A stretch of DNA of 54,562 bases from a virus. Both the position numbers and the translations under genes were made by a program. Location: positions 1 to 54,562 of the IMG/VR virus record IMGVR_UViG_3300042564_006016. The stretch is one strand, 5' to 3'. Shown in pieces: positions 1 to 54,562 of this stretch (the stretch's first letter is position 1; the number at the start of each line of letters is the position of its first letter). Under the pieces are notes generated by a model. That model saw only the letters and a program-made list of their open reading frames with translations. It was not told the origin of the DNA and ran no database searches.

Positions 1-368
1 CAAACCTGATTCCTAACCTGATCCCCAACCTGATTCCTAACCTGATCCACAACCTGATTCCTAACCTGACCCCAAACCTGACCCCTAACCTGATCCCCAA
101 CCTGATCCACAACCTGACCCCTAACCTGATTCCTAACCTGATTCCTACTTAAAATGTTTGCAGCCACCTGACAAGCAAAAGGCGAGTCCACCACTATTGT
201 TATAGGTGGCTTTAAGCCAGAAAATTCATAAAGCCAATTATTAGCTTCAATCATTTTTTGTTTATTAATTTTTTTTGATTTTTGGTTAAAAATTTTATCA
301 AGCCACTTGTTCTTATGAATACTAAGTTGTGCTTCTTGTTGTGGCGTTAATTTTTCAATTTTAGACAT
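1..368 (-). CDS. DUF6745-like DQV-repeat protein, N-terminal part (continues at 53523-54562)
   Basis: The ATG at 368 opens a reading frame that runs off the left edge. Its first 70 or so residues (starting MSKIEKLTPQQEAQLS and including a VVDSPFA motif near residue 65) match my memory of the N-terminus of DUF6745-type proteins. The frame then enters a tetrapeptide repeat of the form xQVx (NQVR, DQVG, GQVW), encoded by 12-bp units. The right window edge carries the same repeat on the same strand followed by a DUF6745-like C-terminus, so this is very probably the 5' part of the same gene on a circular genome. Joining the edges as given shifts the frame (see findings). It starts just downstream of the 720-379 gene on the same strand, suggesting one operon. 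The function of the family is unknown. Confidence 0.8.
   Translation of the reverse strand, partial: MSKIEKLTPQQEAQLSIHKNKWLDKIFNQKSKKINKQKMIEANNWLYEFSGLKPPITIVVDSPFACQVAANILSRNQVRNQVRGQVVDQVGDQVRGQVWGQVRNQVVDQVRNQVGDQVRNQV
3..146. repeat. 12-bp direct repeat array, left-edge part
   Basis: Twelve copies of the unit AACCTGANNNNN start at position 3 and recur every 12 bases. The core AACCTGA is invariant and the last five bases vary (TTCCT, TCCCC, CCCCA and similar). On the minus strand each unit encodes one xQVx tetrapeptide of the overlapping gene. The array is clearly more GC-rich than its surroundings. Confidence 0.95.
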
Positions 369-378
369 AAAAATAAAA

Positions 379-720
379 TTAATCTTGGACTTCTTTAATT
401 TTTTTAAGAAATGGATCATACTCCGTTTCTATCTTTTTTTTGTAGATTCCAATTGGAATTACAAGAGGGGCATGCTCTTCATGCGTAATAACTGCTGGGG
501 CTTCTTTGACCTCTACATATTGAGTCGCCTTAACATCGTCAAAATAGAAGTTAACAATTCCACCCTTAGTAGGGGTAATTACATGGGCGTTGCCAGTGTG
601 TTCTCCATACTCAATGGCAGTACCATTTTTGTGGTTATTTTTGATGTTTTGAATTTTTGCTGTTTTTGGGATTGAAGAGACTTTAAGCAAGTCAACATCT
701 CCATGTGTAATATTAGACAT
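379..720 (-). CDS. conserved partner protein of the DUF6745-like gene
   Basis: About 113 residues from the ATG at 720 (MSNITHGDV); a longer in-frame start at 735 exists but 720 has the usual local start context. The N-terminal GDV..LKVSSIPK pattern, a central GEHTGNAH motif (residues 41-48) and the C-terminal HEEHAPL...EYDPF segment resemble, from memory, a small protein family often written as GEATGHAH...HEEHGPI...REYDPFE. I recall that family lying beside DUF6745/DQV-repeat genes in bacterial genomes. Here too it directly precedes the repeat gene with a 10-base gap on the same strand. The role is unknown. The His-rich motif could bind metal, but that is a guess. Confidence 0.75.
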   Translation of the reverse strand: MSNITHGDVDLLKVSSIPKTAKIQNIKNNHKNGTAIEYGEHTGNAHVITPTKGGIVNFYFDDVKATQYVEVKEAPAVITHEEHAPLVIPIGIYKKKIETEYDPFLKKIKEVQD

Positions 721-804
721 AAAAAGATTATACAATATACATAAAGTAATGTCAAATAATTATTTTGCATTGAAGTTTTGACAAATTACCAACTTTAACT
801 AACA

Positions 805-1165
805 CTAAAAAAGATTACACGGTGAATTCACTGGGTATCGGTCTGGATTAGCCGTAGGTTTGAATCCTTAAATTATTCTATAGCATACAAGTAAATAGGG
901 TTCTATCCTATGCTTTATGTTCTGGGTAACTAGGCATATAAAGCTTGTAATAATATCCTAAAGGGTTAAATGCTAGAAAATACCACTTTAGCTCTGCCAG
1001 CCTATAAAATTTCTAGTTGTAAAGAGGTGGGCAATGACAAAAATCAACTAGACGGCTCTACAGCTCTTATTCTAGTTTGGGCTGTAACTGAACAATTACT
1101 ACAAAAAGGAAGCGGTGAATATCTGTAACTCCTTTTTAGCCTTCTGCCTTTGCCGAGGGCTTTTT
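805..1165 (+). ncRNA. candidate structured noncoding RNA with nested pseudoknots
   Basis: This 360-base stretch has no convincing reading frame but dense complementarity. A hairpin pairs 882-887 with 909-914 and contains an inner ATAG/CTAT stem with a GGTT loop. Pseudoknot A pairs 973-979 (CTAGAAA) with 1010-1016 and, interleaved, 982-990 with 1020-1028 (one mismatch). Pseudoknot B pairs 1046-1052 (AACTAGA) with 1071-1077 and, interleaved, 1059-1066 with 1079-1086. A 3' hairpin AAAAAGGA/TCCTTTTT spans about 1104-1137, and an intrinsic terminator follows. A TTGACA at 778-783 could be its -35 box but the -10 is weak. Length and pseudoknot number recall tmRNA, yet no tRNA-like ends or tag frame fit. 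The 5' end is approximate. Confidence 0.6.
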
Positions 1166-1170
1166 GTTTG
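1138..1170 (+). terminator. intrinsic terminator after the structured RNA
   Basis: AGCCTTC (1138-1144) pairs with GAGGGCT (1155-1161) around a 10-base loop, with one T-G wobble, and is followed by a run of T. This is a standard rho-independent terminator on the plus strand. It ends the 805-1165 RNA upstream of the replication operon. Confidence 0.8.
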
Positions 1171-1186
1171 AGGTAAATATAAACTT

Positions 1187-1217
1187 TTGACAAAAACAAA
1201 TAATTAGAGTTTTATAG
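1187..1217 (+). promoter_or_regulatory. sigma70-like promoter of the replication operon
   Basis: TTGACA at 1187-1192 is followed after 18 bases by TTTATA (1211-1216). It lies just after the terminator and about 120 bases before the 1335 start, leaving a structured leader. Confidence 0.6.
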
Positions 1218-1269
1218 GGAAGTAGATTTTAGTTAATTGAATAGAGGGTAGGTAATTTGAGGGTTGGCT

Positions 1270-1331
1270 TGACGGTTATCCTGAGAGTTTTCTACACTCC
1301 ATTCAGCTAATTAAAAGCTGTAAAACCGTCA
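1270..1331 (+). promoter_or_regulatory. leader hairpin directly before the initiator start codon
   Basis: TGACGGTT (1270-1277) pairs perfectly with AACCGTCA (1324-1331), closing a loop that holds a second hairpin CAGCT/AGCTG (1304-1308 with 1316-1320). The stem ends three bases before the ATG at 1335, so it would cover the usual ribosome-binding region. Confidence 0.6.
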
Positions 1332-1334
1332 CCT

Positions 1335-2192
1335 ATGCACTGGAAACAACCAATCACAACAGAGTGTCTTAAAATGGACACTGCAACTCGTCTTATTTTT
1401 ATGGAAATAATGATAAGAGCAAGAAATGAGGATATGACCTATCCTGAATTTATTAGACACGGAAATAAAAACATTTCTTACCAACTTAAAAGAGGGCAAT
1501 CTTTATTTTTATCTTCAAATTTAAAAAATGTTGGTTTTACAAGAACGACAATAGAAAGAAGTTTAAAATTACTTTCCGATAAAAATTCAGCAATCAATAT
1601 TGCAATCAATCGACAGCCATTTGGCTTTATTATATCAATAAATAACTATGATGAGTTAGTTAGCATTGCAATCAATAGTGAAATCAAACAACAATCAAAC
1701 AGCAATCAAACAACAATCAAACAGCACGCCAATAACAAGAATGTTAATAATGATAAACCTGTTAAGAGTGTAGAGATTAATTTGGAGGCTCAAGAAATTT
1801 TAAACTTTTACAACGAAACTTTTTCTAAGAATTTCAAAACCGCTGTAGGCTGGGAAAAGAATTTTAAATTTTGGCTGACACACTACAACCTAGACGAAAT
1901 CAAAACTGCAATTAGAAATTTAAACCACCCTAACTGGTGGGCAAACAAACCCAAGAATGGTGAATCAGCTGAATTAGCTAAACTTGACTTTTTGTTTAGG
2001 AGGTCAAACTCGAAAGGTGACTGCGATTATATCGGAGAACTTTTGAATTTAGGTGAAGTTGAAAATAAGCAAGAACCAGAAAATGTTTATCGAATGAGTA
2101 GGAGTAAGTTTGCAACCGAAGAGGAGCTACAAAGAGAGCTTGCCTACTATGCTGAGTGTTTACCTCAGTGGAAAGTAATTTTAATTGATTAA
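1335..2192 (+). CDS. replication initiator / helicase-loader-like protein
   Basis: 285 residues. The N-terminal 110 or so residues read like a winged-helix domain (TGFTRTTIERSL-like helix at about 68-80). A Gln/Asn-rich linker at about 116-140 is encoded by DNA iterons. The C-terminal part (EILNFYNETF...WEKNFKFWLTHYNLDEIKTAIRNL...LDFLFRR) resembles the conserved C-terminal domain of phage replication proteins in the DnaD/Phg_2220_C style. It is followed three bases later by a DnaB-type helicase, the usual initiator-helicase order. By analogy with lambda O, the protein probably binds the iterons inside its own gene and recruits the helicase. The ATG at 1335 is preceded by a hairpin leader rather than a Shine-Dalgarno. 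Confidence 0.75.
   Translation: MHWKQPITTECLKMDTATRLIFMEIMIRARNEDMTYPEFIRHGNKNISYQLKRGQSLFLSSNLKNVGFTRTTIERSLKLLSDKNSAINIAINRQPFGFIISINNYDELVSIAINSEIKQQSNSNQTTIKQHANNKNVNNDKPVKSVEINLEAQEILNFYNETFSKNFKTAVGWEKNFKFWLTHYNLDEIKTAIRNLNHPNWWANKPKNGESAELAKLDFLFRRSNSKGDCDYIGELLNLGEVENKQEPENVYRMSRSKFATEEELQRELAYYAECLPQWKVILID
1682..1725 (+). repeat. four 11-bp iterons, candidate replication origin
   Basis: AATCAAACARC occurs four times head to tail at 1682, 1693, 1704 and 1715, alternating AAC and AGC endings. Looser GCAATCAAT copies lie upstream between about 1592 and 1680. The cluster sits inside the putative initiator gene, as in lambdoid origins. Confidence 0.7.
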
Positions 2193-2194
2193 GT

Positions 2195-3391
2195 ATGAAC
2201 ATTGAACAAACAATAATTGGAAATTTGCTTTTAGCAGACACGGTTGAAAAACAAAAAACACTTAGTAGTCGGCTTTTATCTGATTTTTTTACTGATATTA
2301 ACCAAAAAATAATCCAAAAAATAAAAGATGAGAATAGCCAAAATAGAGTAGTTGACTGGCAATTTGTAAATTTAGATAACTTAGAAAATAGCCAAGATTA
2401 TTTGCTTGGGTGCATTGCTCAATCAGTACATTATACCAAGGAAAAAGAAATGTTACACCATTTGAAGGAAGATTATTTGCTTAGAACCACACAAAACATA
2501 GCAGATTTGAAAGATTTTAGGTTAGCCAAGGCAAAGATACTAGAGGCTGAAGAAAAAGCCCAAATATTGGACGAGACAACGCCAAGGACAATCCAAGAAG
2601 TAGTGGAAAGTAGCTTAACCAGTTCAACTCAAAATTTAAACAAGCTTACAAAAACAGGATTTAGTAATTTTGATTCTAGTTTTGGTGGTTTTAGCGAAGG
2701 TCAATTATGTACAATAGGAGGCTACTCAGGAATTGGAAAGTCAACTTTTCTTTTTAGTTTAGTCAAAAATCTAAGTCAAAATAATCAAACTTTAATTTTT
2801 AATTTGGAAATGGACAACTACACTATGTCCGCAAGGATTTTATCCAGTTTATCTGGCTTGTCTTTTATCGATTGTATGAGTTTAGGAAACCCCGAAACCC
2901 AAGAGAAAATAGCAAAATATAGCTCAGATAAATACGCAATAGGAAGCCAAAAAATGGAAAATTTAAACCTTAAAATGGTAGATAACCAGTTTGAATTAGC
3001 TCAAATTTGTACTACAATTAGAAAAGAAAAGACTAAAAACAATCTTAAATTTGTTTTAGTTGACTATCTCCAATTGATCAAAACAAACAGCACAAAACCT
3101 CGCCACATCGAAATAGGTGAGATCACAAGAGAATTGAAATTATTAGCTAAGGAGCTGAAAATAACAATCATTATTTTAGCTCAGTTAGGCAGAGCCTCTT
3201 TAACTAGAGAAGAGCCTGAAATACAAGACTTGAGAGAATCTGGAAGCATAGAGCAAGACAGTGATTTAGTATTTTTAATCTACAAAAACAGTAAAAACGA
3301 AAGGTGGTTAAAATTAGCAAAAGACCGAATGTTCGGCTTTTTTGTAAAAGAATCATTAAGCTACAACCCTTCAACCCAATCTTATGAATAA
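2195..3391 (+). CDS. dnaB: DnaB-type replicative helicase
   Basis: 398 residues. A RecA-like ATPase core is evident: Walker A GGYSGIGKST at residues 175-184, the helicase E motif NLEMD at about 203-207, Walker B FVLVDYLQLI at about 286-295, and an IIILAQL...LRESGSIEQDSD block near 325-360 typical of DnaB. The N-terminal domain of about 130 residues is divergent and shorter than cellular DnaB. The protein should unwind DNA at the fork by ATP hydrolysis as a hexamer. It begins two bases after the stop of the putative initiator and is presumably translated from the same mRNA. Confidence 0.92.
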   Translation: MNIEQTIIGNLLLADTVEKQKTLSSRLLSDFFTDINQKIIQKIKDENSQNRVVDWQFVNLDNLENSQDYLLGCIAQSVHYTKEKEMLHHLKEDYLLRTTQNIADLKDFRLAKAKILEAEEKAQILDETTPRTIQEVVESSLTSSTQNLNKLTKTGFSNFDSSFGGFSEGQLCTIGGYSGIGKSTFLFSLVKNLSQNNQTLIFNLEMDNYTMSARILSSLSGLSFIDCMSLGNPETQEKIAKYSSDKYAIGSQKMENLNLKMVDNQFELAQICTTIRKEKTKNNLKFVLVDYLQLIKTNSTKPRHIEIGEITRELKLLAKELKITIIILAQLGRASLTREEPEIQDLRESGSIEQDSDLVFLIYKNSKNERWLKLAKDRMFGFFVKESLSYNPSTQSYE

Positions 3392-3500
3392 TAAAATAAC
3401 AAGGTTAAAAAGAATTTTACCACACTTAGGAAAATTTACCTTAAAACAACAAGCAATAATAATTTTTAAAATCTTAACAGATAAAAGTAAATTGATATAA
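3384..3500 (+). CDS. small basic protein overlapping the helicase end
   Basis: 38 codons from an ATG that overlaps the last eight bases of the helicase gene. The product (MNNKITRLKRILPHLGKF...) is rich in Lys/Arg and Ile/Leu. Its stop codon lies inside the -10 box of the next promoter. No family was recognised; it could be a chance frame. Confidence 0.45.
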   Translation: MNNKITRLKRILPHLGKFTLKQQAIIIFKILTDKSKLI

Positions 3501-3501
3501 T
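3474..3501 (+). promoter_or_regulatory. sigma70 promoter with extended -10
   Basis: TTAACA (3474-3479), 16-base spacer, TATAAT (3496-3501) preceded by TGA, giving an extended -10. A second TTGACA lies at 3525-3530 within the palindrome GACA-AT-ACTTTAAAGT-AG-TGTC, which could be an operator. It drives the genes from 3570 onward. Confidence 0.7.
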
Positions 3502-3569
3502 ACTTACTCAGCCAAGGCAAGATTTGACAATACTTTAAAGTAGTGTCTTATTAAAAGCAATTCAAATTT

Positions 3570-3788
3570 ATGTCCAACTACAAAGTAACAGAACTAATCT
3601 TATCTCCAGATAAAATTATTTCAATTATTAAACAACATGGTGAGTTTTCTTTAACTTGGCATTACAGAGTAGATAAAACGAGAAAAATTTGTATAGAAAT
3701 GTGCAAAAATAAAATATTATACAGATCTCAACATTCTCGAGGTTTAGACACATTTATTTTTCATAAAAACTATAAAACTAATTATTAA
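3570..3788 (+). CDS. hypothetical small protein
   Basis: 72 residues, first gene after the strong 3474 promoter, with a start in the common local form TTTATGTC. The sequence (LSPDKIISIIKQHGEFSLTWHYRVDKTRK) has no motif I recognise and is basic towards the C-terminus. Position suggests an early expressed accessory gene. Confidence 0.65.
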   Translation: MSNYKVTELILSPDKIISIIKQHGEFSLTWHYRVDKTRKICIEMCKNKILYRSQHSRGLDTFIFHKNYKTNY

Positions 3789-3794
3789 ACTCTT

Positions 3795-3899
3795 ATGTCC
3801 TCCTACACCCTCCACCAAACAATCCACGACCTAACCCCAACCCAACAAGAACCAATTAAAAAAGCAAGAGATTTTTTTAATTCTATGTGGAATTTGTAA
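3795..3899 (+). CDS. hypothetical 34-residue protein
   Basis: Starts with ATGTCC six bases after the previous stop, in the same start style as its neighbours. Its first 20 codons are C-rich, unlike the surrounding AT-rich genes. The product (MSSYTLHQTIHDLTPTQQ...) has no recognised domain. Confidence 0.5.
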   Translation: MSSYTLHQTIHDLTPTQQEPIKKARDFFNSMWNL

Positions 3900-3916
3900 A
3901 TGGTAATAAGTAAAAT

Positions 3917-4201
3917 ATGCCCAAAATAACAACCCAACCAACCCCAACTAAAAACCTCTCTTGGGTTGACAGCCAAAATCTTGAAATATTAGAAGATTGG
4001 CAAATTAATATACAAGAACACTTTCAAGAATATCCAGAAGTTAAAAATAAGTATTTAGCTATGGATTTTGAGGAGTTTAGCAAGGAGCTAAGCACTTACG
4101 CTGAAAGGCTTTCAAAAATGCTTATGGCGTGGTATAGTGAAGCAAAAAAAGTACCACACAAACATTTTATGGTAAATAATAATTTAAATCTTTTAAAATA
4201 G
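3917..4201 (+). CDS. hypothetical protein
   Basis: 94 residues, mostly predicted helical and acidic (EDWQINIQEHFQEYPEVKNKYLAMDFEEF). It ends with TAG one base before the next ATG (TAGTATG), the tight spacing typical of this operon. No family was recognised. Confidence 0.7.
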   Translation: MPKITTQPTPTKNLSWVDSQNLEILEDWQINIQEHFQEYPEVKNKYLAMDFEEFSKELSTYAERLSKMLMAWYSEAKKVPHKHFMVNNNLNLLK

Positions 4202-4202
4202 T

Positions 4203-4454
4203 ATGCAATTTATAACAATAAGATCAAACGGAGAGCCTGCAAATATAATTGTAAACGGCAACCAGCCAAAAATCATCAAAATCGAACCAGATATGTCACC
4301 TCATTTTGTAGGCAAAACTGTTTGGGCTTGTTTTGACAATGGTTGGTTGCAAAAAACTTGGTTTCAAAATCTCTATTTAGAGGTTAGCAGTGAATCAACC
4401 AAAATTTACAAAGAGACTTTTTTTAAAGCTAAAATCCTTAAAATTAAAAAATAG
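4203..4454 (+). CDS. hypothetical protein
   Basis: 83 residues following the previous gene at one-base spacing. Short beta-type segments (MQFITIRSNGEPANIIVNG) are followed by a Trp-containing centre and a Lys-rich tail. The stop is again TAG in TAGTATG. Function unknown. Confidence 0.7.
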   Translation: MQFITIRSNGEPANIIVNGNQPKIIKIEPDMSPHFVGKTVWACFDNGWLQKTWFQNLYLEVSSESTKIYKETFFKAKILKIKK

Positions 4455-4455
4455 T

Positions 4456-5181
4456 ATGTTCAAAACTAAAAAACTAACTAGACTAACCAAAAAAGAAAAA
4501 CGAGAGAAATTTAATTACGAAAATCGAGTCACTCGAGAAAGTAAAGAAATATTCTTAAACACCCACAAACCTTACCCAGAATTTGAAGAGTGGGTTTTTA
4601 ATAGATTTACAGGCGTTACAGACAAGGAAATAGTAAAAAAGCAATACGATGACAGAATAAATAAGTTTGAGATGGACGAGGTAGCTCAAGGTCATTTTGA
4701 CTGGATCAGAGATTACCTAGACAAAAACAGAGGTGATCAGATGTATCTCATGGCGGACAATTATTTGATTGATCAAAAAAAACCCTACGACCGCTTTGGA
4801 AAATTTGCAATTCTTAACACAACTACAACTTGTGATTTTAAACCAAGAGGAGCGGAAGAGAATGGTCAAGAAACTATTGTTTTAGCGGGTAGTGACGCTT
4901 TTATACCAATTTCACGACATTTGTTTGATAATGGCGGTAATGGAATTATTATTGGCAATGTAACTAAAGGCGAAGTTATTTCGCAATACAGCCAAACAAG
5001 AGAAGTTGAAAAGAAAGTCTATGAAACTAAAATACAAAAGCAAGAAGTCAACAGCGGAATTAGTTTGAAAAAAATCGAAAAAGAATTGCAAAAAGCAAGG
5101 CATATTTTGCTAAAAAAGTATCCTAAAAATGTAGTTGATGATATACTAGAAACTGTATTTAATCGCATTAAAGACTTATAG
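4456..5181 (+). CDS. hypothetical protein, 241 residues
   Basis: The start at 4456 (MFKTKKLTRL) is chosen over an upstream in-frame ATG at 4390 because it follows the previous stop by one base (TAGTATG) and avoids an overlap. The N-terminus is strongly basic. The middle contains FDWIRDYLDKNRGDQM and TTTTCDFKPRGAEENGQETIVLAG, and the C-terminal third is a Lys/Glu-rich helix. I do not recognise the family. It is the last gene before a new promoter at 5206. Confidence 0.75.
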   Translation: MFKTKKLTRLTKKEKREKFNYENRVTRESKEIFLNTHKPYPEFEEWVFNRFTGVTDKEIVKKQYDDRINKFEMDEVAQGHFDWIRDYLDKNRGDQMYLMADNYLIDQKKPYDRFGKFAILNTTTTCDFKPRGAEENGQETIVLAGSDAFIPISRHLFDNGGNGIIIGNVTKGEVISQYSQTREVEKKVYETKIQKQEVNSGISLKKIEKELQKARHILLKKYPKNVVDDILETVFNRIKDL

Positions 5182-5205
5182 TTATACTAAGTCACTACTT
5201 ATAAG

Positions 5206-5234
5206 TTGACAGAAAATAATTTGTTTGTTTTAAT
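5206..5234 (+). promoter_or_regulatory. strong sigma70-like promoter
   Basis: TTGACA (5206-5211), 17-base spacer, TTTAAT (5229-5234). Transcription would start near 5241 and give a leader of about 160 bases before the 5401 gene. Confidence 0.75.
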
Positions 5235-5307
5235 TGTAATCAGTTAATCAGTAAGTCGATTGATTCAGCCAAACTTCTTAGCTAATCATCTTACAGGTTA
5301 ATCCCTC

Positions 5308-5374
5308 AGCTTTTCTAGTTTTAGCTCTAATCGGTTAAAGCAACTCCACTCTAGGGATAGAGCGGTGAAAAGCT
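5308..5374 (+). promoter_or_regulatory. nested leader hairpin before the 5401 gene
   Basis: AGCTTTTC (5308-5315) pairs with GAAAAGCT (5367-5374) and, inside, GCTCTA (5324-5329) pairs with TAGAGC (5358-5363). The structure ends 26 bases before the ATG and lies downstream of the 5206 promoter. No U-run follows, so it looks like a translational or RNA-stability element rather than a terminator. Confidence 0.6.
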
Positions 5375-5400
5375 ACAAAATAATTAAAATTGTATTATAT

Positions 5401-5868
5401 ATGAACACAAAACAACTCGTCCAAACTTCTGCTAATGTAATCAGAATAGTTAATGTTGCCCCAGGCAATTTATATAAAAGATTTGATCTTGACGGTTATG
5501 ACTCAGACAAAACTATTTATGGTATTGTAAATTCAGTACATAACGATGGTGAAAATACTGTAATTCAAGCTACAGAATATAAAAAAAGCTACAATGAGGT
5601 AGAAGTAAAATATACAAATATTACATCAAAAAAAGATGTAGTAATGTTTCCTTGCACAATTGAAGAGTTTTCATTTGAATTTGAAAAAGTAATAGATGAC
5701 CTTAGCAAACAAATTGAAAAAGAAACAAGATCAATTGAAAACAAGCAAAAGCAAATTAAAGATATTAAAAAACTTCAATCTGGAGAATTACAAAAAACTC
5801 TATCACAAGCAACTTATAAAGAATTAACGCAAATTCAGTATAACGAAGCAAAACAAGCTTTAAATTAA
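5401..5868 (+). CDS. hypothetical coiled-coil protein
   Basis: 155 residues from the ATG at 5401 (MNTKQLVQTS). An in-frame ATG at 5365 exists but lies inside the leader hairpin, so 5401 is preferred. The N-terminal half is beta-rich, and residues of about 100-140 form a charged coiled coil (DDLSKQIEKETRSIENKQKQ). First gene after a strong promoter. Function unknown. Confidence 0.7.
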   Translation: MNTKQLVQTSANVIRIVNVAPGNLYKRFDLDGYDSDKTIYGIVNSVHNDGENTVIQATEYKKSYNEVEVKYTNITSKKDVVMFPCTIEEFSFEFEKVIDDLSKQIEKETRSIENKQKQIKDIKKLQSGELQKTLSQATYKELTQIQYNEAKQALN

Positions 5869-5885
5869 AATTGTAAATAATAACT

Positions 5886-6230
5886 ATGCCAAATGTAAAT
5901 TCAATTAACAAGCTTATTGTAGCGATAAATGAAGCTCAAATCATTCAAAAAGAAATTCAAGATGAAATAATTGGAGATCTTGGTTACTTAACACCAGATA
6001 ATTTTTGGTTTGAGTCGGTTGGTTATATTGATGGCTCAGAAGATGAGCATAGATGGTACACTCTAAACGATGTTGTGTATCAAACTCCTCTAGGAATAAT
6101 CGGATTAAATATTATAACCAAAAATTACGGTAACGAATCTGGTCAGGTTATAGAAGATTGTGAGCATACAATTGAAGCTTTTGAAGTTACTACAAAAGTT
6201 ATTACTAAAGAAATTTTTATTAAAAAATAA
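5886..6230 (+). CDS. hypothetical protein
   Basis: 114 residues, acidic. The centre NFWFESVGYIDGSEDEHRWYTLNDVVYQTPLGIIGLNI suggests a beta-rich fold. It lies in the operon started at 5206 and is followed four bases later by the next ATG. No family was recognised. Confidence 0.7.
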   Translation: MPNVNSINKLIVAINEAQIIQKEIQDEIIGDLGYLTPDNFWFESVGYIDGSEDEHRWYTLNDVVYQTPLGIIGLNIITKNYGNESGQVIEDCEHTIEAFEVTTKVITKEIFIKK

Positions 6231-6234
6231 TAAT

Positions 6235-6540
6235 ATGCAAAACCTAACATTCAGACAATACCAAAAACCAACCTCAACTCTTGAAACTCTTTTTGAGGAT
6301 GTTGAAGCAGATTTGGATTCTACTTTAGATCAATTAACAAATCAACTTGAAAAGCTAGATGAGCAAGGCTATGGCTATCAATACAAATCTTATACTTGCG
6401 AGGCTGGCTATACTCACGATGAGTTAATTGACAGATCGGCAAAGCCTGAATATGTAGAAATTGAAGAAGCTATTTTAGAAATTCAATTATTTATACAGAG
6501 CCAAAAAAATCTATTAAAAACAATCAATAAGTATGTCTAA
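6235..6540 (+). CDS. hypothetical coiled-coil protein
   Basis: 101 residues from the ATG at 6235 (MQNLTFRQYQ), which follows the previous stop in the TAATAATATG pattern; an in-frame start at 6160 would overlap the previous gene. The sequence is acidic and helical (DVEADLDSTLDQLTNQLEKL). Its end overlaps the start of the next small gene. Confidence 0.7.
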   Translation: MQNLTFRQYQKPTSTLETLFEDVEADLDSTLDQLTNQLEKLDEQGYGYQYKSYTCEAGYTHDELIDRSAKPEYVEIEEAILEIQLFIQSQKNLLKTINKYV

Positions 6541-6619
6541 TACAGTAACAATCAGCAACAAAACCTACACATTAACAGACCTAGAGTTAGAACTTTATAA
6601 TAATCTTAAAAAACAATAG
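6533..6619 (+). CDS. hypothetical 28-residue protein
   Basis: ATGTCT start overlapping the previous stop by eight bases, ending in TAGTATG at the next gene. The product (MSNTVTISNKTYTLTDLELE) is small and acidic. Gene spacing supports a translated frame; function unknown. Confidence 0.5.
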   Translation: MSNTVTISNKTYTLTDLELELYNNLKKQ

Positions 6620-6620
6620 T

Positions 6621-6746
6621 ATGCTACAAGATACATTTAATTTTAATATTTATGAAAATAACGATTTGATAACTAGTTGGAGTCAATATTCAACTAATCA
6701 CCCTCAATCGTGGCTTTGGGGGCAAATTTTAGCCAAAAAACAATAA
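6621..6746 (+). CDS. hypothetical 41-residue protein
   Basis: One base after the preceding stop and one base before the next ATG. Contains four Trp in a short product (NNDLITSWSQYSTNHPQSW). No family recognised. Confidence 0.5.
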   Translation: MLQDTFNFNIYENNDLITSWSQYSTNHPQSWLWGQILAKKQ

Positions 6747-6747
6747 T

Positions 6748-6858
6748 ATGAATCTTAAATTTTCACCTCCTGAATGGGCAACTAATGTACTAAGTTTTTT
6801 AATCTTAGTTGGTATTTTTGCTTTCTTTTTATATTTACCTTGGATTTTTCAAATTTAA
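6748..6858 (+). CDS. small membrane protein
   Basis: 36 residues with a single hydrophobic segment (VLSFLILVGIFAFFLYLPWI) covering most of the chain after a short polar N-terminus. Probably inserted in the host membrane; function unknown. Spacing to both neighbours follows the operon pattern. Confidence 0.55.
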   Translation: MNLKFSPPEWATNVLSFLILVGIFAFFLYLPWIFQI

Positions 6859-6862
6859 TTTT

Positions 6863-7057
6863 ATGACTTTTAACACCAACTTTGTTTATTATGTTCAACA
6901 CATAACAGCTCGAGATTCTAAAAAGTTCTGGGTAAGGCATATTGATAAAACTGATCTTAACCTTAGCACTGTTTTAGAATTTCCACTTTTTGAAACTGAA
7001 GAAGAAGCTCAAAAAGTAGCTGATTTTAACAATAAATTATATGGTTATTTAAACTAA
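6863..7057 (+). CDS. hypothetical protein
   Basis: 64 residues from the ATG at 6863 (MTFNTNFVYYVQ); an in-frame start at 6809 would overlap the preceding membrane protein. Contains FETEEEAQKVADFNN near the C-terminus, like small phage proteins that pair a beta strand with a helix. It is the last gene before the tRNA-like elements. Confidence 0.65.
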   Translation: MTFNTNFVYYVQHITARDSKKFWVRHIDKTDLNLSTVLEFPLFETEEEAQKVADFNNKLYGYLN

Positions 7058-7090
7058 CCAGCCGACCGTAAAAGTCGTTAAACTAATTAT

Positions 7091-7181
7091 GAGCTGGTGG
7101 CGGAAGTAGACGCTTAGGGGTTTAAATCTTGAAAAAGTACCTACCCGAAAATATTGCAAGTATCGAATCTTGCCCAGCTCA
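7091..7181 (+). tRNA. degenerate class II tRNA-like element (Leu-like)
   Basis: Acceptor GAGCTGG (7091-7097) pairs perfectly with CCAGCTC (7174-7180), with discriminator A7181 and then CCT rather than CCA. The D-arm GCG/CGC with GTAGACGC is typical of tRNA-Leu, and the T-stem GCAAG/CTTGC is perfect. Deviations: the T-loop has eight bases (TATCGAAT), the D-loop lacks one of the GG pair, and the 24-base variable region has no clear stem. With canonical spacing the anticodon is UUA (would read UAA), giving a 5-bp stem with three G-T pairs. Shifted by one base it is UAA (Leu), with a poorer stem. UAA is widely used as a stop here, so a working ochre suppressor is unlikely. It may be a decayed tRNA-Leu or a tRNA mimic. 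Confidence 0.55.
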
Positions 7182-7199
7182 CCTTTTACAGCTTGAAAT

Positions 7200-7315
7200 C
7201 TAAAATCTGGAGTGGTGAAATATAAACACAAGCAACTGGCGTACATGCTAGAACGGCACCGAGATCTAGAGTGGGTTCTTTGCAAGAGTGCAAGTCTCTT
7301 GCCTCCAGATTTTAG
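7200..7315 (+). ncRNA. tRNA-like structured RNA with 13-bp closing stem
   Basis: 7200-7212 pairs perfectly over 13 bp with 7303-7315 (core TCTGGAG/CTCCAGA). Inside are a tRNA-like D-arm GTG/CAC (7215-7217, 7227-7229), an AGCA/TGCT arm with an 11-base loop (7231-7249), a long variable-arm-like hairpin AGAAC/GTTCT (7250-7254, 7275-7279) with an inner CAC/GTG, and a T-arm-like stem GCAAGAG/CTCTTGC (7282-7288, 7296-7302) with loop TGCAAGT. The layout copies a class II tRNA, but the stems are too long and the anticodon arm is wrong for a tRNA. It ends 22 bases before the 7338 start, so it may act as a leader or be processed from it. Confidence 0.6.
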
Positions 7316-7337
7316 CTTTTAATGCTAAATTTTTATT

Positions 7338-8057
7338 ATGTCTTTATCAAACCCACAAACAAGTCAAAATCCTGCAACCAAAATTATTGATTGGAAAGGA
7401 AGCGAAGGTTACTTTAAATATTACAACAAAGAAATTAAAGAAGATATTAGGCTAGAGTCTCCACTTTATATTATAGTTTTAGACCAACTTTCTACAATTA
7501 CAGGTTACAGTGATGAAATGCAAAGCGGAATTTGGTCAAACGAAGTTAGACTAACAGCAAAAGAAGAGTTTTTTGTAAAAACTAAACAAGGCGTACAAGC
7601 AAAAGGGTTGTACCAAACAATCAAACCACAAATAGTACAAATGGGTGGCAAATATGCTAAATCCGTTTATGCAGTTTTAATTTCTGGAGATAAAGAAAAT
7701 ACAAAATTAGATTTAGTAAATTTTAAATTTTATGGAAGCTCTTTAAGCCCTTTTATTGAAGCAAAAATTGGTGATACTGGAGAAGTAATTTTATTAGAAC
7801 AAAACCCAGAAATTAAGAAAAAAGGTGCTACAAAATACTATGAACCTAAAATTACAAAACTTCAAAAAAGAGAAGATATTTTAGAAAAAGCAATTAACTT
7901 AGATAAGGAACTACAAGAATACTTACAAGCCTATTTTTCGAAAGAAATTGACGGAGGCGAAATTATTCAACAGTCAATCCCGCAACCTATAGCAAAAGCA
8001 AGCTCAGAAATGCCAGAAATTAACATGGACGAAATAACAGTGCAAATGCCTTTTTAG
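7338..8057 (+). CDS. probable phage single-stranded DNA-binding protein
   Basis: 239 residues. The length, a beta-rich first 150 residues with many aromatic and Lys residues (KGSEGYFKYYNKEIKEDI, GLYQTIKPQIVQMGGKYAKS), a charged C-terminal region and an end in DEITVQMPF resemble phage SSB-type proteins, whose acidic tail ends in a Phe. It directly precedes a PD-(D/E)XK exonuclease, the usual partner in phage recombination modules. The assignment rests on context and composition. The start MSLSNP is shared with the next gene. Confidence 0.55.
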   Translation: MSLSNPQTSQNPATKIIDWKGSEGYFKYYNKEIKEDIRLESPLYIIVLDQLSTITGYSDEMQSGIWSNEVRLTAKEEFFVKTKQGVQAKGLYQTIKPQIVQMGGKYAKSVYAVLISGDKENTKLDLVNFKFYGSSLSPFIEAKIGDTGEVILLEQNPEIKKKGATKYYEPKITKLQKREDILEKAINLDKELQEYLQAYFSKEIDGGEIIQQSIPQPIAKASSEMPEINMDEITVQMPF

Positions 8058-8058
8058 T

Positions 8059-8907
8059 ATGTCTTTGTCAAATCCCCTAACCCCTACAAATAATGTAGGG
8101 GGAATCAAGCTAATGGACTTTAGAGATTATAAATTTAGATGTCATTATTTGGGTGATTTAATTGGGAGTTATTTATCCAAAGAAGATAAACAAAACGAAA
8201 CTTATCTAAAGCTAAAATCTAAAGACAAATTAACAGATTTACAAACTACCACTTTAGCAGATTTTGAGGCTAAAATTGAAGCCAAAAACAATCCCATTTT
8301 AGAAATTACTCAAGGTTCAAAATCAGTTCTCCATAAGATTTGGAATTTTGAAACTTTACAAATCAAAAAAGTCCTAAAATCAAAAGCAGTAAGAAGAGGT
8401 AAAAACCAAGAAGACGAAAGTATTGATTTAGTCAACCAAGTTTTTAAAACAAATTTAGTTAAAAATACTGAAAGATTTGAAAATGATTATTTTACTGGTG
8501 AACCAGATTTAATTACTCAAAAATCTGTAATTGACATAAAAACTTGTGAATCTTGGGAAACTTTTTGGTCAAAAACTTCAGAGAAAGCACATACAGACTA
8601 TTTTTATCAAGTCTGGGCTTATATGCTATTAACAGGTAAAAACCAAGGCTTTGTGGCTTATACTCTGCCAAGCTATGATCAAGAGTTTATTAGTTATGCT
8701 CAGTCAAGCACAATTGATTTAGAAGAAGCTGAGCAGACTTTTTTTAACTTGAATTTTGATAGAATCCCAAAAAATAAAAGAATAAAAATCTTTAAATTAG
8801 AATCTCGAAAAATTGACACAGTAAAAGTTTATAAGTACCTAGACAAATGCCGAGAATATTTAGACAACCTTACAACTCAATTTCAGAACTTCCAGCCTTT
8901 AGCTTAA
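8059..8907 (+). CDS. PD-(D/E)XK phage exonuclease
   Basis: 282 residues. The nuclease motifs are visible in order: a helix with Glu (GKNQEDESIDL, about 115-123), TGEPDLI with Asp150, VIDIKTCES with Asp159 and Lys161, and a following helix YFYQVWAYMLLTG near 178-190. This matches Cas4/YqaJ/lambda-exonuclease-like nucleases that resect double-stranded ends for phage recombination. One base separates it from the SSB-like gene. The first 25 residues, including a MSLSNP start like that of the upstream gene, look like an added leader. Confidence 0.8.
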   Translation: MSLSNPLTPTNNVGGIKLMDFRDYKFRCHYLGDLIGSYLSKEDKQNETYLKLKSKDKLTDLQTTTLADFEAKIEAKNNPILEITQGSKSVLHKIWNFETLQIKKVLKSKAVRRGKNQEDESIDLVNQVFKTNLVKNTERFENDYFTGEPDLITQKSVIDIKTCESWETFWSKTSEKAHTDYFYQVWAYMLLTGKNQGFVAYTLPSYDQEFISYAQSSTIDLEEAEQTFFNLNFDRIPKNKRIKIFKLESRKIDTVKVYKYLDKCREYLDNLTTQFQNFQPLA

Positions 8908-8908
8908 T

Positions 8909-9103
8909 ATGCACCCACAAACCACCGAAAAAGCTCTAAATCTTCAAAAAAAGATCCTAGCTTTCAAATACTCATCAGAAAATACAGGCAAATTCCAAAA
9001 GCTAATCAATGAACAAGCCAAATACATTGACGGTCAAGAAGTTGACGATCAGGTAGAGATTTGGAATCAAATAGTTGAATTTAACAAAAGTAATTTATTC
9101 TAG
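8909..9103 (+). CDS. hypothetical helical protein
   Basis: 64 residues, one base after the exonuclease stop. Helical and charged (EKALNLQKKILAFKYSSENT). May be a small cofactor of the recombination pair by position only. Ends in TAGTATG before the next gene. Confidence 0.6.
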   Translation: MHPQTTEKALNLQKKILAFKYSSENTGKFQKLINEQAKYIDGQEVDDQVEIWNQIVEFNKSNLF

Positions 9104-9104
9104 T

Positions 9105-9290
9105 ATGCTCCAACAAATCCTCCACCCCATCGGCTACCTTAAATGGCTTAAAGCTAGAAGTCTTAAATCTTTTAGTAAAAATAAAAGAGTAAATACTTTT
9201 CTAAACAAGCAAAAAGAACTTTCCAAAAGCTTACCACCAATAAATCCTAATACTGATATAAACAAACTTTATAATAATCGTAATATATAA
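9105..9290 (+). CDS. hypothetical basic protein
   Basis: 61 residues from the ATG at 9105, one base after the preceding stop; the in-frame ATG at 9075 lies inside the previous gene. Strongly Lys/Arg-rich (YLKWLKARSLKSFSKNKR). No recognised fold. Confidence 0.6.
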   Translation: MLQQILHPIGYLKWLKARSLKSFSKNKRVNTFLNKQKELSKSLPPINPNTDINKLYNNRNI

Positions 9291-9291
9291 T

Positions 9292-9426
9292 ATGCTAGAA
9301 CTAGTCTACAAAACAGAAAAAAAAGTTGGTGACGGAACTACAGACAATGTCTTTAGAGTAGTTTATCAATTCTGGAAGCGTGAAGGTGATCAATTTATTT
9401 TGATTTGCGAATACGATACTTTTTAA
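9292..9426 (+). CDS. hypothetical 44-residue protein
   Basis: Starts one base after the previous stop (TAATATG). Beta-type composition (MLELVYKTEKKVGDGTTDN). Function unknown; spacing supports expression. Confidence 0.55.
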   Translation: MLELVYKTEKKVGDGTTDNVFRVVYQFWKREGDQFILICEYDTF

Positions 9427-9445
9427 AAAAACTATAATTTAAAAT

Positions 9446-9604
9446 ATGACCGAAAAACCAGACTCTAATCAATTAAATACAGAGGAGCTATTAGCGACTA
9501 TTTGTAGTATTACAAACGCAAGCTTACAAGAATTATACCCTGAAGAGTGGCAAGATTTAATCAAGCAATTATCTGAAGAATTTACAATCACTAAAAAATC
9601 TTAA
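9446..9604 (+). CDS. hypothetical acidic protein
   Basis: 52 residues, acidic and helical (NTEELLATICSITNASLQEL). Start in AAAATATGAC context. Unknown function. Confidence 0.55.
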   Translation: MTEKPDSNQLNTEELLATICSITNASLQELYPEEWQDLIKQLSEEFTITKKS

Positions 9605-9610
9605 ATAAGT

Positions 9611-9871
9611 ATGAAATACATCAACTACACCGCCTTTTTTGAACACTTTAATTACAAACTCTGGACTAAAGCAATCAAAGGTCTCCAGTACATCAAAGTA
9701 CGCCATGAAAGATATTACTTAGTATCTGAAGTTATGAATAATCTAAAAAAAGCTTATTCTGATGACGTAAACAAATTTGATCTACAGTTACAAAAGAAAG
9801 CAAATGAAATAGCTAAAAAGCTTGATCAAATAGGCGTTGGCATAGATATATTTGACAATACTAAAAAGTAG
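9611..9871 (+). CDS. hypothetical protein
   Basis: 86 residues, basic N-terminal half (YKLWTKAIKGLQYIKVRHER) and a helical C-terminus. It follows the previous stop by six bases. No family recognised. Confidence 0.65.
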   Translation: MKYINYTAFFEHFNYKLWTKAIKGLQYIKVRHERYYLVSEVMNNLKKAYSDDVNKFDLQLQKKANEIAKKLDQIGVGIDIFDNTKK

Positions 9872-9924
9872 TGGTTTAATTAATGTATCAGTTAATTCTG
9901 ATAAATATTTTAACAAAAACAAAT

Positions 9925-10032
9925 ATGTTCTCATACACAGACGATTACTTAGATGTAATCCTACCAAACACAGTCGAAGCAGACGACTTAAACAATCTAG
10001 CAAAACAAGATTTTGAAAATCAAAATAATTAA
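9925..10032 (+). CDS. hypothetical 35-residue acidic protein
   Basis: Very acidic product (MFSYTDDYLDVILPNTVEAD). Such small acidic phage proteins often inhibit host factors, but there is no direct evidence here. It ends five bases before the next ATG. Confidence 0.5.
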   Translation: MFSYTDDYLDVILPNTVEADDLNNLAKQDFENQNN

Positions 10033-10037
10033 TATTT

Positions 10038-10664
10038 ATGTCTAAAATTAAATCAATTAAACTTAAAACCAATTTTTGGTTTTATAAAAAAGGTAAAGTT
10101 TTTACTTTTGCTGAATTTCAAGAAGCTTTAGATAGTTATTGTAGCAACGCTCCAGAACCTATGCAAGTTGATCAAGAGTCAACAGAAAGCTACTTGCTAG
10201 AAAGCCCAGAGGATTTTGAAATCGAACACGAAAAACCCCAAATCCTAAAGCGACCTGATGGAAGTGTAATTAGTGGGCTGGAGGAAGGGCAAGAGATTTT
10301 ACTTATTGCTGATCTGTATTCCAACAAAAAAATTGACGAAGTAAAGTTCGAAGAAATGTTTATCCAGGATTTACATAAAGGTCTAATCTTCCTACCAGAA
10401 GACCCCGACCTAGCCGAAAAGAAAGCCAAAATGCTTTCAAAACAGCTTGAAATTCAGTATGAGATTGATAGGTTGAATGCAGTTGAACACCCTAGCATAG
10501 AGAAAGAATGGCACATTGGATATTTTCAAAATAACGATAAAATTTACAAACATAATCTTTATGGTAGTAGCAAAGATACTTTTATGTCTGAGCTAACAGC
10601 CGAAACAATATTGGCAAAATACAGCCAAGATGAACTCAAACAATACTCAGATATTATAATTTAA
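10038..10664 (+). CDS. hypothetical protein, 208 residues
   Basis: Begins MSKIKSIKLK, whose first 24 bases are identical to the start of the ribbon-helix-helix gene at 53521. After this basic leader the protein is acidic, with a VISGLEEGQEILLIADLYSN segment and a predicted helical centre (EKKAKMLSKQLEIQYEIDRL). I recognise no family. It lies just upstream of the exported lysozyme-like gene. Confidence 0.7.
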   Translation: MSKIKSIKLKTNFWFYKKGKVFTFAEFQEALDSYCSNAPEPMQVDQESTESYLLESPEDFEIEHEKPQILKRPDGSVISGLEEGQEILLIADLYSNKKIDEVKFEEMFIQDLHKGLIFLPEDPDLAEKKAKMLSKQLEIQYEIDRLNAVEHPSIEKEWHIGYFQNNDKIYKHNLYGSSKDTFMSELTAETILAKYSQDELKQYSDIII

Positions 10665-10700
10665 ACAAACTAAAAACATCGAAAAAATAATTTAAAATTT

Positions 10701-11603
10701 ATGTCTAAAATTCACTTAAACAAAAACACAACTATAATAATCTGTATCGTAGGAGCAATCGCAATGCTTGCCTTTGCAAATTACTCAGAACAAACAAAAC
10801 AAACCCAAAACAAGTTAGCTATTAAAGCCGAAGCAAATTTTGAAGATCTTAGATCAGAAAAGCAAAAAGAGCTTGACGATTTGAAAAAGCAAGATGAGAT
10901 AAACAAACTCAAAAAAGAAAGTAAGGAAACTGAAATCAAAAATCTTGAAATCCAATTTAAAATTGATGAGCTAGAGACTGGTTTAAAAGATAACCAACCA
11001 GTTCAAGCAGTAGAAACTAAGAAAGAGCTGGTTGTAGAACCTGTTAAGGACGACAAAACAGAGTCGCCTAAGGAAGAGCCAAAACCTGTTGTAGAAAGGT
11101 CAAAATACCTAGACAAATGGTTCAATAATAAAACAGGTCAAACCCACTGGGATATTTGTAACTCCAAAGAAGTTGGTAAGAAATTTATCGAAGCCTTTGC
11201 AGAATTTGGAGCAGATGCACAAGTTATAGCTTGCGTAACTCTTAATCATGAAAACGGCGTTGTAGGTGGTGATTATATCACTAATGCAGTTAGCCCTTGT
11301 TGGTCAACTAATGCTAAACAAGCTCAAGCTAGACAGTGTGATTATGCAAGCGATAATTCCGCTGGCGTGGACGCAGGTTTGTTTATGATAAATACATTTT
11401 ACCAAGCAAATCGGATCACAAAATTAGGAGGGGAAGCTTGCACTTTTGCAGACTCTAAAAATCCTAAAGACCCTTGTAATGTAAAGAAAATTACTTGGCT
11501 ACATAACATTGATAATCAGATCAGTATTATCAAAGACATCTACCGAGAGCAAGGATTTCAACCTTGGGTAGCATACCTTAAACATGTAAAACCTTATTTA
11601 TAA
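10701..11603 (+). CDS. membrane-anchored lysozyme/transglycosylase-like protein
   Basis: 300 residues. An N-terminal membrane segment (about 10-27) is followed by a charged coiled coil to about 95, a Lys/Glu/Pro linker to about 133, and a C-terminal domain. That domain has a lysozyme-like Glu in TLNHENG (Glu184), DAGLFMIN at 224-231 (like the SxGLxQIN motif of SLT transglycosylases) and a final QPWVAY. Six Cys lie in the domain, suggesting disulfides outside the cytoplasm. It probably cleaves peptidoglycan, at infection or release. It sits in the replication operon, away from the other lysis genes at 42482, so an early or virion-entry role is possible. Confidence 0.7.
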   Translation: MSKIHLNKNTTIIICIVGAIAMLAFANYSEQTKQTQNKLAIKAEANFEDLRSEKQKELDDLKKQDEINKLKKESKETEIKNLEIQFKIDELETGLKDNQPVQAVETKKELVVEPVKDDKTESPKEEPKPVVERSKYLDKWFNNKTGQTHWDICNSKEVGKKFIEAFAEFGADAQVIACVTLNHENGVVGGDYITNAVSPCWSTNAKQAQARQCDYASDNSAGVDAGLFMINTFYQANRITKLGGEACTFADSKNPKDPCNVKKITWLHNIDNQISIIKDIYREQGFQPWVAYLKHVKPYL

Positions 11604-11604
11604 T

Positions 11605-11919
11605 ATGCCCAACTACAACACCCTAGCACCCGCAACAATACAAGCAAGAATTAAAACCCCTTGCCCTTGCAAATATTGCACAACCCCACATTATTCTATT
11701 TATAATTTTAAATTAGTAATTGAAAAGTCTGATGACCACTACGAAGGCAGACAAAATTCTCCAGATTATCCGCACAGTTTTTGGAGAGCTAGATATGTTT
11801 TTGACGGCTCTTTTTCCCTGCCAGAAAAGCCTATGTGGTTTGATGACAGAGATTTAGAAAAAGCTATAATTGGAGCAAAAGAAGAGTTAGAAAGATTTAT
11901 TGAAAATTGTAATAAATAA
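11605..11919 (+). CDS. hypothetical protein with N-terminal CPCxxC motif
   Basis: 104 residues starting one base after the previous stop. CPCKYCTTPH at about 20-29 could bind zinc, though there is no second Cys pair. The rest is mixed, with a Trp/Arg-rich centre and a helical C-terminus (LEKAIIGAKEELERFIEN). Unknown function. Confidence 0.65.
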   Translation: MPNYNTLAPATIQARIKTPCPCKYCTTPHYSIYNFKLVIEKSDDHYEGRQNSPDYPHSFWRARYVFDGSFSLPEKPMWFDDRDLEKAIIGAKEELERFIENCNK

Positions 11920-11922
11920 CCT

Positions 11923-12201
11923 ATGCTTAACAACCACAAAGAAACTGGAAGGGAAATTTGCTTTAAAATCAATAAAGTAACTTATTACAATCAGAGATTA
12001 ACTTATGTTGGTTACATCGACAATGTATATTGGTTTGATTTTCAATTTATTCCAAGTTGGTTTGGAATGTCGGGACATATTCCCATGCATAAAAGCTTTG
12101 GATTCCGAGAATGGGAATTTAGCTTATGTTTTGTTTGGGATCGGCTTTGTGTAATTATTGAAGAAGAAATTTTAAATAAGATGTTGATCGATATGACTTA
12201 G
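11923..12201 (+). CDS. hypothetical aromatic-rich protein
   Basis: 92 residues rich in Trp, Phe and Tyr (VYWFDFQFIPSWFGMSGHIP). Last clear gene of the left plus-strand block. No family recognised. Confidence 0.65.
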   Translation: MLNNHKETGREICFKINKVTYYNQRLTYVGYIDNVYWFDFQFIPSWFGMSGHIPMHKSFGFREWEFSLCFVWDRLCVIIEEEILNKMLIDMT

Positions 12202-12305
12202 AAGAGTTACTTGAACATTTAGATTTTGCGAAAGATTGAGGTAGTGACCAGCACACGCCACATAAGCAAATAGCTATACTAGTTGGTACGACACCACTAT
12301 TATTG

Positions 12306-12353
12306 CAAGCAATAGAAACACAAAATAAAATGTTAATTTTAGATTATTGCTTG
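12306..12353. terminator. inverted repeat between convergent genes
   Basis: CAAGCAAT (12306-12313) pairs with ATTGCTTG (12346-12353), followed on the plus strand by TCTTTTGTATTT. It lies between the plus-strand block ending at 12201 and the minus-strand spike gene ending at 12405. The 32-base loop is long for an intrinsic terminator. The rest of 12202-12404 holds no other clear element. Confidence 0.35.
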
Positions 12354-12404
12354 TCTTTTGTATTTAATTTGGTGTTTTTGGTGGTGATATTGGTTAAGAG
12401 GTAA
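12330..12404 (+). CDS. possible 24-residue membrane microprotein
   Basis: ATG at 12330, TAA at 12402-12404, directly abutting the spike stop. The product is almost entirely hydrophobic with a basic end (FNLVFLVVILVKR). It may be a chance frame within the terminator region. Confidence 0.25.
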   Translation: MLILDYCLSFVFNLVFLVVILVKR

Positions 12405-14354
12405 TTAAACGATTTTTAAAATTCCTCCATCATTCCAGACATCACCAGCGGATAAACCAGTAGATGAAGTTGGGAGATTAAAAAACTTGATCCTGTTTGT
12501 GCTGATTTGCATTCTTAGATTTCCATTGATGTACCACTCTTGGTTGCCAGTGCCAGCATTGACATACTGAGTAGGTACATTACCCTTATTATTGACTACT
12601 CTCATGATCCCGAATTCTCCATCGATCCCAGCAAATCCAGATTGTACGGCTTGACCAGCCCCAGAGTTAGTCTGTAGAGGGGTATTGGTGTTGATGTAGT
12701 TCCCTGAATACTCAATATATTTCGAGTTGAGCAGGTATCTACCAGTTGCTGGAGAGTCAAAAACTGAGTTATAGACTATCTGATTGCTGTTATCACTAGC
12801 ATGAGCTTCACGAATTGCATATCTGGCTTTAGCAGATCCGTTATTTGTAATAATTGTATTATAGGCTATTGTATTGTTTTGGCTTCCAGTTCCGTCATTT
12901 CCACCTTCAATCTGAATTTCATCGTATCCATTATTTAAACTTGCGGAATTATTCTGGAGATAATTTCCTTCAATTTTATTTAACCTAGATTGATATAAAT
13001 AAATACCAGAAAAACCATTATTACGAATAATATTATTTTGTACTATTTGTTGATCTTGCTGGTAAAGGCTAATTCCATAGTGAGAATTTTCATAAATTTG
13101 GTTAGAATTAATAATACACCCTTGGGTTAAATAAGTACTACCAATAACTGAAATACCTACAGAAATCCCATACTGAGAATTATTTCGTGCAATATTATGA
13201 GAGATTACACATTGTTTTGATCCAGTTCCACTAATTTCTCCAGGTGCGAGGTAAAAACCGTGTCTAGTATTACTATAGGCTATATTATTTGTAACTACCG
13301 TTGCTCTACATTGTTCAATTTCGTAACCATGATAACCATTACTATAACTAGTAGAATTAGTTACCACACAATCATCACAATCATAAATCTGGGTTCCAAC
13401 TCCACTAAAATTAAATGTAGTTACATCATCGACTACACAATTTAAAGAATCAGACAAATACAAACCATAATTAGTAGATCCAGTTTGACCTGTTTTGTTT
13501 CCGTCCAATGCGATATTCTCAATTTTTACATTTGTTTTATTTTCAATTCGCAACAGATTACCATCAAGATTCGTAGCGTTTTTAACTTTAATTGTAGATG
13601 CCCCATCACCTTTAATAATTGTGTTAGAATAAACATTTAAACCAGTGTTAGGATTAGCAATATAAATTCCTTTTGGAAAATACACTGTTCCGCCACCAGC
13701 AGTATTACAAGCATTTAAAGCTGATTGGATTGCTGTTGTATCGTCTGTTGAATTATTGCCAACTGCTCCATAATCTTTGACATTGAATTCTAAACTTTGA
13801 CTGTTGTTAACAAATTCAACCCAAGCTCCATTTATTCTCTCAAAATACTTACTTGAGCTTGTATTGTAATAAGAATCACCTTGGACTGCTGTACTTGGTG
13901 CAGTTGAGAAACTACCCAAATTCCTACGATTATTTACACCAGCCGTTCCTGGAGTTGTATTGCCTACAATATCTTGACCTATTTTGAAAACAAATTGCCA
14001 GCTTTCTATTTCTCCAGTAGTTAATAAAAATTCTAATTCTAAAGCGTAAGTAGTGTTTAAGCTGAGTGCAGATGTTTGAGTCGGAACTAAATCAATTGTA
14101 TATTGAGAATTAATAAAACTAGATGGTAAAGTAATTGATAAACTAGATGTTGAGGGGAAAGCAGGGAGGTCGTTTGCTATAGCAGTTAAATTATTTTTAA
14201 AGCTTCCTGGCTTACAAGAAAAGGTTAGAACAGCGTTTTGATATAAACTTGTTAAACCGCATAAAATAAGTTCAAAAGTATCTCCTGGACTAACGGCAAT
14301 AGTAGATAAGGATTGTGGTGATTGATTCTTGTATAATCGAGCTTGAAAAGGCAT
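12405..14354 (-). CDS. tail spike with pectate-lyase-type beta-helix
   Basis: 649 residues. The first 135 or so form a beta-rich adaptor domain (PGDTFELILCGLTSLYQNAV). The segment FNVKDYGAVGNNSTDDTTAIQ at about 190-210 and the following GGTVYFPKGIY are hallmarks of the pectate lyase 3 / phage-spike beta-helix family. Long runs of short strands (NNIIRNNGFSGIYLYQSRLN) then build the right-handed helix. It probably binds and may cleave a host surface polysaccharide. It is the last gene of the minus-strand TerL-portal operon, not with the other tail genes, and so is expressed with packaging genes. Confidence 0.88.
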   Translation of the reverse strand: MPFQARLYKNQSPQSLSTIAVSPGDTFELILCGLTSLYQNAVLTFSCKPGSFKNNLTAIANDLPAFPSTSSLSITLPSSFINSQYTIDLVPTQTSALSLNTTYALELEFLLTTGEIESWQFVFKIGQDIVGNTTPGTAGVNNRRNLGSFSTAPSTAVQGDSYYNTSSSKYFERINGAWVEFVNNSQSLEFNVKDYGAVGNNSTDDTTAIQSALNACNTAGGGTVYFPKGIYIANPNTGLNVYSNTIIKGDGASTIKVKNATNLDGNLLRIENKTNVKIENIALDGNKTGQTGSTNYGLYLSDSLNCVVDDVTTFNFSGVGTQIYDCDDCVVTNSTSYSNGYHGYEIEQCRATVVTNNIAYSNTRHGFYLAPGEISGTGSKQCVISHNIARNNSQYGISVGISVIGSTYLTQGCIINSNQIYENSHYGISLYQQDQQIVQNNIIRNNGFSGIYLYQSRLNKIEGNYLQNNSASLNNGYDEIQIEGGNDGTGSQNNTIAYNTIITNNGSAKARYAIREAHASDNSNQIVYNSVFDSPATGRYLLNSKYIEYSGNYINTNTPLQTNSGAGQAVQSGFAGIDGEFGIMRVVNNKGNVPTQYVNAGTGNQEWYINGNLRMQISTNRIKFFNLPTSSTGLSAGDVWNDGGILKIV

Positions 14355-14386
14355 TGATTAAATCAAAATATCAAAATGGGGTTGTG

Positions 14387-15499
14387 TCAAATAACAGGGT
14401 AATAATACTCCAAGCTTCCATGGTGCAATCCCAAACCAGCTACAACATTTATATTTTCAGTTCCATTTATCCTTGCCCACTCATCAAAAGTTTTTATTTG
14501 ACCTAAATATTTGTTAGTCATTCCTGAAGGATTTAGATTTGGCAATAAACTTGGGGCTACAACCAATTTAAACTTATCTGTTTTAGATTTGCTGGATTGA
14601 TACACTAAAGCTCTAAAATAGGCTCTGGCATGTGCAAGCACTGAAAGGTTAAAATCATTTCTGTTAAACTTAGTATTTTCTACCTGGTCAGTTTCTAAAG
14701 ATCTTTTAAAAGCAAGGTTATCAAACATTTTTTCACCAACCCGCCTAAAAGAGTTCCAAAAAAACCCTTTGATATTTGAGAGATAGCCAAAATTGGCTCT
14801 GGATAATTCAGATTCCAAGATTTCTTTGTTGGGTTTTGGTAAATTTAAAATTACTAAAATTGCTAAAAATTGCTCAAATGTTTTATCATTCAATTTCTTT
14901 TGAACTTCACCTTGGAAAAGATCCACGCTTTCTACTTCTTTTTTATTTAAAAATTTTAAAGCTAAATTCTTTTTTTCTTTATCGCTAATTTCTAAACCAT
15001 AAATTCTCAAAAGCTCTGATCTAGTTTCATCTTCAATTTTTTCTAAAAGTGGTAACAAAGTTTTTGCAAATTCGGCTTGTAAAAAAGTTTCCAGCAAATC
15101 CAAAACATCAATGAATTTTTGCTCAACTTCGTCAGCAACCTCTGGATCTGTAGCACGAATAAAAAAATCTCTAGCAAACTCAAATTTTTCTACAAGCCAA
15201 TCAGAAAAGGCTTCAGCATTTCGATTTATAGCCTCTTTTTTTATAAATTCATTTAATCCGTCATGAGAGTGGTCAAAGTTCCTATAAATAGAAGTTTTGA
15301 GGCTAGAATCAATTTCGCCTAAATCTTGTAACCCAAAGAGTATTGCTTGACTATGTAACCTAGAAAACTCAGCACATTTTGCTAAAACCTCTTCGCTGAT
15401 TTCTAGTTCACGGGTATTTATAACCTCACTTAGTAAATCTTTGTGTAAATTTATCAAGACAGTTTTATTTAAACCTTTGGACTGGACTTTGGGAAACAT
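14387..15499 (-). CDS. putative minor head (portal-associated) protein
   Basis: 370 residues, largely helical (EEVLAKCAEFSRLHSQAILF). Position directly after the portal gene is that of SPP1 gp7 / Mu F-type minor head proteins. The C-terminal RNDFNLSVLAHARAYFRALVYQ and VVAPSLLPNLNPSG segments are compatible with that family, but motif support is weak. It ends with TGA. Context is the main evidence. Confidence 0.5.
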   Translation of the reverse strand: MFPKVQSKGLNKTVLINLHKDLLSEVINTRELEISEEVLAKCAEFSRLHSQAILFGLQDLGEIDSSLKTSIYRNFDHSHDGLNEFIKKEAINRNAEAFSDWLVEKFEFARDFFIRATDPEVADEVEQKFIDVLDLLETFLQAEFAKTLLPLLEKIEDETRSELLRIYGLEISDKEKKNLALKFLNKKEVESVDLFQGEVQKKLNDKTFEQFLAILVILNLPKPNKEILESELSRANFGYLSNIKGFFWNSFRRVGEKMFDNLAFKRSLETDQVENTKFNRNDFNLSVLAHARAYFRALVYQSSKSKTDKFKLVVAPSLLPNLNPSGMTNKYLGQIKTFDEWARINGTENINVVAGLGLHHGSLEYYYPVI

Positions 15500-15510
15500 T
15501 TATTTTCTGA

Positions 15511-15732
15511 TTATTTTTCTAACCAATTCATCATCTCTTTAGCGTTCATCGGCTTCGATCTTGGCGATTTCATGGCAAGGCTTAAACTTTCTTCTTCATC
15601 GTCAGTTAAAAAGTTTATATCATCAATGATTTCTTGGAGTCTTTTTGGAGTCATATCATCAATGATTTCTTGGAGTCTTTTTGGAGTCACCCCAAGCTCT
15701 TTTGCATATTTTAATATTTTTTTATCATTCAT
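15511..15732 (-). CDS. small protein with duplicated TPKRLQEIIDD unit
   Basis: 73 residues between portal and minor head genes. The segment TPKRLQEIIDD occurs twice in tandem (about residues 16-39) because of a perfect 36-bp DNA duplication. The remainder is acidic then basic (DDEEESLSLAMKSPRSKPMN). It may be a head accessory or regulatory peptide; there is no family match. Confidence 0.65.
   Translation of the reverse strand: MNDKKILKYAKELGVTPKRLQEIIDDMTPKRLQEIIDDINFLTDDEEESLSLAMKSPRSKPMNAKEMMNWLEK
15618..15689. repeat. perfect 36-bp tandem duplication
   Basis: Positions 15618-15653 and 15654-15689 are identical, in frame with the host gene, giving a 12-residue duplication. The absence of any difference points to a recent slippage event. 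Confidence 0.95.
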
Positions 15733-15736
15733 ATTG

Positions 15737-17203
15737 TTAAGAATTTAAAACGCTTTCAAAACTTTTATTAACTCTTTTTCTTAAGTTGTCCATAAAATCT
15801 GGTTTGCTACGATTAATTGACTCAGCACTTGTAATTTGGGTGAAGTCATCTGCCACCCCGTCAGTGTCAGCAGGTTTGAGAATTATCGGCTCTGAGGTTT
15901 TGTGCCAAAGCATGCCTTGAGTAAGCATAGTTGCCATTTTCTCTTCGGTAGGCAATACACTATGACCAAGCGAGCTAAAGGTTTCGTTTAGAATTTTGAG
16001 ATTATTAGCATACATTGCTAGTTCCTTTAATTTAGCTTCTCTTATTTTAATCTCTTCAGCTGTAACTTCTCTTGCTGTCCTAAAAATAAATCGACCTTCC
16101 TCGTATTCTGGGTGGAAAGACAAGCACCACTCAAACATATTATGAATACACTTTAAAACCCACCTTAAATCTTTTAACTGGTTGTCAGAGATTTCTTCCA
16201 AGTTAGAATATTTAGCATTCCCTCCAAGCCAGTTTGCTTTATCCATTGCCATTGTTAGCCAAAGATCCTCTTCAATTGCTTTTTTGTATTCGATTGTTCT
16301 ATTTTGGGAGTTATTTAGAGAAATTTCTTTAAGATTTAATGGTAAATCTATAAACATCACTCCGCCAGCATTTCTAATCCCTGTGTTATTTTGCAATAAT
16401 TCTTTAGCTTTAACACGACTATCCACAATTTCTTTCGGACTTAATCCAGCCTCACTCATTGCCTTTCCATCTAAAGAGGCTATCAAACTTTGTTTTAATC
16501 CATTTTTTGCCATCGCTTCGTTGGTCTGATCAAAAGCCCTCCTTAAAGACATCGCCCGCATTGCTCCAATCAAACCATTTGACCCAAAACCTTCTGTTCC
16601 GTTTGGGTTGACATACTGAAAGTGATAAACATATTTCTTTAGTCTCGAACCTTCAAAAGTATAGTCGGGGATTTCTTGTGCATACTGATCTAAAATTACA
16701 ACTTTTGTGATTTCGTTATTAATTCCATCGTCTCCATAAAAGCCAACCCTTGTCCTTCCTTCTACAATATATGGTTCAAACCTAAAAACCAGTCCGCCGT
16801 TTTTCTTAGTTGGGAAACAAACCCCACCTCCCATTCCAGTGCCAAAAGCTGAGACAAGCATTTTTTCTAAAACCTTTTCCATTCCAGCTTCTTTAAGCCA
16901 TTTGTATAATTTTTTGGCTTTTTTAGTTTTAACGGGTACGCCAGATTTATCTACTTCATCTACTTCATAGACACTTTTGTCTAAACTTTTGATGGCATTA
17001 GCAATTTTGGTAAAAATCCCGATGAACACAGGCTCAGCCATTGCAAGAGCAGTGACAGTCTGTGGATCAAACCTTGTATCGGTTTGTACGCCATAGCTAT
17101 TTACATCAAAACTATAGTTTGAGGTGCTAAAATAACTAGATCCGTTATCATACATTTGCCCTTTTTTAAAGTTTTCTATCCAGTTTCGGGTGCTTATCTC
17201 CAT
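15737..17203 (-). CDS. portal protein
   Basis: 488 residues, the usual size of a siphovirus portal. The gene lies between TerL and the putative minor head gene. Typical portal features are visible: an N-terminal arm, a PVFIGIFTKIANAIKSLDKSVYEV stretch near residues 54-77, a beta-rich wing (VVILDQYAQEIPDYTFEGSR), and a long helix before a disordered acidic end. It forms the dodecameric vertex ring through which DNA is pumped. The assignment rests on context plus general architecture rather than a signature motif. Confidence 0.75.
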   Translation of the reverse strand: MEISTRNWIENFKKGQMYDNGSSYFSTSNYSFDVNSYGVQTDTRFDPQTVTALAMAEPVFIGIFTKIANAIKSLDKSVYEVDEVDKSGVPVKTKKAKKLYKWLKEAGMEKVLEKMLVSAFGTGMGGGVCFPTKKNGGLVFRFEPYIVEGRTRVGFYGDDGINNEITKVVILDQYAQEIPDYTFEGSRLKKYVYHFQYVNPNGTEGFGSNGLIGAMRAMSLRRAFDQTNEAMAKNGLKQSLIASLDGKAMSEAGLSPKEIVDSRVKAKELLQNNTGIRNAGGVMFIDLPLNLKEISLNNSQNRTIEYKKAIEEDLWLTMAMDKANWLGGNAKYSNLEEISDNQLKDLRWVLKCIHNMFEWCLSFHPEYEEGRFIFRTAREVTAEEIKIREAKLKELAMYANNLKILNETFSSLGHSVLPTEEKMATMLTQGMLWHKTSEPIILKPADTDGVADDFTQITSAESINRSKPDFMDNLRKRVNKSFESVLNS

Positions 17204-17236
17204 TTAATAGCAAGTTTTAGGTTTTTTGTAGGTATG

Positions 17237-18874
17237 TCAAGCCTCTGCCTGTGCAAGTAGCCTATAATACTCTTTCCACCAGTTTGATTTTTCATTTTGC
17301 TTAGGGTGTAATTTGGTATAAACTGGGTATTTAATTGAGTCAATTATGTGATCGTCACCATCACTAGGCTCACCAGTTGGTCTGCCATCTCTATCTAGTA
17401 ACCATCTATATTTTTCTACTTCTTTTTGTAATACTTTGTTATCTACAAAATAAACTTTAAAATTACCAGCAATATAGCTCACACTTGTTGCCCTACTACC
17501 CGAACCTTTGTCAGCTAAATGTATATAACTAGGGCTAAACCCTTTGTCAATTAGCTCTGATTTAGCTACTGGCATGTGATCGATATAAAAGTCAACATTA
17601 GCATAATTTGGCACGCTTTGCATTATTCTTTTGACTAAATCAGGTAAAGACAGCCCTTTTTCGTACAATAAATTATTGACGTAAATACAAGGCAACTCAT
17701 CTAGTTTTTGAGCTGGAACATGCTTGACAGCAGTCAAAGCGGAGGGGTCTCCTTCGCCAGAAAAACCCCAGTCAATTCCGTAAAACTCAGTAGCCTCAAT
17801 CTTTTTGTACTCTTCCAAACTTATACTTTCCCAATTGTTAAAGACTCTACCGCTCCGACCAGTACCAACCAAACCTAAAGTATTAGTTAGGTAATGATAC
17901 GGATCAGTTGTTTTATATCGTGTGTGTTGCTGGTATAAATACAATTTCACTGCTCTTTCCCCACCTTCCTCTCTCAATTGTTCAAGCAAAACTGTGTTGT
18001 CATAAACAGTCGAAAAAGAATAGTGCCAGCCTAAATCTTCGTATTTCAAGCCGTCAGGGTGCGGAAACAATTCACCAGTGTTATAATCCTTTTCTAAAAT
18101 TACCCCAGACTTAGGTTTCATGTGGTAAAACCCGTCGTATTCGCTAAGCTCTAAATCATAAAAATCATTTAAGATTGGAGAATTTGAAGGGGGTGTGTTA
18201 AAAGCACAAATAACTTGACCCCTCCATTTTTGGGCTTTGGTTACCTTTCGGTATTTGGTTTGGGTGTAAGATTCGCCAGTAACTTGATCAATCGTAGTGG
18301 ACTGATAAGCTTCAGTTTCTTGCCAAGTTAAATCAAAAAACCTAGGGATTGTTTGCCAAAGCTGATTCCACATATCCCAACGCATAACTTCAGCAAACTC
18401 TTCAACAAAAACATGAGTAATATCTTTGTAGCCTTTCAACCTTGCCGAGTTGTTAGCGTCCACATCGAAGGAGTCAATACGGATTTGGTGACCATTTATT
18501 GTAATTCTACCTCTATCATAGCTTTTTTGTTTTAATTCGTTATAATCAATTTGTAAAAACTCTAAAACTGATTTAACTACACCATCAAAAATAGTTTTTT
18601 TAGCGGATTCTTTAGTGTTTCTCATCAAAAGAATATTAGCCTTCCATTTGCCTAAACCACCTAAAAGAATATATGCAATAACTAAATACAAACTTACCGA
18701 TTTACCCGAGTCTCTAGCCCCAGCGATTAAACAAAGAGGAAACTTATTTGATAAAATAGTTTGTATATCTTTTGTCTGAGTTGGTGAAACTTTAACTAAT
18801 CTATAAGTTTTGTTTAATTCCTTTAACTTTTCAGGTGATATTTCATAATAGATGTCTAGGTTCTCTGTGTCCAT
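17237..18874 (-). CDS. terL: terminase large subunit
   Basis: 545 residues. ATPase domain: Walker A-like GARDSGKS at 52-59, and Walker B with catalytic acid THVFVEEFAE at 153-162. RNase H-like nuclease domain: FYGIDWG with Asp368, FYIDH with Asp432, and DGDDHIIDS with Asp507/508. It cuts concatemeric DNA and powers packaging with the portal encoded next. It is read on the minus strand, opposite to the capsid genes, and far from the candidate small subunit at 22735. Start ATG at 18874 lies eight bases after the upstream membrane-protein gene. Confidence 0.95.
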   Translation of the reverse strand: MDTENLDIYYEISPEKLKELNKTYRLVKVSPTQTKDIQTILSNKFPLCLIAGARDSGKSVSLYLVIAYILLGGLGKWKANILLMRNTKESAKKTIFDGVVKSVLEFLQIDYNELKQKSYDRGRITINGHQIRIDSFDVDANNSARLKGYKDITHVFVEEFAEVMRWDMWNQLWQTIPRFFDLTWQETEAYQSTTIDQVTGESYTQTKYRKVTKAQKWRGQVICAFNTPPSNSPILNDFYDLELSEYDGFYHMKPKSGVILEKDYNTGELFPHPDGLKYEDLGWHYSFSTVYDNTVLLEQLREEGGERAVKLYLYQQHTRYKTTDPYHYLTNTLGLVGTGRSGRVFNNWESISLEEYKKIEATEFYGIDWGFSGEGDPSALTAVKHVPAQKLDELPCIYVNNLLYEKGLSLPDLVKRIMQSVPNYANVDFYIDHMPVAKSELIDKGFSPSYIHLADKGSGSRATSVSYIAGNFKVYFVDNKVLQKEVEKYRWLLDRDGRPTGEPSDGDDHIIDSIKYPVYTKLHPKQNEKSNWWKEYYRLLAQAEA

Positions 18875-18882
18875 TTTTTAAA

Positions 18883-19386
18883 CTAAAACATCATTAAAAA
18901 ACTTAAAACCAAACCTACAATAAAAAAAGTTTTTCTTAACTCAAAAAGTATTTGTATTTTATCTTCAGTGTCTTTAAGTCTTGATAAATAACCATTTAAA
19001 GTATAATTCCAAATAAGCTCTTCTTTGTTGTTTATTTTTGTATTATAAAAAGAATTTGGCTTTAAAGTTTTAGTTTCCCCATAAATCTCTTCCATAATAC
19101 TTTTTCCAGAAAAACCACTAGCTAAGCTTATATCCCAGTTTATCCAAGCTAAAACAAAAGTTAAAATTGAAAATAAAATCAAAGCAATTATTTTCTGTAT
19201 ATTTTCAAAACTTTCTAATCTTAAAGTTAAAGCAATTAAAATAAAAGGGTAAAATTTATTTACAGTATTTCTAATGTTATCTATTTTATTTAAAGAGTCA
19301 TAGACTTTTTCTTTTTCATACTGAACTAGAAATTTAATTACTTCAACAGTTTCTTTGCTGCTTATTGGTTTAATTTGATCGGACAT
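18883..19386 (-). CDS. membrane protein with three hydrophobic segments
   Basis: 167 residues from the ATG at 19386 (MSDQIKPISS); a TTG at 19431 in the same frame would overlap the upstream gene. Hydrophobic segments lie at about residues 37-50, 58-78 and 150-166 (TFFIVGLVLSFLMMF), with a polar helical domain between. An operator-like CAGTTCACGGCTAT copy lies just upstream at 19414. Layout and regulation would suit a superinfection-exclusion or host-membrane effector, but this is inference only. Confidence 0.65.
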   Translation of the reverse strand: MSDQIKPISSKETVEVIKFLVQYEKEKVYDSLNKIDNIRNTVNKFYPFILIALTLRLESFENIQKIIALILFSILTFVLAWINWDISLASGFSGKSIMEEIYGETKTLKPNSFYNTKINNKEELIWNYTLNGYLSRLKDTEDKIQILFELRKTFFIVGLVLSFLMMF

Positions 19387-19413
19387 ATTTTTTAAATGGT
19401 TATTGGTTAAAAT

Positions 19414-19427
19414 CAGTTCACGGCTAT
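19414..19427 (-). promoter_or_regulatory. operator-like repeat, copy 1
   Basis: CAGTTCACGGCTAT, identical to the copies at 19731 and 19765. It lies 28 bases before the membrane-protein start and overlaps the end of the winged-helix gene. On the minus strand it falls between a TTGAAT and a TAACCA that could be a weak promoter. Confidence 0.65.
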
Positions 19428-19717
19428 TCAACTAAATTTGTTATTACCTTGATTTCGTTGTAATCAAATTGCCCTTGTGGATTTCTTTTTTGGTCTCTAG
19501 TGATATATTTTCCAGCTACTAATTCATTAATATATTTATCAATCCTATCTCTGCCAATAGGTTTTTTGCCTTTGAATAGTGTGTCTAATTCTTCATTATT
19601 AACTTTGATTATATCAGTTTTGTTTGTAAGTCTTGCCACAAGCTTAGACAAGACCGCATAAGCCACGGGGTCAAGTGTATTAAAAGGTAAATCGTGAAAA
19701 CTTTTATAAACATTCAT
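19424..19717 (-). CDS. winged-helix DNA-binding regulator
   Basis: 97 residues. The pattern (DPVAYAVLSKLVARL, NNEELDTLFKGKKPIGRDRIDKYINELVAGKYITRDQKRNPQGQFDYNEIKVI, broken here by position only) follows the HTH_36-type winged helix: helix 1, helix 2, recognition helix GRDRIDKYINELV at about 54-66, then a beta wing. Two operator-like repeats (19731, 19765) sit in its own promoter and a third before the next gene. It is therefore a good candidate for an autoregulated repressor or activator of the minus-strand packaging operon. Confidence 0.7.
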   Translation of the reverse strand: MNVYKSFHDLPFNTLDPVAYAVLSKLVARLTNKTDIIKVNNEELDTLFKGKKPIGRDRIDKYINELVAGKYITRDQKRNPQGQFDYNEIKVITNLVE

Positions 19718-19725
19718 ATACTCAT

Positions 19726-19755
19726 ATAATCAGTTCACGGCTATAGTATTGTCAA
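19726..19755 (-). promoter_or_regulatory. minus-strand promoter of the regulator gene
   Basis: Read on the minus strand, TTGACA (19755-19750), an 18-base spacer and GATTAT (19731-19726). The spacer is filled by operator copy 2, so a bound protein would block polymerase. The ATG lies at 19717, leaving almost no leader. Confidence 0.6.
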
Positions 19756-19778
19756 GGGTAAAACCAGTTCACGGCTAT
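19731..19778. promoter_or_regulatory. operator-like repeats, copies 2 and 3
   Basis: CAGTTCACGGCTAT at 19731-19744 and again at 19765-19778, 34 bases apart, one inside and one upstream of the regulator promoter. All three copies in the window have the same orientation. Confidence 0.75.
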
Positions 19779-19913
19779 AAACAATCCCCTCAAAGGAGGG
19801 GTATTTGATACAGAATTACTAAAAACTGTACTGTATTTATAGTACAGTAAGTGTAATCTTTTGTCAACTAATATGTTTAATGTTTGATTAAATAAGTATT
19901 TAGTTTTAATATT

Positions 19914-19942
19914 TTGACATTACTTAAAAAGTAATTTAGTAA
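19914..19942 (+). promoter_or_regulatory. promoter with palindromic operator, apparently leaderless
   Basis: TTGACA (19914-19919), 17-base spacer, TAGTAA (19937-19942). The spacer holds the perfect palindrome ATTACTT-AAA-AAGTAAT (19919-19935 region). The ATG at 19950 lies only seven bases past the -10, so the transcript would begin at or next to the start codon. Confidence 0.65.
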
Positions 19943-19949
19943 GTTAGCT

Positions 19950-20327
19950 ATGACAGATCAAACACCACAAAGGCGAACTAGAGGCAAAGACAAGTCGCCT
20001 CGCAAGCAAAGAGGTAAGGATAAATTACCTCGTAAGCCAAGAGCTAAAGAGCTAAAACCCAGGAAACCAAGAGCAAAAGAGCTAAGCCCTCGCAAGCCAG
20101 AAGGGCTGACCAGATCGGGCAAGCTGTACCACTTTTACATCTCAAAGGATATGTCGGAGTTGCTAGCCAACACTGGGGTAGCCAAATCAAAGGCAATCAG
20201 TGCTGTGATAACCTCGGCTGTGTCAACCGTGGACAATCGAGACGGCACATATACCCACTTTTTGACGGCGGGTAAAACTGTGCTGGCACAAATAACTAAT
20301 GGAAATAAAAGTTTAGAATTAGCTTAA
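19950..20327 (+). CDS. basic-repeat protein, putative DNA-binding
   Basis: 125 residues. The first 55 consist of about five ten-residue units of the form RxKxxxPRKP (GKDKSPRKQR, AKELKPRKPR), giving a very basic N-terminal arm. The C-terminal 70 residues (GKLYHFYISKDMSELLANTG...KSKAISAVITSAVS) look like a small folded domain, possibly ribbon-helix-helix or swapped-hairpin, followed by DGTYTHFLTAG. The gene is more GC-rich than its neighbours, hinting at a separate origin or strong codon selection. It could be a nucleoid- or transcription-modulating phage protein; no family assigned. Confidence 0.65.
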   Translation: MTDQTPQRRTRGKDKSPRKQRGKDKLPRKPRAKELKPRKPRAKELSPRKPEGLTRSGKLYHFYISKDMSELLANTGVAKSKAISAVITSAVSTVDNRDGTYTHFLTAGKTVLAQITNGNKSLELA

Positions 20328-20361
20328 AATAACTGTAAATCAAAAGACTAAATCTTTATAA

Positions 20362-20380
20362 AACCCCCTAAAAAGGGGTT
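20362..20380 (-). terminator. intrinsic terminator between convergent genes
   Basis: AACCCC (20362-20367) pairs with GGGGTT (20375-20380). Read on the minus strand the stem is followed by TTTTAT, so it mainly terminates the 20637-20389 gene. Confidence 0.6.
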
Positions 20381-20388
20381 CTGAAAGG

Positions 20389-20637
20389 TTAGTTTAAAAC
20401 TTTTAAATCATCTCCTTTTTTGACTTTGTAATCTTTAAGAATTGAAAACCTTAAAGGAATTTCAAAAAAACCATTATTACAAAACCAAATATTGATATTA
20501 AAAACTTTACCTTTTGAATCTGTGAAAGCGTACCAATAGTCAAGTTCTGTGTCTGTTGTGTCAATTTTATCAATTTCAATTTGATAATTTTCACCCTGAA
20601 ACGAAAATGACAGGGTTGTGTTGTGAAGTGTGGACAT
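20389..20637 (-). CDS. hypothetical protein
   Basis: 82 residues with a beta-rich, acidic sequence (TLSFSFQGENYQIEIDKIDT). It is one of three consecutive minus-strand genes, two of which share an identical 33-bp upstream element. Function unknown. Confidence 0.7.
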   Translation of the reverse strand: MSTLHNTTLSFSFQGENYQIEIDKIDTTDTELDYWYAFTDSKGKVFNINIWFCNNGFFEIPLRFSILKDYKVKKGDDLKVLN

Positions 20638-20642
20638 GGTAA

Positions 20643-20675
20643 TTTTTAAAAATTTAAGTAAAATAATTTACTTTA
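20643..20675 (-). repeat. duplicated upstream cassette, copy 1
   Basis: A 33-base sequence identical to 20871-20903. It contains an 18-bp palindrome (20656-20673, AAGTAAA/TTTACTT arms) and lies six bases before the start of the 20637 gene. A GC-rich hairpin follows at about 20682-20699 on the upstream side. Confidence 0.85.
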
Positions 20676-20709
20676 CAAACCCCACCCGAAAGTGAGGTCA
20701 AAAAGGAAA

Positions 20710-20865
20710 TTAATTTATAAAAGCGATTAACTTCATATTTTCATCATAAAACCAGATTCTTTTTTTGAAATTTTGTAGATAAAAATAGTGAAAAACATTT
20801 GGCAAATCTTTTACAGTGTAAAAAAGAAGCTTTTTAAAAGTTGTTTGATCTGTTGAGTAAAACAT
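20710..20865 (-). CDS. hypothetical 51-residue protein
   Basis: ATG at 20865, directly behind the second copy of the 33-bp cassette. Basic and aromatic product (KKLLFYTVKDLPNVFHYFYL). The shared upstream element supports real expression. No family. Confidence 0.6.
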   Translation of the reverse strand: MFYSTDQTTFKKLLFYTVKDLPNVFHYFYLQNFKKRIWFYDENMKLIAFIN

Positions 20866-20870
20866 AGTGA

Positions 20871-20903
20871 TTTTTAAAAATTTAAGTAAAATAATTTACT
20901 TTA
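20871..20903 (-). repeat. duplicated upstream cassette, copy 2
   Basis: Identical over 33 bases to 20643-20675, including the 18-bp palindrome. It lies six bases upstream of the 20865 start, at the same distance as copy 1 from its gene. Confidence 0.85.
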
Positions 20904-20906
20904 GAA

Positions 20907-20928
20907 ACGGTTTAAATAAATAAACCGT
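20907..20928 (-). terminator. hairpin between minus-strand genes
   Basis: ACGGTTT (20907-20913) pairs with AAACCGT (20922-20928) with an eight-base loop. It lies between the end of the 21182 gene and the cassette, so terminator plus promoter cassette form one unit. Confidence 0.5.
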
Positions 20929-20939
20929 CAAAAAGGAAA

Positions 20940-21182
20940 TTAGACTTTAGAAAAATAATTTTTTGAGCCTATAAAATAATCAGCATCAAAATAATCAACG
21001 CAATCAAACTCAACTGCTTTCAAAGCTAAGTCTAAAGAATCAAAGCCCTTTAAATTGTTATCATCTACCCAGTTGTCTAGTTCGAAAAGCTCGCCAGTTT
21101 TAGGGTTAAGTCTTGCGACTATTAGCTTGTCTTGGCTGGTGATGTAAGCGGTAAAACGCTCTAAATTGTAGAAGATGTTCAT
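20940..21182 (-). CDS. hypothetical acidic protein
   Basis: 80 residues (MNIFYNLERFTAYITSQDKL) with many Asp in the C-terminal half (FDCVDYFDADYF). First gene of the small minus-strand group. Unknown function. Confidence 0.65.
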   Translation of the reverse strand: MNIFYNLERFTAYITSQDKLIVARLNPKTGELFELDNWVDDNNLKGFDSLDLALKAVEFDCVDYFDADYFIGSKNYFSKV

Positions 21183-21380
21183 ATAGTAATTTTTTTAAAA
21201 TTTGCTTAAAAAGATAAGCTAAAAATAATTCTATTAATAATATTATTATTTGTCAAATATAATTTACTCTATTATATATAGTAACAAAAAATAAATACAA
21301 AAAAACATGATTAAATAGAAACAATCAAGCTAAACAATCCTTATATAATAGCCCTTTTTAAGTCTTTTACATAAATATTC
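21183..21380. other. AT-rich intergenic stretch
   Basis: About 200 bases of very AT-rich DNA between divergent genes. Apart from possible promoter elements for the minus-strand gene near 21190-21260, I see no repeat, hairpin or reading frame worth naming. Confidence 0.6.
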
Positions 21381-21407
21381 TTGACAAGATAAAAAATATT
21401 GTATAAA
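21381..21407 (+). promoter_or_regulatory. sigma70-like promoter
   Basis: TTGACA (21381-21386), 15-base spacer, TATAAA (21402-21407). It would produce a leader of about 160 bases ending in a pseudoknot before the 21574 start. Confidence 0.6.
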
Positions 21408-21512
21408 TTTATAAAGTTACTTCCGAAAGGCGGCTACACCAACCAACCAAATCAAACCACTTCCTTACTTCCACCAATTTTGTGAAGTTCAACAGTTCAA
21501 AGCAAGATAAAG

Positions 21513-21557
21513 AAGGTTACAACTTAAAAGGTCAAGGCGATAACCTTAATAATCGCC
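21513..21557 (+). promoter_or_regulatory. leader pseudoknot before the 21574 gene
   Basis: AAGGTTA (21513-21519) pairs with TAACCTT (21541-21547). GGCGA (21536-21540), inside that loop, pairs with TCGCC (21553-21557), downstream of it. The interleaving gives an H-type pseudoknot 16 bases before the ATG. Confidence 0.6.
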
Positions 21558-21573
21558 AAAAAAATTACTATTT

Positions 21574-21807
21574 ATGTCTCAAATATACTACGAAACACAC
21601 ACTTATGAAACTATGATCCAAATTAAAAGCTATTTTAATGGTTGGGTGCAATCAGACAAACAAACAGCTTTAAACTACGCCAAACAACTATTTAAATCAA
21701 TCACAACCTATAAAACAGAAAAAGAATTAATTAGCTATATTAACAACCACAAACTTAAAAATATTACTTTTACACTATATGAACTTAGACAAAGCAAAAA
21801 AGTATGA
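21574..21807 (+). CDS. hypothetical protein
   Basis: 77 residues (YETHTYETMIQIKSYFNGWV), mixed alpha/beta, ending in TGA. The next gene at 21838 is in the same frame and has an identical start region, so the two are separate starts from a duplicated initiation sequence. Function unknown. Confidence 0.65.
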   Translation: MSQIYYETHTYETMIQIKSYFNGWVQSDKQTALNYAKQLFKSITTYKTEKELISYINNHKLKNITFTLYELRQSKKV

Positions 21808-21837
21808 ATTATTCAGATACTTAAAAAATTACTATTT

Positions 21838-22122
21838 ATGTCCCCGTTACACATCACCCCCCAAGCAGATGGAAACCCACCAGCCCAACTTAAATTAAAA
21901 TTTAAAAATTTAAATAATAAGCAAGGGTTTTCACAAAAAATTTACAATTTAGTAGAATTTTACAAAGAAAACGATTTAATAGAAATTAATAGTATTGATT
22001 ATGATGAAACTTTAAAAACTTATATTACAAAACCAAAAAAAATAGTTGTAGGTAAAGATTTTGCTTTCGCAGGTTATTATAACAAAAGAGGGAATCACAA
22101 AATTGATTTTAAATTTAGTTAA
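21838..22122 (+). CDS. hypothetical protein
   Basis: 94 residues with a Pro-rich N-terminus (SPLHITPQADGNPPAQL) then a Lys-rich beta-type domain. The 20 bases up to and including ATGTC are the same as those at 21574. No family. Confidence 0.65.
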   Translation: MSPLHITPQADGNPPAQLKLKFKNLNNKQGFSQKIYNLVEFYKENDLIEINSIDYDETLKTYITKPKKIVVGKDFAFAGYYNKRGNHKIDFKFS

Positions 22123-22150
22123 ATAATCAATTTAAATATATTTTATACTT

Positions 22151-22231
22151 ATGTCCGCAAAACAATTACAACAAGCACTTGAAAATATCAAAAGCTCAGA
22201 TTTAAACAATTTTAAATTATTAAACAAATAA
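22151..22231 (+). CDS. hypothetical 26-residue peptide
   Basis: MSAKQLQQALENIKSS...; 21 bases of its coding sequence are identical to the internal scaffold start at 27942 (MSLEQLQQAL). ATGTCC start, stop three bases before the next ATG. May be a regulatory peptide or a recombination relic. Confidence 0.45.
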   Translation: MSAKQLQQALENIKSSDLNNFKLLNK

Positions 22232-22234
22232 TCT

Positions 22235-22468
22235 ATGTCAACACTAATAATCACCGAAAAGCTTTTACAAAAAACTTTTTATCTTTGGCAAAAAAACAAA
22301 GAAAATAATACAAGGTTTATTATCTCCAACGAAACTAAAAATTTAAATGATTTAAAAAGTGGTATAGCAAGCGACAAAGTTTTTATTTACGATTTAATCA
22401 AAAAAACTTGGTTAACTAAACCTCAAAGTAAAGCACAACTTTTGAAATTTCTAATTGAATCAATGTAA
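22235..22468 (+). CDS. hypothetical protein
   Basis: 77 residues, basic and helical (LLQKTFYLWQKNKENNTRF). Third gene of the 21381 transcription unit. Unknown function. Confidence 0.6.
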   Translation: MSTLIITEKLLQKTFYLWQKNKENNTRFIISNETKNLNDLKSGIASDKVFIYDLIKKTWLTKPQSKAQLLKFLIESM

Positions 22469-22604
22469 ATTTTAAAAACAAGTTTAAGAATTTTAAAGCA
22501 AATTTAAATGTTTTTGTTGTAGATTGTTTTTTTGAAATTAAATTGTTTTTTTTAGCTTTTAAATGCTTTTTAAATAAGTTTTTTGACTCTTGTTAAACAT
22601 AATA

Positions 22605-22721
22605 AGGCAAGTTGTATAGGCAATTTTAAGGCAATTAGTAGGCAATGTAGGCAATAATTAGGCAACTAAATTTAAAAACCTCTATTTAATCACACTTGAC
22701 AGACTAGGCAATTATAGGCAA
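22605..22721 (+). repeat. eight AGGCAA repeats, candidate packaging or operator site
   Basis: AGGCAA occurs at 22605, 22618, 22629, 22640, 22649, 22660, 22706 and 22716, mostly as TAGGCAAT, always in the same orientation with 9-13-base spacing in the first six. A TTGACA (22696-22701) lies among them. The cluster ends 14 bases before the 22735 gene, so its product may bind here, as small terminases do at pac/cos sites. Confidence 0.75.
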
Positions 22722-22734
22722 TCTAAAAAATTGA

Positions 22735-23391
22735 ATGCCTAAAATAACAAAACAGGACTGGAAAGATTGGGAAGGTGAATTTTATTTGTCAAACTACCAA
22801 AAAGCGAATGACTTTTTAAGAGCTAAAAAAGGGCTTGAATCTAGTTATCTAATGACTGGATTTGCGAGGCTTAAAACGACCCCCTGGAATAAGACTAAAA
22901 AGAATATGGCTAAGCAGAATTTAATCACTGCTTTCGTAGATAGTAAAGAGTCAAATCAAATAAAAGAAGTTGGTGAAAATGCTATAAATATCTTATCTAA
23001 AAGGCAAATATCGCAAAAGGCGATGAAAGTTGAATCTGATTTGTTAAGTTTTATTTTTGATGTAATTTCAAATCTTCCTGAAGCTTATAACAGTGGTCTA
23101 TTGACGCCTAGAGACTTTTTGGCTGGTCAAGGTGCTATTACTAATTATCTATTGTTGGTTAATAAGCTAAAGGGTGTTGATAGTGGCGGTGAAGAATTAG
23201 CAGACCTTTTAACTAATTTAAATTCGAGGGCTAAAAAAGACAGCTCAAAAGATCAGGGCAAGAGGGTCGTAGAGAGTGACGGTGGTGAGAAAGATGGTCA
23301 AGAAGGTGAAGGAAGTGGTGATAGAGGTGGCTCTGATAATCACAAACAAATCTTGTTCGTAACAGTGCAACCAGACAAGCCAAAAAACTAA
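22735..23391 (+). CDS. possible small terminase subunit
   Basis: 218 residues. The N-terminal 50 residues are basic (KITKQDWKDWEGEFYL, ARLKTTPWNKTKKNMAKQNL) and could bind DNA. The middle is helical, and the last 60 residues are a Gly/Asp/Glu-rich low-complexity tail. Size, a DNA-binding look and the AGGCAA array directly upstream fit a TerS, but no signature was recognised. It lies over 3.8 kb from TerL and on the other strand, which is unusual. It could equally be a regulatory protein. Confidence 0.45.
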   Translation: MPKITKQDWKDWEGEFYLSNYQKANDFLRAKKGLESSYLMTGFARLKTTPWNKTKKNMAKQNLITAFVDSKESNQIKEVGENAINILSKRQISQKAMKVESDLLSFIFDVISNLPEAYNSGLLTPRDFLAGQGAITNYLLLVNKLKGVDSGGEELADLLTNLNSRAKKDSSKDQGKRVVESDGGEKDGQEGEGSGDRGGSDNHKQILFVTVQPDKPKN

Positions 23392-23528
23392 TGAAAAAAT
23401 AGATATAAATTATTACTATACAGTTGTGCGTGGTGTGTAGTAGTCTATTAATGGCTATTTAATCAGGTTTGTAGGCTGTGTGTAGGTGCGTATAACGAGC
23501 ATTATACGAAGTGACTTCTAAAAAAAGA

Positions 23529-23561
23529 GGTAGGGGGGGTGGTGCTAGGTGGGGTGGGGGG
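23529..23561 (+). other. G-rich tract, possible G-quadruplex
   Basis: In an otherwise AT-rich genome this 33-base stretch carries G runs of 7, 4 and 6 plus several GG. That is enough for four G-tracts of three if the 7-run is split. It lies downstream of the putative TerS gene and is preceded by a TG-rich segment with the hairpin GTATAA/TTATAC near 23490. A role in packaging or replication is speculative. Confidence 0.5.
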
Positions 23562-23590
23562 ACAACCCTTACACATTTTTTGGTTTTTCT

Positions 23591-23929
23591 CTACAAGTAC
23601 ATTGTGTAAAAACTGCTATCTGATCGAACAAACTGCTTGCTTGTAATCTTTTCAAACTCTTTAATTTCTGTTTTGTTGGTAAAAGCAAAGTAGCCTTTTC
23701 CTTTCGTTTTAAGCTGTTTAAATGTTTTTTTGGCTAAGAACAGGAACAGGGTGTCTTTAAATTCGATATATACTCTTGTTTTGTTTATTACGCTGTCTCC
23801 GATAAAATATTTAGGAGGTTCTGAGTTTGTTAATAAGTTTTTAGATTTCTTTTTTATATTGTTGTTATTACAAGGTAGGATTGAGGCTTTTGAGATATAG
23901 GTTCTCCTTAGGGAAATGGTTTTAAACAA
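23591..23929 (-). CDS. questionable hypothetical protein
   Basis: 112 residues if read from a TTG at 23929; no ATG is available except at the very end. The C-terminal two-thirds (YFIGDSVINKTRVYIEFKDT) look protein-like, with Lys/Phe-rich strands. The lack of a proper start and the adjoining structured region leave doubt. It may be a truncated gene. Confidence 0.35.
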   Translation of the reverse strand: MFKTISLRRTYISKASILPCNNNNIKKKSKNLLTNSEPPKYFIGDSVINKTRVYIEFKDTLFLFLAKKTFKQLKTKGKGYFAFTNKTEIKEFEKITSKQFVRSDSSFYTMYL

Positions 23930-23934
23930 ATCCC

Positions 23935-24240
23935 CAGGAATTTCCTATATCTGATTATTACTGAGGTTGGGTTTCAGCTCATCGATTTTATTGGTAGCTG
24001 GCAAGACTACACTTAGGTTCTCCTAATGCCAACTCTAGCTAATTGAGTCAAACTAGAGGGTCAGATAATCGGGCTATGTCCAAGTCGGCATTACGCATAA
24101 GTTATTTATTCCTTACCTTGGTTAAGTATATTTGCCGATTAGAGCTGTAAATGTTCACGGTGTACTTTCTTTTATTTTGTATCCTTTAAGGGCTTCTAAA
24201 AGCGATTTCCTTACCGTCTAATTATTGGAGTTGATCAAGG
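23935..24240. ncRNA. structured intergenic region, possible noncoding RNA
   Basis: No reading frame is convincing here. Complementary segments include CAGCT/AGCTG (23975-23979, 23996-24000), TAATGCC (24024-24030) with GGCATTA (24087-24093), CTCTAG/CTAGAG (24033-24038, 24053-24058), TAATCGG (24066-24072) with CCGATTA (24135-24141), and CCAAG/CTTGG (24080-24084, 24117-24121). The second and fourth pairs interleave, giving a pseudoknot. A plus-strand terminator at 24303 would end a plus-strand transcript. The strand and ends are uncertain and no good promoter was found. Confidence 0.45.
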
Positions 24241-24285
24241 AATTAGAAAAAACTTGACAAGAAAAAATATTTTTGAAAGATTGAA

Positions 24286-24347
24286 TTAACACCTTTCAAG
24301 ACCCCTCTTCCCAGAGGGTTTTTTCTTTGGCTTTAACACCTTTCAAG
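24286..24347 (+). repeat. 15-bp direct repeats flanking a terminator
   Basis: TTAACACCTTTCAAG occurs at 24286-24300 and again at 24333-24347, bracketing the terminator hairpin. The arrangement could be a duplicated regulatory site or the footprint of a small insertion. Confidence 0.8.
24303..24324 (+). terminator. strong intrinsic terminator
   Basis: CCCTCT (24303-24308), loop TCCC, AGAGGG (24313-24318), then six T. It acts on the plus strand and would terminate transcripts crossing the 23400-24300 intergenic region. Confidence 0.85.
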
Positions 24348-24372
24348 TGATAAAGTTATTTCCATCTAAAAG

Positions 24373-24702
24373 TTAATGCTTAGATTTGTCAACCAATTTT
24401 AAAACATGGTGGTTGTAACCTCTTATAAAAGCTTTTGTTACACAGCCTGCTACTTCTCTGGCATACTCATCTAAAAAGCGTTTTTTTGAAACAGTTTTTA
24501 TCTCAGAATGTTTTATTTCAGCAATAAATGCAAAATTAGCTAAAAGATTTTTATATCCGTTTTCTGGGTCAACTCCCATGCGAGCACCTAATTTATCGAG
24601 GGGGTCATAAATAACTACTTCTTTTAAATTAAGATCTGAGTATTTAATTTTGTACCACATGGGGAGGTATTTTTTTAAATTAGATAAAAATTGTTCTTTC
24701 AT
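24373..24702 (-). CDS. hypothetical protein
   Basis: 109 residues (YLPMWYKIKYSDLNLKEVVI), mixed fold with a basic C-terminus. Last gene of the minus-strand accessory operon that begins at 27175. No family recognised. Confidence 0.7.
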   Translation of the reverse strand: MKEQFLSNLKKYLPMWYKIKYSDLNLKEVVIYDPLDKLGARMGVDPENGYKNLLANFAFIAEIKHSEIKTVSKKRFLDEYAREVAGCVTKAFIRGYNHHVLKLVDKSKH

Positions 24703-24709
24703 ACTGAAA

Positions 24710-24813
24710 TTATTTAACGATTAGATTTGTCAACCTTTCCATTTCTGTATAAGATTTTGCTTTTAGTAAATATTCAAACTGATTTAGTTCTGGTAAAAGT
24801 TTAATACTAGTTT
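24710..24813 (-). other. coding-like remnant or frameshift extension
   Basis: Read on the minus strand, this gap between the 25092 and 24702 genes is open without a start codon (VIKTSIKLLPELNQFEYLLK and onward). It is in the -1 frame of the 25092 gene, whose stop lies at its edge. It may be a C-terminal extension reached by -1 frameshifting, or the remains of a once longer gene. Confidence 0.35.
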
Positions 24814-25092
24814 TTATAACTTTTCAATATCTCTAACTACAATATGATAAAAAACCCTATAAAAAGATTCGGCTTCATAACCCCACTCATCTTCAGGAAG
24901 TTGTTGTTTTAATCTTTTAATTTTATTTAAAAAATCTACAATCTTTTTTATATCTACCTCAGCTGGCTTTTTATAAGTAACTTTTATAGTTTCTGAGCCT
25001 TCTTCATAAGCCATGTTTTCTACTTCAAGGTTTTTAACCTCTCCTTCTGAGTTTGTGTAGGTAAAAATACCTTTGCCTGTGTTGTGTGTCAT
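24814..25092 (-). CDS. hypothetical protein
   Basis: 92 residues (GIFTYTNSEGEVKNLEVENM), beta-rich N-terminus and helical C-terminus. The 23 bases around its start are identical to those of the upstream 25307 gene. An open frame continues past its stop in the -1 frame. Confidence 0.7.
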   Translation of the reverse strand: MTHNTGKGIFTYTNSEGEVKNLEVENMAYEEGSETIKVTYKKPAEVDIKKIVDFLNKIKRLKQQLPEDEWGYEAESFYRVFYHIVVRDIEKL

Positions 25093-25307
25093 AAGTTTAT
25101 TTTTTCATAGATTGCTTGCATAGCAACCATACCAAGCTTAAAAGACATTTCATTAGTTAATTCTTGGTGATCTAAGTTAGGGTTTTCTCGAAGTTGCTTT
25201 AGGAGTCTTTCTTGGATTTCTTTTTTAGCTTGTTTGTACTTTTCTGAGTTAATAGCTTCTTGTAGCATTTGAGGGGTTGCTTCAAATGTAATGTTAATGT
25301 GTGTCAT
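25089..25307 (-). CDS. hypothetical helical protein
   Basis: 72 residues, charged helices (QEAINSEKYKQAKKEIQERL). Overlaps the start of the next gene by four bases (ATGA type). Start region duplicated in the 25092 gene. Unknown function. Confidence 0.65.
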   Translation of the reverse strand: MTHINITFEATPQMLQEAINSEKYKQAKKEIQERLLKQLRENPNLDHQELTNEMSFKLGMVAMQAIYEKINL

Positions 25308-25311
25308 AAGT

Positions 25312-25518
25312 TTATTTTTTAATCTTTTTAACAGTCTTCTCTAGCCAATTTCTTAATACTTTTTCATCTAATGGCAACCTAGCCTTATGCTTTCGCTCTC
25401 TGCCAATCTTTATTGGTTTGATGTAAGCCATTGATCCAGGTATAAAAATAGCATTGCCCATTTGTTCTAAATAAGTGTCGCCTCTGAGATTGATTATTTT
25501 TTGGGTCATAATTTTCAT
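25312..25518 (-). CDS. hypothetical basic protein
   Basis: 68 residues ending in LRNWLEKTVKKIKK; overall basic (IKIGRERKHKARLPL). The ATG at 25518 follows the ClpP-like stop in the TAATATG pattern. A second ATG lies three codons further on. Confidence 0.65.
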   Translation of the reverse strand: MKIMTQKIINLRGDTYLEQMGNAIFIPGSMAYIKPIKIGRERKHKARLPLDEKVLRNWLEKTVKKIKK

Positions 25519-25519
25519 A

Positions 25520-26113
25520 TTACAATATATTTAAACTTGCTGGAGTAAGCATTTTTTTATCTCCAATTATTTTATCAGCCAAGCCATACTTTATACACTC
25601 ATCAGCGTACAAGAAAGCTGAGTCTTGCGCCCTTAGCTTTTCGACTTGCTCTTTAGTAAGTTTGGTATGGTATAAATAAAATTCAGCTTGTCTTTTTTTC
25701 CATATTTTTAAATGTTCAGCAGATCTTTCAAAATCTATTTCAGTATAACCACCAGTTGATCCTTGACCATAATGTACTAAATGCTCTCCCCAGGCTGTAA
25801 TATATCTATGACCTTTTGTGCCTGCTATTGCTAATTGTGAACCACAACTATAAGCAATACTTTCGACTATGGTTTCAACGATGATATTTTCTGATTTAGC
25901 TTGCTGGATAAAAGAAAAAAAAGCTCTTAAAATTGAGCTATCTCCACCATAGGAATTTATGCTAATCTTTATTTTACCTTGTTTTTTAGCTTTTTCTTGA
26001 TCAATTAGCTCGTAAAAATGTGGAAAAACTTCAGTAGTTATTGTTTTATCAAAATTACCGTGAATAAAAATGGTGTTATTTTGGATGAAGTTAAGTGATT
26101 TTGGTTCTGACAT
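25520..26113 (-). CDS. ClpP-like serine protease
   Basis: 197 residues, the size of a ClpP subunit. SINSYGGD at 51-58 matches the ClpP oxyanion/GG motif. ESIAYSCGSQLAIAG holds the nucleophile (Ser89), HLVHYGQ the His (His114), and LRAQDSAFLYADECIKYGLAD the Asp (Asp164), so the triad appears complete. Phage ClpP-like proteins usually process capsid components, but this phage already has an HK97-type prohead protease at 27258. This one lies in a separate minus-strand accessory operon and may act on host or regulatory proteins. Confidence 0.85.
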   Translation of the reverse strand: MSEPKSLNFIQNNTIFIHGNFDKTITTEVFPHFYELIDQEKAKKQGKIKISINSYGGDSSILRAFFSFIQQAKSENIIVETIVESIAYSCGSQLAIAGTKGHRYITAWGEHLVHYGQGSTGGYTEIDFERSAEHLKIWKKRQAEFYLYHTKLTKEQVEKLRAQDSAFLYADECIKYGLADKIIGDKKMLTPASLNIL

Positions 26114-26116
26114 AGA

Positions 26117-26491
26117 TTATTTAATAAAAAGTGGGTGATTTTTAATAGCTTTTTCTAAATCTAATGCAAACTGAGTTATTGAGCTTTTTATTGGTTCGAT
26201 AGTTACTGGGTCATCATAACCATATTCTTTAAAGCTAGGGTAGCTTGTAACTGTAAATTTGGTAAAGAAGGTGTTTAAAAAGACTGGAATTTTTATTTTT
26301 GTTTCATTCTTAAATTTAAGTGTTATGCCTTGCAAAACAGTGTCAGATTCTTGTAATTCTGTATAAGCAAAAATTCTTTCTATAATCACCCCTCCAGCCT
26401 CAAACTCTAAATAATCAGCAAACCCATTATAAAAATCAGATTTTTGAGCTTTTTCTAAAATATTTGTAGCAAGATTTGTAATCTCTGACAT
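26117..26491 (-). CDS. hypothetical protein
   Basis: 124 residues, beta-rich (AGGVIIERIFAYTELQESDT), three bases upstream of the ClpP-like gene. It could be a partner or substrate adaptor by position only. Confidence 0.65.
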   Translation of the reverse strand: MSEITNLATNILEKAQKSDFYNGFADYLEFEAGGVIIERIFAYTELQESDTVLQGITLKFKNETKIKIPVFLNTFFTKFTVTSYPSFKEYGYDDPVTIEPIKSSITQFALDLEKAIKNHPLFIK

Positions 26492-26493
26492 AG

Positions 26494-26826
26494 TTATTTA
26501 TTAAAAATACCTTTAATTTTCTCCCAAAAAGTCTTTTTTTCTGCTAATTTATTTATTTTTTCACCTAAAATATTAACTAAATCTCTTATTTCTTGATGAT
26601 TTTTCTCTAAATCTACCAATTTTGTTGTATTATTTGTAATTAAAAAGCTATTTTCCCAAAAATTACGCTCATTTGTGGCTAAAATAGTGTCAAAGTACTG
26701 CATTATTACTAAAAGAGGCTCTGTATTGGACTTTTTCATATCGTCTAGCTCTTTTAGGCTAGCTGTTACTTTTAGATTGAGTAAATCTAGGTTTGTTTGG
26801 TCGGTTGGTGGGTTATTTTGAGTCAT
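26494..26826 (-). CDS. hypothetical coiled-coil protein
   Basis: 110 residues, mainly helical (LVDLEKNHQEIRDLVNILGE) with a basic C-terminus KKTFWEKIKGIFNK that could associate with membrane. No family. Confidence 0.65.
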   Translation of the reverse strand: MTQNNPPTDQTNLDLLNLKVTASLKELDDMKKSNTEPLLVIMQYFDTILATNERNFWENSFLITNNTTKLVDLEKNHQEIRDLVNILGEKINKLAEKKTFWEKIKGIFNK

Positions 26827-27046
26827 ATTGAATTGATTCTTCTAGCTCGTCAGCAAATTTGCGAATTTTTTTGATAAATGCTGGTATGTCTAATTCTGCA
26901 TTTTTTAGATTCTGCGCTAAATAGGTTTTGCCAGTTCCTTTTTCTAGGAAAAATTTAATAACTTGTGCCTGAGCAGGAGACAGTATGGTTTTAGGTGGCT
27001 TATAAATAAAGAAAGGAAACTTATTTGAATTGTTATTTTGAGGCAT
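26813..27046 (-). CDS. hypothetical small protein
   Basis: 77 residues (AQVIKFFLEKGTGKTYLAQN). GTGKT looks like a P-loop fragment, but the protein is far too short for an ATPase, so this is likely fortuitous. Overlaps the next gene by 14 bases. Confidence 0.6.
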   Translation of the reverse strand: MPQNNNSNKFPFFIYKPPKTILSPAQAQVIKFFLEKGTGKTYLAQNLKNAELDIPAFIKKIRKFADELEESIQYDSK

Positions 27047-27049
27047 ATT

Positions 27050-27175
27050 TTATTTTAAAAGTTTAGTAATTTGGGCTATTAACCAACTTGTAATAGAGGG
27101 AAACAATGACTTTTTTTTGGCTTCTAGTATTTTTGAATGGAGTTCTTCAGAGACTCTGATTCTTATTTCTTTCAT
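27050..27175 (-). CDS. ribbon-helix-helix-like small regulator
   Basis: 41 residues from the ATG at 27175 (MKEIRIRVSEELHSKI); an in-frame start at 27232 adds a tail with no similarity to anything. The short beta strand then two helices (KEIRIRVSEELHSKILEAKK) is the Arc/CopG ribbon-helix-helix pattern. As first gene of its operon it may regulate the divergent 27175/27258 promoter region. Confidence 0.6.
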   Translation of the reverse strand: MKEIRIRVSEELHSKILEAKKKSLFPSITSWLIAQITKLLK

Positions 27176-27257
27176 ATATAAAAAGTGGATTGAATGTGGA
27201 CAAAAAATGGATAAAAATTGCCACCTTGTCAAATATTTTTCTATTGTTCGGGTATAA

Positions 27258-28556
27258 ATGACTAAGGAAAAGTTGTTAAATCAAGAAATTATAGTTGACC
27301 AAGAGCCAAGTGGAATTATTTATCGTGCATATTTACCATTTTTTAGAGATAATGTTTCAAGCCTAAAAACTGATGATGAGGGTAGAAAATATAGGGTTGT
27401 AGAAGGAGCTATAATTGTTGACAGGCGTTCTATACAAGAACAGATGGGTTGGACTGATGAAGATGTAAGTGACCATTTTACTACTTTGTGGGAAGTGGAC
27501 GGATTTTTAACCGATGTGAGAAAGATTAACTTTGATTTTAGGCACAACGGAATTTCAACTGGTGCAATTGGAGAAAGAAGCTGGAAAGTAGATGACTATG
27601 AGATCCAAATTGATGACAAAATTCTAAAAGTTCCTGCAAGAATGTTGGCTGTAAGAGTTTATGAGGACAACCAAATAAGAATTAAAGGTAAAAATGGCGA
27701 AACAATAGAAGACGGAAGTTTATTAACTAATATTGAAAATGGGAGAGTCTTTACTTGGTCTGTGGAGTTTAAACCAGTAAGGCAAATGACAACTAGAAGT
27801 GGTTTAACCCTTTTTAAGACCTATCACACTCCTAGGATTTCCTTCCTAGATGTAACCCAAGGTATTCCTGACGCTGGTGGGTTCACTTTAAGGAGTTATT
27901 TAGAAGATAATTTAATTAACAACCAAACCAACCAACCAAATATGTCTTTAGAACAATTACAACAAGCACTTGCCAACGGCGAGATCACACAAGAACACCT
28001 TAGGTCTTTACTAGAGGCTGAGGAAACTAAAACTCCAGAAACTGACTCAGCAACCCCAGAGTCCCAAAGATCTGAATCAAAAATTGAGATTAAAGTAGGA
28101 GAGCCAACAGGTGAAGGGACTGATACTGCTCCAAAAGAAGGGGAAGGCGAGGAAACTCCACCAGCTCCAGCCGAAGCCGATCAAAATGGTGATGGTGAGC
28201 TTAGCGACAGCGAGGTAAGATCGTATATTAAAGAGCTTAAAAGAAGTTACGATAGTCCAGCCATGATCTCCGAGAAATTAGGTGAGCTTGAAAGATCTTT
28301 TGGTGAAATAAACGAAAGAATGAACGGCATGATAACAGCTGGACAAACAAAAACAGAAACCGACAAGTCCGAAGCAGAAATGCAAAGACAATATGAAGCT
28401 ACTCTTTCAGATATTCCAAACGAAGCCGAAAGCCAAGTAAGTGGCGATATGAAACGCCAGCTTGACCCAGCTGATAAGCCTAAGGTGGAACCTAAAAGAT
28501 TCACTCTTGAAGATATGCAAGCAGCTGAATTAAAAGCAAAACTATATCACAAATAA
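27258..28556 (+). CDS. prohead protease fused to scaffold
   Basis: 432 residues. The N-terminal 220 or so fit HK97-type prohead proteases: a His in FDFRHNG (His96) followed by an acidic strand region, and a Ser in GRVFTWSVEFKP (Ser168). The C-terminal half is a Glu/Pro/Thr-rich and then helical scaffold (EVRSYIKELKRSYDS). An in-frame ATG at 27942 (residue 229, MSLEQLQQAL) has the local start style and could give free scaffold, as with lambda C/Nu3. Gene order protease-scaffold-capsid is as expected. Confidence 0.8.
   Translation: MTKEKLLNQEIIVDQEPSGIIYRAYLPFFRDNVSSLKTDDEGRKYRVVEGAIIVDRRSIQEQMGWTDEDVSDHFTTLWEVDGFLTDVRKINFDFRHNGISTGAIGERSWKVDDYEIQIDDKILKVPARMLAVRVYEDNQIRIKGKNGETIEDGSLLTNIENGRVFTWSVEFKPVRQMTTRSGLTLFKTYHTPRISFLDVTQGIPDAGGFTLRSYLEDNLINNQTNQPNMSLEQLQQALANGEITQEHLRSLLEAEETKTPETDSATPESQRSESKIEIKVGEPTGEGTDTAPKEGEGEETPPAPAEADQNGDGELSDSEVRSYIKELKRSYDSPAMISEKLGELERSFGEINERMNGMITAGQTKTETDKSEAEMQRQYEATLSDIPNEAESQVSGDMKRQLDPADKPKVEPKRFTLEDMQAAELKAKLYHK
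27942..28556 (+). CDS. possible separately started scaffold protein
   Basis: In-frame internal ATGTCT start within the protease gene, giving 204 residues of acidic, helical scaffold-like sequence. It is preceded by an A/C-rich stretch as at other starts here. Its first codons share 21 bases with the small gene at 22151. An analogue of lambda Nu3; unproven. Confidence 0.45.
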   Translation: MSLEQLQQALANGEITQEHLRSLLEAEETKTPETDSATPESQRSESKIEIKVGEPTGEGTDTAPKEGEGEETPPAPAEADQNGDGELSDSEVRSYIKELKRSYDSPAMISEKLGELERSFGEINERMNGMITAGQTKTETDKSEAEMQRQYEATLSDIPNEAESQVSGDMKRQLDPADKPKVEPKRFTLEDMQAAELKAKLYHK

Positions 28557-28567
28557 ATTATTTATAT

Positions 28568-29767
28568 ATGCCAAATTTTAACGAAAATATTGTTGAATTT
28601 TTAAACAACAGTAGTTCAAATTTTACATCTACAGTAGATGTACAAAGAAAAGCAGCTTTAGTCGAAGCTATGGAATCTACCAAAGGAGACTTTATAAGAT
28701 CTATCGACTTAATGTTAATTCACGATGAAGAACTCAGAAATGAATTTAACTACGAAGCTAGGAAACAAGGCAAAAGTGGAGTAGCTTACCCTATTCTTGC
28801 TAGAGGCTTGTTTGAAGCAGGTAAAATTGATGAGAAAACTTATCAGCGTGCTGCTGGAGTACTAGACACAGTAACCAACCCAGGAGGTGCAAATTTCCTA
28901 CAAACTACAGTAGCAAACTTTGTTGCTGAAACTATTGATGAAGTAGGTTTAGTAGCTAAAGAAGTCCAAAAATTTGACTTAAAAGGTGAAGGTAATTTAC
29001 AAATCCCTATTTTTAATCCAAAACTTAAATCTGCTTTTGCTGCTAACACTGCAAATTACACTGATTTAGGTTCGACTATTGAAAGTGGAATTGGTTTTAT
29101 TACTTTAAACTCACAAAAAGTTGGTGCTTACACTCAGCTAAGACCAGATTTCATGAATAAACTAGGTGCTGGAAGATTACAATTTATCTTAAAGCAACTT
29201 GCTGAAGCTCAAGCTCGTGCTTATGATGATGTCATTTTAAATGGTACTGGTTCTTCTCCAATCCCAACAGGTATGAATCAAAATGCTTTAACAGCAGGAA
29301 CAGATTTCGCAGTTGGTTCAGACATTTTTGATACATTGTTAAATGCAATCGAAACTATTTCTGACCGTAGAGCTGGAAGAACTTCTGATATCAGAATATT
29401 CATGAATACCTCAGCTAAACAAGAATTTGTTAAATTAGAAAGACTTTTGTCTAACGATAGAACTAATATCTTGCAAAGTTCAAAAGGAGGGCTAACAATT
29501 GCAGATTATCCTGTAATTATTACTGATGTAATTTTGAATACCAATGCTACAGCACCTGCAAATAAGACATCTTTAGTAACTGTTGGTTATGCTAATCAAT
29601 ACTACTGGGGTAACTCTAAAGCACCACAAGTTGTATCTGATAGTTCAGTTGGGTTCTTAAGTGAAACTGAGACTCTTAGAGTTTCTGGAATGGCTGATGG
29701 AAAACCAGCATTTAACAATGCATTTGCTAAATTTACAGTAACAACTGGAGTAGAAGGAACTTTATAA
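28568..29767 (+). CDS. major capsid protein, HK97 fold
   Basis: 399 residues. An N-terminal helical arm (removed in many relatives) is followed by typical capsid features: FLQTTVANFVAETIDEVGLVAK, the RAYDDVILNGTGSSPIPTG loop near residues 217-238, and a DIRIFMNTSAKQEFVKLERL / KGGLTIADYPVIITD core. It lies directly after the protease-scaffold gene. It forms the icosahedral shell. Confidence 0.88.
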   Translation: MPNFNENIVEFLNNSSSNFTSTVDVQRKAALVEAMESTKGDFIRSIDLMLIHDEELRNEFNYEARKQGKSGVAYPILARGLFEAGKIDEKTYQRAAGVLDTVTNPGGANFLQTTVANFVAETIDEVGLVAKEVQKFDLKGEGNLQIPIFNPKLKSAFAANTANYTDLGSTIESGIGFITLNSQKVGAYTQLRPDFMNKLGAGRLQFILKQLAEAQARAYDDVILNGTGSSPIPTGMNQNALTAGTDFAVGSDIFDTLLNAIETISDRRAGRTSDIRIFMNTSAKQEFVKLERLLSNDRTNILQSSKGGLTIADYPVIITDVILNTNATAPANKTSLVTVGYANQYYWGNSKAPQVVSDSSVGFLSETETLRVSGMADGKPAFNNAFAKFTVTTGVEGTL

Positions 29768-29777
29768 TCTTAATTTT

Positions 29778-29972
29778 ATGACTTATATAGTAAAAGCTAA
29801 CTTTACACTTGGAAACAAGACTTATTTTATAGGCGAGACTTTTGAAGAAAAATCCTTTGCTAATTTAGCAATCCTTCCTTATTTTCTACAAAATGATAGT
29901 GTAGAAATTTTAAAAGAAAAGCCTGTAAAAAAGGAAACAGCTGAAAAAACTGAACAAAAAAAACCTAACTAA
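29778..29972 (+). CDS. small head protein
   Basis: 64 residues, YIVKANFTLGNKTYFIGE then a Lys/Glu-rich tail. The position after the capsid gene is that of head-fibre or head-decoration small proteins, but no family was recognised. Confidence 0.65.
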   Translation: MTYIVKANFTLGNKTYFIGETFEEKSFANLAILPYFLQNDSVEILKEKPVKKETAEKTEQKKPN

Positions 29973-29975
29973 CCA

Positions 29976-30680
29976 ATGCCATCTCTAACTCTCTCTGAAA
30001 TTAAAGCTTTAATCCCTATAGAAGGGGAAATAAGCGATAGTCTCTTAGAGAGTTATAGTGAAATTGTAACCACAGAAGCGGATTTGCAACTTAGAAATAT
30101 TTTTGCCAGTCCGCTTCCTACGGTTACTGAAGCTAATTGTTATAACTACCAAACCTACAACACTTATGGAACTAGATTTGTGTCAGTTACCGCTTGGCAA
30201 CCAACAGCCTTGGTAATCAAAAAAATCTGTGTAGATAAATCAGAAAGTACAACTTTAACTGAGACTCCTTTAGTTTTTGGTACTGATTATGTGTTTTTTT
30301 ATGGCAAAACTGGTGGTAAAATACCTGGAATAAACCAACCTGTAACAGGTGTAAAACTAATAAACAATTATCTAAGCTATAACGAAAGGTTAAGATTGGC
30401 TGGTACTTACGGCTGGCAAGTTGGCTACCCTAGCAATGTTAAAGTGGCTTTAGCTCAAGCAATTGTAGATCTAGCAGGGCAAGCTCAAACTAACGCTGAA
30501 AATGGCGGGAGTAGTATTGCTTTTAGGATTAAAAACCGAACAGTCGAAAAAGAAATTGACCCAAAAATGCTTGAAAAACAAAACGCTGAAGCTAAAAATA
30601 TTTTAAGCGACCCAGAAACTCAATCAATTTTTAGAAGTTATCTAAACGCTGGTGATGAACTAATAAGTACAATTTGCTAA
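29976..30680 (+). CDS. head-tail connector / adaptor protein
   Basis: 234 residues. The N-terminal helical part (LTLSEIKALIPIEGEISDSL) resembles phage gp6/gp15-type adaptors that dock under the portal. The order after the capsid genes supports this. It stops directly before the next ATG. Confidence 0.6.
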   Translation: MPSLTLSEIKALIPIEGEISDSLLESYSEIVTTEADLQLRNIFASPLPTVTEANCYNYQTYNTYGTRFVSVTAWQPTALVIKKICVDKSESTTLTETPLVFGTDYVFFYGKTGGKIPGINQPVTGVKLINNYLSYNERLRLAGTYGWQVGYPSNVKVALAQAIVDLAGQAQTNAENGGSSIAFRIKNRTVEKEIDPKMLEKQNAEAKNILSDPETQSIFRSYLNAGDELISTIC

Positions 30681-31025
30681 ATGACTTTTGCTAAACACCC
30701 AGTAACAATAACAGAAATTAAAGAGGTTGTAGTAGGAAAAACCCCAACCAAACAATCTACAGTTTTAATTGATAACAAAAGAATGGTTGTTGGCAGATAC
30801 CCAGCTTACCAAACCCTACAAATTAACAAACAATATGGACTAAATGCTCAGGCTTTGTATTTTATTTTATCTAAAAAACAAGACCCAATTATACCTCAAA
30901 ACTCAAGAGTTGTAACAAACATAAACGGTTTAGAAATTAAAGGGAAAGCCCTTTTTACCGAACCTTTCGAAGAGTCTGAAATTGGTTTTACTTTTGAAAC
31001 TACTTTTATGTCGGATAATCAGTAA
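30681..31025 (+). CDS. putative head-closure protein
   Basis: 114 residues, beta-rich (ITEIKEVVVGKTPTKQSTVL), immediately following the adaptor with no gap. Size and order suit a head-closure/stopper protein. Assignment by synteny. Confidence 0.5.
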   Translation: MTFAKHPVTITEIKEVVVGKTPTKQSTVLIDNKRMVVGRYPAYQTLQINKQYGLNAQALYFILSKKQDPIIPQNSRVVTNINGLEIKGKALFTEPFEESEIGFTFETTFMSDNQ

Positions 31026-31033
31026 TTTAAATC

Positions 31034-31066
31034 GAGGGCTAATACTCGTCGCACCTTTTAGCCCTC
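31034..31066 (+). promoter_or_regulatory. intergenic hairpin in the head-tail operon
   Basis: GAGGGCTA (31034-31041) pairs with TAGCCCTC (31059-31066). The loop contains CGTCGCACC, the exact complement of GGTGCGACG at 32263 and 34647 in the same operon. No U-run follows, so it is more likely an RNA processing or translational element than a terminator. Confidence 0.6.
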
Positions 31067-31082
31067 AACTTAACTTATTTTT

Positions 31083-31241
31083 ATGTCTCAAACTAAACCT
31101 CAACCAAAATACGAAATTGTAAGAAAAGATTTAATAAAAAATCAGTCTGAATTAGAAAACTTGCTTGAAAAAAAAGGTAATTTGGAGCTTTTATTAAGTC
31201 TTGGCTATATTGCTCCCGCAGAAGAGACAAAATCTAAATAA
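31083..31241 (+). CDS. hypothetical small protein
   Basis: 52 residues (NQSELENLLEKKGNLELLLS), acidic helical. ATGTCT start between head-closure and tail genes, downstream of the 31034 hairpin. Probably a head-tail joining accessory. Confidence 0.6.
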   Translation: MSQTKPQPKYEIVRKDLIKNQSELENLLEKKGNLELLLSLGYIAPAEETKSK

Positions 31242-31249
31242 AGCTAAAT

Positions 31250-31666
31250 ATGGCAATATTAACACAAAAAGGCTGGGTTGGTTTTGCAAGCGGGAATAAA
31301 AATATAATAATTACTGACTTTTTTAGCTTATTAAAAAAAAGTCAGCCTAAAATTGATAAAATGGCAACTGAAACTGTCAAAGAGCAGTTTGGGCTTTTTA
31401 ACCCGCCTATTAACTATGACAATGACCCAGGTAAAAGTACTGGCCTAACCAAAGCCGATACTAAAGCTTACTCTTTTTTTGGTGACAAAAATCTTGTTAT
31501 TAGATTTAAAACCCCAAACAACAGACCTTCAAGAGATGGGCAACTTAGAGGTTATGCTGTTTTTTCTTTGCTTGGGTTGTCAACCTCCAAAAAATACGGC
31601 GAGAGAAATTGGCTCAAAAAAGGAGCTGAAAAAACCTTTGAAAAAATTGCAAATAGTGAATTTTAA
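31250..31666 (+). CDS. putative neck / tail-completion protein
   Basis: 138 residues with a KPKIDKMATETVKEQFGLFNP-like helical start (numbered about 35-55) and a basic C-terminus (KYGERNWLKKGAEKTFEKIA) reminiscent of HK97 gp10-type proteins. Order supports a neck role. Confidence 0.55.
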   Translation: MAILTQKGWVGFASGNKNIIITDFFSLLKKSQPKIDKMATETVKEQFGLFNPPINYDNDPGKSTGLTKADTKAYSFFGDKNLVIRFKTPNNRPSRDGQLRGYAVFSLLGLSTSKKYGERNWLKKGAEKTFEKIANSEF

Positions 31667-31674
31667 CTTTAAAT

Positions 31675-32259
31675 ATGTTCGGTAATTATAAATACAACCC
31701 AAAAAATCCAGACGCTCTTTTAGAGAGTGACTTAGACAACTTTGTTTTTTGTCTTTTAAGTGATGTCTTGGAAGATTCAAGTAATTTGGATTTAAAAAAC
31801 GAAACTAAAATAAATTATGCTTTGATGACAGATGTAAATTTAGATGGTAAAAAGTTTTTGCTTTCATTTCAGCTAAACAAATTAGACCCTAGAAATGCAG
31901 ATTTCCTTAAAAAATTTGATGACACAGGTAAATATGCTGATGTTGTTTTTGAAATTGCTTTGATGACGCCTTTGGACACTAAAATTTTAGATACTGAAGA
32001 TTATTACAGTGGTGTAGAATTTAAAAGAATTTTTGAAACCTTGATTTTAGCTATTACTGATAATCATAACGCAGATCTTAACACTCCAATTGCTCCAAAC
32101 TACAAAGTAACTTTAGACAACGACAAAGTGCTTAGTAATAACCTAGAATTAAATAAAACTGATAATAATGCACAATATTTTATTAGCCAGATTAACGGAA
32201 ATACAGGCAATTACTTGACAGGATTAACAAACATTCTTTTTAGTATAGTTAAAGAGTAA
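31675..32259 (+). CDS. putative tail terminator protein
   Basis: 194 residues, alpha/beta, located between the neck protein and the tail tube protein where tail terminators are encoded. No specific motif recognised (DLDNFVFCLLSDVLEDSSNL). Confidence 0.5.
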   Translation: MFGNYKYNPKNPDALLESDLDNFVFCLLSDVLEDSSNLDLKNETKINYALMTDVNLDGKKFLLSFQLNKLDPRNADFLKKFDDTGKYADVVFEIALMTPLDTKILDTEDYYSGVEFKRIFETLILAITDNHNADLNTPIAPNYKVTLDNDKVLSNNLELNKTDNNAQYFISQINGNTGNYLTGLTNILFSIVKE

Positions 32260-32319
32260 TTGGGTGCGACGCTAATTTAACTACTGTTATTTAATGTCCA
32301 ACATAAACTACGCACCCAA
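32260..32319 (+). promoter_or_regulatory. hairpin enclosing the tail-tube start codon
   Basis: TTGGGTGCG (32260-32268) pairs perfectly with CGCACCCAA (32311-32319). The ATG at 32294 lies in the 42-base loop. Confidence 0.65.
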
Positions 32320-33577
32320 ACTCAACCACGGAGGAGCCGCACAGTATAACGCAACTTACCGATACTGGCAATACAAAGATGATGTTGTAAGCAACTATCT
32401 ATATTTAGATGGCTCTACCTTAGCGACTCCTACAGTTTCAGGAACTGCTACCGCAACTCTTAGAACTGTTGACGGACCAAAAGGAGGAGAAATTGTTTAT
32501 TCTAGTAAAGACCCTAGCAACAAACCTTTGACAGGTAGAAATAACCCACCTTATTACAGAATTGCAAATGGAGCTACCGCGACTTCTCCAATTAAATTTA
32601 ATTTTTCAAGGAATTTAAGCTTGGATTATTGGAGTTCTATTACTATTCGACAAGTAGGAGGAAGCCCTGTAGCTGGTAAATTTAAGCTTAGATCAAGTGG
32701 AACTAACGAAAGAATTTTTAGCTTTACGACTGCTGGAACTGGCTGGGCAAACTTCAATTTCCAAAATTTGGTTGACGGGGTTGCTGGTGCTGGTGGAGAT
32801 CCTGTATGGGCAAGCATTACTGAAATTGAATTTACTCTGGATACTGTAAGTACTTCAATTGATGTAGCTTTTGTACAGACTGCAAATACTGTTCAACAGT
32901 TGATAGGCTACCAGCCAAATATAGAATTTGGTTGTATTAGTGAAGCTGAAATGGAAGACGCTATGGAGTCTGCTGATATTACTTGCGGACAAAGAGTTGA
33001 GGGTAAAATCCCAACTAGCGATGCAGTTTCGGTGGTTGTAAAATCTCAAACTGAAGATCCTGAGGCTATGGCTTTGAGAACTGGAGAAGTAGTAGTACAA
33101 GACAGGCATTACTATGATATAACCTATAACAGTCCTACAATTGGAAGGCGTGCTGTAAGTACTGGGGTAACAACTATTGACTCTGGATTGGATATTGTAA
33201 ATGTATATTATGGCGACATAAAACTAGCAAAGGTAGAAAGTGCTACTAATGTTCCTGTAAATGGTTTTCACTACACTGGTACTACTCTAACCACCAACAC
33301 CACTCAAATTGCTACAGGACAAATTTTGACCATTAAGACTAAAGTTTCGGCAATCATGAATGTAAGAAAGAGAAAAGCTTTGAAATTAGCACCTCTTGGA
33401 GAATTAACTTTTAATAGAAAAACCAAACAAGGAATCACAAAAATTGTGGTAATGCCTAAAGCCCAACCAATGATTGAACCTGAGTCTGCTGGCGATGTAG
33501 ATACTGTAGGTACTAAATTCTTTGCATACTTTGATAATGCAAGTGATAGCTACTACACAGAAGGCTACCAAGGCTAA
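32294..33577 (+). CDS. major tail (tube) protein
   Basis: 427 residues, larger than the common 200-300, with an added N-terminal domain. The first 200 residues are a beta-sandwich-like module (SITIRQVGGSPVAGKFKLRS). The remainder (EFGCISEAEMEDAMESADIT, GEVVVQDRHYYDITYNSP) fits a tube protein. It precedes the frameshifted chaperone and tape measure genes, the standard order. Start codon within a hairpin loop. Confidence 0.7.
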   Translation: MSNINYAPKLNHGGAAQYNATYRYWQYKDDVVSNYLYLDGSTLATPTVSGTATATLRTVDGPKGGEIVYSSKDPSNKPLTGRNNPPYYRIANGATATSPIKFNFSRNLSLDYWSSITIRQVGGSPVAGKFKLRSSGTNERIFSFTTAGTGWANFNFQNLVDGVAGAGGDPVWASITEIEFTLDTVSTSIDVAFVQTANTVQQLIGYQPNIEFGCISEAEMEDAMESADITCGQRVEGKIPTSDAVSVVVKSQTEDPEAMALRTGEVVVQDRHYYDITYNSPTIGRRAVSTGVTTIDSGLDIVNVYYGDIKLAKVESATNVPVNGFHYTGTTLTTNTTQIATGQILTIKTKVSAIMNVRKRKALKLAPLGELTFNRKTKQGITKIVVMPKAQPMIEPESAGDVDTVGTKFFAYFDNASDSYYTEGYQG

Positions 33578-33608
33578 CTTGACTAAAAAATAAAGCTAAT
33601 TATATGAT

Positions 33609-33631
33609 AGGGGTGTATGAGCGACACCCCT
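33609..33631 (+). promoter_or_regulatory. hairpin with start codon in its loop
   Basis: AGGGGTGT (33609-33616) pairs perfectly with ACACCCCT (33624-33631). The seven-base loop is ATGAGCG, so the chaperone start codon is displayed at the tip of an 8-bp stem. Confidence 0.75.
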
Positions 33632-34363
33632 TTAGCTGTTGAGGCTGAAAATAGCCTTTTAAAAGCCAAAACTGATTTTTTAAAAGAATTTAAAATACCT
33701 GATTTTGTTTGTTATTCGATAGATAATAAAGCAGTTAGTCTTGTAGTAGAGTATCGTTTGAACTATGAAAATTTTAAGGCTACTAAAAATGTAGATAATA
33801 AAGTACAAGCTGAGCTTATAAATTTTATAACCAACGAAATAGAAGAGGTGGAGCAATTTTTAGCTAATACAGAAAAACCAGAAAATTATAATACCTTAAA
33901 AGAAGAAAAAGAAACTTTAGAAAATATTTTAAAAAACAACCCAACCCTTCCAAAAGAAAAGCAAACTGAAAATATAAAAAGATTAGAAACAATAGAATTA
34001 GAATTAAGTAACTTAAGAAATGATCTTTTTTTTAAAGAGATTGAAAATACTAAAGATACTCAAAAATTATTAGCTACTCCTAAATTAGCTAAATTAGTTT
34101 TAAGCTTTATGACTGCGGATAACACGGTGACTGAGTATAGAGAAATAGATCCTGAAGGCAAAGAAGCTATTTTAAAAAATAAAATTGTTAAATATTTTTT
34201 TGAAGGTCACGACAAAACAAAAGAGGAAGTTGAATCAATCAAAAAGAAAATGACTATTAGTAAATTTAAAGTTCTTTGTGTAGGGATCTGCCAAGAGCCT
34301 GAAAATGGTTTAGATAGTTCTATTACAGATTTTTTCGTAAAAACCCTGAGTATTCAAAATTAG
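33617..34363 (+). CDS. tail assembly chaperone, short form (G-like)
   Basis: 248 residues, acidic and helical with coiled-coil sections (about 70-140). Located between the tube and tape measure genes, the place of lambda G. Near its end the heptamer T TTT TTC (34330-34336) allows a -1 shift into a second frame, giving a longer GT-like form. The start codon sits in a hairpin loop. Confidence 0.8.
   Translation: MSDTPLAVEAENSLLKAKTDFLKEFKIPDFVCYSIDNKAVSLVVEYRLNYENFKATKNVDNKVQAELINFITNEIEEVEQFLANTEKPENYNTLKEEKETLENILKNNPTLPKEKQTENIKRLETIELELSNLRNDLFFKEIENTKDTQKLLATPKLAKLVLSFMTADNTVTEYREIDPEGKEAILKNKIVKYFFEGHDKTKEEVESIKKKMTISKFKVLCVGICQEPENGLDSSITDFFVKTLSIQN
34330..34336 (+). promoter_or_regulatory. 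-1 ribosomal frameshift slippery site
   Basis: T TTT TTC in the frame of the 33617 gene fits the X XXY YYZ rule. After a -1 slip, reading continues CGT AAA AAC ... to the stop at 34623. The overlap frame is open from 34318 onward. Confidence 0.75.
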
Positions 34364-34623
34364 AAAAAACTGCAGGGGAAGACCCAAACAAAGGGCAATA
34401 TCTTATTTGGTCTTTTCTGCCTGATATTTTTAGATTATGCATGAAAATATACAAAGACCTAGATTATGTAAAACCCCATAGTGTCAGAGAACAATATGAA
34501 ATGTATTTATTGCACCTTAACGACAAAGGGTTTCAATATAAAAATGGAAGAAACGCTAAGGGTGAAGATGTTTATATAGCCTCAGTGCCTTATTTGCTTA
34601 AAGTTGACAAAAGCAAACCTTAA
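34336..34623 (+). CDS. tail assembly chaperone frameshift extension (T-like)
   Basis: 95 codons in the -1 frame, read after the slip at 34336, so the fusion product would have about 335 residues. Includes GQYLIWSFLPDIFRLC and the C-terminal YVKPHSVREQYEMYLLHLND. An ATG at 34441 exists, but the open frame extends upstream to the slippery site, which is typical of GT fusions. Confidence 0.75.
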   Translation, partial: RKNPEYSKLEKTAGEDPNKGQYLIWSFLPDIFRLCMKIYKDLDYVKPHSVREQYEMYLLHLNDKGFQYKNGRNAKGEDVYIASVPYLLKVDKSKP

Positions 34624-34637
34624 AAGCTTAAATTTGT

Positions 34638-37037
34638 GTGATACAGGGTGCGACGGTTAATAACCAACCTGTGGCAACTAGAGAACTCACATATGATATA
34701 GTACTCCGAACTGAAAAAGCAGTAGCGGAGATTAAATCAATGTTGGCTAAAAGCAACAAAGAAGCTGAAAAACAAGGCAAAACGGCTGGTGAAAATTACG
34801 CTAAAGGAGTTAAAAGTGAAATTGATAAACTCAAAATAGATATTTTGCAAGGAGCAAAAGTTGATAAGTTTAAATTAAATCAACTTAAAAACGAAATACA
34901 AGCTGGGTTAGCTAGTGGGCAACTAAACAATGCTGAAGCATTAGGCTTATTTAATTCTCTTTTTGGAGTGGCAAAAGATCAAGGAGCTGAAGTTGCTAAA
35001 CAATTTAGCAAGGCGTTTAAAATAACTATCAATGATAGAATCAATAAAATTTTAGGAAATTTAACACAGCCTTTTAAAACTTTAACTAAAAATCTCAGTG
35101 TTGATATTAAAAACGGGTTTAATTATGGAATAAATGAAATAGGAAAAACAAGTTTAAAAGATCTAACAGAAAATACAAAAAACACTACAGCTAAAATTAT
35201 TGAAAACATTAAAAAAATACCTTCACAGATTGGCGATTCTTTGGTTTGGGTAAAAAAGAATATTTTAGATTTTGATTTAAATAAATTAATTTACAAAGAT
35301 TTCCCAGCTTTTACTAAGCAAGTATTTAATAACTTTAAAGGGTTTGCTTCTGGGGCGTTTGAAAGCTTAAAGCAGCTGCCTAGTGTTTTATACAACCTAA
35401 ACCTTAATAAAGTCTTTAGTGGGCTTGGTGGATTTAGCTCAGCAATTCAAGGTGGAATCAAAAACCTTGGAAATTTTGGTTCTATTTTAGGGGAAATAAC
35501 CTCACAAGGAATTAATGGTTTTGGCAAAATGGCTTCGTCTATAGCTGGTGGGCTAGGGAATGCTTTAGCAAGTGCAGGAAAAGGGGCTTTAAATTTAGCT
35601 GGAAATTTAGCTGGAGGAGTTACTACAGCTGGAGTTGCTGGAGTAGTAGCGGGCGGGGCGGGGTTATTTGGACTTGGTGCTTTTGGGGTAAATTTAGCAA
35701 GCCAAATCCAAAGCACAAGAATTTCTCTTGAAACCATGCTTGGTAGTGCTGAAAATGCTAAAGGGCTAATGACAGAGATTACAGCTTTTGCCAAAAAAAC
35801 ACCTTTTAACAGATTGGAATTATTTGATTATTCTAAACAATTGATCGGAGTAGGTATTGCTCAAAAAGACATGATAGGAACTTTAAATAAGTTAGGAAAT
35901 GTTGCCGCTGGTTCTGGAGCACCTTTGCAAAATATAATTACAAACTATGGACAAATTAGAGCTTCAAACAGAGCCTACACTCAAGATTTAAAGCAATTTA
36001 GCAACTTTGGTATTCCTATTTGGGAAAAACTAGCTAAAAACATGGGCATTACTGTTGAACAATTAAGAACTGGGATTGATACCCAAAAAATAAAAGTAAA
36101 TTTTCAAGAAGTAGATAAAGTTTTAAACCAATTGACTAGCTCAGGCGGACAATATTTTGATTTAATGCAAAAGAAATCGGGAACATTTGAGGGGGCAATG
36201 AGTAACTTACAAGATACCTTTGAAAGTATGGTGCTTAAATTTATGGGGGTTGATGATACTGGAAATATAAAAGAAGGTAGTTTTTTTGATATTGCACAGG
36301 ACAAGGCTTTGAAGTTTCAAGGCTGGTTAATGGAAAATGAGGCTCAAATTGGAGAGTGGGGAGGTAAAGTATTTACCAAAATTGGGCAAGGAATGCAGAT
36401 GGCTTGGACTGATATGGTACAGCCAGTTCTTTTAGACCTTCAAGACTGGTTTAATAATGGAGGAAAAGAAGCTATTAAAAGTTTCATGCAAAATGGGTGG
36501 CAGGAAATAGTAAAAGGGTTCACTTATTTTAAAGATGTTGTTTATCCAGACGCAAAAAAGAAACTTGATGAATTTAAAGCTTATATGGCAAGCGAACAAG
36601 GGAAAAAGGATATTAAAGATTTTACTGATTTTATGAAAGGACTTTGGGAAGCTATAAAATTTGTCGCATACTGGTCTGGTGAGGCTATAAAAGGAATTGA
36701 CGGGCTAATTGGGAAGTGGAGAGAATTAAGCAACGCTACTAAATTAGGGGATAGTAGCTTTAGCTTTGCTGGAGTTGCAGCAAACCCTTGGGTTGCAATT
36801 TCGCAGTTAATAGGAGGCAAAAGAGCAAGTGGTGGTCCTGTAGATCCAGGTAAACTCTACGAAGTCGGAGAAAACAACAGAGCCGAATTACTTATGATGA
36901 ATGGCAGACAATACATGATACCTGGGAATAAAGGACAGGTTTTGAATCAAAGCCAGATCGACAACCGTCAAATCAATAGTGGGAACAATGTCACTCAGTA
37001 CATTTTTGGCAATAATTCTTTACAATACGATTTTTAA
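34638..37037 (+). CDS. tape measure protein
   Basis: 799 residues, the longest gene, starting at GTG 34638. It has an N-terminal coiled coil, a long Gly/Ala-rich hydrophobic centre (about 270-365, GGLGNALASAGKGALNLAGN) and a TRISLETMLGSAENAKGLM region at about 358-378 that resembles the conserved TMP N-terminal domain of siphoviruses. A Trp-rich helical part and a GKLYEVGENNRAELLM end motif follow. It sets tail length and is ejected during infection. A hairpin covers its first codons (34643-34672). Confidence 0.88.
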   Translation: MIQGATVNNQPVATRELTYDIVLRTEKAVAEIKSMLAKSNKEAEKQGKTAGENYAKGVKSEIDKLKIDILQGAKVDKFKLNQLKNEIQAGLASGQLNNAEALGLFNSLFGVAKDQGAEVAKQFSKAFKITINDRINKILGNLTQPFKTLTKNLSVDIKNGFNYGINEIGKTSLKDLTENTKNTTAKIIENIKKIPSQIGDSLVWVKKNILDFDLNKLIYKDFPAFTKQVFNNFKGFASGAFESLKQLPSVLYNLNLNKVFSGLGGFSSAIQGGIKNLGNFGSILGEITSQGINGFGKMASSIAGGLGNALASAGKGALNLAGNLAGGVTTAGVAGVVAGGAGLFGLGAFGVNLASQIQSTRISLETMLGSAENAKGLMTEITAFAKKTPFNRLELFDYSKQLIGVGIAQKDMIGTLNKLGNVAAGSGAPLQNIITNYGQIRASNRAYTQDLKQFSNFGIPIWEKLAKNMGITVEQLRTGIDTQKIKVNFQEVDKVLNQLTSSGGQYFDLMQKKSGTFEGAMSNLQDTFESMVLKFMGVDDTGNIKEGSFFDIAQDKALKFQGWLMENEAQIGEWGGKVFTKIGQGMQMAWTDMVQPVLLDLQDWFNNGGKEAIKSFMQNGWQEIVKGFTYFKDVVYPDAKKKLDEFKAYMASEQGKKDIKDFTDFMKGLWEAIKFVAYWSGEAIKGIDGLIGKWRELSNATKLGDSSFSFAGVAANPWVAISQLIGGKRASGGPVDPGKLYEVGENNRAELLMMNGRQYMIPGNKGQVLNQSQIDNRQINSGNNVTQYIFGNNSLQYDF
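34643..34672 (+). promoter_or_regulatory. hairpin over the first codons of the tape measure gene
   Basis: ACAGG (34643-34647) pairs with CCTGT (34668-34672), enclosing GGTTA/TAACC (34655-34659, 34661-34665). It begins five bases after the GTG start. Confidence 0.45.
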
Positions 37038-37039
37038 TT

Positions 37040-38188
37040 ATGTCTTTGTCACCACAAATAAAACAAGTACTATATCAATTTGGAAATGGATTTAATGATA
37101 ACTATTATATTTTTAACAAAGCTGAACTTAAAAATATTTCAAAAATAAGCTTAAAAACAAATCATTTTGAAAGCTTTTCTCAAGATGGATTTACTAAAAT
37201 TAATGTTGGTACTAGAAACAAAAAAACTAAACAAGAAATGGCAGTAGATTTTTTGGTAAAAATAACAGATTATTTTGATTTAAATTATGTTCAACAAGCT
37301 TTTAATACCTCTGAAAAGAAATTATTTTATTTTATTTTAGATAGAAACAATAATTTAGAATTTTATTTTCAGCCAAATTGTGATCCGACTCTGATTCCAG
37401 AAACAGGGAATCAATCAGTAGAAAATTTAGGACAAGAAACTTTTGTAAAAACCGTAAGCTTTGCTTGCCCGCCTTTTATTTATAAATGCAAGCCAAATGT
37501 AGCTTATTTTGATAAAAATGCTTTGAGCCAATTTATACCCAGATATGTTTTGCTTGCAACTGATGATGGGGCTTCTTACTATAACTCAACTGTAGTATAT
37601 GATCAAGGGATTACCACTGCTACGGTGTTGATCAGCTCACTTACTTTAGATCAAAAATTAGCTCTTTTTGTAGATAAGTCACAACCTGATAATGCTATAG
37701 TCTATACTGATAAAATATTTGATTTGTCTGATCTTACTGTAGATACAAGCCAAGCCGTGCTAAATACAACTTTAACTAGCAATACACCAGCAAATATACT
37801 TTTAACTAGCTTTTTTAACGGCACAACAGCGAACAACGAGGCTTATTTAATAGAGATGGGGGGTTTGAGTCAAGGTCAATCTCTAAGAATTCAAAATACA
37901 AGTAACGGCTCTGATTTACAAATAACTTGGTTAAATAGTGTGGCAAGCCCTACCGCCATTAGCTATAATTCAATTAAAAATAGTTGGTACAATACAGCCA
38001 CAAAAGCTGAGATTGACCCTACTTTTTATAGTTTTATTTATCCTAGCAAAAGACCATTATTTTTTAGCCCTTTAGCAACTCAAAATATGACTATTAATAT
38101 AAACCCAGAGAGTTTAACTCTGACAAAAAACACAACAGGGAACCTCACTGTAAAAATAGAGGCTTTACAAACTTACCACACAATATAA
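37040..38188 (+). CDS. putative distal tail protein
   Basis: 382 residues, beta-rich throughout (FESFSQDGFTKINVGTRNKK). Directly downstream of the tape measure gene, where Dit-like proteins are encoded. Start and end abut the neighbours (two bases and one base). Identification is by order. Confidence 0.6.
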   Translation: MSLSPQIKQVLYQFGNGFNDNYYIFNKAELKNISKISLKTNHFESFSQDGFTKINVGTRNKKTKQEMAVDFLVKITDYFDLNYVQQAFNTSEKKLFYFILDRNNNLEFYFQPNCDPTLIPETGNQSVENLGQETFVKTVSFACPPFIYKCKPNVAYFDKNALSQFIPRYVLLATDDGASYYNSTVVYDQGITTATVLISSLTLDQKLALFVDKSQPDNAIVYTDKIFDLSDLTVDTSQAVLNTTLTSNTPANILLTSFFNGTTANNEAYLIEMGGLSQGQSLRIQNTSNGSDLQITWLNSVASPTAISYNSIKNSWYNTATKAEIDPTFYSFIYPSKRPLFFSPLATQNMTININPESLTLTKNTTGNLTVKIEALQTYHTI

Positions 38189-38189
38189 T

Positions 38190-39071
38190 ATGACTCAACT
38201 CTCACCAGCTTTAGCATTAGCAACTCAAACAAACCCAGCTGACTTAATTACAGCGGACAGCGTGAACAGGCAAACCAGAAATAGCGGAGGTCTTGTAGAT
38301 ATAGTCACCGCCTTTGCAGGTAAAGACGAAATTACAGATTCTAGCAGTGCAACTATTACTTGTATAGCCAACTCTACAATCCGAGTAAATGCTTGGAGGG
38401 CTACAGCTCAAACAATTCAATTGCCCGCTTGGAGTGCTAATCACCCGCCAATTTTGATTAGAACAAATAACTATGCGGTAAAAACAATTCAAAGGAATGG
38501 TACTGATACAATAAATAATCCTTGGAATTATAGCACAGCTCCAACTGGAACGACATATAATTTATATCTACCAGGAGAAACTGTAAGGTTAGTTCCCAAT
38601 AAACTTGTTAATTTTTGGGAAGTTGAGCCAGTACAAACGCCAGTAAACCTATACCGATGTGAAGCTTTTTTATCAGCAGATCAAAATCTTGGTACGGGTA
38701 CTTTTGATAGAATTAATTTGAATACTGAAGTGTACGACTTTGGCTCTTTTTATGATAATGTTACAAATTTTAGAGCCACGCCTTTAATCCCTGGTCTTTA
38801 TGGGGTGTGGGGAAGCTATACAATCAGAAATGCTACAACTACTGAAGTCCAAGGAAGCTGGAGAAAAAATACAACAAGGCTAAAAGTGATTGGTCAAGAA
38901 AATTTAACTGGGGTGCAAACAAGCCAACAATCTGGTTCTTTTGAAATTTTGATGAATGGCACAACTGATTATATTGAGATGAGAGCTTATTGCGGAACCG
39001 CTTCTGGGATTGCTTTTGGGGGGGCTTCTGATATAAATACAATGGGGGTTCGATTAATAAGCAGGATATAG
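38190..39071 (+). CDS. tail protein with C1q/TNF-like C-terminal jelly roll
   Basis: 293 residues. The N-terminal half is a strand-rich module (TITCIANSTIRVNAWRATAQ). Residues of about 150-293 read like the C1q/TNF-type receptor-binding fold: FRATPLIPGLYGVWGSYTI, then SGSFEILMNGTTDYIEMRAY and a final MGVRLISRI. Such domains cap phage tail fibres and bind host surface structures. A candidate receptor-binding protein beside the baseplate genes, additional to the 12405 spike. Confidence 0.65.
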   Translation: MTQLSPALALATQTNPADLITADSVNRQTRNSGGLVDIVTAFAGKDEITDSSSATITCIANSTIRVNAWRATAQTIQLPAWSANHPPILIRTNNYAVKTIQRNGTDTINNPWNYSTAPTGTTYNLYLPGETVRLVPNKLVNFWEVEPVQTPVNLYRCEAFLSADQNLGTGTFDRINLNTEVYDFGSFYDNVTNFRATPLIPGLYGVWGSYTIRNATTTEVQGSWRKNTTRLKVIGQENLTGVQTSQQSGSFEILMNGTTDYIEMRAYCGTASGIAFGGASDINTMGVRLISRI

Positions 39072-39106
39072 TTGCCAAATTCCAAACTTTTATTTATTTT
39101 AAAATT

Positions 39107-39631
39107 ATGTTCAATCAATTCAAATCTACGCTTTTTAAATCAATCAATTTAAATCCTGAAAGTTACCCAGAGCTTTTGCCTTTTTTACAAGATATTCGTC
39201 TTGTAGGCGACAAAGTAGGTATAAATTTTTTGATGAAAATTCGTGATAAAAATGCAAATATAAATGAATTTGACACTGAAAAAGAAATTATTGTGAATCA
39301 CTCAAATTATATCGAAGGGGCTTATAACCAAAGTACTGATACTTGGGAAGCTTATTTTGATATGCAAGATAACAAAGATTTAGTAATAGCACTTCAAAAT
39401 TATGTAGACAATTTTACTGGAGAAATAAACCCAAAATTTAGTGATTTAGATTTTAATCAAAAAAGATCTTTTGTAGAAGGTTTGGAAAATTACATCAAAG
39501 AAGTTAAACAAAGAATAGTTGAAAAAGAAACCGACATCGAAAAAACAAACCGAGAGATTAAAGAAATGAAATCTGATAACGAAACTTTTGACGATTTGAG
39601 GCTGGAAGCTAAAAAGAAAGGTTTGATTTAA
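39107..39631 (+). CDS. tail-region protein with C-terminal coiled coil
   Basis: 174 residues. A mixed first half is followed by a charged coiled coil (KEVKQRIVEKETDIEKTNRE) in the last 50 residues. In the tail operon between baseplate genes; possible assembly factor. No family. Confidence 0.6.
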   Translation: MFNQFKSTLFKSINLNPESYPELLPFLQDIRLVGDKVGINFLMKIRDKNANINEFDTEKEIIVNHSNYIEGAYNQSTDTWEAYFDMQDNKDLVIALQNYVDNFTGEINPKFSDLDFNQKRSFVEGLENYIKEVKQRIVEKETDIEKTNREIKEMKSDNETFDDLRLEAKKKGLI

Positions 39632-39636
39632 AAAAA

Positions 39637-40827
39637 ATGCCGTTAGTAATTAATGTTATAGACCCTTTCGACCCAACTTTTGGGATAGTACGCCGTAGCG
39701 TGATAGATAACGCTCACATCACAAAAAAAGAGCTAAAATTGAGATTAGATAGTTTCCACGAGTTAGAAATGGAAATAACCCCACAAAGTACAGCTTGGAA
39801 AATGTTTCAAGACCCAAATAAAAGGTTTGGTGTAATGGTAGAGACTGATTATTTAACACTTCCATTTTGCCAAAAAGACCCAGCCTACGAAATAAACAGT
39901 CAAACTGGAATCATGAAAATCAAGTTTGCAAGCATGAGTTATTTTTTGCAATACACCAAAAGTTTTCCAAATCAGATTTTTAACGGGCAACTGAGTGGGC
40001 TTTTGGCTAATTTAAATCAAGCCTTTGTTTATACTAAAATAAACACTGATAAAACTTTGTATAACTTTACAGTTGCTAGAGATTTAAGCGATTTTGAAGT
40101 ACTTAAAAACGCTACTAATGCTTATCAATGGCGAGATAATGGAGTTGTACAAGTTGGAAATGTTTTGAAACCTCAAATCTTGTACGGTAAGATAGCTGAA
40201 ATAGGAAGTTATTACAGAACTGATCCAAATAATAGGTTGGAATGCAAAGGGCTGACAATTAGTGATGAGCTTACGAATAATAGCCTTGATCAAGCTGTAG
40301 CCGAGATTCAACCAATTGTAGTTGGTGATTATATTACTTATTTAGATTGCTACAGTTCAACATCTGGAATTGACGGTGTAAATTCTCAAATAAACATCAA
40401 TCCTAGTAATGTCGCACAAAACTCAGATTTTCCTTTGATTAGTTTTGTGGTTGGAGGTAAAACAGTTTGGTATATTAAAAATAACTTTGCCCCAGTTTAT
40501 CCAGCCAAATATGAAACTTTAAAAGTTGACGCAACTTCTAATACTGAAGACTCTGGAGGCAATCAGTTAGTTAATCAATCTTTAACACCACAACAGATAT
40601 ATCAAGAAGGGGTTGACTTTTTGCGAACCAAAAAACAATCAATCGCTTTGAGCCAAAAAATAACAAGTTTTAAAAGAGTATTTTTGCCTGGCAATGAATG
40701 CTTTGTAAATATCAATAGAACTGTAGAAATAAACGGTGTAACAACCTCTATTTTGCAACTAAACCAACCAATGATATTTAAAGAAGGTGACGGGGTAACT
40801 TTTGACCTTAATGTAATACAAAACTAA
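39637..40827 (+). CDS. tail-associated / baseplate hub protein (Gp37-like)
   Basis: 396 residues. The start (VINVIDPFDPTFGIVRRSVI, SFHELEMEITPQ) resembles the siphovirus ReqiPepy6 Gp37-like / endopeptidase-tail N-terminal hub domains. The C-terminal RTKKQSIALSQKITSFKRVF is also of that style. It forms the tail tip through which DNA exits. No catalytic domain is visible, so the hub lacks an obvious peptidase. Confidence 0.65.
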   Translation: MPLVINVIDPFDPTFGIVRRSVIDNAHITKKELKLRLDSFHELEMEITPQSTAWKMFQDPNKRFGVMVETDYLTLPFCQKDPAYEINSQTGIMKIKFASMSYFLQYTKSFPNQIFNGQLSGLLANLNQAFVYTKINTDKTLYNFTVARDLSDFEVLKNATNAYQWRDNGVVQVGNVLKPQILYGKIAEIGSYYRTDPNNRLECKGLTISDELTNNSLDQAVAEIQPIVVGDYITYLDCYSSTSGIDGVNSQININPSNVAQNSDFPLISFVVGGKTVWYIKNNFAPVYPAKYETLKVDATSNTEDSGGNQLVNQSLTPQQIYQEGVDFLRTKKQSIALSQKITSFKRVFLPGNECFVNINRTVEINGVTTSILQLNQPMIFKEGDGVTFDLNVIQN

Positions 40828-40828
40828 T

Positions 40829-41701
40829 ATGAACCCTGTAAATATTGTAACCCCAGAACCTGCCAAAGACCCTAAAACAGGGTTTTTAGTAAGTTTAGAT
40901 AACGCTGATGTAAATTTAAAAAGCAAGGAAAGCCAGTTTTTCGATCAGGTTAAAAAAGAATTGCAAGGGAATGTTTTGAATGCTCCAAGTATAATCAGCC
41001 AAAAATTTGTTTTGTTTGATCAAAGCTCAGTTCTTCTTGGCTTAGAGGCGGGATTTGCTAATTACTCGGCTGGTTTTATACCTACTTTTCAAGATTATTT
41101 ACAAAATCCTATTAAATATAAAATAAACAATATAAATGCTATAACTTTGGGGACTTCAATAACTCTTGGGGGTTCGCCTTTTGGGTTTTCAACAATTGCA
41201 GACACAAATTATAGTGTTGACATGTATTTGTCTTCTTATTTATACGAAAATCAAACAAAACAACCAATTAATTTTGATGGAAGTTTTAGACAGCCTAAAA
41301 AGCTTTTGAGTGCTAAAACTGTTTTTACCCACACAAAAAATGGTGCTGTTGTTGATGTAAGTTATACAATAAGCAGACCGTTTATTGATTTTAATTTTAC
41401 AGATTATATTAATGGCAGGGGTTTAATTGGCTCAAATACAGATTTCACAGTTACACCAGAAAAAATAACCCAAGCACAATATAATCTTTTACGAGATACT
41501 GATACTTTTTTATACACATTTTTTGGTTATGATTTTGCAAGTTATAGTCTTTTAACAGGAAATAATAAAATTCATTTTGAGCAATTAATTTCTGGATATA
41601 TTTCAGGGGGAACTTTTATTGCACCTTTTTTAACTCCTAAAGTAGAAGGCTATTTAAATTATTTTGGTCAAATGGCGACTTTTGATTCAATCAATTCCTA
41701 A
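40829..41701 (+). CDS. hypothetical tail protein
   Basis: 290 residues, beta-rich with aromatic-rich segments (FLYTFFGYDFASYSLLTGNN). One base after the hub gene. Probably a baseplate component; no motif recognised. Confidence 0.6.
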   Translation: MNPVNIVTPEPAKDPKTGFLVSLDNADVNLKSKESQFFDQVKKELQGNVLNAPSIISQKFVLFDQSSVLLGLEAGFANYSAGFIPTFQDYLQNPIKYKINNINAITLGTSITLGGSPFGFSTIADTNYSVDMYLSSYLYENQTKQPINFDGSFRQPKKLLSAKTVFTHTKNGAVVDVSYTISRPFIDFNFTDYINGRGLIGSNTDFTVTPEKITQAQYNLLRDTDTFLYTFFGYDFASYSLLTGNNKIHFEQLISGYISGGTFIAPFLTPKVEGYLNYFGQMATFDSINS

Positions 41702-41750
41702 ATTTGCCAAAAACAATTTTATAGTACATTATGCACACATAAAAATTTAT

Positions 41751-42332
41751 ATGTCTAAAAAAATTGTAATAACTTCTTTAATAGCCTGCTCTCTTATAGT
41801 GCCAGCTATTTTTACTTTTACTACTACTAAAGTTCAAACCTCAACTACAATAGAAAAAGAAGATTTTGACTTGGTAATTTCTAGTCAGAAAGAAATTGAT
41901 AATGACCAAGATAAAAGAATCTCTAAACTAGAAAAAGTAGAAATCCCAGATTTTACAGATTTAGGAAATGAGGCTATTGATAAAACACCTAAGTCTTCTA
42001 GCTCATCTCAAAATAATCAAAAAACAACTAGCTCTATATCAACAATAACTACTCCTAAAATAACTTCTAGCTCATTGTCTAGCAACCCTACTATTGTTTC
42101 TAAACAGATTAGATACAGAACTGATCCTGCTAATTATAAAATTGATTTTATGTACGATAGCTGGACAAAATTAATGAAAAAATGCACAGCTTCTTGTACT
42201 TATGTTATTGTATTAAGAGATGAAAATGGAGACCCTTTAACATATTCTACAGATTTTGAATCTTTAGAAGATATGAAAAATCTCTTTCCACACTCTTATT
42301 ATTCTAAAACATACACAGAAATTGAATTGTAA
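41751..42332 (+). CDS. secreted or membrane-anchored protein
   Basis: 193 residues from ATG 41751 (MSKKIVITSLIACSLIVP); an in-frame start at 41664 overlaps the previous gene. The N-terminus is a signal peptide or anchor, followed by a Ser/Thr-rich linker (about 85-125) and a C-terminal domain with two Cys (KKCTASCTYVIVL). Last gene before the lysis promoter. It could modify the cell surface. Confidence 0.65.
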   Translation: MSKKIVITSLIACSLIVPAIFTFTTTKVQTSTTIEKEDFDLVISSQKEIDNDQDKRISKLEKVEIPDFTDLGNEAIDKTPKSSSSSQNNQKTTSSISTITTPKITSSSLSSNPTIVSKQIRYRTDPANYKIDFMYDSWTKLMKKCTASCTYVIVLRDENGDPLTYSTDFESLEDMKNLFPHSYYSKTYTEIEL

Positions 42333-42442
42333 TTACTTCCTAGTAACCCAAAAAATAAAAGGCAAAGAATAGCCAACAAAAACCATTAGAATTGCGTGAG
42401 ATAAAATAGACATACAAAAAGACCTAAACTATATTTAATCAA

Positions 42443-42478
42443 TTGACAAGTTTCAGCCTTTAGTGGTAATAAGGAGAG
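42443..42478 (+). promoter_or_regulatory. lysis promoter region with true Shine-Dalgarno
   Basis: TTGACA (42443-42448) with a GGTAAT/TAATAA -10 candidate 16-18 bases on, then AAGGAGAG (42471-42478) just before the ATG at 42482. This is the clearest ribosome-binding site in the window and marks the lysis genes as a unit. Confidence 0.7.
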
Positions 42479-42481
42479 TAA

Positions 42482-43531
42482 ATGAAAATCCCAAATCTAT
42501 TTGATCAAAACCCTCTTGTTATCTCCCAAGGAAGACATAACCAAGACTGGTCTGGAAAGATTGCAAGAGTAGCAATAGATTTTAGCTACATTGGAGATTT
42601 AATTTGCCCTTTTGATGGCTGTATTGTTAAATTACATAATGGTTCAAATCAAGGTCAACAATCATATTTTTCAATGGTGTTACCAGACGGTTCAAGGTTA
42701 ATTTGTGTTCATGGCTACCCTGTAAGAACAGGAGTTTTTAACAAAGGCGAAGTTGTCGGAAAGTGTAGGTGGCACCACTGGCATATTTCAATTATTGTAA
42801 ATGGTGAATTAGATTGTATAATGAGCTACTTAGACAGATCAATTCCTACAATGACACAGCCTAGTTTATACGGTGGAGATACTAACCACCCAGACTGTAG
42901 ATGGGAAACTTACGAAGACAAACAACTTAATATTAATTCAGAAACCGATATGTTTAAAGACAAACTAACTCAAACAATCCCAACCATAGGATTTGACCCA
43001 ACAACTCAAAACATGCTTTTACAAAGTGTAAATAACGAAGATGCAAGTTATTTGCTAACTTTTGCTGGAAAAGCTCCAAGAGATGATTTGGACAGAGCTA
43101 ACCAAGAAATAGCTAGGTTAAAAGCTGAATTAGAAAAAGAGCCAAAAACTGTTGAAATAGCCAATCCTGTTAATGTGGAGTTGCAAAATAAATTAGATTC
43201 TTTAGAAAAGGAAAATAAAAGTTTGACTGAAATGTTGCTTGTAGCAAATAAACCCTCAAAGGATGTACATAGTATAGACACCCTTCAACCAGCCCAACCC
43301 CTACCAATCTGGAAAAGATCATTTTTTGACACGGCTAGATCTGGAACTTATGCCCTTGCAGGTGTGCTTGCTAGCACTGGAGTCTGGGAAATGGTGCAAA
43401 TTTATCTAGCAACTGGAGATTTTAGCGAGGAATCCTTTAGCAAATTAGCAATTTCAGCTGGGGTTGTTTTGGCTGGTTACTTGCAAGAGCAAGCTAAAAA
43501 TAACAGGAAAGAAGCAGAAAAGAAAATATGA
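42482..43531 (+). CDS. putative endolysin, M23-like with membrane-associated C-terminus
   Basis: 349 residues. The N-terminal 120 residues follow the LytM/M23 order: VAIDF (Asp33), CVHGYP (His77) and HHWHISI (His98-His101 region), but the usual first zinc His four residues before Asp33 is Arg29. A coiled-coil linker (about 200-260) leads to a hydrophobic C-terminal segment (about 285-335, TYALAGVLASTGVWEMVQIY) of the type seen in holin-like tails. Promoter, SD and downstream membrane proteins support a lysis role. It ends in an ATGA overlap with the next gene. Confidence 0.6.
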   Translation: MKIPNLFDQNPLVISQGRHNQDWSGKIARVAIDFSYIGDLICPFDGCIVKLHNGSNQGQQSYFSMVLPDGSRLICVHGYPVRTGVFNKGEVVGKCRWHHWHISIIVNGELDCIMSYLDRSIPTMTQPSLYGGDTNHPDCRWETYEDKQLNINSETDMFKDKLTQTIPTIGFDPTTQNMLLQSVNNEDASYLLTFAGKAPRDDLDRANQEIARLKAELEKEPKTVEIANPVNVELQNKLDSLEKENKSLTEMLLVANKPSKDVHSIDTLQPAQPLPIWKRSFFDTARSGTYALAGVLASTGVWEMVQIYLATGDFSEESFSKLAISAGVVLAGYLQEQAKNNRKEAEKKI

Positions 43532-43758
43532 ACAAAGTAAAAGAGTTTTTCACACACGAATTTCCGAGAACGGACAGCCCTTTTACTATTTCTTTTGTAG
43601 TTGTTTTTTTCTTTTTAAACCCTATTATTGTTTTGATCTATGGAAAATATACCGAACCAACGACTTTAATGTATTATATACTAATGACAAGCCTTAACCT
43701 TTGGGCAACCGCTCTTTTTGTTATGGTTTTGAGATTTTTAAAATTTTTAAAGAAATAA
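43528..43758 (+). CDS. holin-like membrane protein
   Basis: 76 residues with two hydrophobic segments (about 18-41 and 47-68) and a Lys-rich end (FLKFLKK), the layout of class II holins. Overlaps the endolysin stop by four bases. It would permeabilise the inner membrane at lysis. Confidence 0.65.
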   Translation: MNKVKEFFTHEFPRTDSPFTISFVVVFFFLNPIIVLIYGKYTEPTTLMYYILMTSLNLWATALFVMVLRFLKFLKK

Positions 43759-43759
43759 A

Positions 43760-43990
43760 ATGCCTGTTTTTTTTGGACTATATTTATCGCTACCTTTGAC
43801 CTTTTTTATATTTTTTTTAGTTGTAGTTTGGGTTGAGTTAGGAGATAATGCAAAAAACACACTAGAACTTAACGCTCAAAATAATATTTTAGTTCAAACA
43901 ATGGAACATTTAGAAAATAGAGTCGATAAGATTGATAAGACTCAAACAAAAAAACTTGACCAAATTTTAGCTAAATTAAATACCTTATAA
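43760..43990 (+). CDS. membrane-anchored coiled-coil lysis protein
   Basis: 76 residues: one N-terminal hydrophobic segment (LPLTFFIFFLVVVWVEL) then a coiled coil with DKIDKTQTKKLDQI. Similar in build to spanin inner-membrane parts or phage hemolysin-like (XhlA-type) proteins. Context supports lysis. Confidence 0.55.
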   Translation: MPVFFGLYLSLPLTFFIFFLVVVWVELGDNAKNTLELNAQNNILVQTMEHLENRVDKIDKTQTKKLDQILAKLNTL

Positions 43991-43991
43991 A

Positions 43992-44285
43992 ATGACTGTA
44001 GAATATTTTATTGTAGCAATAAGTGGGTTGGCAACCGCAATAGGAATTTTGTGGGGAGCTGTAATAGTGATTAGTAACTTTGTAAAAAAACTTATTGAGG
44101 AACAGATAAAAGAAATGAAAATCAGGATTTCTAGCCTTGAAGTAGAAAATGAGAAACTAAAAATAGAAATCCAAGAAAGAAATATAAAAATTGATAACCT
44201 AACTACAGCCATTTATGATCTTGCAATGGCAACTAGAAAAACAAAAAAAATAGATGAAATCCTAGAAAGAGTTAAAAAATTATGA
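43992..44285 (+). CDS. membrane-anchored coiled-coil lysis protein
   Basis: 97 residues with an N-terminal hydrophobic segment (ISGLATAIGILWGAVIVISN) followed by a long Glu/Lys coiled coil. Same plan as the previous gene, suggesting a paired function. Its TGA stop overlaps the convergent minus-strand gene by six bases. Confidence 0.55.
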   Translation: MTVEYFIVAISGLATAIGILWGAVIVISNFVKKLIEEQIKEMKIRISSLEVENEKLKIEIQERNIKIDNLTTAIYDLAMATRKTKKIDEILERVKKL

Positions 44286-44510
44286 CTTTGCTCGAATTTT
44301 TGATAGCAGAAACTCTCTATGCTCAGGATTGCACCACCAATCATAAGTCTGAACAGTGTGAAAATGTAGATCCACAAAATACTTCTCCCGCAAATAAATA
44401 GGTAAAATCTTAGGGACATTTTCGTAGTTTTTGAAGGTTACGCACTCGTGAATTACAACCTTTTTTGATTGGTTATTTATTACTTTAAAAAAGACTGTTA
44501 TGGGGATCAT
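44280..44510 (-). CDS. hypothetical protein
   Basis: 76 residues (VFFKVINNQSKKVVIHECVT), with HFHTVQTYDWWCNPEH near the C-terminus, a His/Cys/Trp cluster that might bind metal. It overlaps the Dam stop by ATGA and is the last gene of the right-hand minus operon. Confidence 0.6.
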   Translation of the reverse strand: MIPITVFFKVINNQSKKVVIHECVTFKNYENVPKILPIYLREKYFVDLHFHTVQTYDWWCNPEHREFLLSKIRAKS

Positions 44511-45400
44511 AAAAGTTTTAAATTTTCATCTGGCAAGTTTGTAAAAAGTTTTTCGCACACCCGATTATTTGATTTTGCCGATAAAATACTTCTATGTACA
44601 TATTGTTCCACTTCTATAAGTGGGCTTTTGTAGCTCGATAAATATATTTTGTAGCCTTCTTTGGTTAATTTATCAATCCAACTATACATTTGATCATAAT
44701 CTAGCCCTTTTTGGTATTTAGCTGTGTCAATATAAGGAGGGTCTAAATAGATTATAGTTTCATTTTTTGGGGTGGTAAATTCTACTTGTTGATAATCTAA
44801 GTTTGTTATTTCAAGTCGTTCAAGTTGTTCAAGTTGTTCAAGTTGTTCAAGTTGTTCAAGTTGTTGAAGTTGTTGAAGTCGTTCAAGTTGTTTAAGTTGT
44901 TCAAGTTGTTGAAGTTCAAACCTACCCTCTATTTTAGCTATTTGTTTAAACTTATTTATTAATTCTATTCTTTTATTTGGGTTTTCTAAATAACCATTTG
45001 CGAGTAAAAATTCATGGGCTTGTCTTTTTATTTCTTCAATATTTTTTCCGAAAAGGTAGTTTTTTTGGTTATTTCCAAAACTCCAGCAGGTTTGAGCAAG
45101 CCCCGACTTCCAATTTGTACCGTCTTTAAGCTCTAAAAATTCTTCTCTACTTATCCAATTGTAAAACTCATCTGTAACTCCGTCTTTTTGTATTTTTTTG
45201 AGTAGGTTACAAACCACAGTATTTAATTCATTATAATAGACTTGTTTAATTTGCTTTCTTTGCATAAATTCAAAGCTAATAGCACCACCTCCACCAAAAA
45301 CATCGTAAATATATTTTGTTTGTGGGTTGTGAGTTAAAATATAATCAACAATTTTATTTGCTAATTTTCTTTTACTTCCCATGTAGGGGATACCAATCAT
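44507..45400 (-). CDS. Dam-type (D12 class) DNA adenine methyltransferase
   Basis: 297 residues. SAM-binding motif DVFGGGGA at 33-40, N-terminal PYMGSKRKLANKI as in D12-class enzymes, and catalytic DPPY at 220-223. Between these lies an unusual low-complexity insert at about 162-197 made of LEQ/LQQ tripeptides encoded by 9-bp repeats. D12 enzymes methylate adenine, often in GATC. In phages this protects DNA from host restriction or marks it for packaging. ATGA overlaps on both sides tie it to the operon. Confidence 0.9.
   Translation of the reverse strand: MIGIPYMGSKRKLANKIVDYILTHNPQTKYIYDVFGGGGAISFEFMQRKQIKQVYYNELNTVVCNLLKKIQKDGVTDEFYNWISREEFLELKDGTNWKSGLAQTCWSFGNNQKNYLFGKNIEEIKRQAHEFLLANGYLENPNKRIELINKFKQIAKIEGRFELQQLEQLKQLERLQQLQQLEQLEQLEQLEQLERLEITNLDYQQVEFTTPKNETIIYLDPPYIDTAKYQKGLDYDQMYSWIDKLTKEGYKIYLSSYKSPLIEVEQYVHRSILSAKSNNRVCEKLFTNLPDENLKLL
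44811..44917. repeat. 9-bp repeat array inside the methyltransferase gene
   Basis: About ten copies of TTCAAGTTG with variants TTGAAGTTG and TTCAAGTCG, in frame, encoding the leucine-glutamine tripeptides. Copies differ slightly, so the array has drifted since its expansion. Copy number is likely to vary between isolates. Confidence 0.9.
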
Positions 45401-45639
45401 ACACTCCCAACCTCTAAATTACTATAACCTTCCCTAGACTGTTTAAGCTTTTCTAATTTTAGATTGTTTAAAGTCATTTGTAGCCCTTCTTGTTGTACTT
45501 TTAACCTAGCTGTCAAAATATCTATTTTAGCTATAGTTTCGTTGCATTCTTTCATTTGCTTTTCCACTTGAACAGTTAAAAGGTCAATTGCCTCTGGTTC
45601 AATTTTTGGTTGGTATGGTGGGGTGTAGGATTCGGTCAT
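45397..45639 (-). CDS. hypothetical coiled-coil protein
   Basis: 80 residues, central coiled coil (EKQMKECNETIAKIDILTAR). It overlaps the Dam start by ATGA. Could modulate the methylase by position; unknown. Confidence 0.6.
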   Translation of the reverse strand: MTESYTPPYQPKIEPEAIDLLTVQVEKQMKECNETIAKIDILTARLKVQQEGLQMTLNNLKLEKLKQSREGYSNLEVGSV

Positions 45640-45648
45640 AGAATATTT

Positions 45649-46032
45649 TTAATTTTCATTTTTTGATTTAAAATCTGTAGGTTTAAAAAATACCACCCCT
45701 GTACAATATACTTCGTCATCTCTAAATATATCAAAAGTAGCGTTTATAAGATCTTCTGGGAGTTTATAAACCCAAGTTTGTTCAGGTTTATTTTCTGGTG
45801 CAAAAATTGCTTCAATAAAAGGATTTTCGGCTATTTCTCCGCCGTCAAAACAACCAATTTCGTCATCTACAGCTCCTCTAAATTCTGCGAGGTCATCAGA
45901 GGCTCCAAACAGTATAACAATGTTGTTTAAGGCACAGTACTCTTCAATTTCTTTGGTTGTTTCATCTCTGTACTGTCTGCCATGTAATTTTTGTGCTACA
46001 TCGTTTAACATTTTTTGGCTGGGTTGGATCAT
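45649..46032 (-). CDS. hypothetical protein
   Basis: 127 residues, acidic, starting MIQPSQKML with ASDDLAEFRGAVDDEIGCFDGG in the middle. This resembles phage proteins that start with a short helix and carry an FxGA.ddE segment, often near nucleotide metabolism genes, but I cannot name the family. It overlaps the previous gene by ATGA. Confidence 0.65.
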   Translation of the reverse strand: MIQPSQKMLNDVAQKLHGRQYRDETTKEIEEYCALNNIVILFGASDDLAEFRGAVDDEIGCFDGGEIAENPFIEAIFAPENKPEQTWVYKLPEDLINATFDIFRDDEVYCTGVVFFKPTDFKSKNEN

Positions 46033-46331
46033 AAAATTTCTTTAACAAGTTCTAGTAATTTCTTTTTTAGCTTTTTAGCTTTTACAGTCAATTTCTCATC
46101 AGATTCCTCCGCATAGTTTTTGTAAGTAGCGTCAAAGGTAAAACAAAAAGCTTCTCTTGCGGATTCAAAACTGTCGCCGTGAGCTGTCATGTCTAGCTCT
46201 TTACAGCTAAAAAGATTGTCACCATCTTTTCCGACGATTACAAAGATTTCCAAGGGGTGGTTTAGTTTATAGGTTCTGTCATCATACTTGATTTCTGTAG
46301 GGTGGGCTATGTTAATTGTAGGCTTGATCAT
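46029..46331 (-). CDS. hypothetical protein
   Basis: 100 residues (IKYDDRTYKLNHPLEIFVIV), with a Lys-rich helical end. Its first codons (MIKPTIN) are almost identical at the DNA level to those of the 46555 gene, a duplicated start segment. Confidence 0.6.
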   Translation of the reverse strand: MIKPTINIAHPTEIKYDDRTYKLNHPLEIFVIVGKDGDNLFSCKELDMTAHGDSFESAREAFCFTFDATYKNYAEESDEKLTVKAKKLKKKLLELVKEIL

Positions 46332-46555
46332 AAAATATTGTCTTTACGCTTAATATAAAACAATTCTTTAATCAACCAATTATACAAAAATTTTGGCATG
46401 TATTTTGGCTTTGGTTTTATTACAACTTTCATTTCAATTTGAATTTTTGTCGAGATGTTATTTGCCATTTCTGCTATTTTTTTAACTGATTCATCTACAA
46501 TTAGAAAAGATTCAGGTTTGAAAACGCTGGTTGTGTTGATTGTAGATTTGATCAT
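46328..46555 (-). CDS. hypothetical protein
   Basis: 75 residues with a central helix (ESVKKIAEMANNISTKIQIE) and a basic C-terminus. Starts MIKSTIN, matching the next gene. ATGA-type overlap. Function unknown. Confidence 0.6.
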   Translation of the reverse strand: MIKSTINTTSVFKPESFLIVDESVKKIAEMANNISTKIQIEMKVVIKPKPKYMPKFLYNWLIKELFYIKRKDNIL

Positions 46556-46564
46556 AAAATGTTT

Positions 46565-46780
46565 TTAATTGTTTTTATTAAAAATATTAATTTGGTTTTC
46601 AAAATAATCTGGAGTTGCATAAGGTGAATATCTTGTAATAACAGAAAGGAAATTATCGACAGCACAAAATTCAAATTCATTATTGTATATTTTTTTAAGA
46701 CACTTTTTGCTTATTTTCGTATTTCTTTTTTTGAGCCAATTAATAAAAGGTTCGTATTGTAACACATAAATTTCGGTCAT
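46565..46780 (-). CDS. hypothetical protein
   Basis: 71 residues (NWLKKRNTKISKKCLKKIYN), basic in the middle. It overlaps the upstream deaminase-like gene by four bases. No family. Confidence 0.6.
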   Translation of the reverse strand: MTEIYVLQYEPFINWLKKRNTKISKKCLKKIYNNEFEFCAVDNFLSVITRYSPYATPDYFENQINIFNKNN

Positions 46781-47400
46781 AAAACATTTTTAATATTACC
46801 TGGTAAAATGTCTTCAGGTTGCCATTCAGCTTTTAGCTTTTTTAAATCTGAAATTGATTGATAGCTTCCTTTGTCCGCATAATCACTTGGCTTGCCAATA
46901 ACTGTATCAAAATAAATTTGACCAACTAAGTCGCCATGTCGTAACTCTACAGGCACGGCAAAAGTCAACTCCAAACACCAGCGATTGAAAAAACCAACTT
47001 CACCAAGACCAGCTAAAGGGTGCTGTATTCCCCTTCTAGCACTTGTAGATTTGAGTTTAAAAGATGGTTGTAGGTTAGAGCCTCCAACAGTGCCTATAAA
47101 CTCGTTTGTGTATGCTAAAATAAACATTCCAGGAATTGCCCAAAATGGTTTATTATGATTTAATTCAATCATAAAATATTCTAAACCTTTAAATTCAATT
47201 CTTTTAGCAACAAAAATTAACCAAAGATATTGTTTAAAAAATTTAAAGCTAAATTTTACTGATTCTTCTCTAATAAAAATATACCTACCAAGGTTAACAT
47301 CAATTGATTGATCTTTGATTTGCTCTGGTTTGACACCGTCAGCAATTATATTGCCGTTTTCAATGTTTTTTAGGATTTCTGAGTATGAGAGGTGAGACAT
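46777..47400 (-). CDS. dCTP deaminase / dUTPase-family protein
   Basis: 207 residues. QSIDVNLG at 31-38, PGMFILAYTNE at 90-100, KSTSARRGIQ at 117-126 and GFFNRWCLEL at 136-145 follow the Dcd/dUTPase trimer family, including the Ser-Arg loop and the Glu equivalent (Glu144) of the dCTP deaminase active site. It would supply dUMP/dTTP or remove dUTP during phage DNA synthesis. The central 50 residues carry an insertion (SFKFFKQYLWLIFVAKRIEF) longer than in bacterial Dcd. Confidence 0.8.
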   Translation of the reverse strand: MSHLSYSEILKNIENGNIIADGVKPEQIKDQSIDVNLGRYIFIREESVKFSFKFFKQYLWLIFVAKRIEFKGLEYFMIELNHNKPFWAIPGMFILAYTNEFIGTVGGSNLQPSFKLKSTSARRGIQHPLAGLGEVGFFNRWCLELTFAVPVELRHGDLVGQIYFDTVIGKPSDYADKGSYQSISDLKKLKAEWQPEDILPGNIKNVL

Positions 47401-47402
47401 AA

Positions 47403-47660
47403 TTATAGTATTTTTAAATATTTTAAACCTTTAATTAAGGTTTTTTTATGAGCCAAATCTTGCCAATTATTTTCATTAAATTGGTCTATTGCAGATTGTA
47501 AAATATCATGTTCTTCTTTCGAGATTTTAACATAAAAGCGTTTTGCAATTTCAACATGATCGCCATTGTAAAGACTTATATTGTCACTTCCGTTAGCTAA
47601 AATATAATCATGAAGCTTTAAGATTTCTTGATCAATAATAGATCTTTTTTTAAAAAACAT
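47403..47660 (-). CDS. hypothetical protein
   Basis: 85 residues (SIIDQEILKLHDYILANGSD) with a helical C-terminal half. Lies between RNA ligase and deaminase genes. Unknown. Confidence 0.6.
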   Translation of the reverse strand: MFFKKRSIIDQEILKLHDYILANGSDNISLYNGDHVEIAKRFYVKISKEEHDILQSAIDQFNENNWQDLAHKKTLIKGLKYLKIL

Positions 47661-47696
47661 ATATTAATTAATTTTGGGGTTGGAAGTGTGGACATA

Positions 47697-48980
47697 TTAA
47701 TTTTTAAGCAAATATTTATTTGAAATTACTTTAAAACTTACCCGACCAAAACTTGGGTCTGTAATTTCTTTTAGGGGTCTAAAAACTAAACCTTCAAGCT
47801 CTGTTTCGTCTGCTAAATCTAGCAACTCTTGCATAGTTTTATTTTCTAATTCATGACAAAATCCAGTAATATGATCGTCAAAAGTATCTACACAGTGGGT
47901 TTTAAGTTTTTTAACAAATTCATACATATCGTCAAAATCCAAATACTTTCCTTCATTTATATCATAAACATTAAACACCCTAAAATCAGTACCTTTTATT
48001 TTGTGTGGGTTTTTTTGGATTCCCTCGCCGTAAACCTCACCTTGAACAGCAAAACCTTCAGGAAGCTTGTTTTTTAAATCAAATTTGTTTGCAATTTGCC
48101 AAAATGTATTTGACTCAGTTTCTTTTAACTCTAAATTACGACTACAAGCTCCAAACTCACCATCTTTTTTGTAAAAAGTAGCAGAACTTCCATCGTATTT
48201 TATGCTTGCATACCACCCCAGATCTTTGTATTTTTGCACCATATCCCAACAGTTTTGTATTCTAGTTTCATCTGTTTTGGGTATAAAACTTGGGAAGTTG
48301 CCTTTTGCAATTCCTGCAAGCTCTGGGCTGATAGGTGGCTCGTATTTGTAGATGTTTAAAATTTCGGATAAATCCTCGTTGTTATCTTGAAAAAAGTTTG
48401 TGGCGTGGATATGCTTATCGTTTTTATCAGAAAATAAAACTATTTCAGAGTCATCAAAATCGTCCGCTTTTCTATATGATTGTAAAACTTTATTATTTGC
48501 TAAAATATCTACTACAAAGCCTAAAGCTATAAACTCTTTTTGCTTTCTTTGCTCTTCAGATTGGAACTTTAAAGTTACTCTATCTGGGGTAACTGTAATT
48601 CTAGGTTTTGCTAGGCTTTCTTTGATTATTATTTCGTATTTGTGGTTACTTAAAAATACTCTAGCAATAGGCAAAGCCAAACCTTGGCTAAGTTGCCCTC
48701 TAAGTTTAACAGTTTTTAACCTATAACCTTCTACAACTTCCCCGCCGTCTAAAGTCATTTTTTTAGGGGTATTTCCTTTAGCTAGAAACTCAAAGGTTGG
48801 AGTCAAGGGTAAAAGACTGTCAATTTCGAAATAAACGGCTTTGTCTCCAATCTGAAATTCATCTTTTTTGACTACACATTTCCAGCCTATATTTTCGAAG
48901 GTTGCAAGCTCGATCGAGTCTGCTCCTGGAATTGGTAAAAGTTCTTTGATTGTTTGGATTGTTGCTAGTTTGCGGGACAT
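47697..48980 (-). CDS. RNA ligase, DraRnl type
   Basis: 427 residues from ATG 48980 (MSRKLATIQTIKELLP); a longer frame to 49028 is not needed. The N-terminal OB-like domain (VVKKDEFQIGDKAVYFEIDS) precedes the ligase core: nucleotidyl motif KYDGSSA with Lys261, motif IV ELEGLVFRP, and C-terminal SFKVISNKYLLK. This is the order of Deinococcus Rnl (DRB0094) relatives. Residues of about 108-210 are an extra segment not expected in the family. Phage RNA ligases repair tRNAs cut by host anticodon nucleases; the tRNA-like elements at 7091-7315 make this notable. Confidence 0.88.
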   Translation of the reverse strand: MSRKLATIQTIKELLPIPGADSIELATFENIGWKCVVKKDEFQIGDKAVYFEIDSLLPLTPTFEFLAKGNTPKKMTLDGGEVVEGYRLKTVKLRGQLSQGLALPIARVFLSNHKYEIIIKESLAKPRITVTPDRVTLKFQSEEQRKQKEFIALGFVVDILANNKVLQSYRKADDFDDSEIVLFSDKNDKHIHATNFFQDNNEDLSEILNIYKYEPPISPELAGIAKGNFPSFIPKTDETRIQNCWDMVQKYKDLGWYASIKYDGSSATFYKKDGEFGACSRNLELKETESNTFWQIANKFDLKNKLPEGFAVQGEVYGEGIQKNPHKIKGTDFRVFNVYDINEGKYLDFDDMYEFVKKLKTHCVDTFDDHITGFCHELENKTMQELLDLADETELEGLVFRPLKEITDPSFGRVSFKVISNKYLLKN

Positions 48981-48981
48981 A

Positions 48982-49350
48982 TTATTTAGTTCGAAATTGA
49001 GGTATAACTGGACAATTTGGGTCAGCATGATCGTAATAAACTATTTTACGATTAGGGGTTTTACCAAAATCTTTATATAATATTCCACCTCTGCATTTAC
49101 AGTTAGCAGGGGTTTTTGATAATATAAACTTAAATTGGTTTTCATTTAAATAATAAATTTTTCTTTTTTGAGTTCCACCATTAGTTTTAAAATAATCTGT
49201 TTGCTCTGCGACCCTTCCAAAAAGTTCTAACTTAACGGAATATTTTTCAATTATTTGTAAAGTTGATTTGTGTTCAACCCCAAGCTGACTAGCTATTTCC
49301 AAACTAGAAATTACTAAGTCGTTGTTTTTGTTAAAAATTTTTAGAGACAT
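48982..49350 (-). CDS. Rha-like phage regulatory protein with altered C-terminus
   Basis: 122 residues. The first 90 fit the Rha family N-terminal domain: VISSLEIASQLGVEHKSTLQII, then YFKTNGGTQKRKIYYLNENQ with FKFIL, as in the usual Y.ltrdGF..L pattern. The last 35 residues (NCKCRGGILYKDFGKTPNRK) are Cys-rich and unlike Rha, suggesting a fused short domain or a frame change. Rha proteins modulate phage development. It stops one base before the RNA ligase start. Confidence 0.65.
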   Translation of the reverse strand: MSLKIFNKNNDLVISSLEIASQLGVEHKSTLQIIEKYSVKLELFGRVAEQTDYFKTNGGTQKRKIYYLNENQFKFILSKTPANCKCRGGILYKDFGKTPNRKIVYYDHADPNCPVIPQFRTK

Positions 49351-49378
49351 AAAAATAACCCCCGAGAGAGCGAGGGCT

Positions 49379-49440
49379 ATTAGTATATATACTAATATTT
49401 ATATGTCTAAAAACACAAATGCTTTTACCTCCTTCTCTCT
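49379..49440 (-). promoter_or_regulatory. regulatory gap with perfect palindrome and stray Shine-Dalgarno
   Basis: An 18-bp perfect palindrome ATTAGTATATATACTAAT (49379-49396) lies 29 bases upstream of the Rha-like gene, with a CCCCCG/CGAGGG hairpin (about 49359-49376) in between. On the minus strand AAGGAGGT occurs at 49434-49427 but no proper gene follows it. Likely operator plus attenuator-like leader of the Rha-like gene. Confidence 0.5.
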
Positions 49441-49461
49441 ATAAGGTAATAGTATTAAAAA

Positions 49462-49770
49462 CTAATTTTTGCTTTTTGGCAAACTGCCAATTGTATCACC
49501 TTCATTTAAGTCATTGCGAGTAATTAAAGTAAGCTTTTCGACAGTTTCTTCCAAGTCTTTGAGTAAATAATCTAATCTATCGACATTATTGTTTAACCAA
49601 TAAACTACTCCAACAGCACTAGCTTTTGTTAATTCGGCTTCTCCGTCTTGCATTGGCTCTTCAGCTGGTTCGTAGAGGCTTGTTTTAATTCTATGTAAGC
49701 TCTCTAATAGAGTCCCAAACTTAGAAAGTTTATTTGAAAATTTGTTGTTAATTTCGTGTAAATTTTGCAT
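49462..49770 (-). CDS. hypothetical helical protein
   Basis: 102 residues, mostly helical with coiled-coil character (NKFSNKLSKFGTLLESLHRI; LLKDLEETVEKLTLITR). The start overlaps no neighbour. Function unknown. Confidence 0.65.
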   Translation of the reverse strand: MQNLHEINNKFSNKLSKFGTLLESLHRIKTSLYEPAEEPMQDGEAELTKASAVGVVYWLNNNVDRLDYLLKDLEETVEKLTLITRNDLNEGDTIGSLPKSKN

Positions 49771-49786
49771 AGAGTTTTATATTAGT

Positions 49787-49993
49787 TTAATTTTTGCTTT
49801 TTGTCGAATATAAACTTTTCTCATAATTATTAATCTCAATCATAAAATCAATCTTATTTTGCCTCTCTTTTGGGGTATTTCTAGGCATTTCTTTGAGTTT
49901 TTTGATCATATCTGCCAACTTATTTTGGCTAGGTATTTCAATGGGTTTTTGTGGGTTTAATGAGCCAAAAAGCTCTTCAAAAGGGTTGGACAT
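49787..49993 (-). CDS. hypothetical protein
   Basis: 68 residues (NPFEELFGSLNPQKPIEIPS) with a short disordered start and basic helices. No family. One base after the next upstream gene stop. Confidence 0.6.
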   Translation of the reverse strand: MSNPFEELFGSLNPQKPIEIPSQNKLADMIKKLKEMPRNTPKERQNKIDFMIEINNYEKSLYSTKSKN

Positions 49994-49994
49994 A

Positions 49995-50153
49995 TTACAG
50001 ATTCTTTTCTTTTATCAATTCTTTAATCTTTAAAGCTACCCAAGTTGAAAACTTTAAGTTAATTGACTTTAAATATTTTACTACTTTTAGGACATCATTT
50101 TTAGCTAGGTAAAGCTGTTTGCGGATGTGTGGTTGTGGGTGTTTTAGAGACAT
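49995..50153 (-). CDS. hypothetical 52-residue basic protein
   Basis: ATGTCT start at 50153, TAA at 49997-49995, strongly basic (MSLKHPQPHIRKQLYLAKND). It overlaps the end of the 50448 gene by about 50 bases. Spacing of one base to the next gene supports translation. Confidence 0.5.
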   Translation of the reverse strand: MSLKHPQPHIRKQLYLAKNDVLKVVKYLKSINLKFSTWVALKIKELIKEKNL

Positions 50154-50448
50154 TAAAAATTAAAAATAAGGAAATAGCAAGAGTAGTAATTCGCAATAAA
50201 TTAACATTTTCAGGATATAAGCTGGTTAAAATAAATTCGTTTTTTGCTGGGTTGTAACCTTCTTGAACCCAAAAGTAATTTTGTATAGTTGTTATTGGGC
50301 AACCATTATAAATACTCTGGATTAATAAAAAACTGGCAATATAATAACTTTCTAATTTTGCTTTGTTACCTTTAAAAATTATTGATATTAAAGCAAAAAA
50401 ACTGATAAAATAAATTGAATAATGTAAAATATTAAGGATTAAAGACAT
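50101..50448 (-). CDS. small membrane protein
   Basis: 115 residues with at least two, probably three, hydrophobic segments (about 6-24, 33-48 and 84-100). Starts within the stop of the upstream gene (TAATG). Likely host-membrane accessory; unknown. Confidence 0.6.
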   Translation of the reverse strand: MSLILNILHYSIYFISFFALISIIFKGNKAKLESYYIASFLLIQSIYNGCPITTIQNYFWVQEGYNPAKNEFILTSLYPENVNLLRITTLAISLFLIFNVSKTPTTTHPQTALPS

Positions 50449-51062
50449 TATTTTACTTGGTAAGTTAAAACTGGAGCAGAACTTAAAGTCATTGGTTGCT
50501 CTGAGTAAAGATATTTACCAGACCACTCGACCATGTTTCCGTCAGTAGTAAAAAAGAAAACCCCTTCTGGATTTTTACCGTAAGACCCATCAAAATCTGG
50601 GCTATCTACAACTTGACTTTGACAAGCTGTGTTACTCCCTTTTTTATTTTGACACCAGTTATCAGCTACTAACTGTTGAGGGGTTGTCAATAAGCTGTTA
50701 AGAGAGCTTACTTTACCTTTAATTGTGTAGCTAGTAATTATTGAACCAGTATCACTAAGCAAGAACACATAGCCTATTTTATCAGCTTTGTTATTTCTGT
50801 TTAATCTTTCTTTTAGGTTTCGTCTTTCGATTGAATCCTGCAAGACTGGAGGCGGAACTGACTGAGTAAGTCTTTTTTGGTTTTCCTCTGTCGCTGTAGC
50901 CTCTTGAGTTTGAGTGCTTTGGTTGCTTGGCTGATCATTGATACCAGCTACAACTTGAATTGGCTGTAAGAGTGTTTTGATTTGGCTTGGCAAGGGTGAA
51001 GTAATAGCTAAAGCAATTAGTAAAATAAATGCAATAAGTTTGGTTGAGTTGTTTTTGAACAT
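50448..51062 (-). CDS. exported conserved phage protein
   Basis: 204 residues. N-terminal signal or anchor (LIAFILLIALAITSPLP), a Gln/Thr/Ser linker, a helical part and a C-terminal domain with NWCQNKKGSNTACQS (two Cys) and FDGSYGKNPEGVFFFTTDGN...EWSGKYLYSEQP. The last motif reminds me of a small phage protein family seen near membrane accessory genes, but I cannot name it. Probably faces the cell exterior and might alter the envelope. Confidence 0.65.
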   Translation of the reverse strand: MFKNNSTKLIAFILLIALAITSPLPSQIKTLLQPIQVVAGINDQPSNQSTQTQEATATEENQKRLTQSVPPPVLQDSIERRNLKERLNRNNKADKIGYVFLLSDTGSIITSYTIKGKVSSLNSLLTTPQQLVADNWCQNKKGSNTACQSQVVDSPDFDGSYGKNPEGVFFFTTDGNMVEWSGKYLYSEQPMTLSSAPVLTYQVK

Positions 51063-51072
51063 AAAAAAATAA

Positions 51073-51543
51073 TTATTTTAGATTTATAAATAAGGGTAAG
51101 TTATCTCTACAAGGTGCGGTGTCTTCTCTTTTGAGAAAGGCTTCATATTTGCCTTGTAAAGTTGATAAATATTGCTGTTGACCAAGTAATTGGCTGTTTA
51201 GTTGGTTATAACCTTGAGAGGTTGGGAAATCCCATTTAGTACGATCTTCTGGCAAGCCTTTTTTAAAGCTTTCTAAAGCTATTTGACTGTTAGGAATTTG
51301 GGTATCTCTAACTTGTAAAATATCAGTTTTAAGCTCTTGAAATTCTTTATTAATTGCTAAACATCTGTCAGGATTATTTACACGATCAATAATTCCAACA
51401 TTTCTATCAATATTTCTATTGAATTGATAAAAAGGAAGGTTGACTAACTTAAAAGCTGACAAAATAATACTTAAAATAAATATTGCTACGGTTGCTAATA
51501 GAAACCAACTAATAAAAGTGATTATAGGTTTTGCTTGAGACAT
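51073..51543 (-). CDS. membrane-anchored protein
   Basis: 156 residues: one hydrophobic segment (WFLLATVAIFILSIILSAF, about 13-31) and an extracytoplasmic helical domain with two Cys (DRCLAI, APCRDN). Paired with the 51062 exported gene 10 bases downstream, so the two may act together at the membrane. Confidence 0.65.
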   Translation of the reverse strand: MSQAKPIITFISWFLLATVAIFILSIILSAFKLVNLPFYQFNRNIDRNVGIIDRVNNPDRCLAINKEFQELKTDILQVRDTQIPNSQIALESFKKGLPEDRTKWDFPTSQGYNQLNSQLLGQQQYLSTLQGKYEAFLKREDTAPCRDNLPLFINLK

Positions 51544-51578
51544 AAAACCATTAAAGCACTTTAAACAAAGTGTGTCAA

Positions 51579-51791
51579 CTATTTCTTTAAACTTTTAAAC
51601 TTAGGCAACTTTTTAGGCTTTGATTTCCAATTAATTTTCCAATCAAAAATCTTGTCTTTTAAGCTAAAACTTAGCTTCCCTTTTTTGACAATTTGCTGGT
51701 CTAATTTTTTGCCGTATTCTAAAATTTCTTGTTTGTGTTCCTCCACAAATTTATCAAACCAGATTGTGCCTTTGTTGGGGTGTACTGTCAT
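51579..51791 (-). CDS. hypothetical basic protein
   Basis: 70 residues, very Lys-rich (FDWKINWKSKPKKLPKFKSL). No recognised fold; possibly nucleic-acid associated. Confidence 0.6.
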   Translation of the reverse strand: MTVHPNKGTIWFDKFVEEHKQEILEYGKKLDQQIVKKGKLSFSLKDKIFDWKINWKSKPKKLPKFKSLKK

Positions 51792-51792
51792 A

Positions 51793-52053
51793 TTATTTAA
51801 AAAGTAAATCTGTATGAATTAGCTTATTGTAATAATGTTTTTCCAAACTATTATTTATAACTTTAGAAATCAAAATAGGGTTGACTTTTTGTTCTGCAAG
51901 TTTTTCAATTTCTCTTAAAGAATTTACTAAAAAATCAACTTGAGTTTTTTCAAACTTTAACTCTCCTAAAGAGGTATAGTAAAGTTCTTTGTAATGGGTG
52001 TAAAGCTCTGTTTTTGATTTTAACTCAGTTTTGAGTTTTTTAAAATTAGTCAT
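51793..52053 (-). CDS. hypothetical helical protein
   Basis: 86 residues of charged helix (FKKLKTELKSKTELYTHYKE). One base from the next gene. Unknown. Confidence 0.6.
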   Translation of the reverse strand: MTNFKKLKTELKSKTELYTHYKELYYTSLGELKFEKTQVDFLVNSLREIEKLAEQKVNPILISKVINNSLEKHYYNKLIHTDLLFK

Positions 52054-52059
52054 ATTTTT

Positions 52060-52260
52060 TTAACTTTTATTTTTCTTAAAATAATCTTGACTTGGTTTAA
52101 CATAGTGCATAAACAGCCTAAATACTTCTTGGTTAGTGTGATAAGTGTATAATTTCTTTAAATCTTCACCAGATAAAGATTTAAGCCATTTTTCAAATTC
52201 ATTTTTGTTTAATAAAAATTCAAAAATTGTGTTGCAGATTAAATTGTCAAACCATGTCAT
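52060..52260 (-). CDS. hypothetical protein
   Basis: 66 residues (EFEKWLKSLSGEDLKKLYTY), helical. It overlaps the resolvase stop by four bases, suggesting translational coupling. Confidence 0.6.
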   Translation of the reverse strand: MTWFDNLICNTIFEFLLNKNEFEKWLKSLSGEDLKKLYTYHTNQEVFRLFMHYVKPSQDYFKKNKS

Positions 52261-52790
52261 AAACTTTCAATTAAATACCCCGCATAAGCTATACAATAAG
52301 CGTCAACAAGCCCGTCGTTGACTGTAGTAAGGGTTTGGCCTTTTTTGCCTATGTTGTACCAATTAATTTTCGGTTCTTGCCTTGTAGCAAAGTCTAAAGC
52401 TCTTTGTTTGATTAATTGTTTTCGTTCCTTGCCTTTTATCTTTTTGTCTATTTTATCAAAGGCTAAAATCTTTTGCCATTCTTTAGGTAGAATTTCTGTT
52501 GGGTCAACACCTTTGTGGCTAAAAGCCAAATAAACTGATTGGTAATTTCTCCAAATAGTTTCTACACCTCCATTAACAGATAAAGCAAAGGGTTTTTCGA
52601 TGTAGGTTGGAGGAGTGACAATATATTTAATTACTCGGTCAATTATTTCGTCATATAAAGTATAATGATCAATCAAGCCATCTTCTCTTTTTGGAAATTT
52701 GCCAGATTTAAAATATTTACCATTTTCAAGCAAAACCCAAGCTCCTGTAACACCAGGGTCAATTCCGATTGTGTAGGTTGGGCTAGTCAT
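52257..52790 (-). CDS. RuvC-like Holliday junction resolvase
   Basis: 177 residues. IGIDPGVTGAW with Asp11, TYIEKPFAL with Glu65, and NDGLVDAYCIA with Asp159 and Asp163 give the four acidic residues of a RuvC/RNase H fold. It should cut branched DNA formed during replication and recombination so that TerL can package it. Overlaps both neighbours (ATGA type). Confidence 0.85.
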   Translation of the reverse strand: MTSPTYTIGIDPGVTGAWVLLENGKYFKSGKFPKREDGLIDHYTLYDEIIDRVIKYIVTPPTYIEKPFALSVNGGVETIWRNYQSVYLAFSHKGVDPTEILPKEWQKILAFDKIDKKIKGKERKQLIKQRALDFATRQEPKINWYNIGKKGQTLTTVNDGLVDAYCIAYAGYLIESL

Positions 52791-53139
52791 AATTTATATT
52801 TTCAATTCGTTTTGAGTAAGTAAAATCTTGTTTTGAAATTTTAAAATATGCAGAATAACCTAAGTCAAAACAACCAACTTTTTTTAACAACTTTAAATTG
52901 TTTTCGATAATCTGAATTATTTCTGATCTAGTAAAAGCTTCTGCCCAGAATCTTTGAATTGTTTGGTCCGGCTCTCTAATTGATATATTGGCCACATAAT
53001 AATCTAATTTAACCTCCTCTAAAACATCAAACATTAGAGATTCTTTAGTTTTATAATACTCACTATCTGAAAAAGGTAATAAGATTAATTTATCAAAATC
53101 AATTCTTGGCAATTGTAATAATTCTGAAATTTTAGTCAT
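52783..53139 (-). CDS. hypothetical protein
   Basis: 118 residues (ELLQLPRIDFDKLILLPFSD), alpha/beta with a RFWAEAFTRSEIIQIIENNL helix. It overlaps the resolvase start by eight bases. No family recognised. Confidence 0.6.
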   Translation of the reverse strand: MTKISELLQLPRIDFDKLILLPFSDSEYYKTKESLMFDVLEEVKLDYYVANISIREPDQTIQRFWAEAFTRSEIIQIIENNLKLLKKVGCFDLGYSAYFKISKQDFTYSKRIENINYD

Positions 53140-53278
53140 AATTTATATTATTAACAATTCTAAAAACCTCTTCTCTGGTTTTTTTATACTTTTCACAAAG
53201 CCTTTCAATCGAAATTCCAAGCAAATATTCTTCTTTAATTTTTGTCATCACTGGAATAGCTTTTGTTTTTTTAGGCAT
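53132..53278 (-). CDS. small helix-turn-helix protein
   Basis: 48 residues. KIKEEYLLGISIERLCEKYK followed by KTREEVFRIV reads as a helix-turn-helix of the sigma/transposase type. Overlaps the next start (TTATGACTAA). A hairpin TCGGAGT/ACTCCGA lies just upstream. Possibly a regulator of the right-hand operon. Confidence 0.6.
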   Translation of the reverse strand: MPKKTKAIPVMTKIKEEYLLGISIERLCEKYKKTREEVFRIVNNINYD

Positions 53279-53289
53279 AAATTTAAAAA

Positions 53290-53317
53290 TCGGAGTAAAA
53301 TTGTAATAAAACTCCGA
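53290..53317 (-). promoter_or_regulatory. hairpin upstream of the HTH gene
   Basis: TCGGAGT (53290-53296) pairs with ACTCCGA (53311-53317) around a 14-base loop, 11 bases before the ATG at 53278. The rest of 53318-53389 is AT-rich with no further clear element on the minus strand. Confidence 0.5.
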
Positions 53318-53389
53318 CCAAGGTTAAACCCCTCGAAAACACTAAAACACAGATTTGAGGTTTTGACAAATAAATTTTTTATGGTTTAG

Positions 53390-53521
53390 TTAGTTTTTTT
53401 TATAAAATTGCATTAAAATATAAATAATAAGATTAGAGGTTGTTCTATTTTCATTTTTTGCTTGATTAATAATTTGTCTCCAAACATCTAAAGGAATTTT
53501 AATTGATTTAATTTTAGACAT
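53390..53521 (-). CDS. ribbon-helix-helix-like small regulator
   Basis: 43 residues (MSKIKSIKIPLDVWRQIINQ, then AKNENRTTSNLIIYIL): a basic strand then two helices, the Arc/CopG layout. The first 24 bases are identical to the start of the 10038 gene. Immediately follows the DUF6745-like gene by one base. Confidence 0.6.
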   Translation of the reverse strand: MSKIKSIKIPLDVWRQIINQAKNENRTTSNLIIYILMQFYKKN

Positions 53522-53522
53522 G

Positions 53523-54562
53523 TTAAGATTGTGAAGTTGCTGATAAATATTCTTCTGTTGTCATGTTATGATTATTAGCGATACTTGCCAAAGCTCCGTC
53601 TTTTGCAATATCTGGGTGTACACCTTTCCAGTACGAAAGTCCGTCTAAACTAGCGTGTGGATACACAATCATATATTCAGGCTGGTCAAAAATATGTTTA
53701 ATCGTAATTTTGTAAAGTTTGTAAGATAAAACTTTTTTAACTTTCTTGTCAAAATTAATAGTCGCTACCCCATTTATAATCGACACGGCTTTTCGTTCTA
53801 AGTATTCAGCTTCTTTGGTTGCCTCATCTAGCAACTCAGCATTATCGCCTAAATCGTCAATAATTTGTTGAGCGTTGCAATATTTCAAGGAAATTGCTCT
53901 TACATCTATATCTTCAATTGCTAATATCTCGGGTAGTGTTAACTCATGATTAACTATCTTCCAGTATAATTTTTCGTGCTTTGGTCTGAACCTAACACCA
54001 TCTAAGGCATAAAATCCGTAACCATCGCTGAATTGACAAGCATAGCCATCTTCACAATGTAGGTCGTTAGCATTATTTCGTTTCATTAATATAGGGACTG
54101 GGCAAACAATACAAAACCCCCTTAACTGTATCGACATGAAAACACCAATATTTATATAATCAATCATTTTTTGTAAATTTTCTTTTTGGCTTTTTGTATA
54201 AAAATCAAAATTATTTAAAAAATATGAATAAAAAGATAACCACCCAAAATCAGAATAATTTCCATAATCAGAAAAAGAGAAATAATCTAAACCCCTAACC
54301 TGATCCCTAACCTGATCCCTAACCTGATCCCCAACCTGATCCCCAACCTGATCCCCAACCTGACCCCAAACCTGACCCCAAACCTGACCCCTAACCTGAT
54401 CCCTAACCTGATCCCCAACCTGATCCACAACCTGATCCCAAACCTGATTCCTAACCTGACCCCCAACCTGATCCCCAACCTGATCCCCAACCTGACCCCA
54501 AACCTGATCCCCAACCTGATCCCCAACCTGATCCCAAACCTGATCCACAACCTGACCCCCAC
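53523..54562 (-). CDS. DUF6745-like DQV-repeat protein, C-terminal part
   Basis: The frame enters from the right edge inside the repeat. About 88 residues of DQV/GQV/NQV tetrapeptides (about 22 units) are followed by a domain of about 255 residues. That domain contains FSDYGNYSDFGWLSFYSYF, a hydrophobic MSIQLRGFCIVCPVPILMKR segment and LHCEDGYACQFSDGYGFYALDGVRF, which matches my memory of the DUF6745 core (LHNEDGPAIxYPDGxxVYAxHGxxVP). The 5' part is at 1-368, giving about 470 residues in all. The role of the family is unknown. The repeat may form an extended or solenoid spacer. Confidence 0.8.
   Translation of the reverse strand, partial: GGQVVDQVWDQVGDQVGDQVWGQVGDQVGDQVGGQVRNQVWDQVVDQVGDQVRDQVRGQVWGQVWGQVGDQVGDQVGDQVRDQVRDQVRGLDYFSFSDYGNYSDFGWLSFYSYFLNNFDFYTKSQKENLQKMIDYINIGVFMSIQLRGFCIVCPVPILMKRNNANDLHCEDGYACQFSDGYGFYALDGVRFRPKHEKLYWKIVNHELTLPEILAIEDIDVRAISLKYCNAQQIIDDLGDNAELLDEATKEAEYLERKAVSIINGVATINFDKKVKKVLSYKLYKITIKHIFDQPEYMIVYPHASLDGLSYWKGVHPDIAKDGALASIANNHNMTTEEYLSATSQS
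54297..54562. repeat. 12-bp direct repeat array, right-edge part
   Basis: Twenty-two copies of AACCTGANNNNN start at 54297 with an exact 12-base period and end two bases before the window edge. They are the same units as at 3-146. Together at least 34 copies are present. Confidence 0.95.

Follow-up and report, generated by a model that had tools for sequence, protein, structure and literature searches.

Organization of the locus

The window, meaning the whole stretch of DNA analysed, is a 54.6-kb virus record with a GC content of 32.5%. Two tandem tRNA-like elements, here termed E1 and E2, are preceded by small early genes and followed by a phrog_6706 gene, after which comes an exonuclease gene (Table 1). 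Among isolated phages there are no DNA-level relatives of the window, and two scans of genome contigs for a host delivered no match. At 44507-45400 the window encodes a D12-class adenine methyltransferase (PF02086) with an LEQLEQLEQ repeat inside, and the contig ends (53523-54548 and 1-147) carry tandem short repeats coding for DQVGDQVW-type repeats.

Table 1. Position and structure of the tRNA-like elements and the flanking genes in the window
Feature	Position	Strand	Remarks
E1, tRNA-Leu-like element	7091-7180	+	90 nt, plus ACC at 7181-7183
E1 closing (acceptor-like) stem, 5' strand	7091-7097	+	pairs with 7174-7180, 7 of 7 pairs Watson-Crick
E1 D arm, TGGCGGAAGTAGACGC	7098-7113	+	7-nt loop AAGTAGA without GG pair
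E1 middle domain	7114-7155	+	replaces anticodon and variable arms
E1 T arm, GCAAG-TATCGAAT-CTTGC	7156-7173	+	8-nt loop
Block identical in relative L027	7185-7337	+	153 nt, last base directly before the start codon
E2, putative member of a phage tRNA-like RNA family	7200-7315	+
E2 13-bp closing stem P1, 5' strand	7200-7212	+	pairs with 7303-7315
E2 D arm, TGGTGAAATATAAACAC	7213-7229	+	7-nt loop AATATAA without GG; motif by which the family was found
E2 variable middle domain	7230-7281	+	52 nt, anticodon arm absent
E2 7-bp T arm, GCAAGAG-TGCAAGT-CTCTTGC	7282-7302	+	abuts P1
phrog_6706 gene	7338-8057	+	possible DNA-binding or annealing protein; different gene in L027
Exonuclease gene (phrog_5715)	8059-8907	+

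A preliminary description of this DNA had placed two abnormal tRNA-like elements at 7091-7315; these coordinates are correct and the stems it described are present in the sequence. For E1 the reported Leu-like acceptor, D stem, T stem, eight-base T-loop and ambiguous anticodon were all confirmed. The 7-bp acceptor (GAGCTGG/CCAGCTC) and the 5-bp T stem of E1 agree with a class II tRNA-Leu, while G18G19 of the D-loop and a 7-nt TTCRANY T-loop are absent. A standard anticodon arm (5-bp stem, 7-nt loop, U33) can be formed only with three wobble pairs among the five of the sole possible anticodon stem of the middle domain, which presents UUA; an alternative register reads TAA. ARAGORN, proposed as a check in the preliminary description, made no call on E1 or E2 at default settings and at a 70% threshold reported E1 as 'tRNA-Stop(tta)', with this same five-pair stem. 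An intron-containing tRNA (ARAGORN -i) gave no convincing call. The folding z-score of E1 is -3.06, with one of 200 dinucleotide shuffles folding as well.

E2 departs further from a tRNA. Its closing and T stems measure 13 bp and 7 bp, versus the 7-bp acceptor and 5-bp T stem of class II tRNA-Leu (the inner 7 bp of P1 pair 7206-7212 with 7303-7309), and it lacks G18G19 in the D-loop, an anticodon arm and a TTCRANY T-loop, the latter reading TGCAAGT. The 13-bp closing stem and the 7-bp T-like stem described earlier are present. For the middle domain several folds are possible, and the hairpin with an 11-base loop at the place of the anticodon arm, AGCA(11 nt)TGCT, is just one of them. The folding z-score is -3.10, with 2 of 200 dinucleotide shuffles folding as well.

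At the gathering score Rfam delivered no match for E1 or E2, the tRNA model included, and at E<=10 only chance matches to microRNA and idnO models, below the cut-off. An antisense role of the elements within their own genome was rejected: the longest complementary or identical runs (13 and 11 nt) fall in the range of shuffled sequences.

Should the elements be functional unusual tRNAs, E1 would be a UAA-reading suppressor, in line with the ARAGORN call at the 70% threshold and with locus L009, which likewise carries a tRNA called tta. We consider this extremely unlikely, as E2 is without an anticodon arm and the D- and T-loops are without their normal elbow partners; the D-loop GG normally contacts the T-loop. 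Suppression would moreover be harmful, since TAA ends 25 of the 39 window genes checked.

Relative L027 and the modular array

A contig from IMG/VR that matches the window without a difference over 10.8 kb adds no information. The relative L027 shares mostly 93-99% identity with the window in the early region. It contains E2 letter for letter inside the identical block, past whose end most of the following gene differs; E1 is replaced by two other tRNA-like elements with defective anticodon arms; their scores under the Rfam tRNA model are 38 and 56 bits. The first of the two has the acceptor GAGCTGG/CCAGCTC as in E1 with a different middle; the second has perfect acceptor, D and T arms and an anticodon arm shrunk to a tiny hairpin. 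The genes swapped from the start codon onward (7338-8057 in the window, 14741-15451 in L027) have a similar C-terminus, MPEINxDEIT..MPF. A distant homologue of the window gene is also found in L009, directly followed by a tRNA (L009:3780-3855) whose acceptor, D and T arms are normal and whose 9-nt anticodon loop is mismatched.

The fast exchange of elements between close relatives, the tRNA shape without a usable anticodon and the RNA ligase encoded by the same genome might speak for a decoy or sponge that draws off tRNA-directed defence or tRNA-acting host enzymes, with the ligase serving repair; a tRNA-directed conflict had also been suggested in the preliminary description. The ligase (PF09414) is real but lies 40 kb from the elements, and the proposed link to them is unsupported. 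In addition, elements without GG lack the normal elbow, the feature read by most tRNA-binding enzymes. A decoy role appears unlikely.

Occurrence and conservation of the family

An unrelated contig carries the 19-nt D-arm sequence of E2 as well, next to a GOLLD RNA. In a scan of 2.9 million viral contigs the degenerate D-arm pattern GTGGYGRAATATARACRC alone matched 46 contigs, and the matches have a common architecture of closing stem, D arm, variable insert, T arm and again closing stem. In 32 of the 38 non-redundant D-arm matches a 7-bp stem and a T stem, both without mismatch, abut within 300 nt, versus a mean of 0.45 and a maximum of 3 in the shuffle control. A T-arm pattern alone matched 25 contigs, 10 already known and 15 new; upstream of the 15 new T arms the 5' half of the D arm is present in 14 and both halves in 13, with varied D-loops.

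The family was defined by a closing stem of at least 7 bp, a D arm TGGYGRAA...RACRC and a T stem abutting the closing stem, and the catalogue comprises 53 distinct elements, including one true tRNA-Leu and several GG-keeping copies from tRNA arrays. E2 agrees with the definition in full and E1 in everything except its 8-nt T-loop, which recurs in L059 and L062; E1 groups with the elements of these two loci. A structured intergenic RNA in L015 was omitted, its D and T arms not being clear. In Rfam 15 no family matches the elements at the gathering score, except that the GG-keeping copies of L042 pass weakly as tRNA.

The members are situated in noncoding DNA, and their neighbours often include GOLLD (L031), skipping-rope (L050, L054) and 6A (L050) RNAs as well as tRNAs. 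In L031 (400-1162) a GOLLD RNA is followed by a member with an apparently duplicated D arm and by a canonical tRNA. In L042 (5900-10210) and L064 (7147-9065) elements with variable middles, most of them of the AGTCAGG/CCTGACT kind, form arrays; ARAGORN counts 16 tRNAs in the former and none in the latter.

In the core alignment of 19 ungapped sequences 100% of the cells are paired and both sides change in 13 of 17 pairs, with a covariation score of 0.72 versus 0.165 for shuffled and at most 0.217 for slid sequences; this set was selected by complementary stems, and the independent tests are the D-arm shuffle comparison and the T-arm scan. A standard anticodon arm is possible in only three of the 53 elements, namely the true tRNA-Leu, L043, where it is probably due to chance, and E1; six of seven real tRNA-Leu controls pass the same test.

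The pattern of substitutions indicates that the stems, the short D-loop and the T arm of the family are maintained by selection. Decayed tRNA genes, meaning phage tRNA-Leu genes carried along as passengers after loss of the anticodon arm, would not preserve stems by compensatory change or keep a D-loop motif and a T arm in phages that are unrelated, nor would perfect top halves be expected while the anticodon arms are missing in nearly all members. Signs of decay are nevertheless seen in the TTTAAA loop and wobble-rich anticodon stem retained by E1, in the second element of L027, which resembles a tRNA with the anticodon loop deleted, and in L042, where true tRNAs and altered copies are mixed. 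On balance, decay is a distinctly unlikely explanation of the family and already largely contradicted for E2, while E1, given its weak anticodon arm, could be a damaged tRNA. Of the two terms used in the preliminary description, 'decayed tRNAs' is thus apt insofar as E1 and some relatives look tRNA-derived and inapt for the parts under selection; 'tRNA mimics' agrees with closing and T stems conserved by covariation, the opposite of the unconserved stems that would have spoken against it.

The preliminary description further saw the elements as turned into a leader. A cis-acting tRNA mimic in the 5' UTR, regulating the downstream recombination genes, would suit E2, which ends 22 nt before the start codon, where the block identical in L027 stops exactly, and a few other members situated 14-30 nt before an ORF. 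As a general role it is not supported: an ORF of at least 80 codons starts within 60 nt in only 6 of the 53 catalogued members, and the next ORF is more than 300 nt distant in 34, which argues against a general cis-acting leader. In L027 an identical E2 stands before another gene, and many members are located among tRNAs and other noncoding RNAs. A leader is very unlikely.

Members in cultured phages and plasmids

A query combining a D arm that retains GG with a 6-bp T arm, run at a lax threshold, matched 258 phage records, and a similar query 153 plasmid records; both numbers are upper bounds, with true tRNA-Leu genes of cyanophages and partial matches counted in. The sister subfamily with a D-loop GG occurs in SPP1, phi3T and SPbetaL7, in phages of Listeria, Lactobacillus, Leuconostoc and Enterococcus, and in conjugative plasmids. 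The SPP1 member is located between genes 9 and 11, those of phi3T and SPbetaL7 after an HU-like gene. Among the loci opened, further members were found in Grass, KLEB27-1, EG-TP1, Ln-9, phiLM33_01, LP65, Lenus, Sha1, D6E, PK3.5, Pd_22F, Listeria B025 and PSA; those of phi3T, PSA and pTEF1 were read by eye and not by script. A match in a Stenotrophomonas phage is a true tRNA-Leu and was used as a control. Most matches in cultured phages carry no annotation; small ORFs overlap those in B025 and LP65.

In SPP1 (X89721.1; L103:2596-2765) a mini tRNA-like hairpin (ACGGAC..GTCCGT, T-loop TTCAATT) and then a T run come after the member, a further instance of the tandem arrangement. In the enterococcal pheromone plasmids (pTEF1, L119:700-1310; L118:1430-2060) the interval from the surface exclusion gene to the aggregation substance gene holds a variant member and, as a second tRNA-like element, one lacking an anticodon.

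Comparison with known RNAs

Bacterial class II tRNA-Leu shares with the family the 7-bp acceptor, the D-arm sequence UGGCGGAAU..AGACGC and the position of the T arm, but the family has no standard anticodon arm, many of its D-loops are without GG, its T stem has 6-7 bp in most members and CCA is usually absent. tmRNA (ssrA), which also occurs in phages, has a similar tRNA-like end and a large insert at the place of the anticodon arm; the family differs in having a real D stem and does not match the Rfam tmRNA model, and an ARAGORN search of the window found no tmRNA. Allo-tRNAs (8/4 and 9/3 acceptor/T branch) are likewise tRNA-shaped with unusual stem lengths. They keep their anticodon arms and have a 12-bp branch, whereas the closing and T stems of E2 total 20 bp and the anticodon arm is absent.

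GOLLD and ROOL are structured phage RNAs located near phage tRNA islands (PMC12286853), and the member in L031 adjoins GOLLD; the family differs from both in sequence and size, with no GOLLD or ROOL match inside the members examined. The skipping-rope and 6A RNAs are phage noncoding RNAs of the same regions (L050, L054), but form separate Rfam families without overlap with members. In the window none of the Rfam models for tmRNA, GOLLD, ROOL, skipping-rope and 6A matched at the gathering score.

A search of the open-access literature, with much literature outside its reach, found no description of such a class, and an earlier description is possible. The 2018 re-annotation of SPP1 does not mention a tRNA or tRNA-like RNA (PMC6316719). 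The tRNA-like family apparently represents a widespread, so far undescribed class.

Interpretation

E1 and E2 probably belong to a large family of noncoding, tRNA-like RNAs found in tailed phages and some conjugative plasmids, as judged from sequence and predicted structure. The fixed part would correspond to the top of a tRNA-Leu, with the closing stem, a D arm from which GG is often removed and a T arm of 5-7 bp stacked on the closing stem, while the anticodon and variable arms would give way to a structured insert, roughly 40-240 nt long and different from phage to phage. Most likely the elements are noncoding RNAs that are stable, shaped like a tRNA and equipped with a variable working domain, a function that we infer. 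Cutting of the RNA from longer transcripts, and its stabilisation by host tRNA-processing enzymes through the tRNA-like end, may be given an even chance; it is somewhat less probable that the insert is a working domain acting in trans. Whether this amounts to a widespread, undescribed class of noncoding RNA of mobile elements, with a tRNA-Leu-derived scaffold on which a swappable effector domain replaces the anticodon arm, appears evenly balanced on present sequence evidence. Because the inserts share no sequence, the one family may unite RNAs with different jobs.

Phage genomes are tightly packed, yet many retain a tRNA-shaped RNA that is unable to decode. If real, the class has gone unnoticed until now in SPP1, phi3T, Listeria phages and enterococcal conjugative plasmids. 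Confirmation would place another broad class of RNA beside GOLLD and ROOL, account for some of the noncoding DNA that lies unannotated around the tRNA arrays and late-gene regions of phages, and make SPP1 and phi3T tractable model systems for the job of the RNA. Counts of phage tRNAs, and claims that these supplement translation, may be affected.

A Paenibacillus plasmid (L078:3996-4680) carries a member followed by a tRNA-Trp and two further tRNA-like elements; one of these two has a large insert after the D arm. SPP1, within the insert, and Grass contain a candidate pseudoknot, recognized by eye, in which CCTC/GAGG crosses GTACGGG/CCCGTAC.
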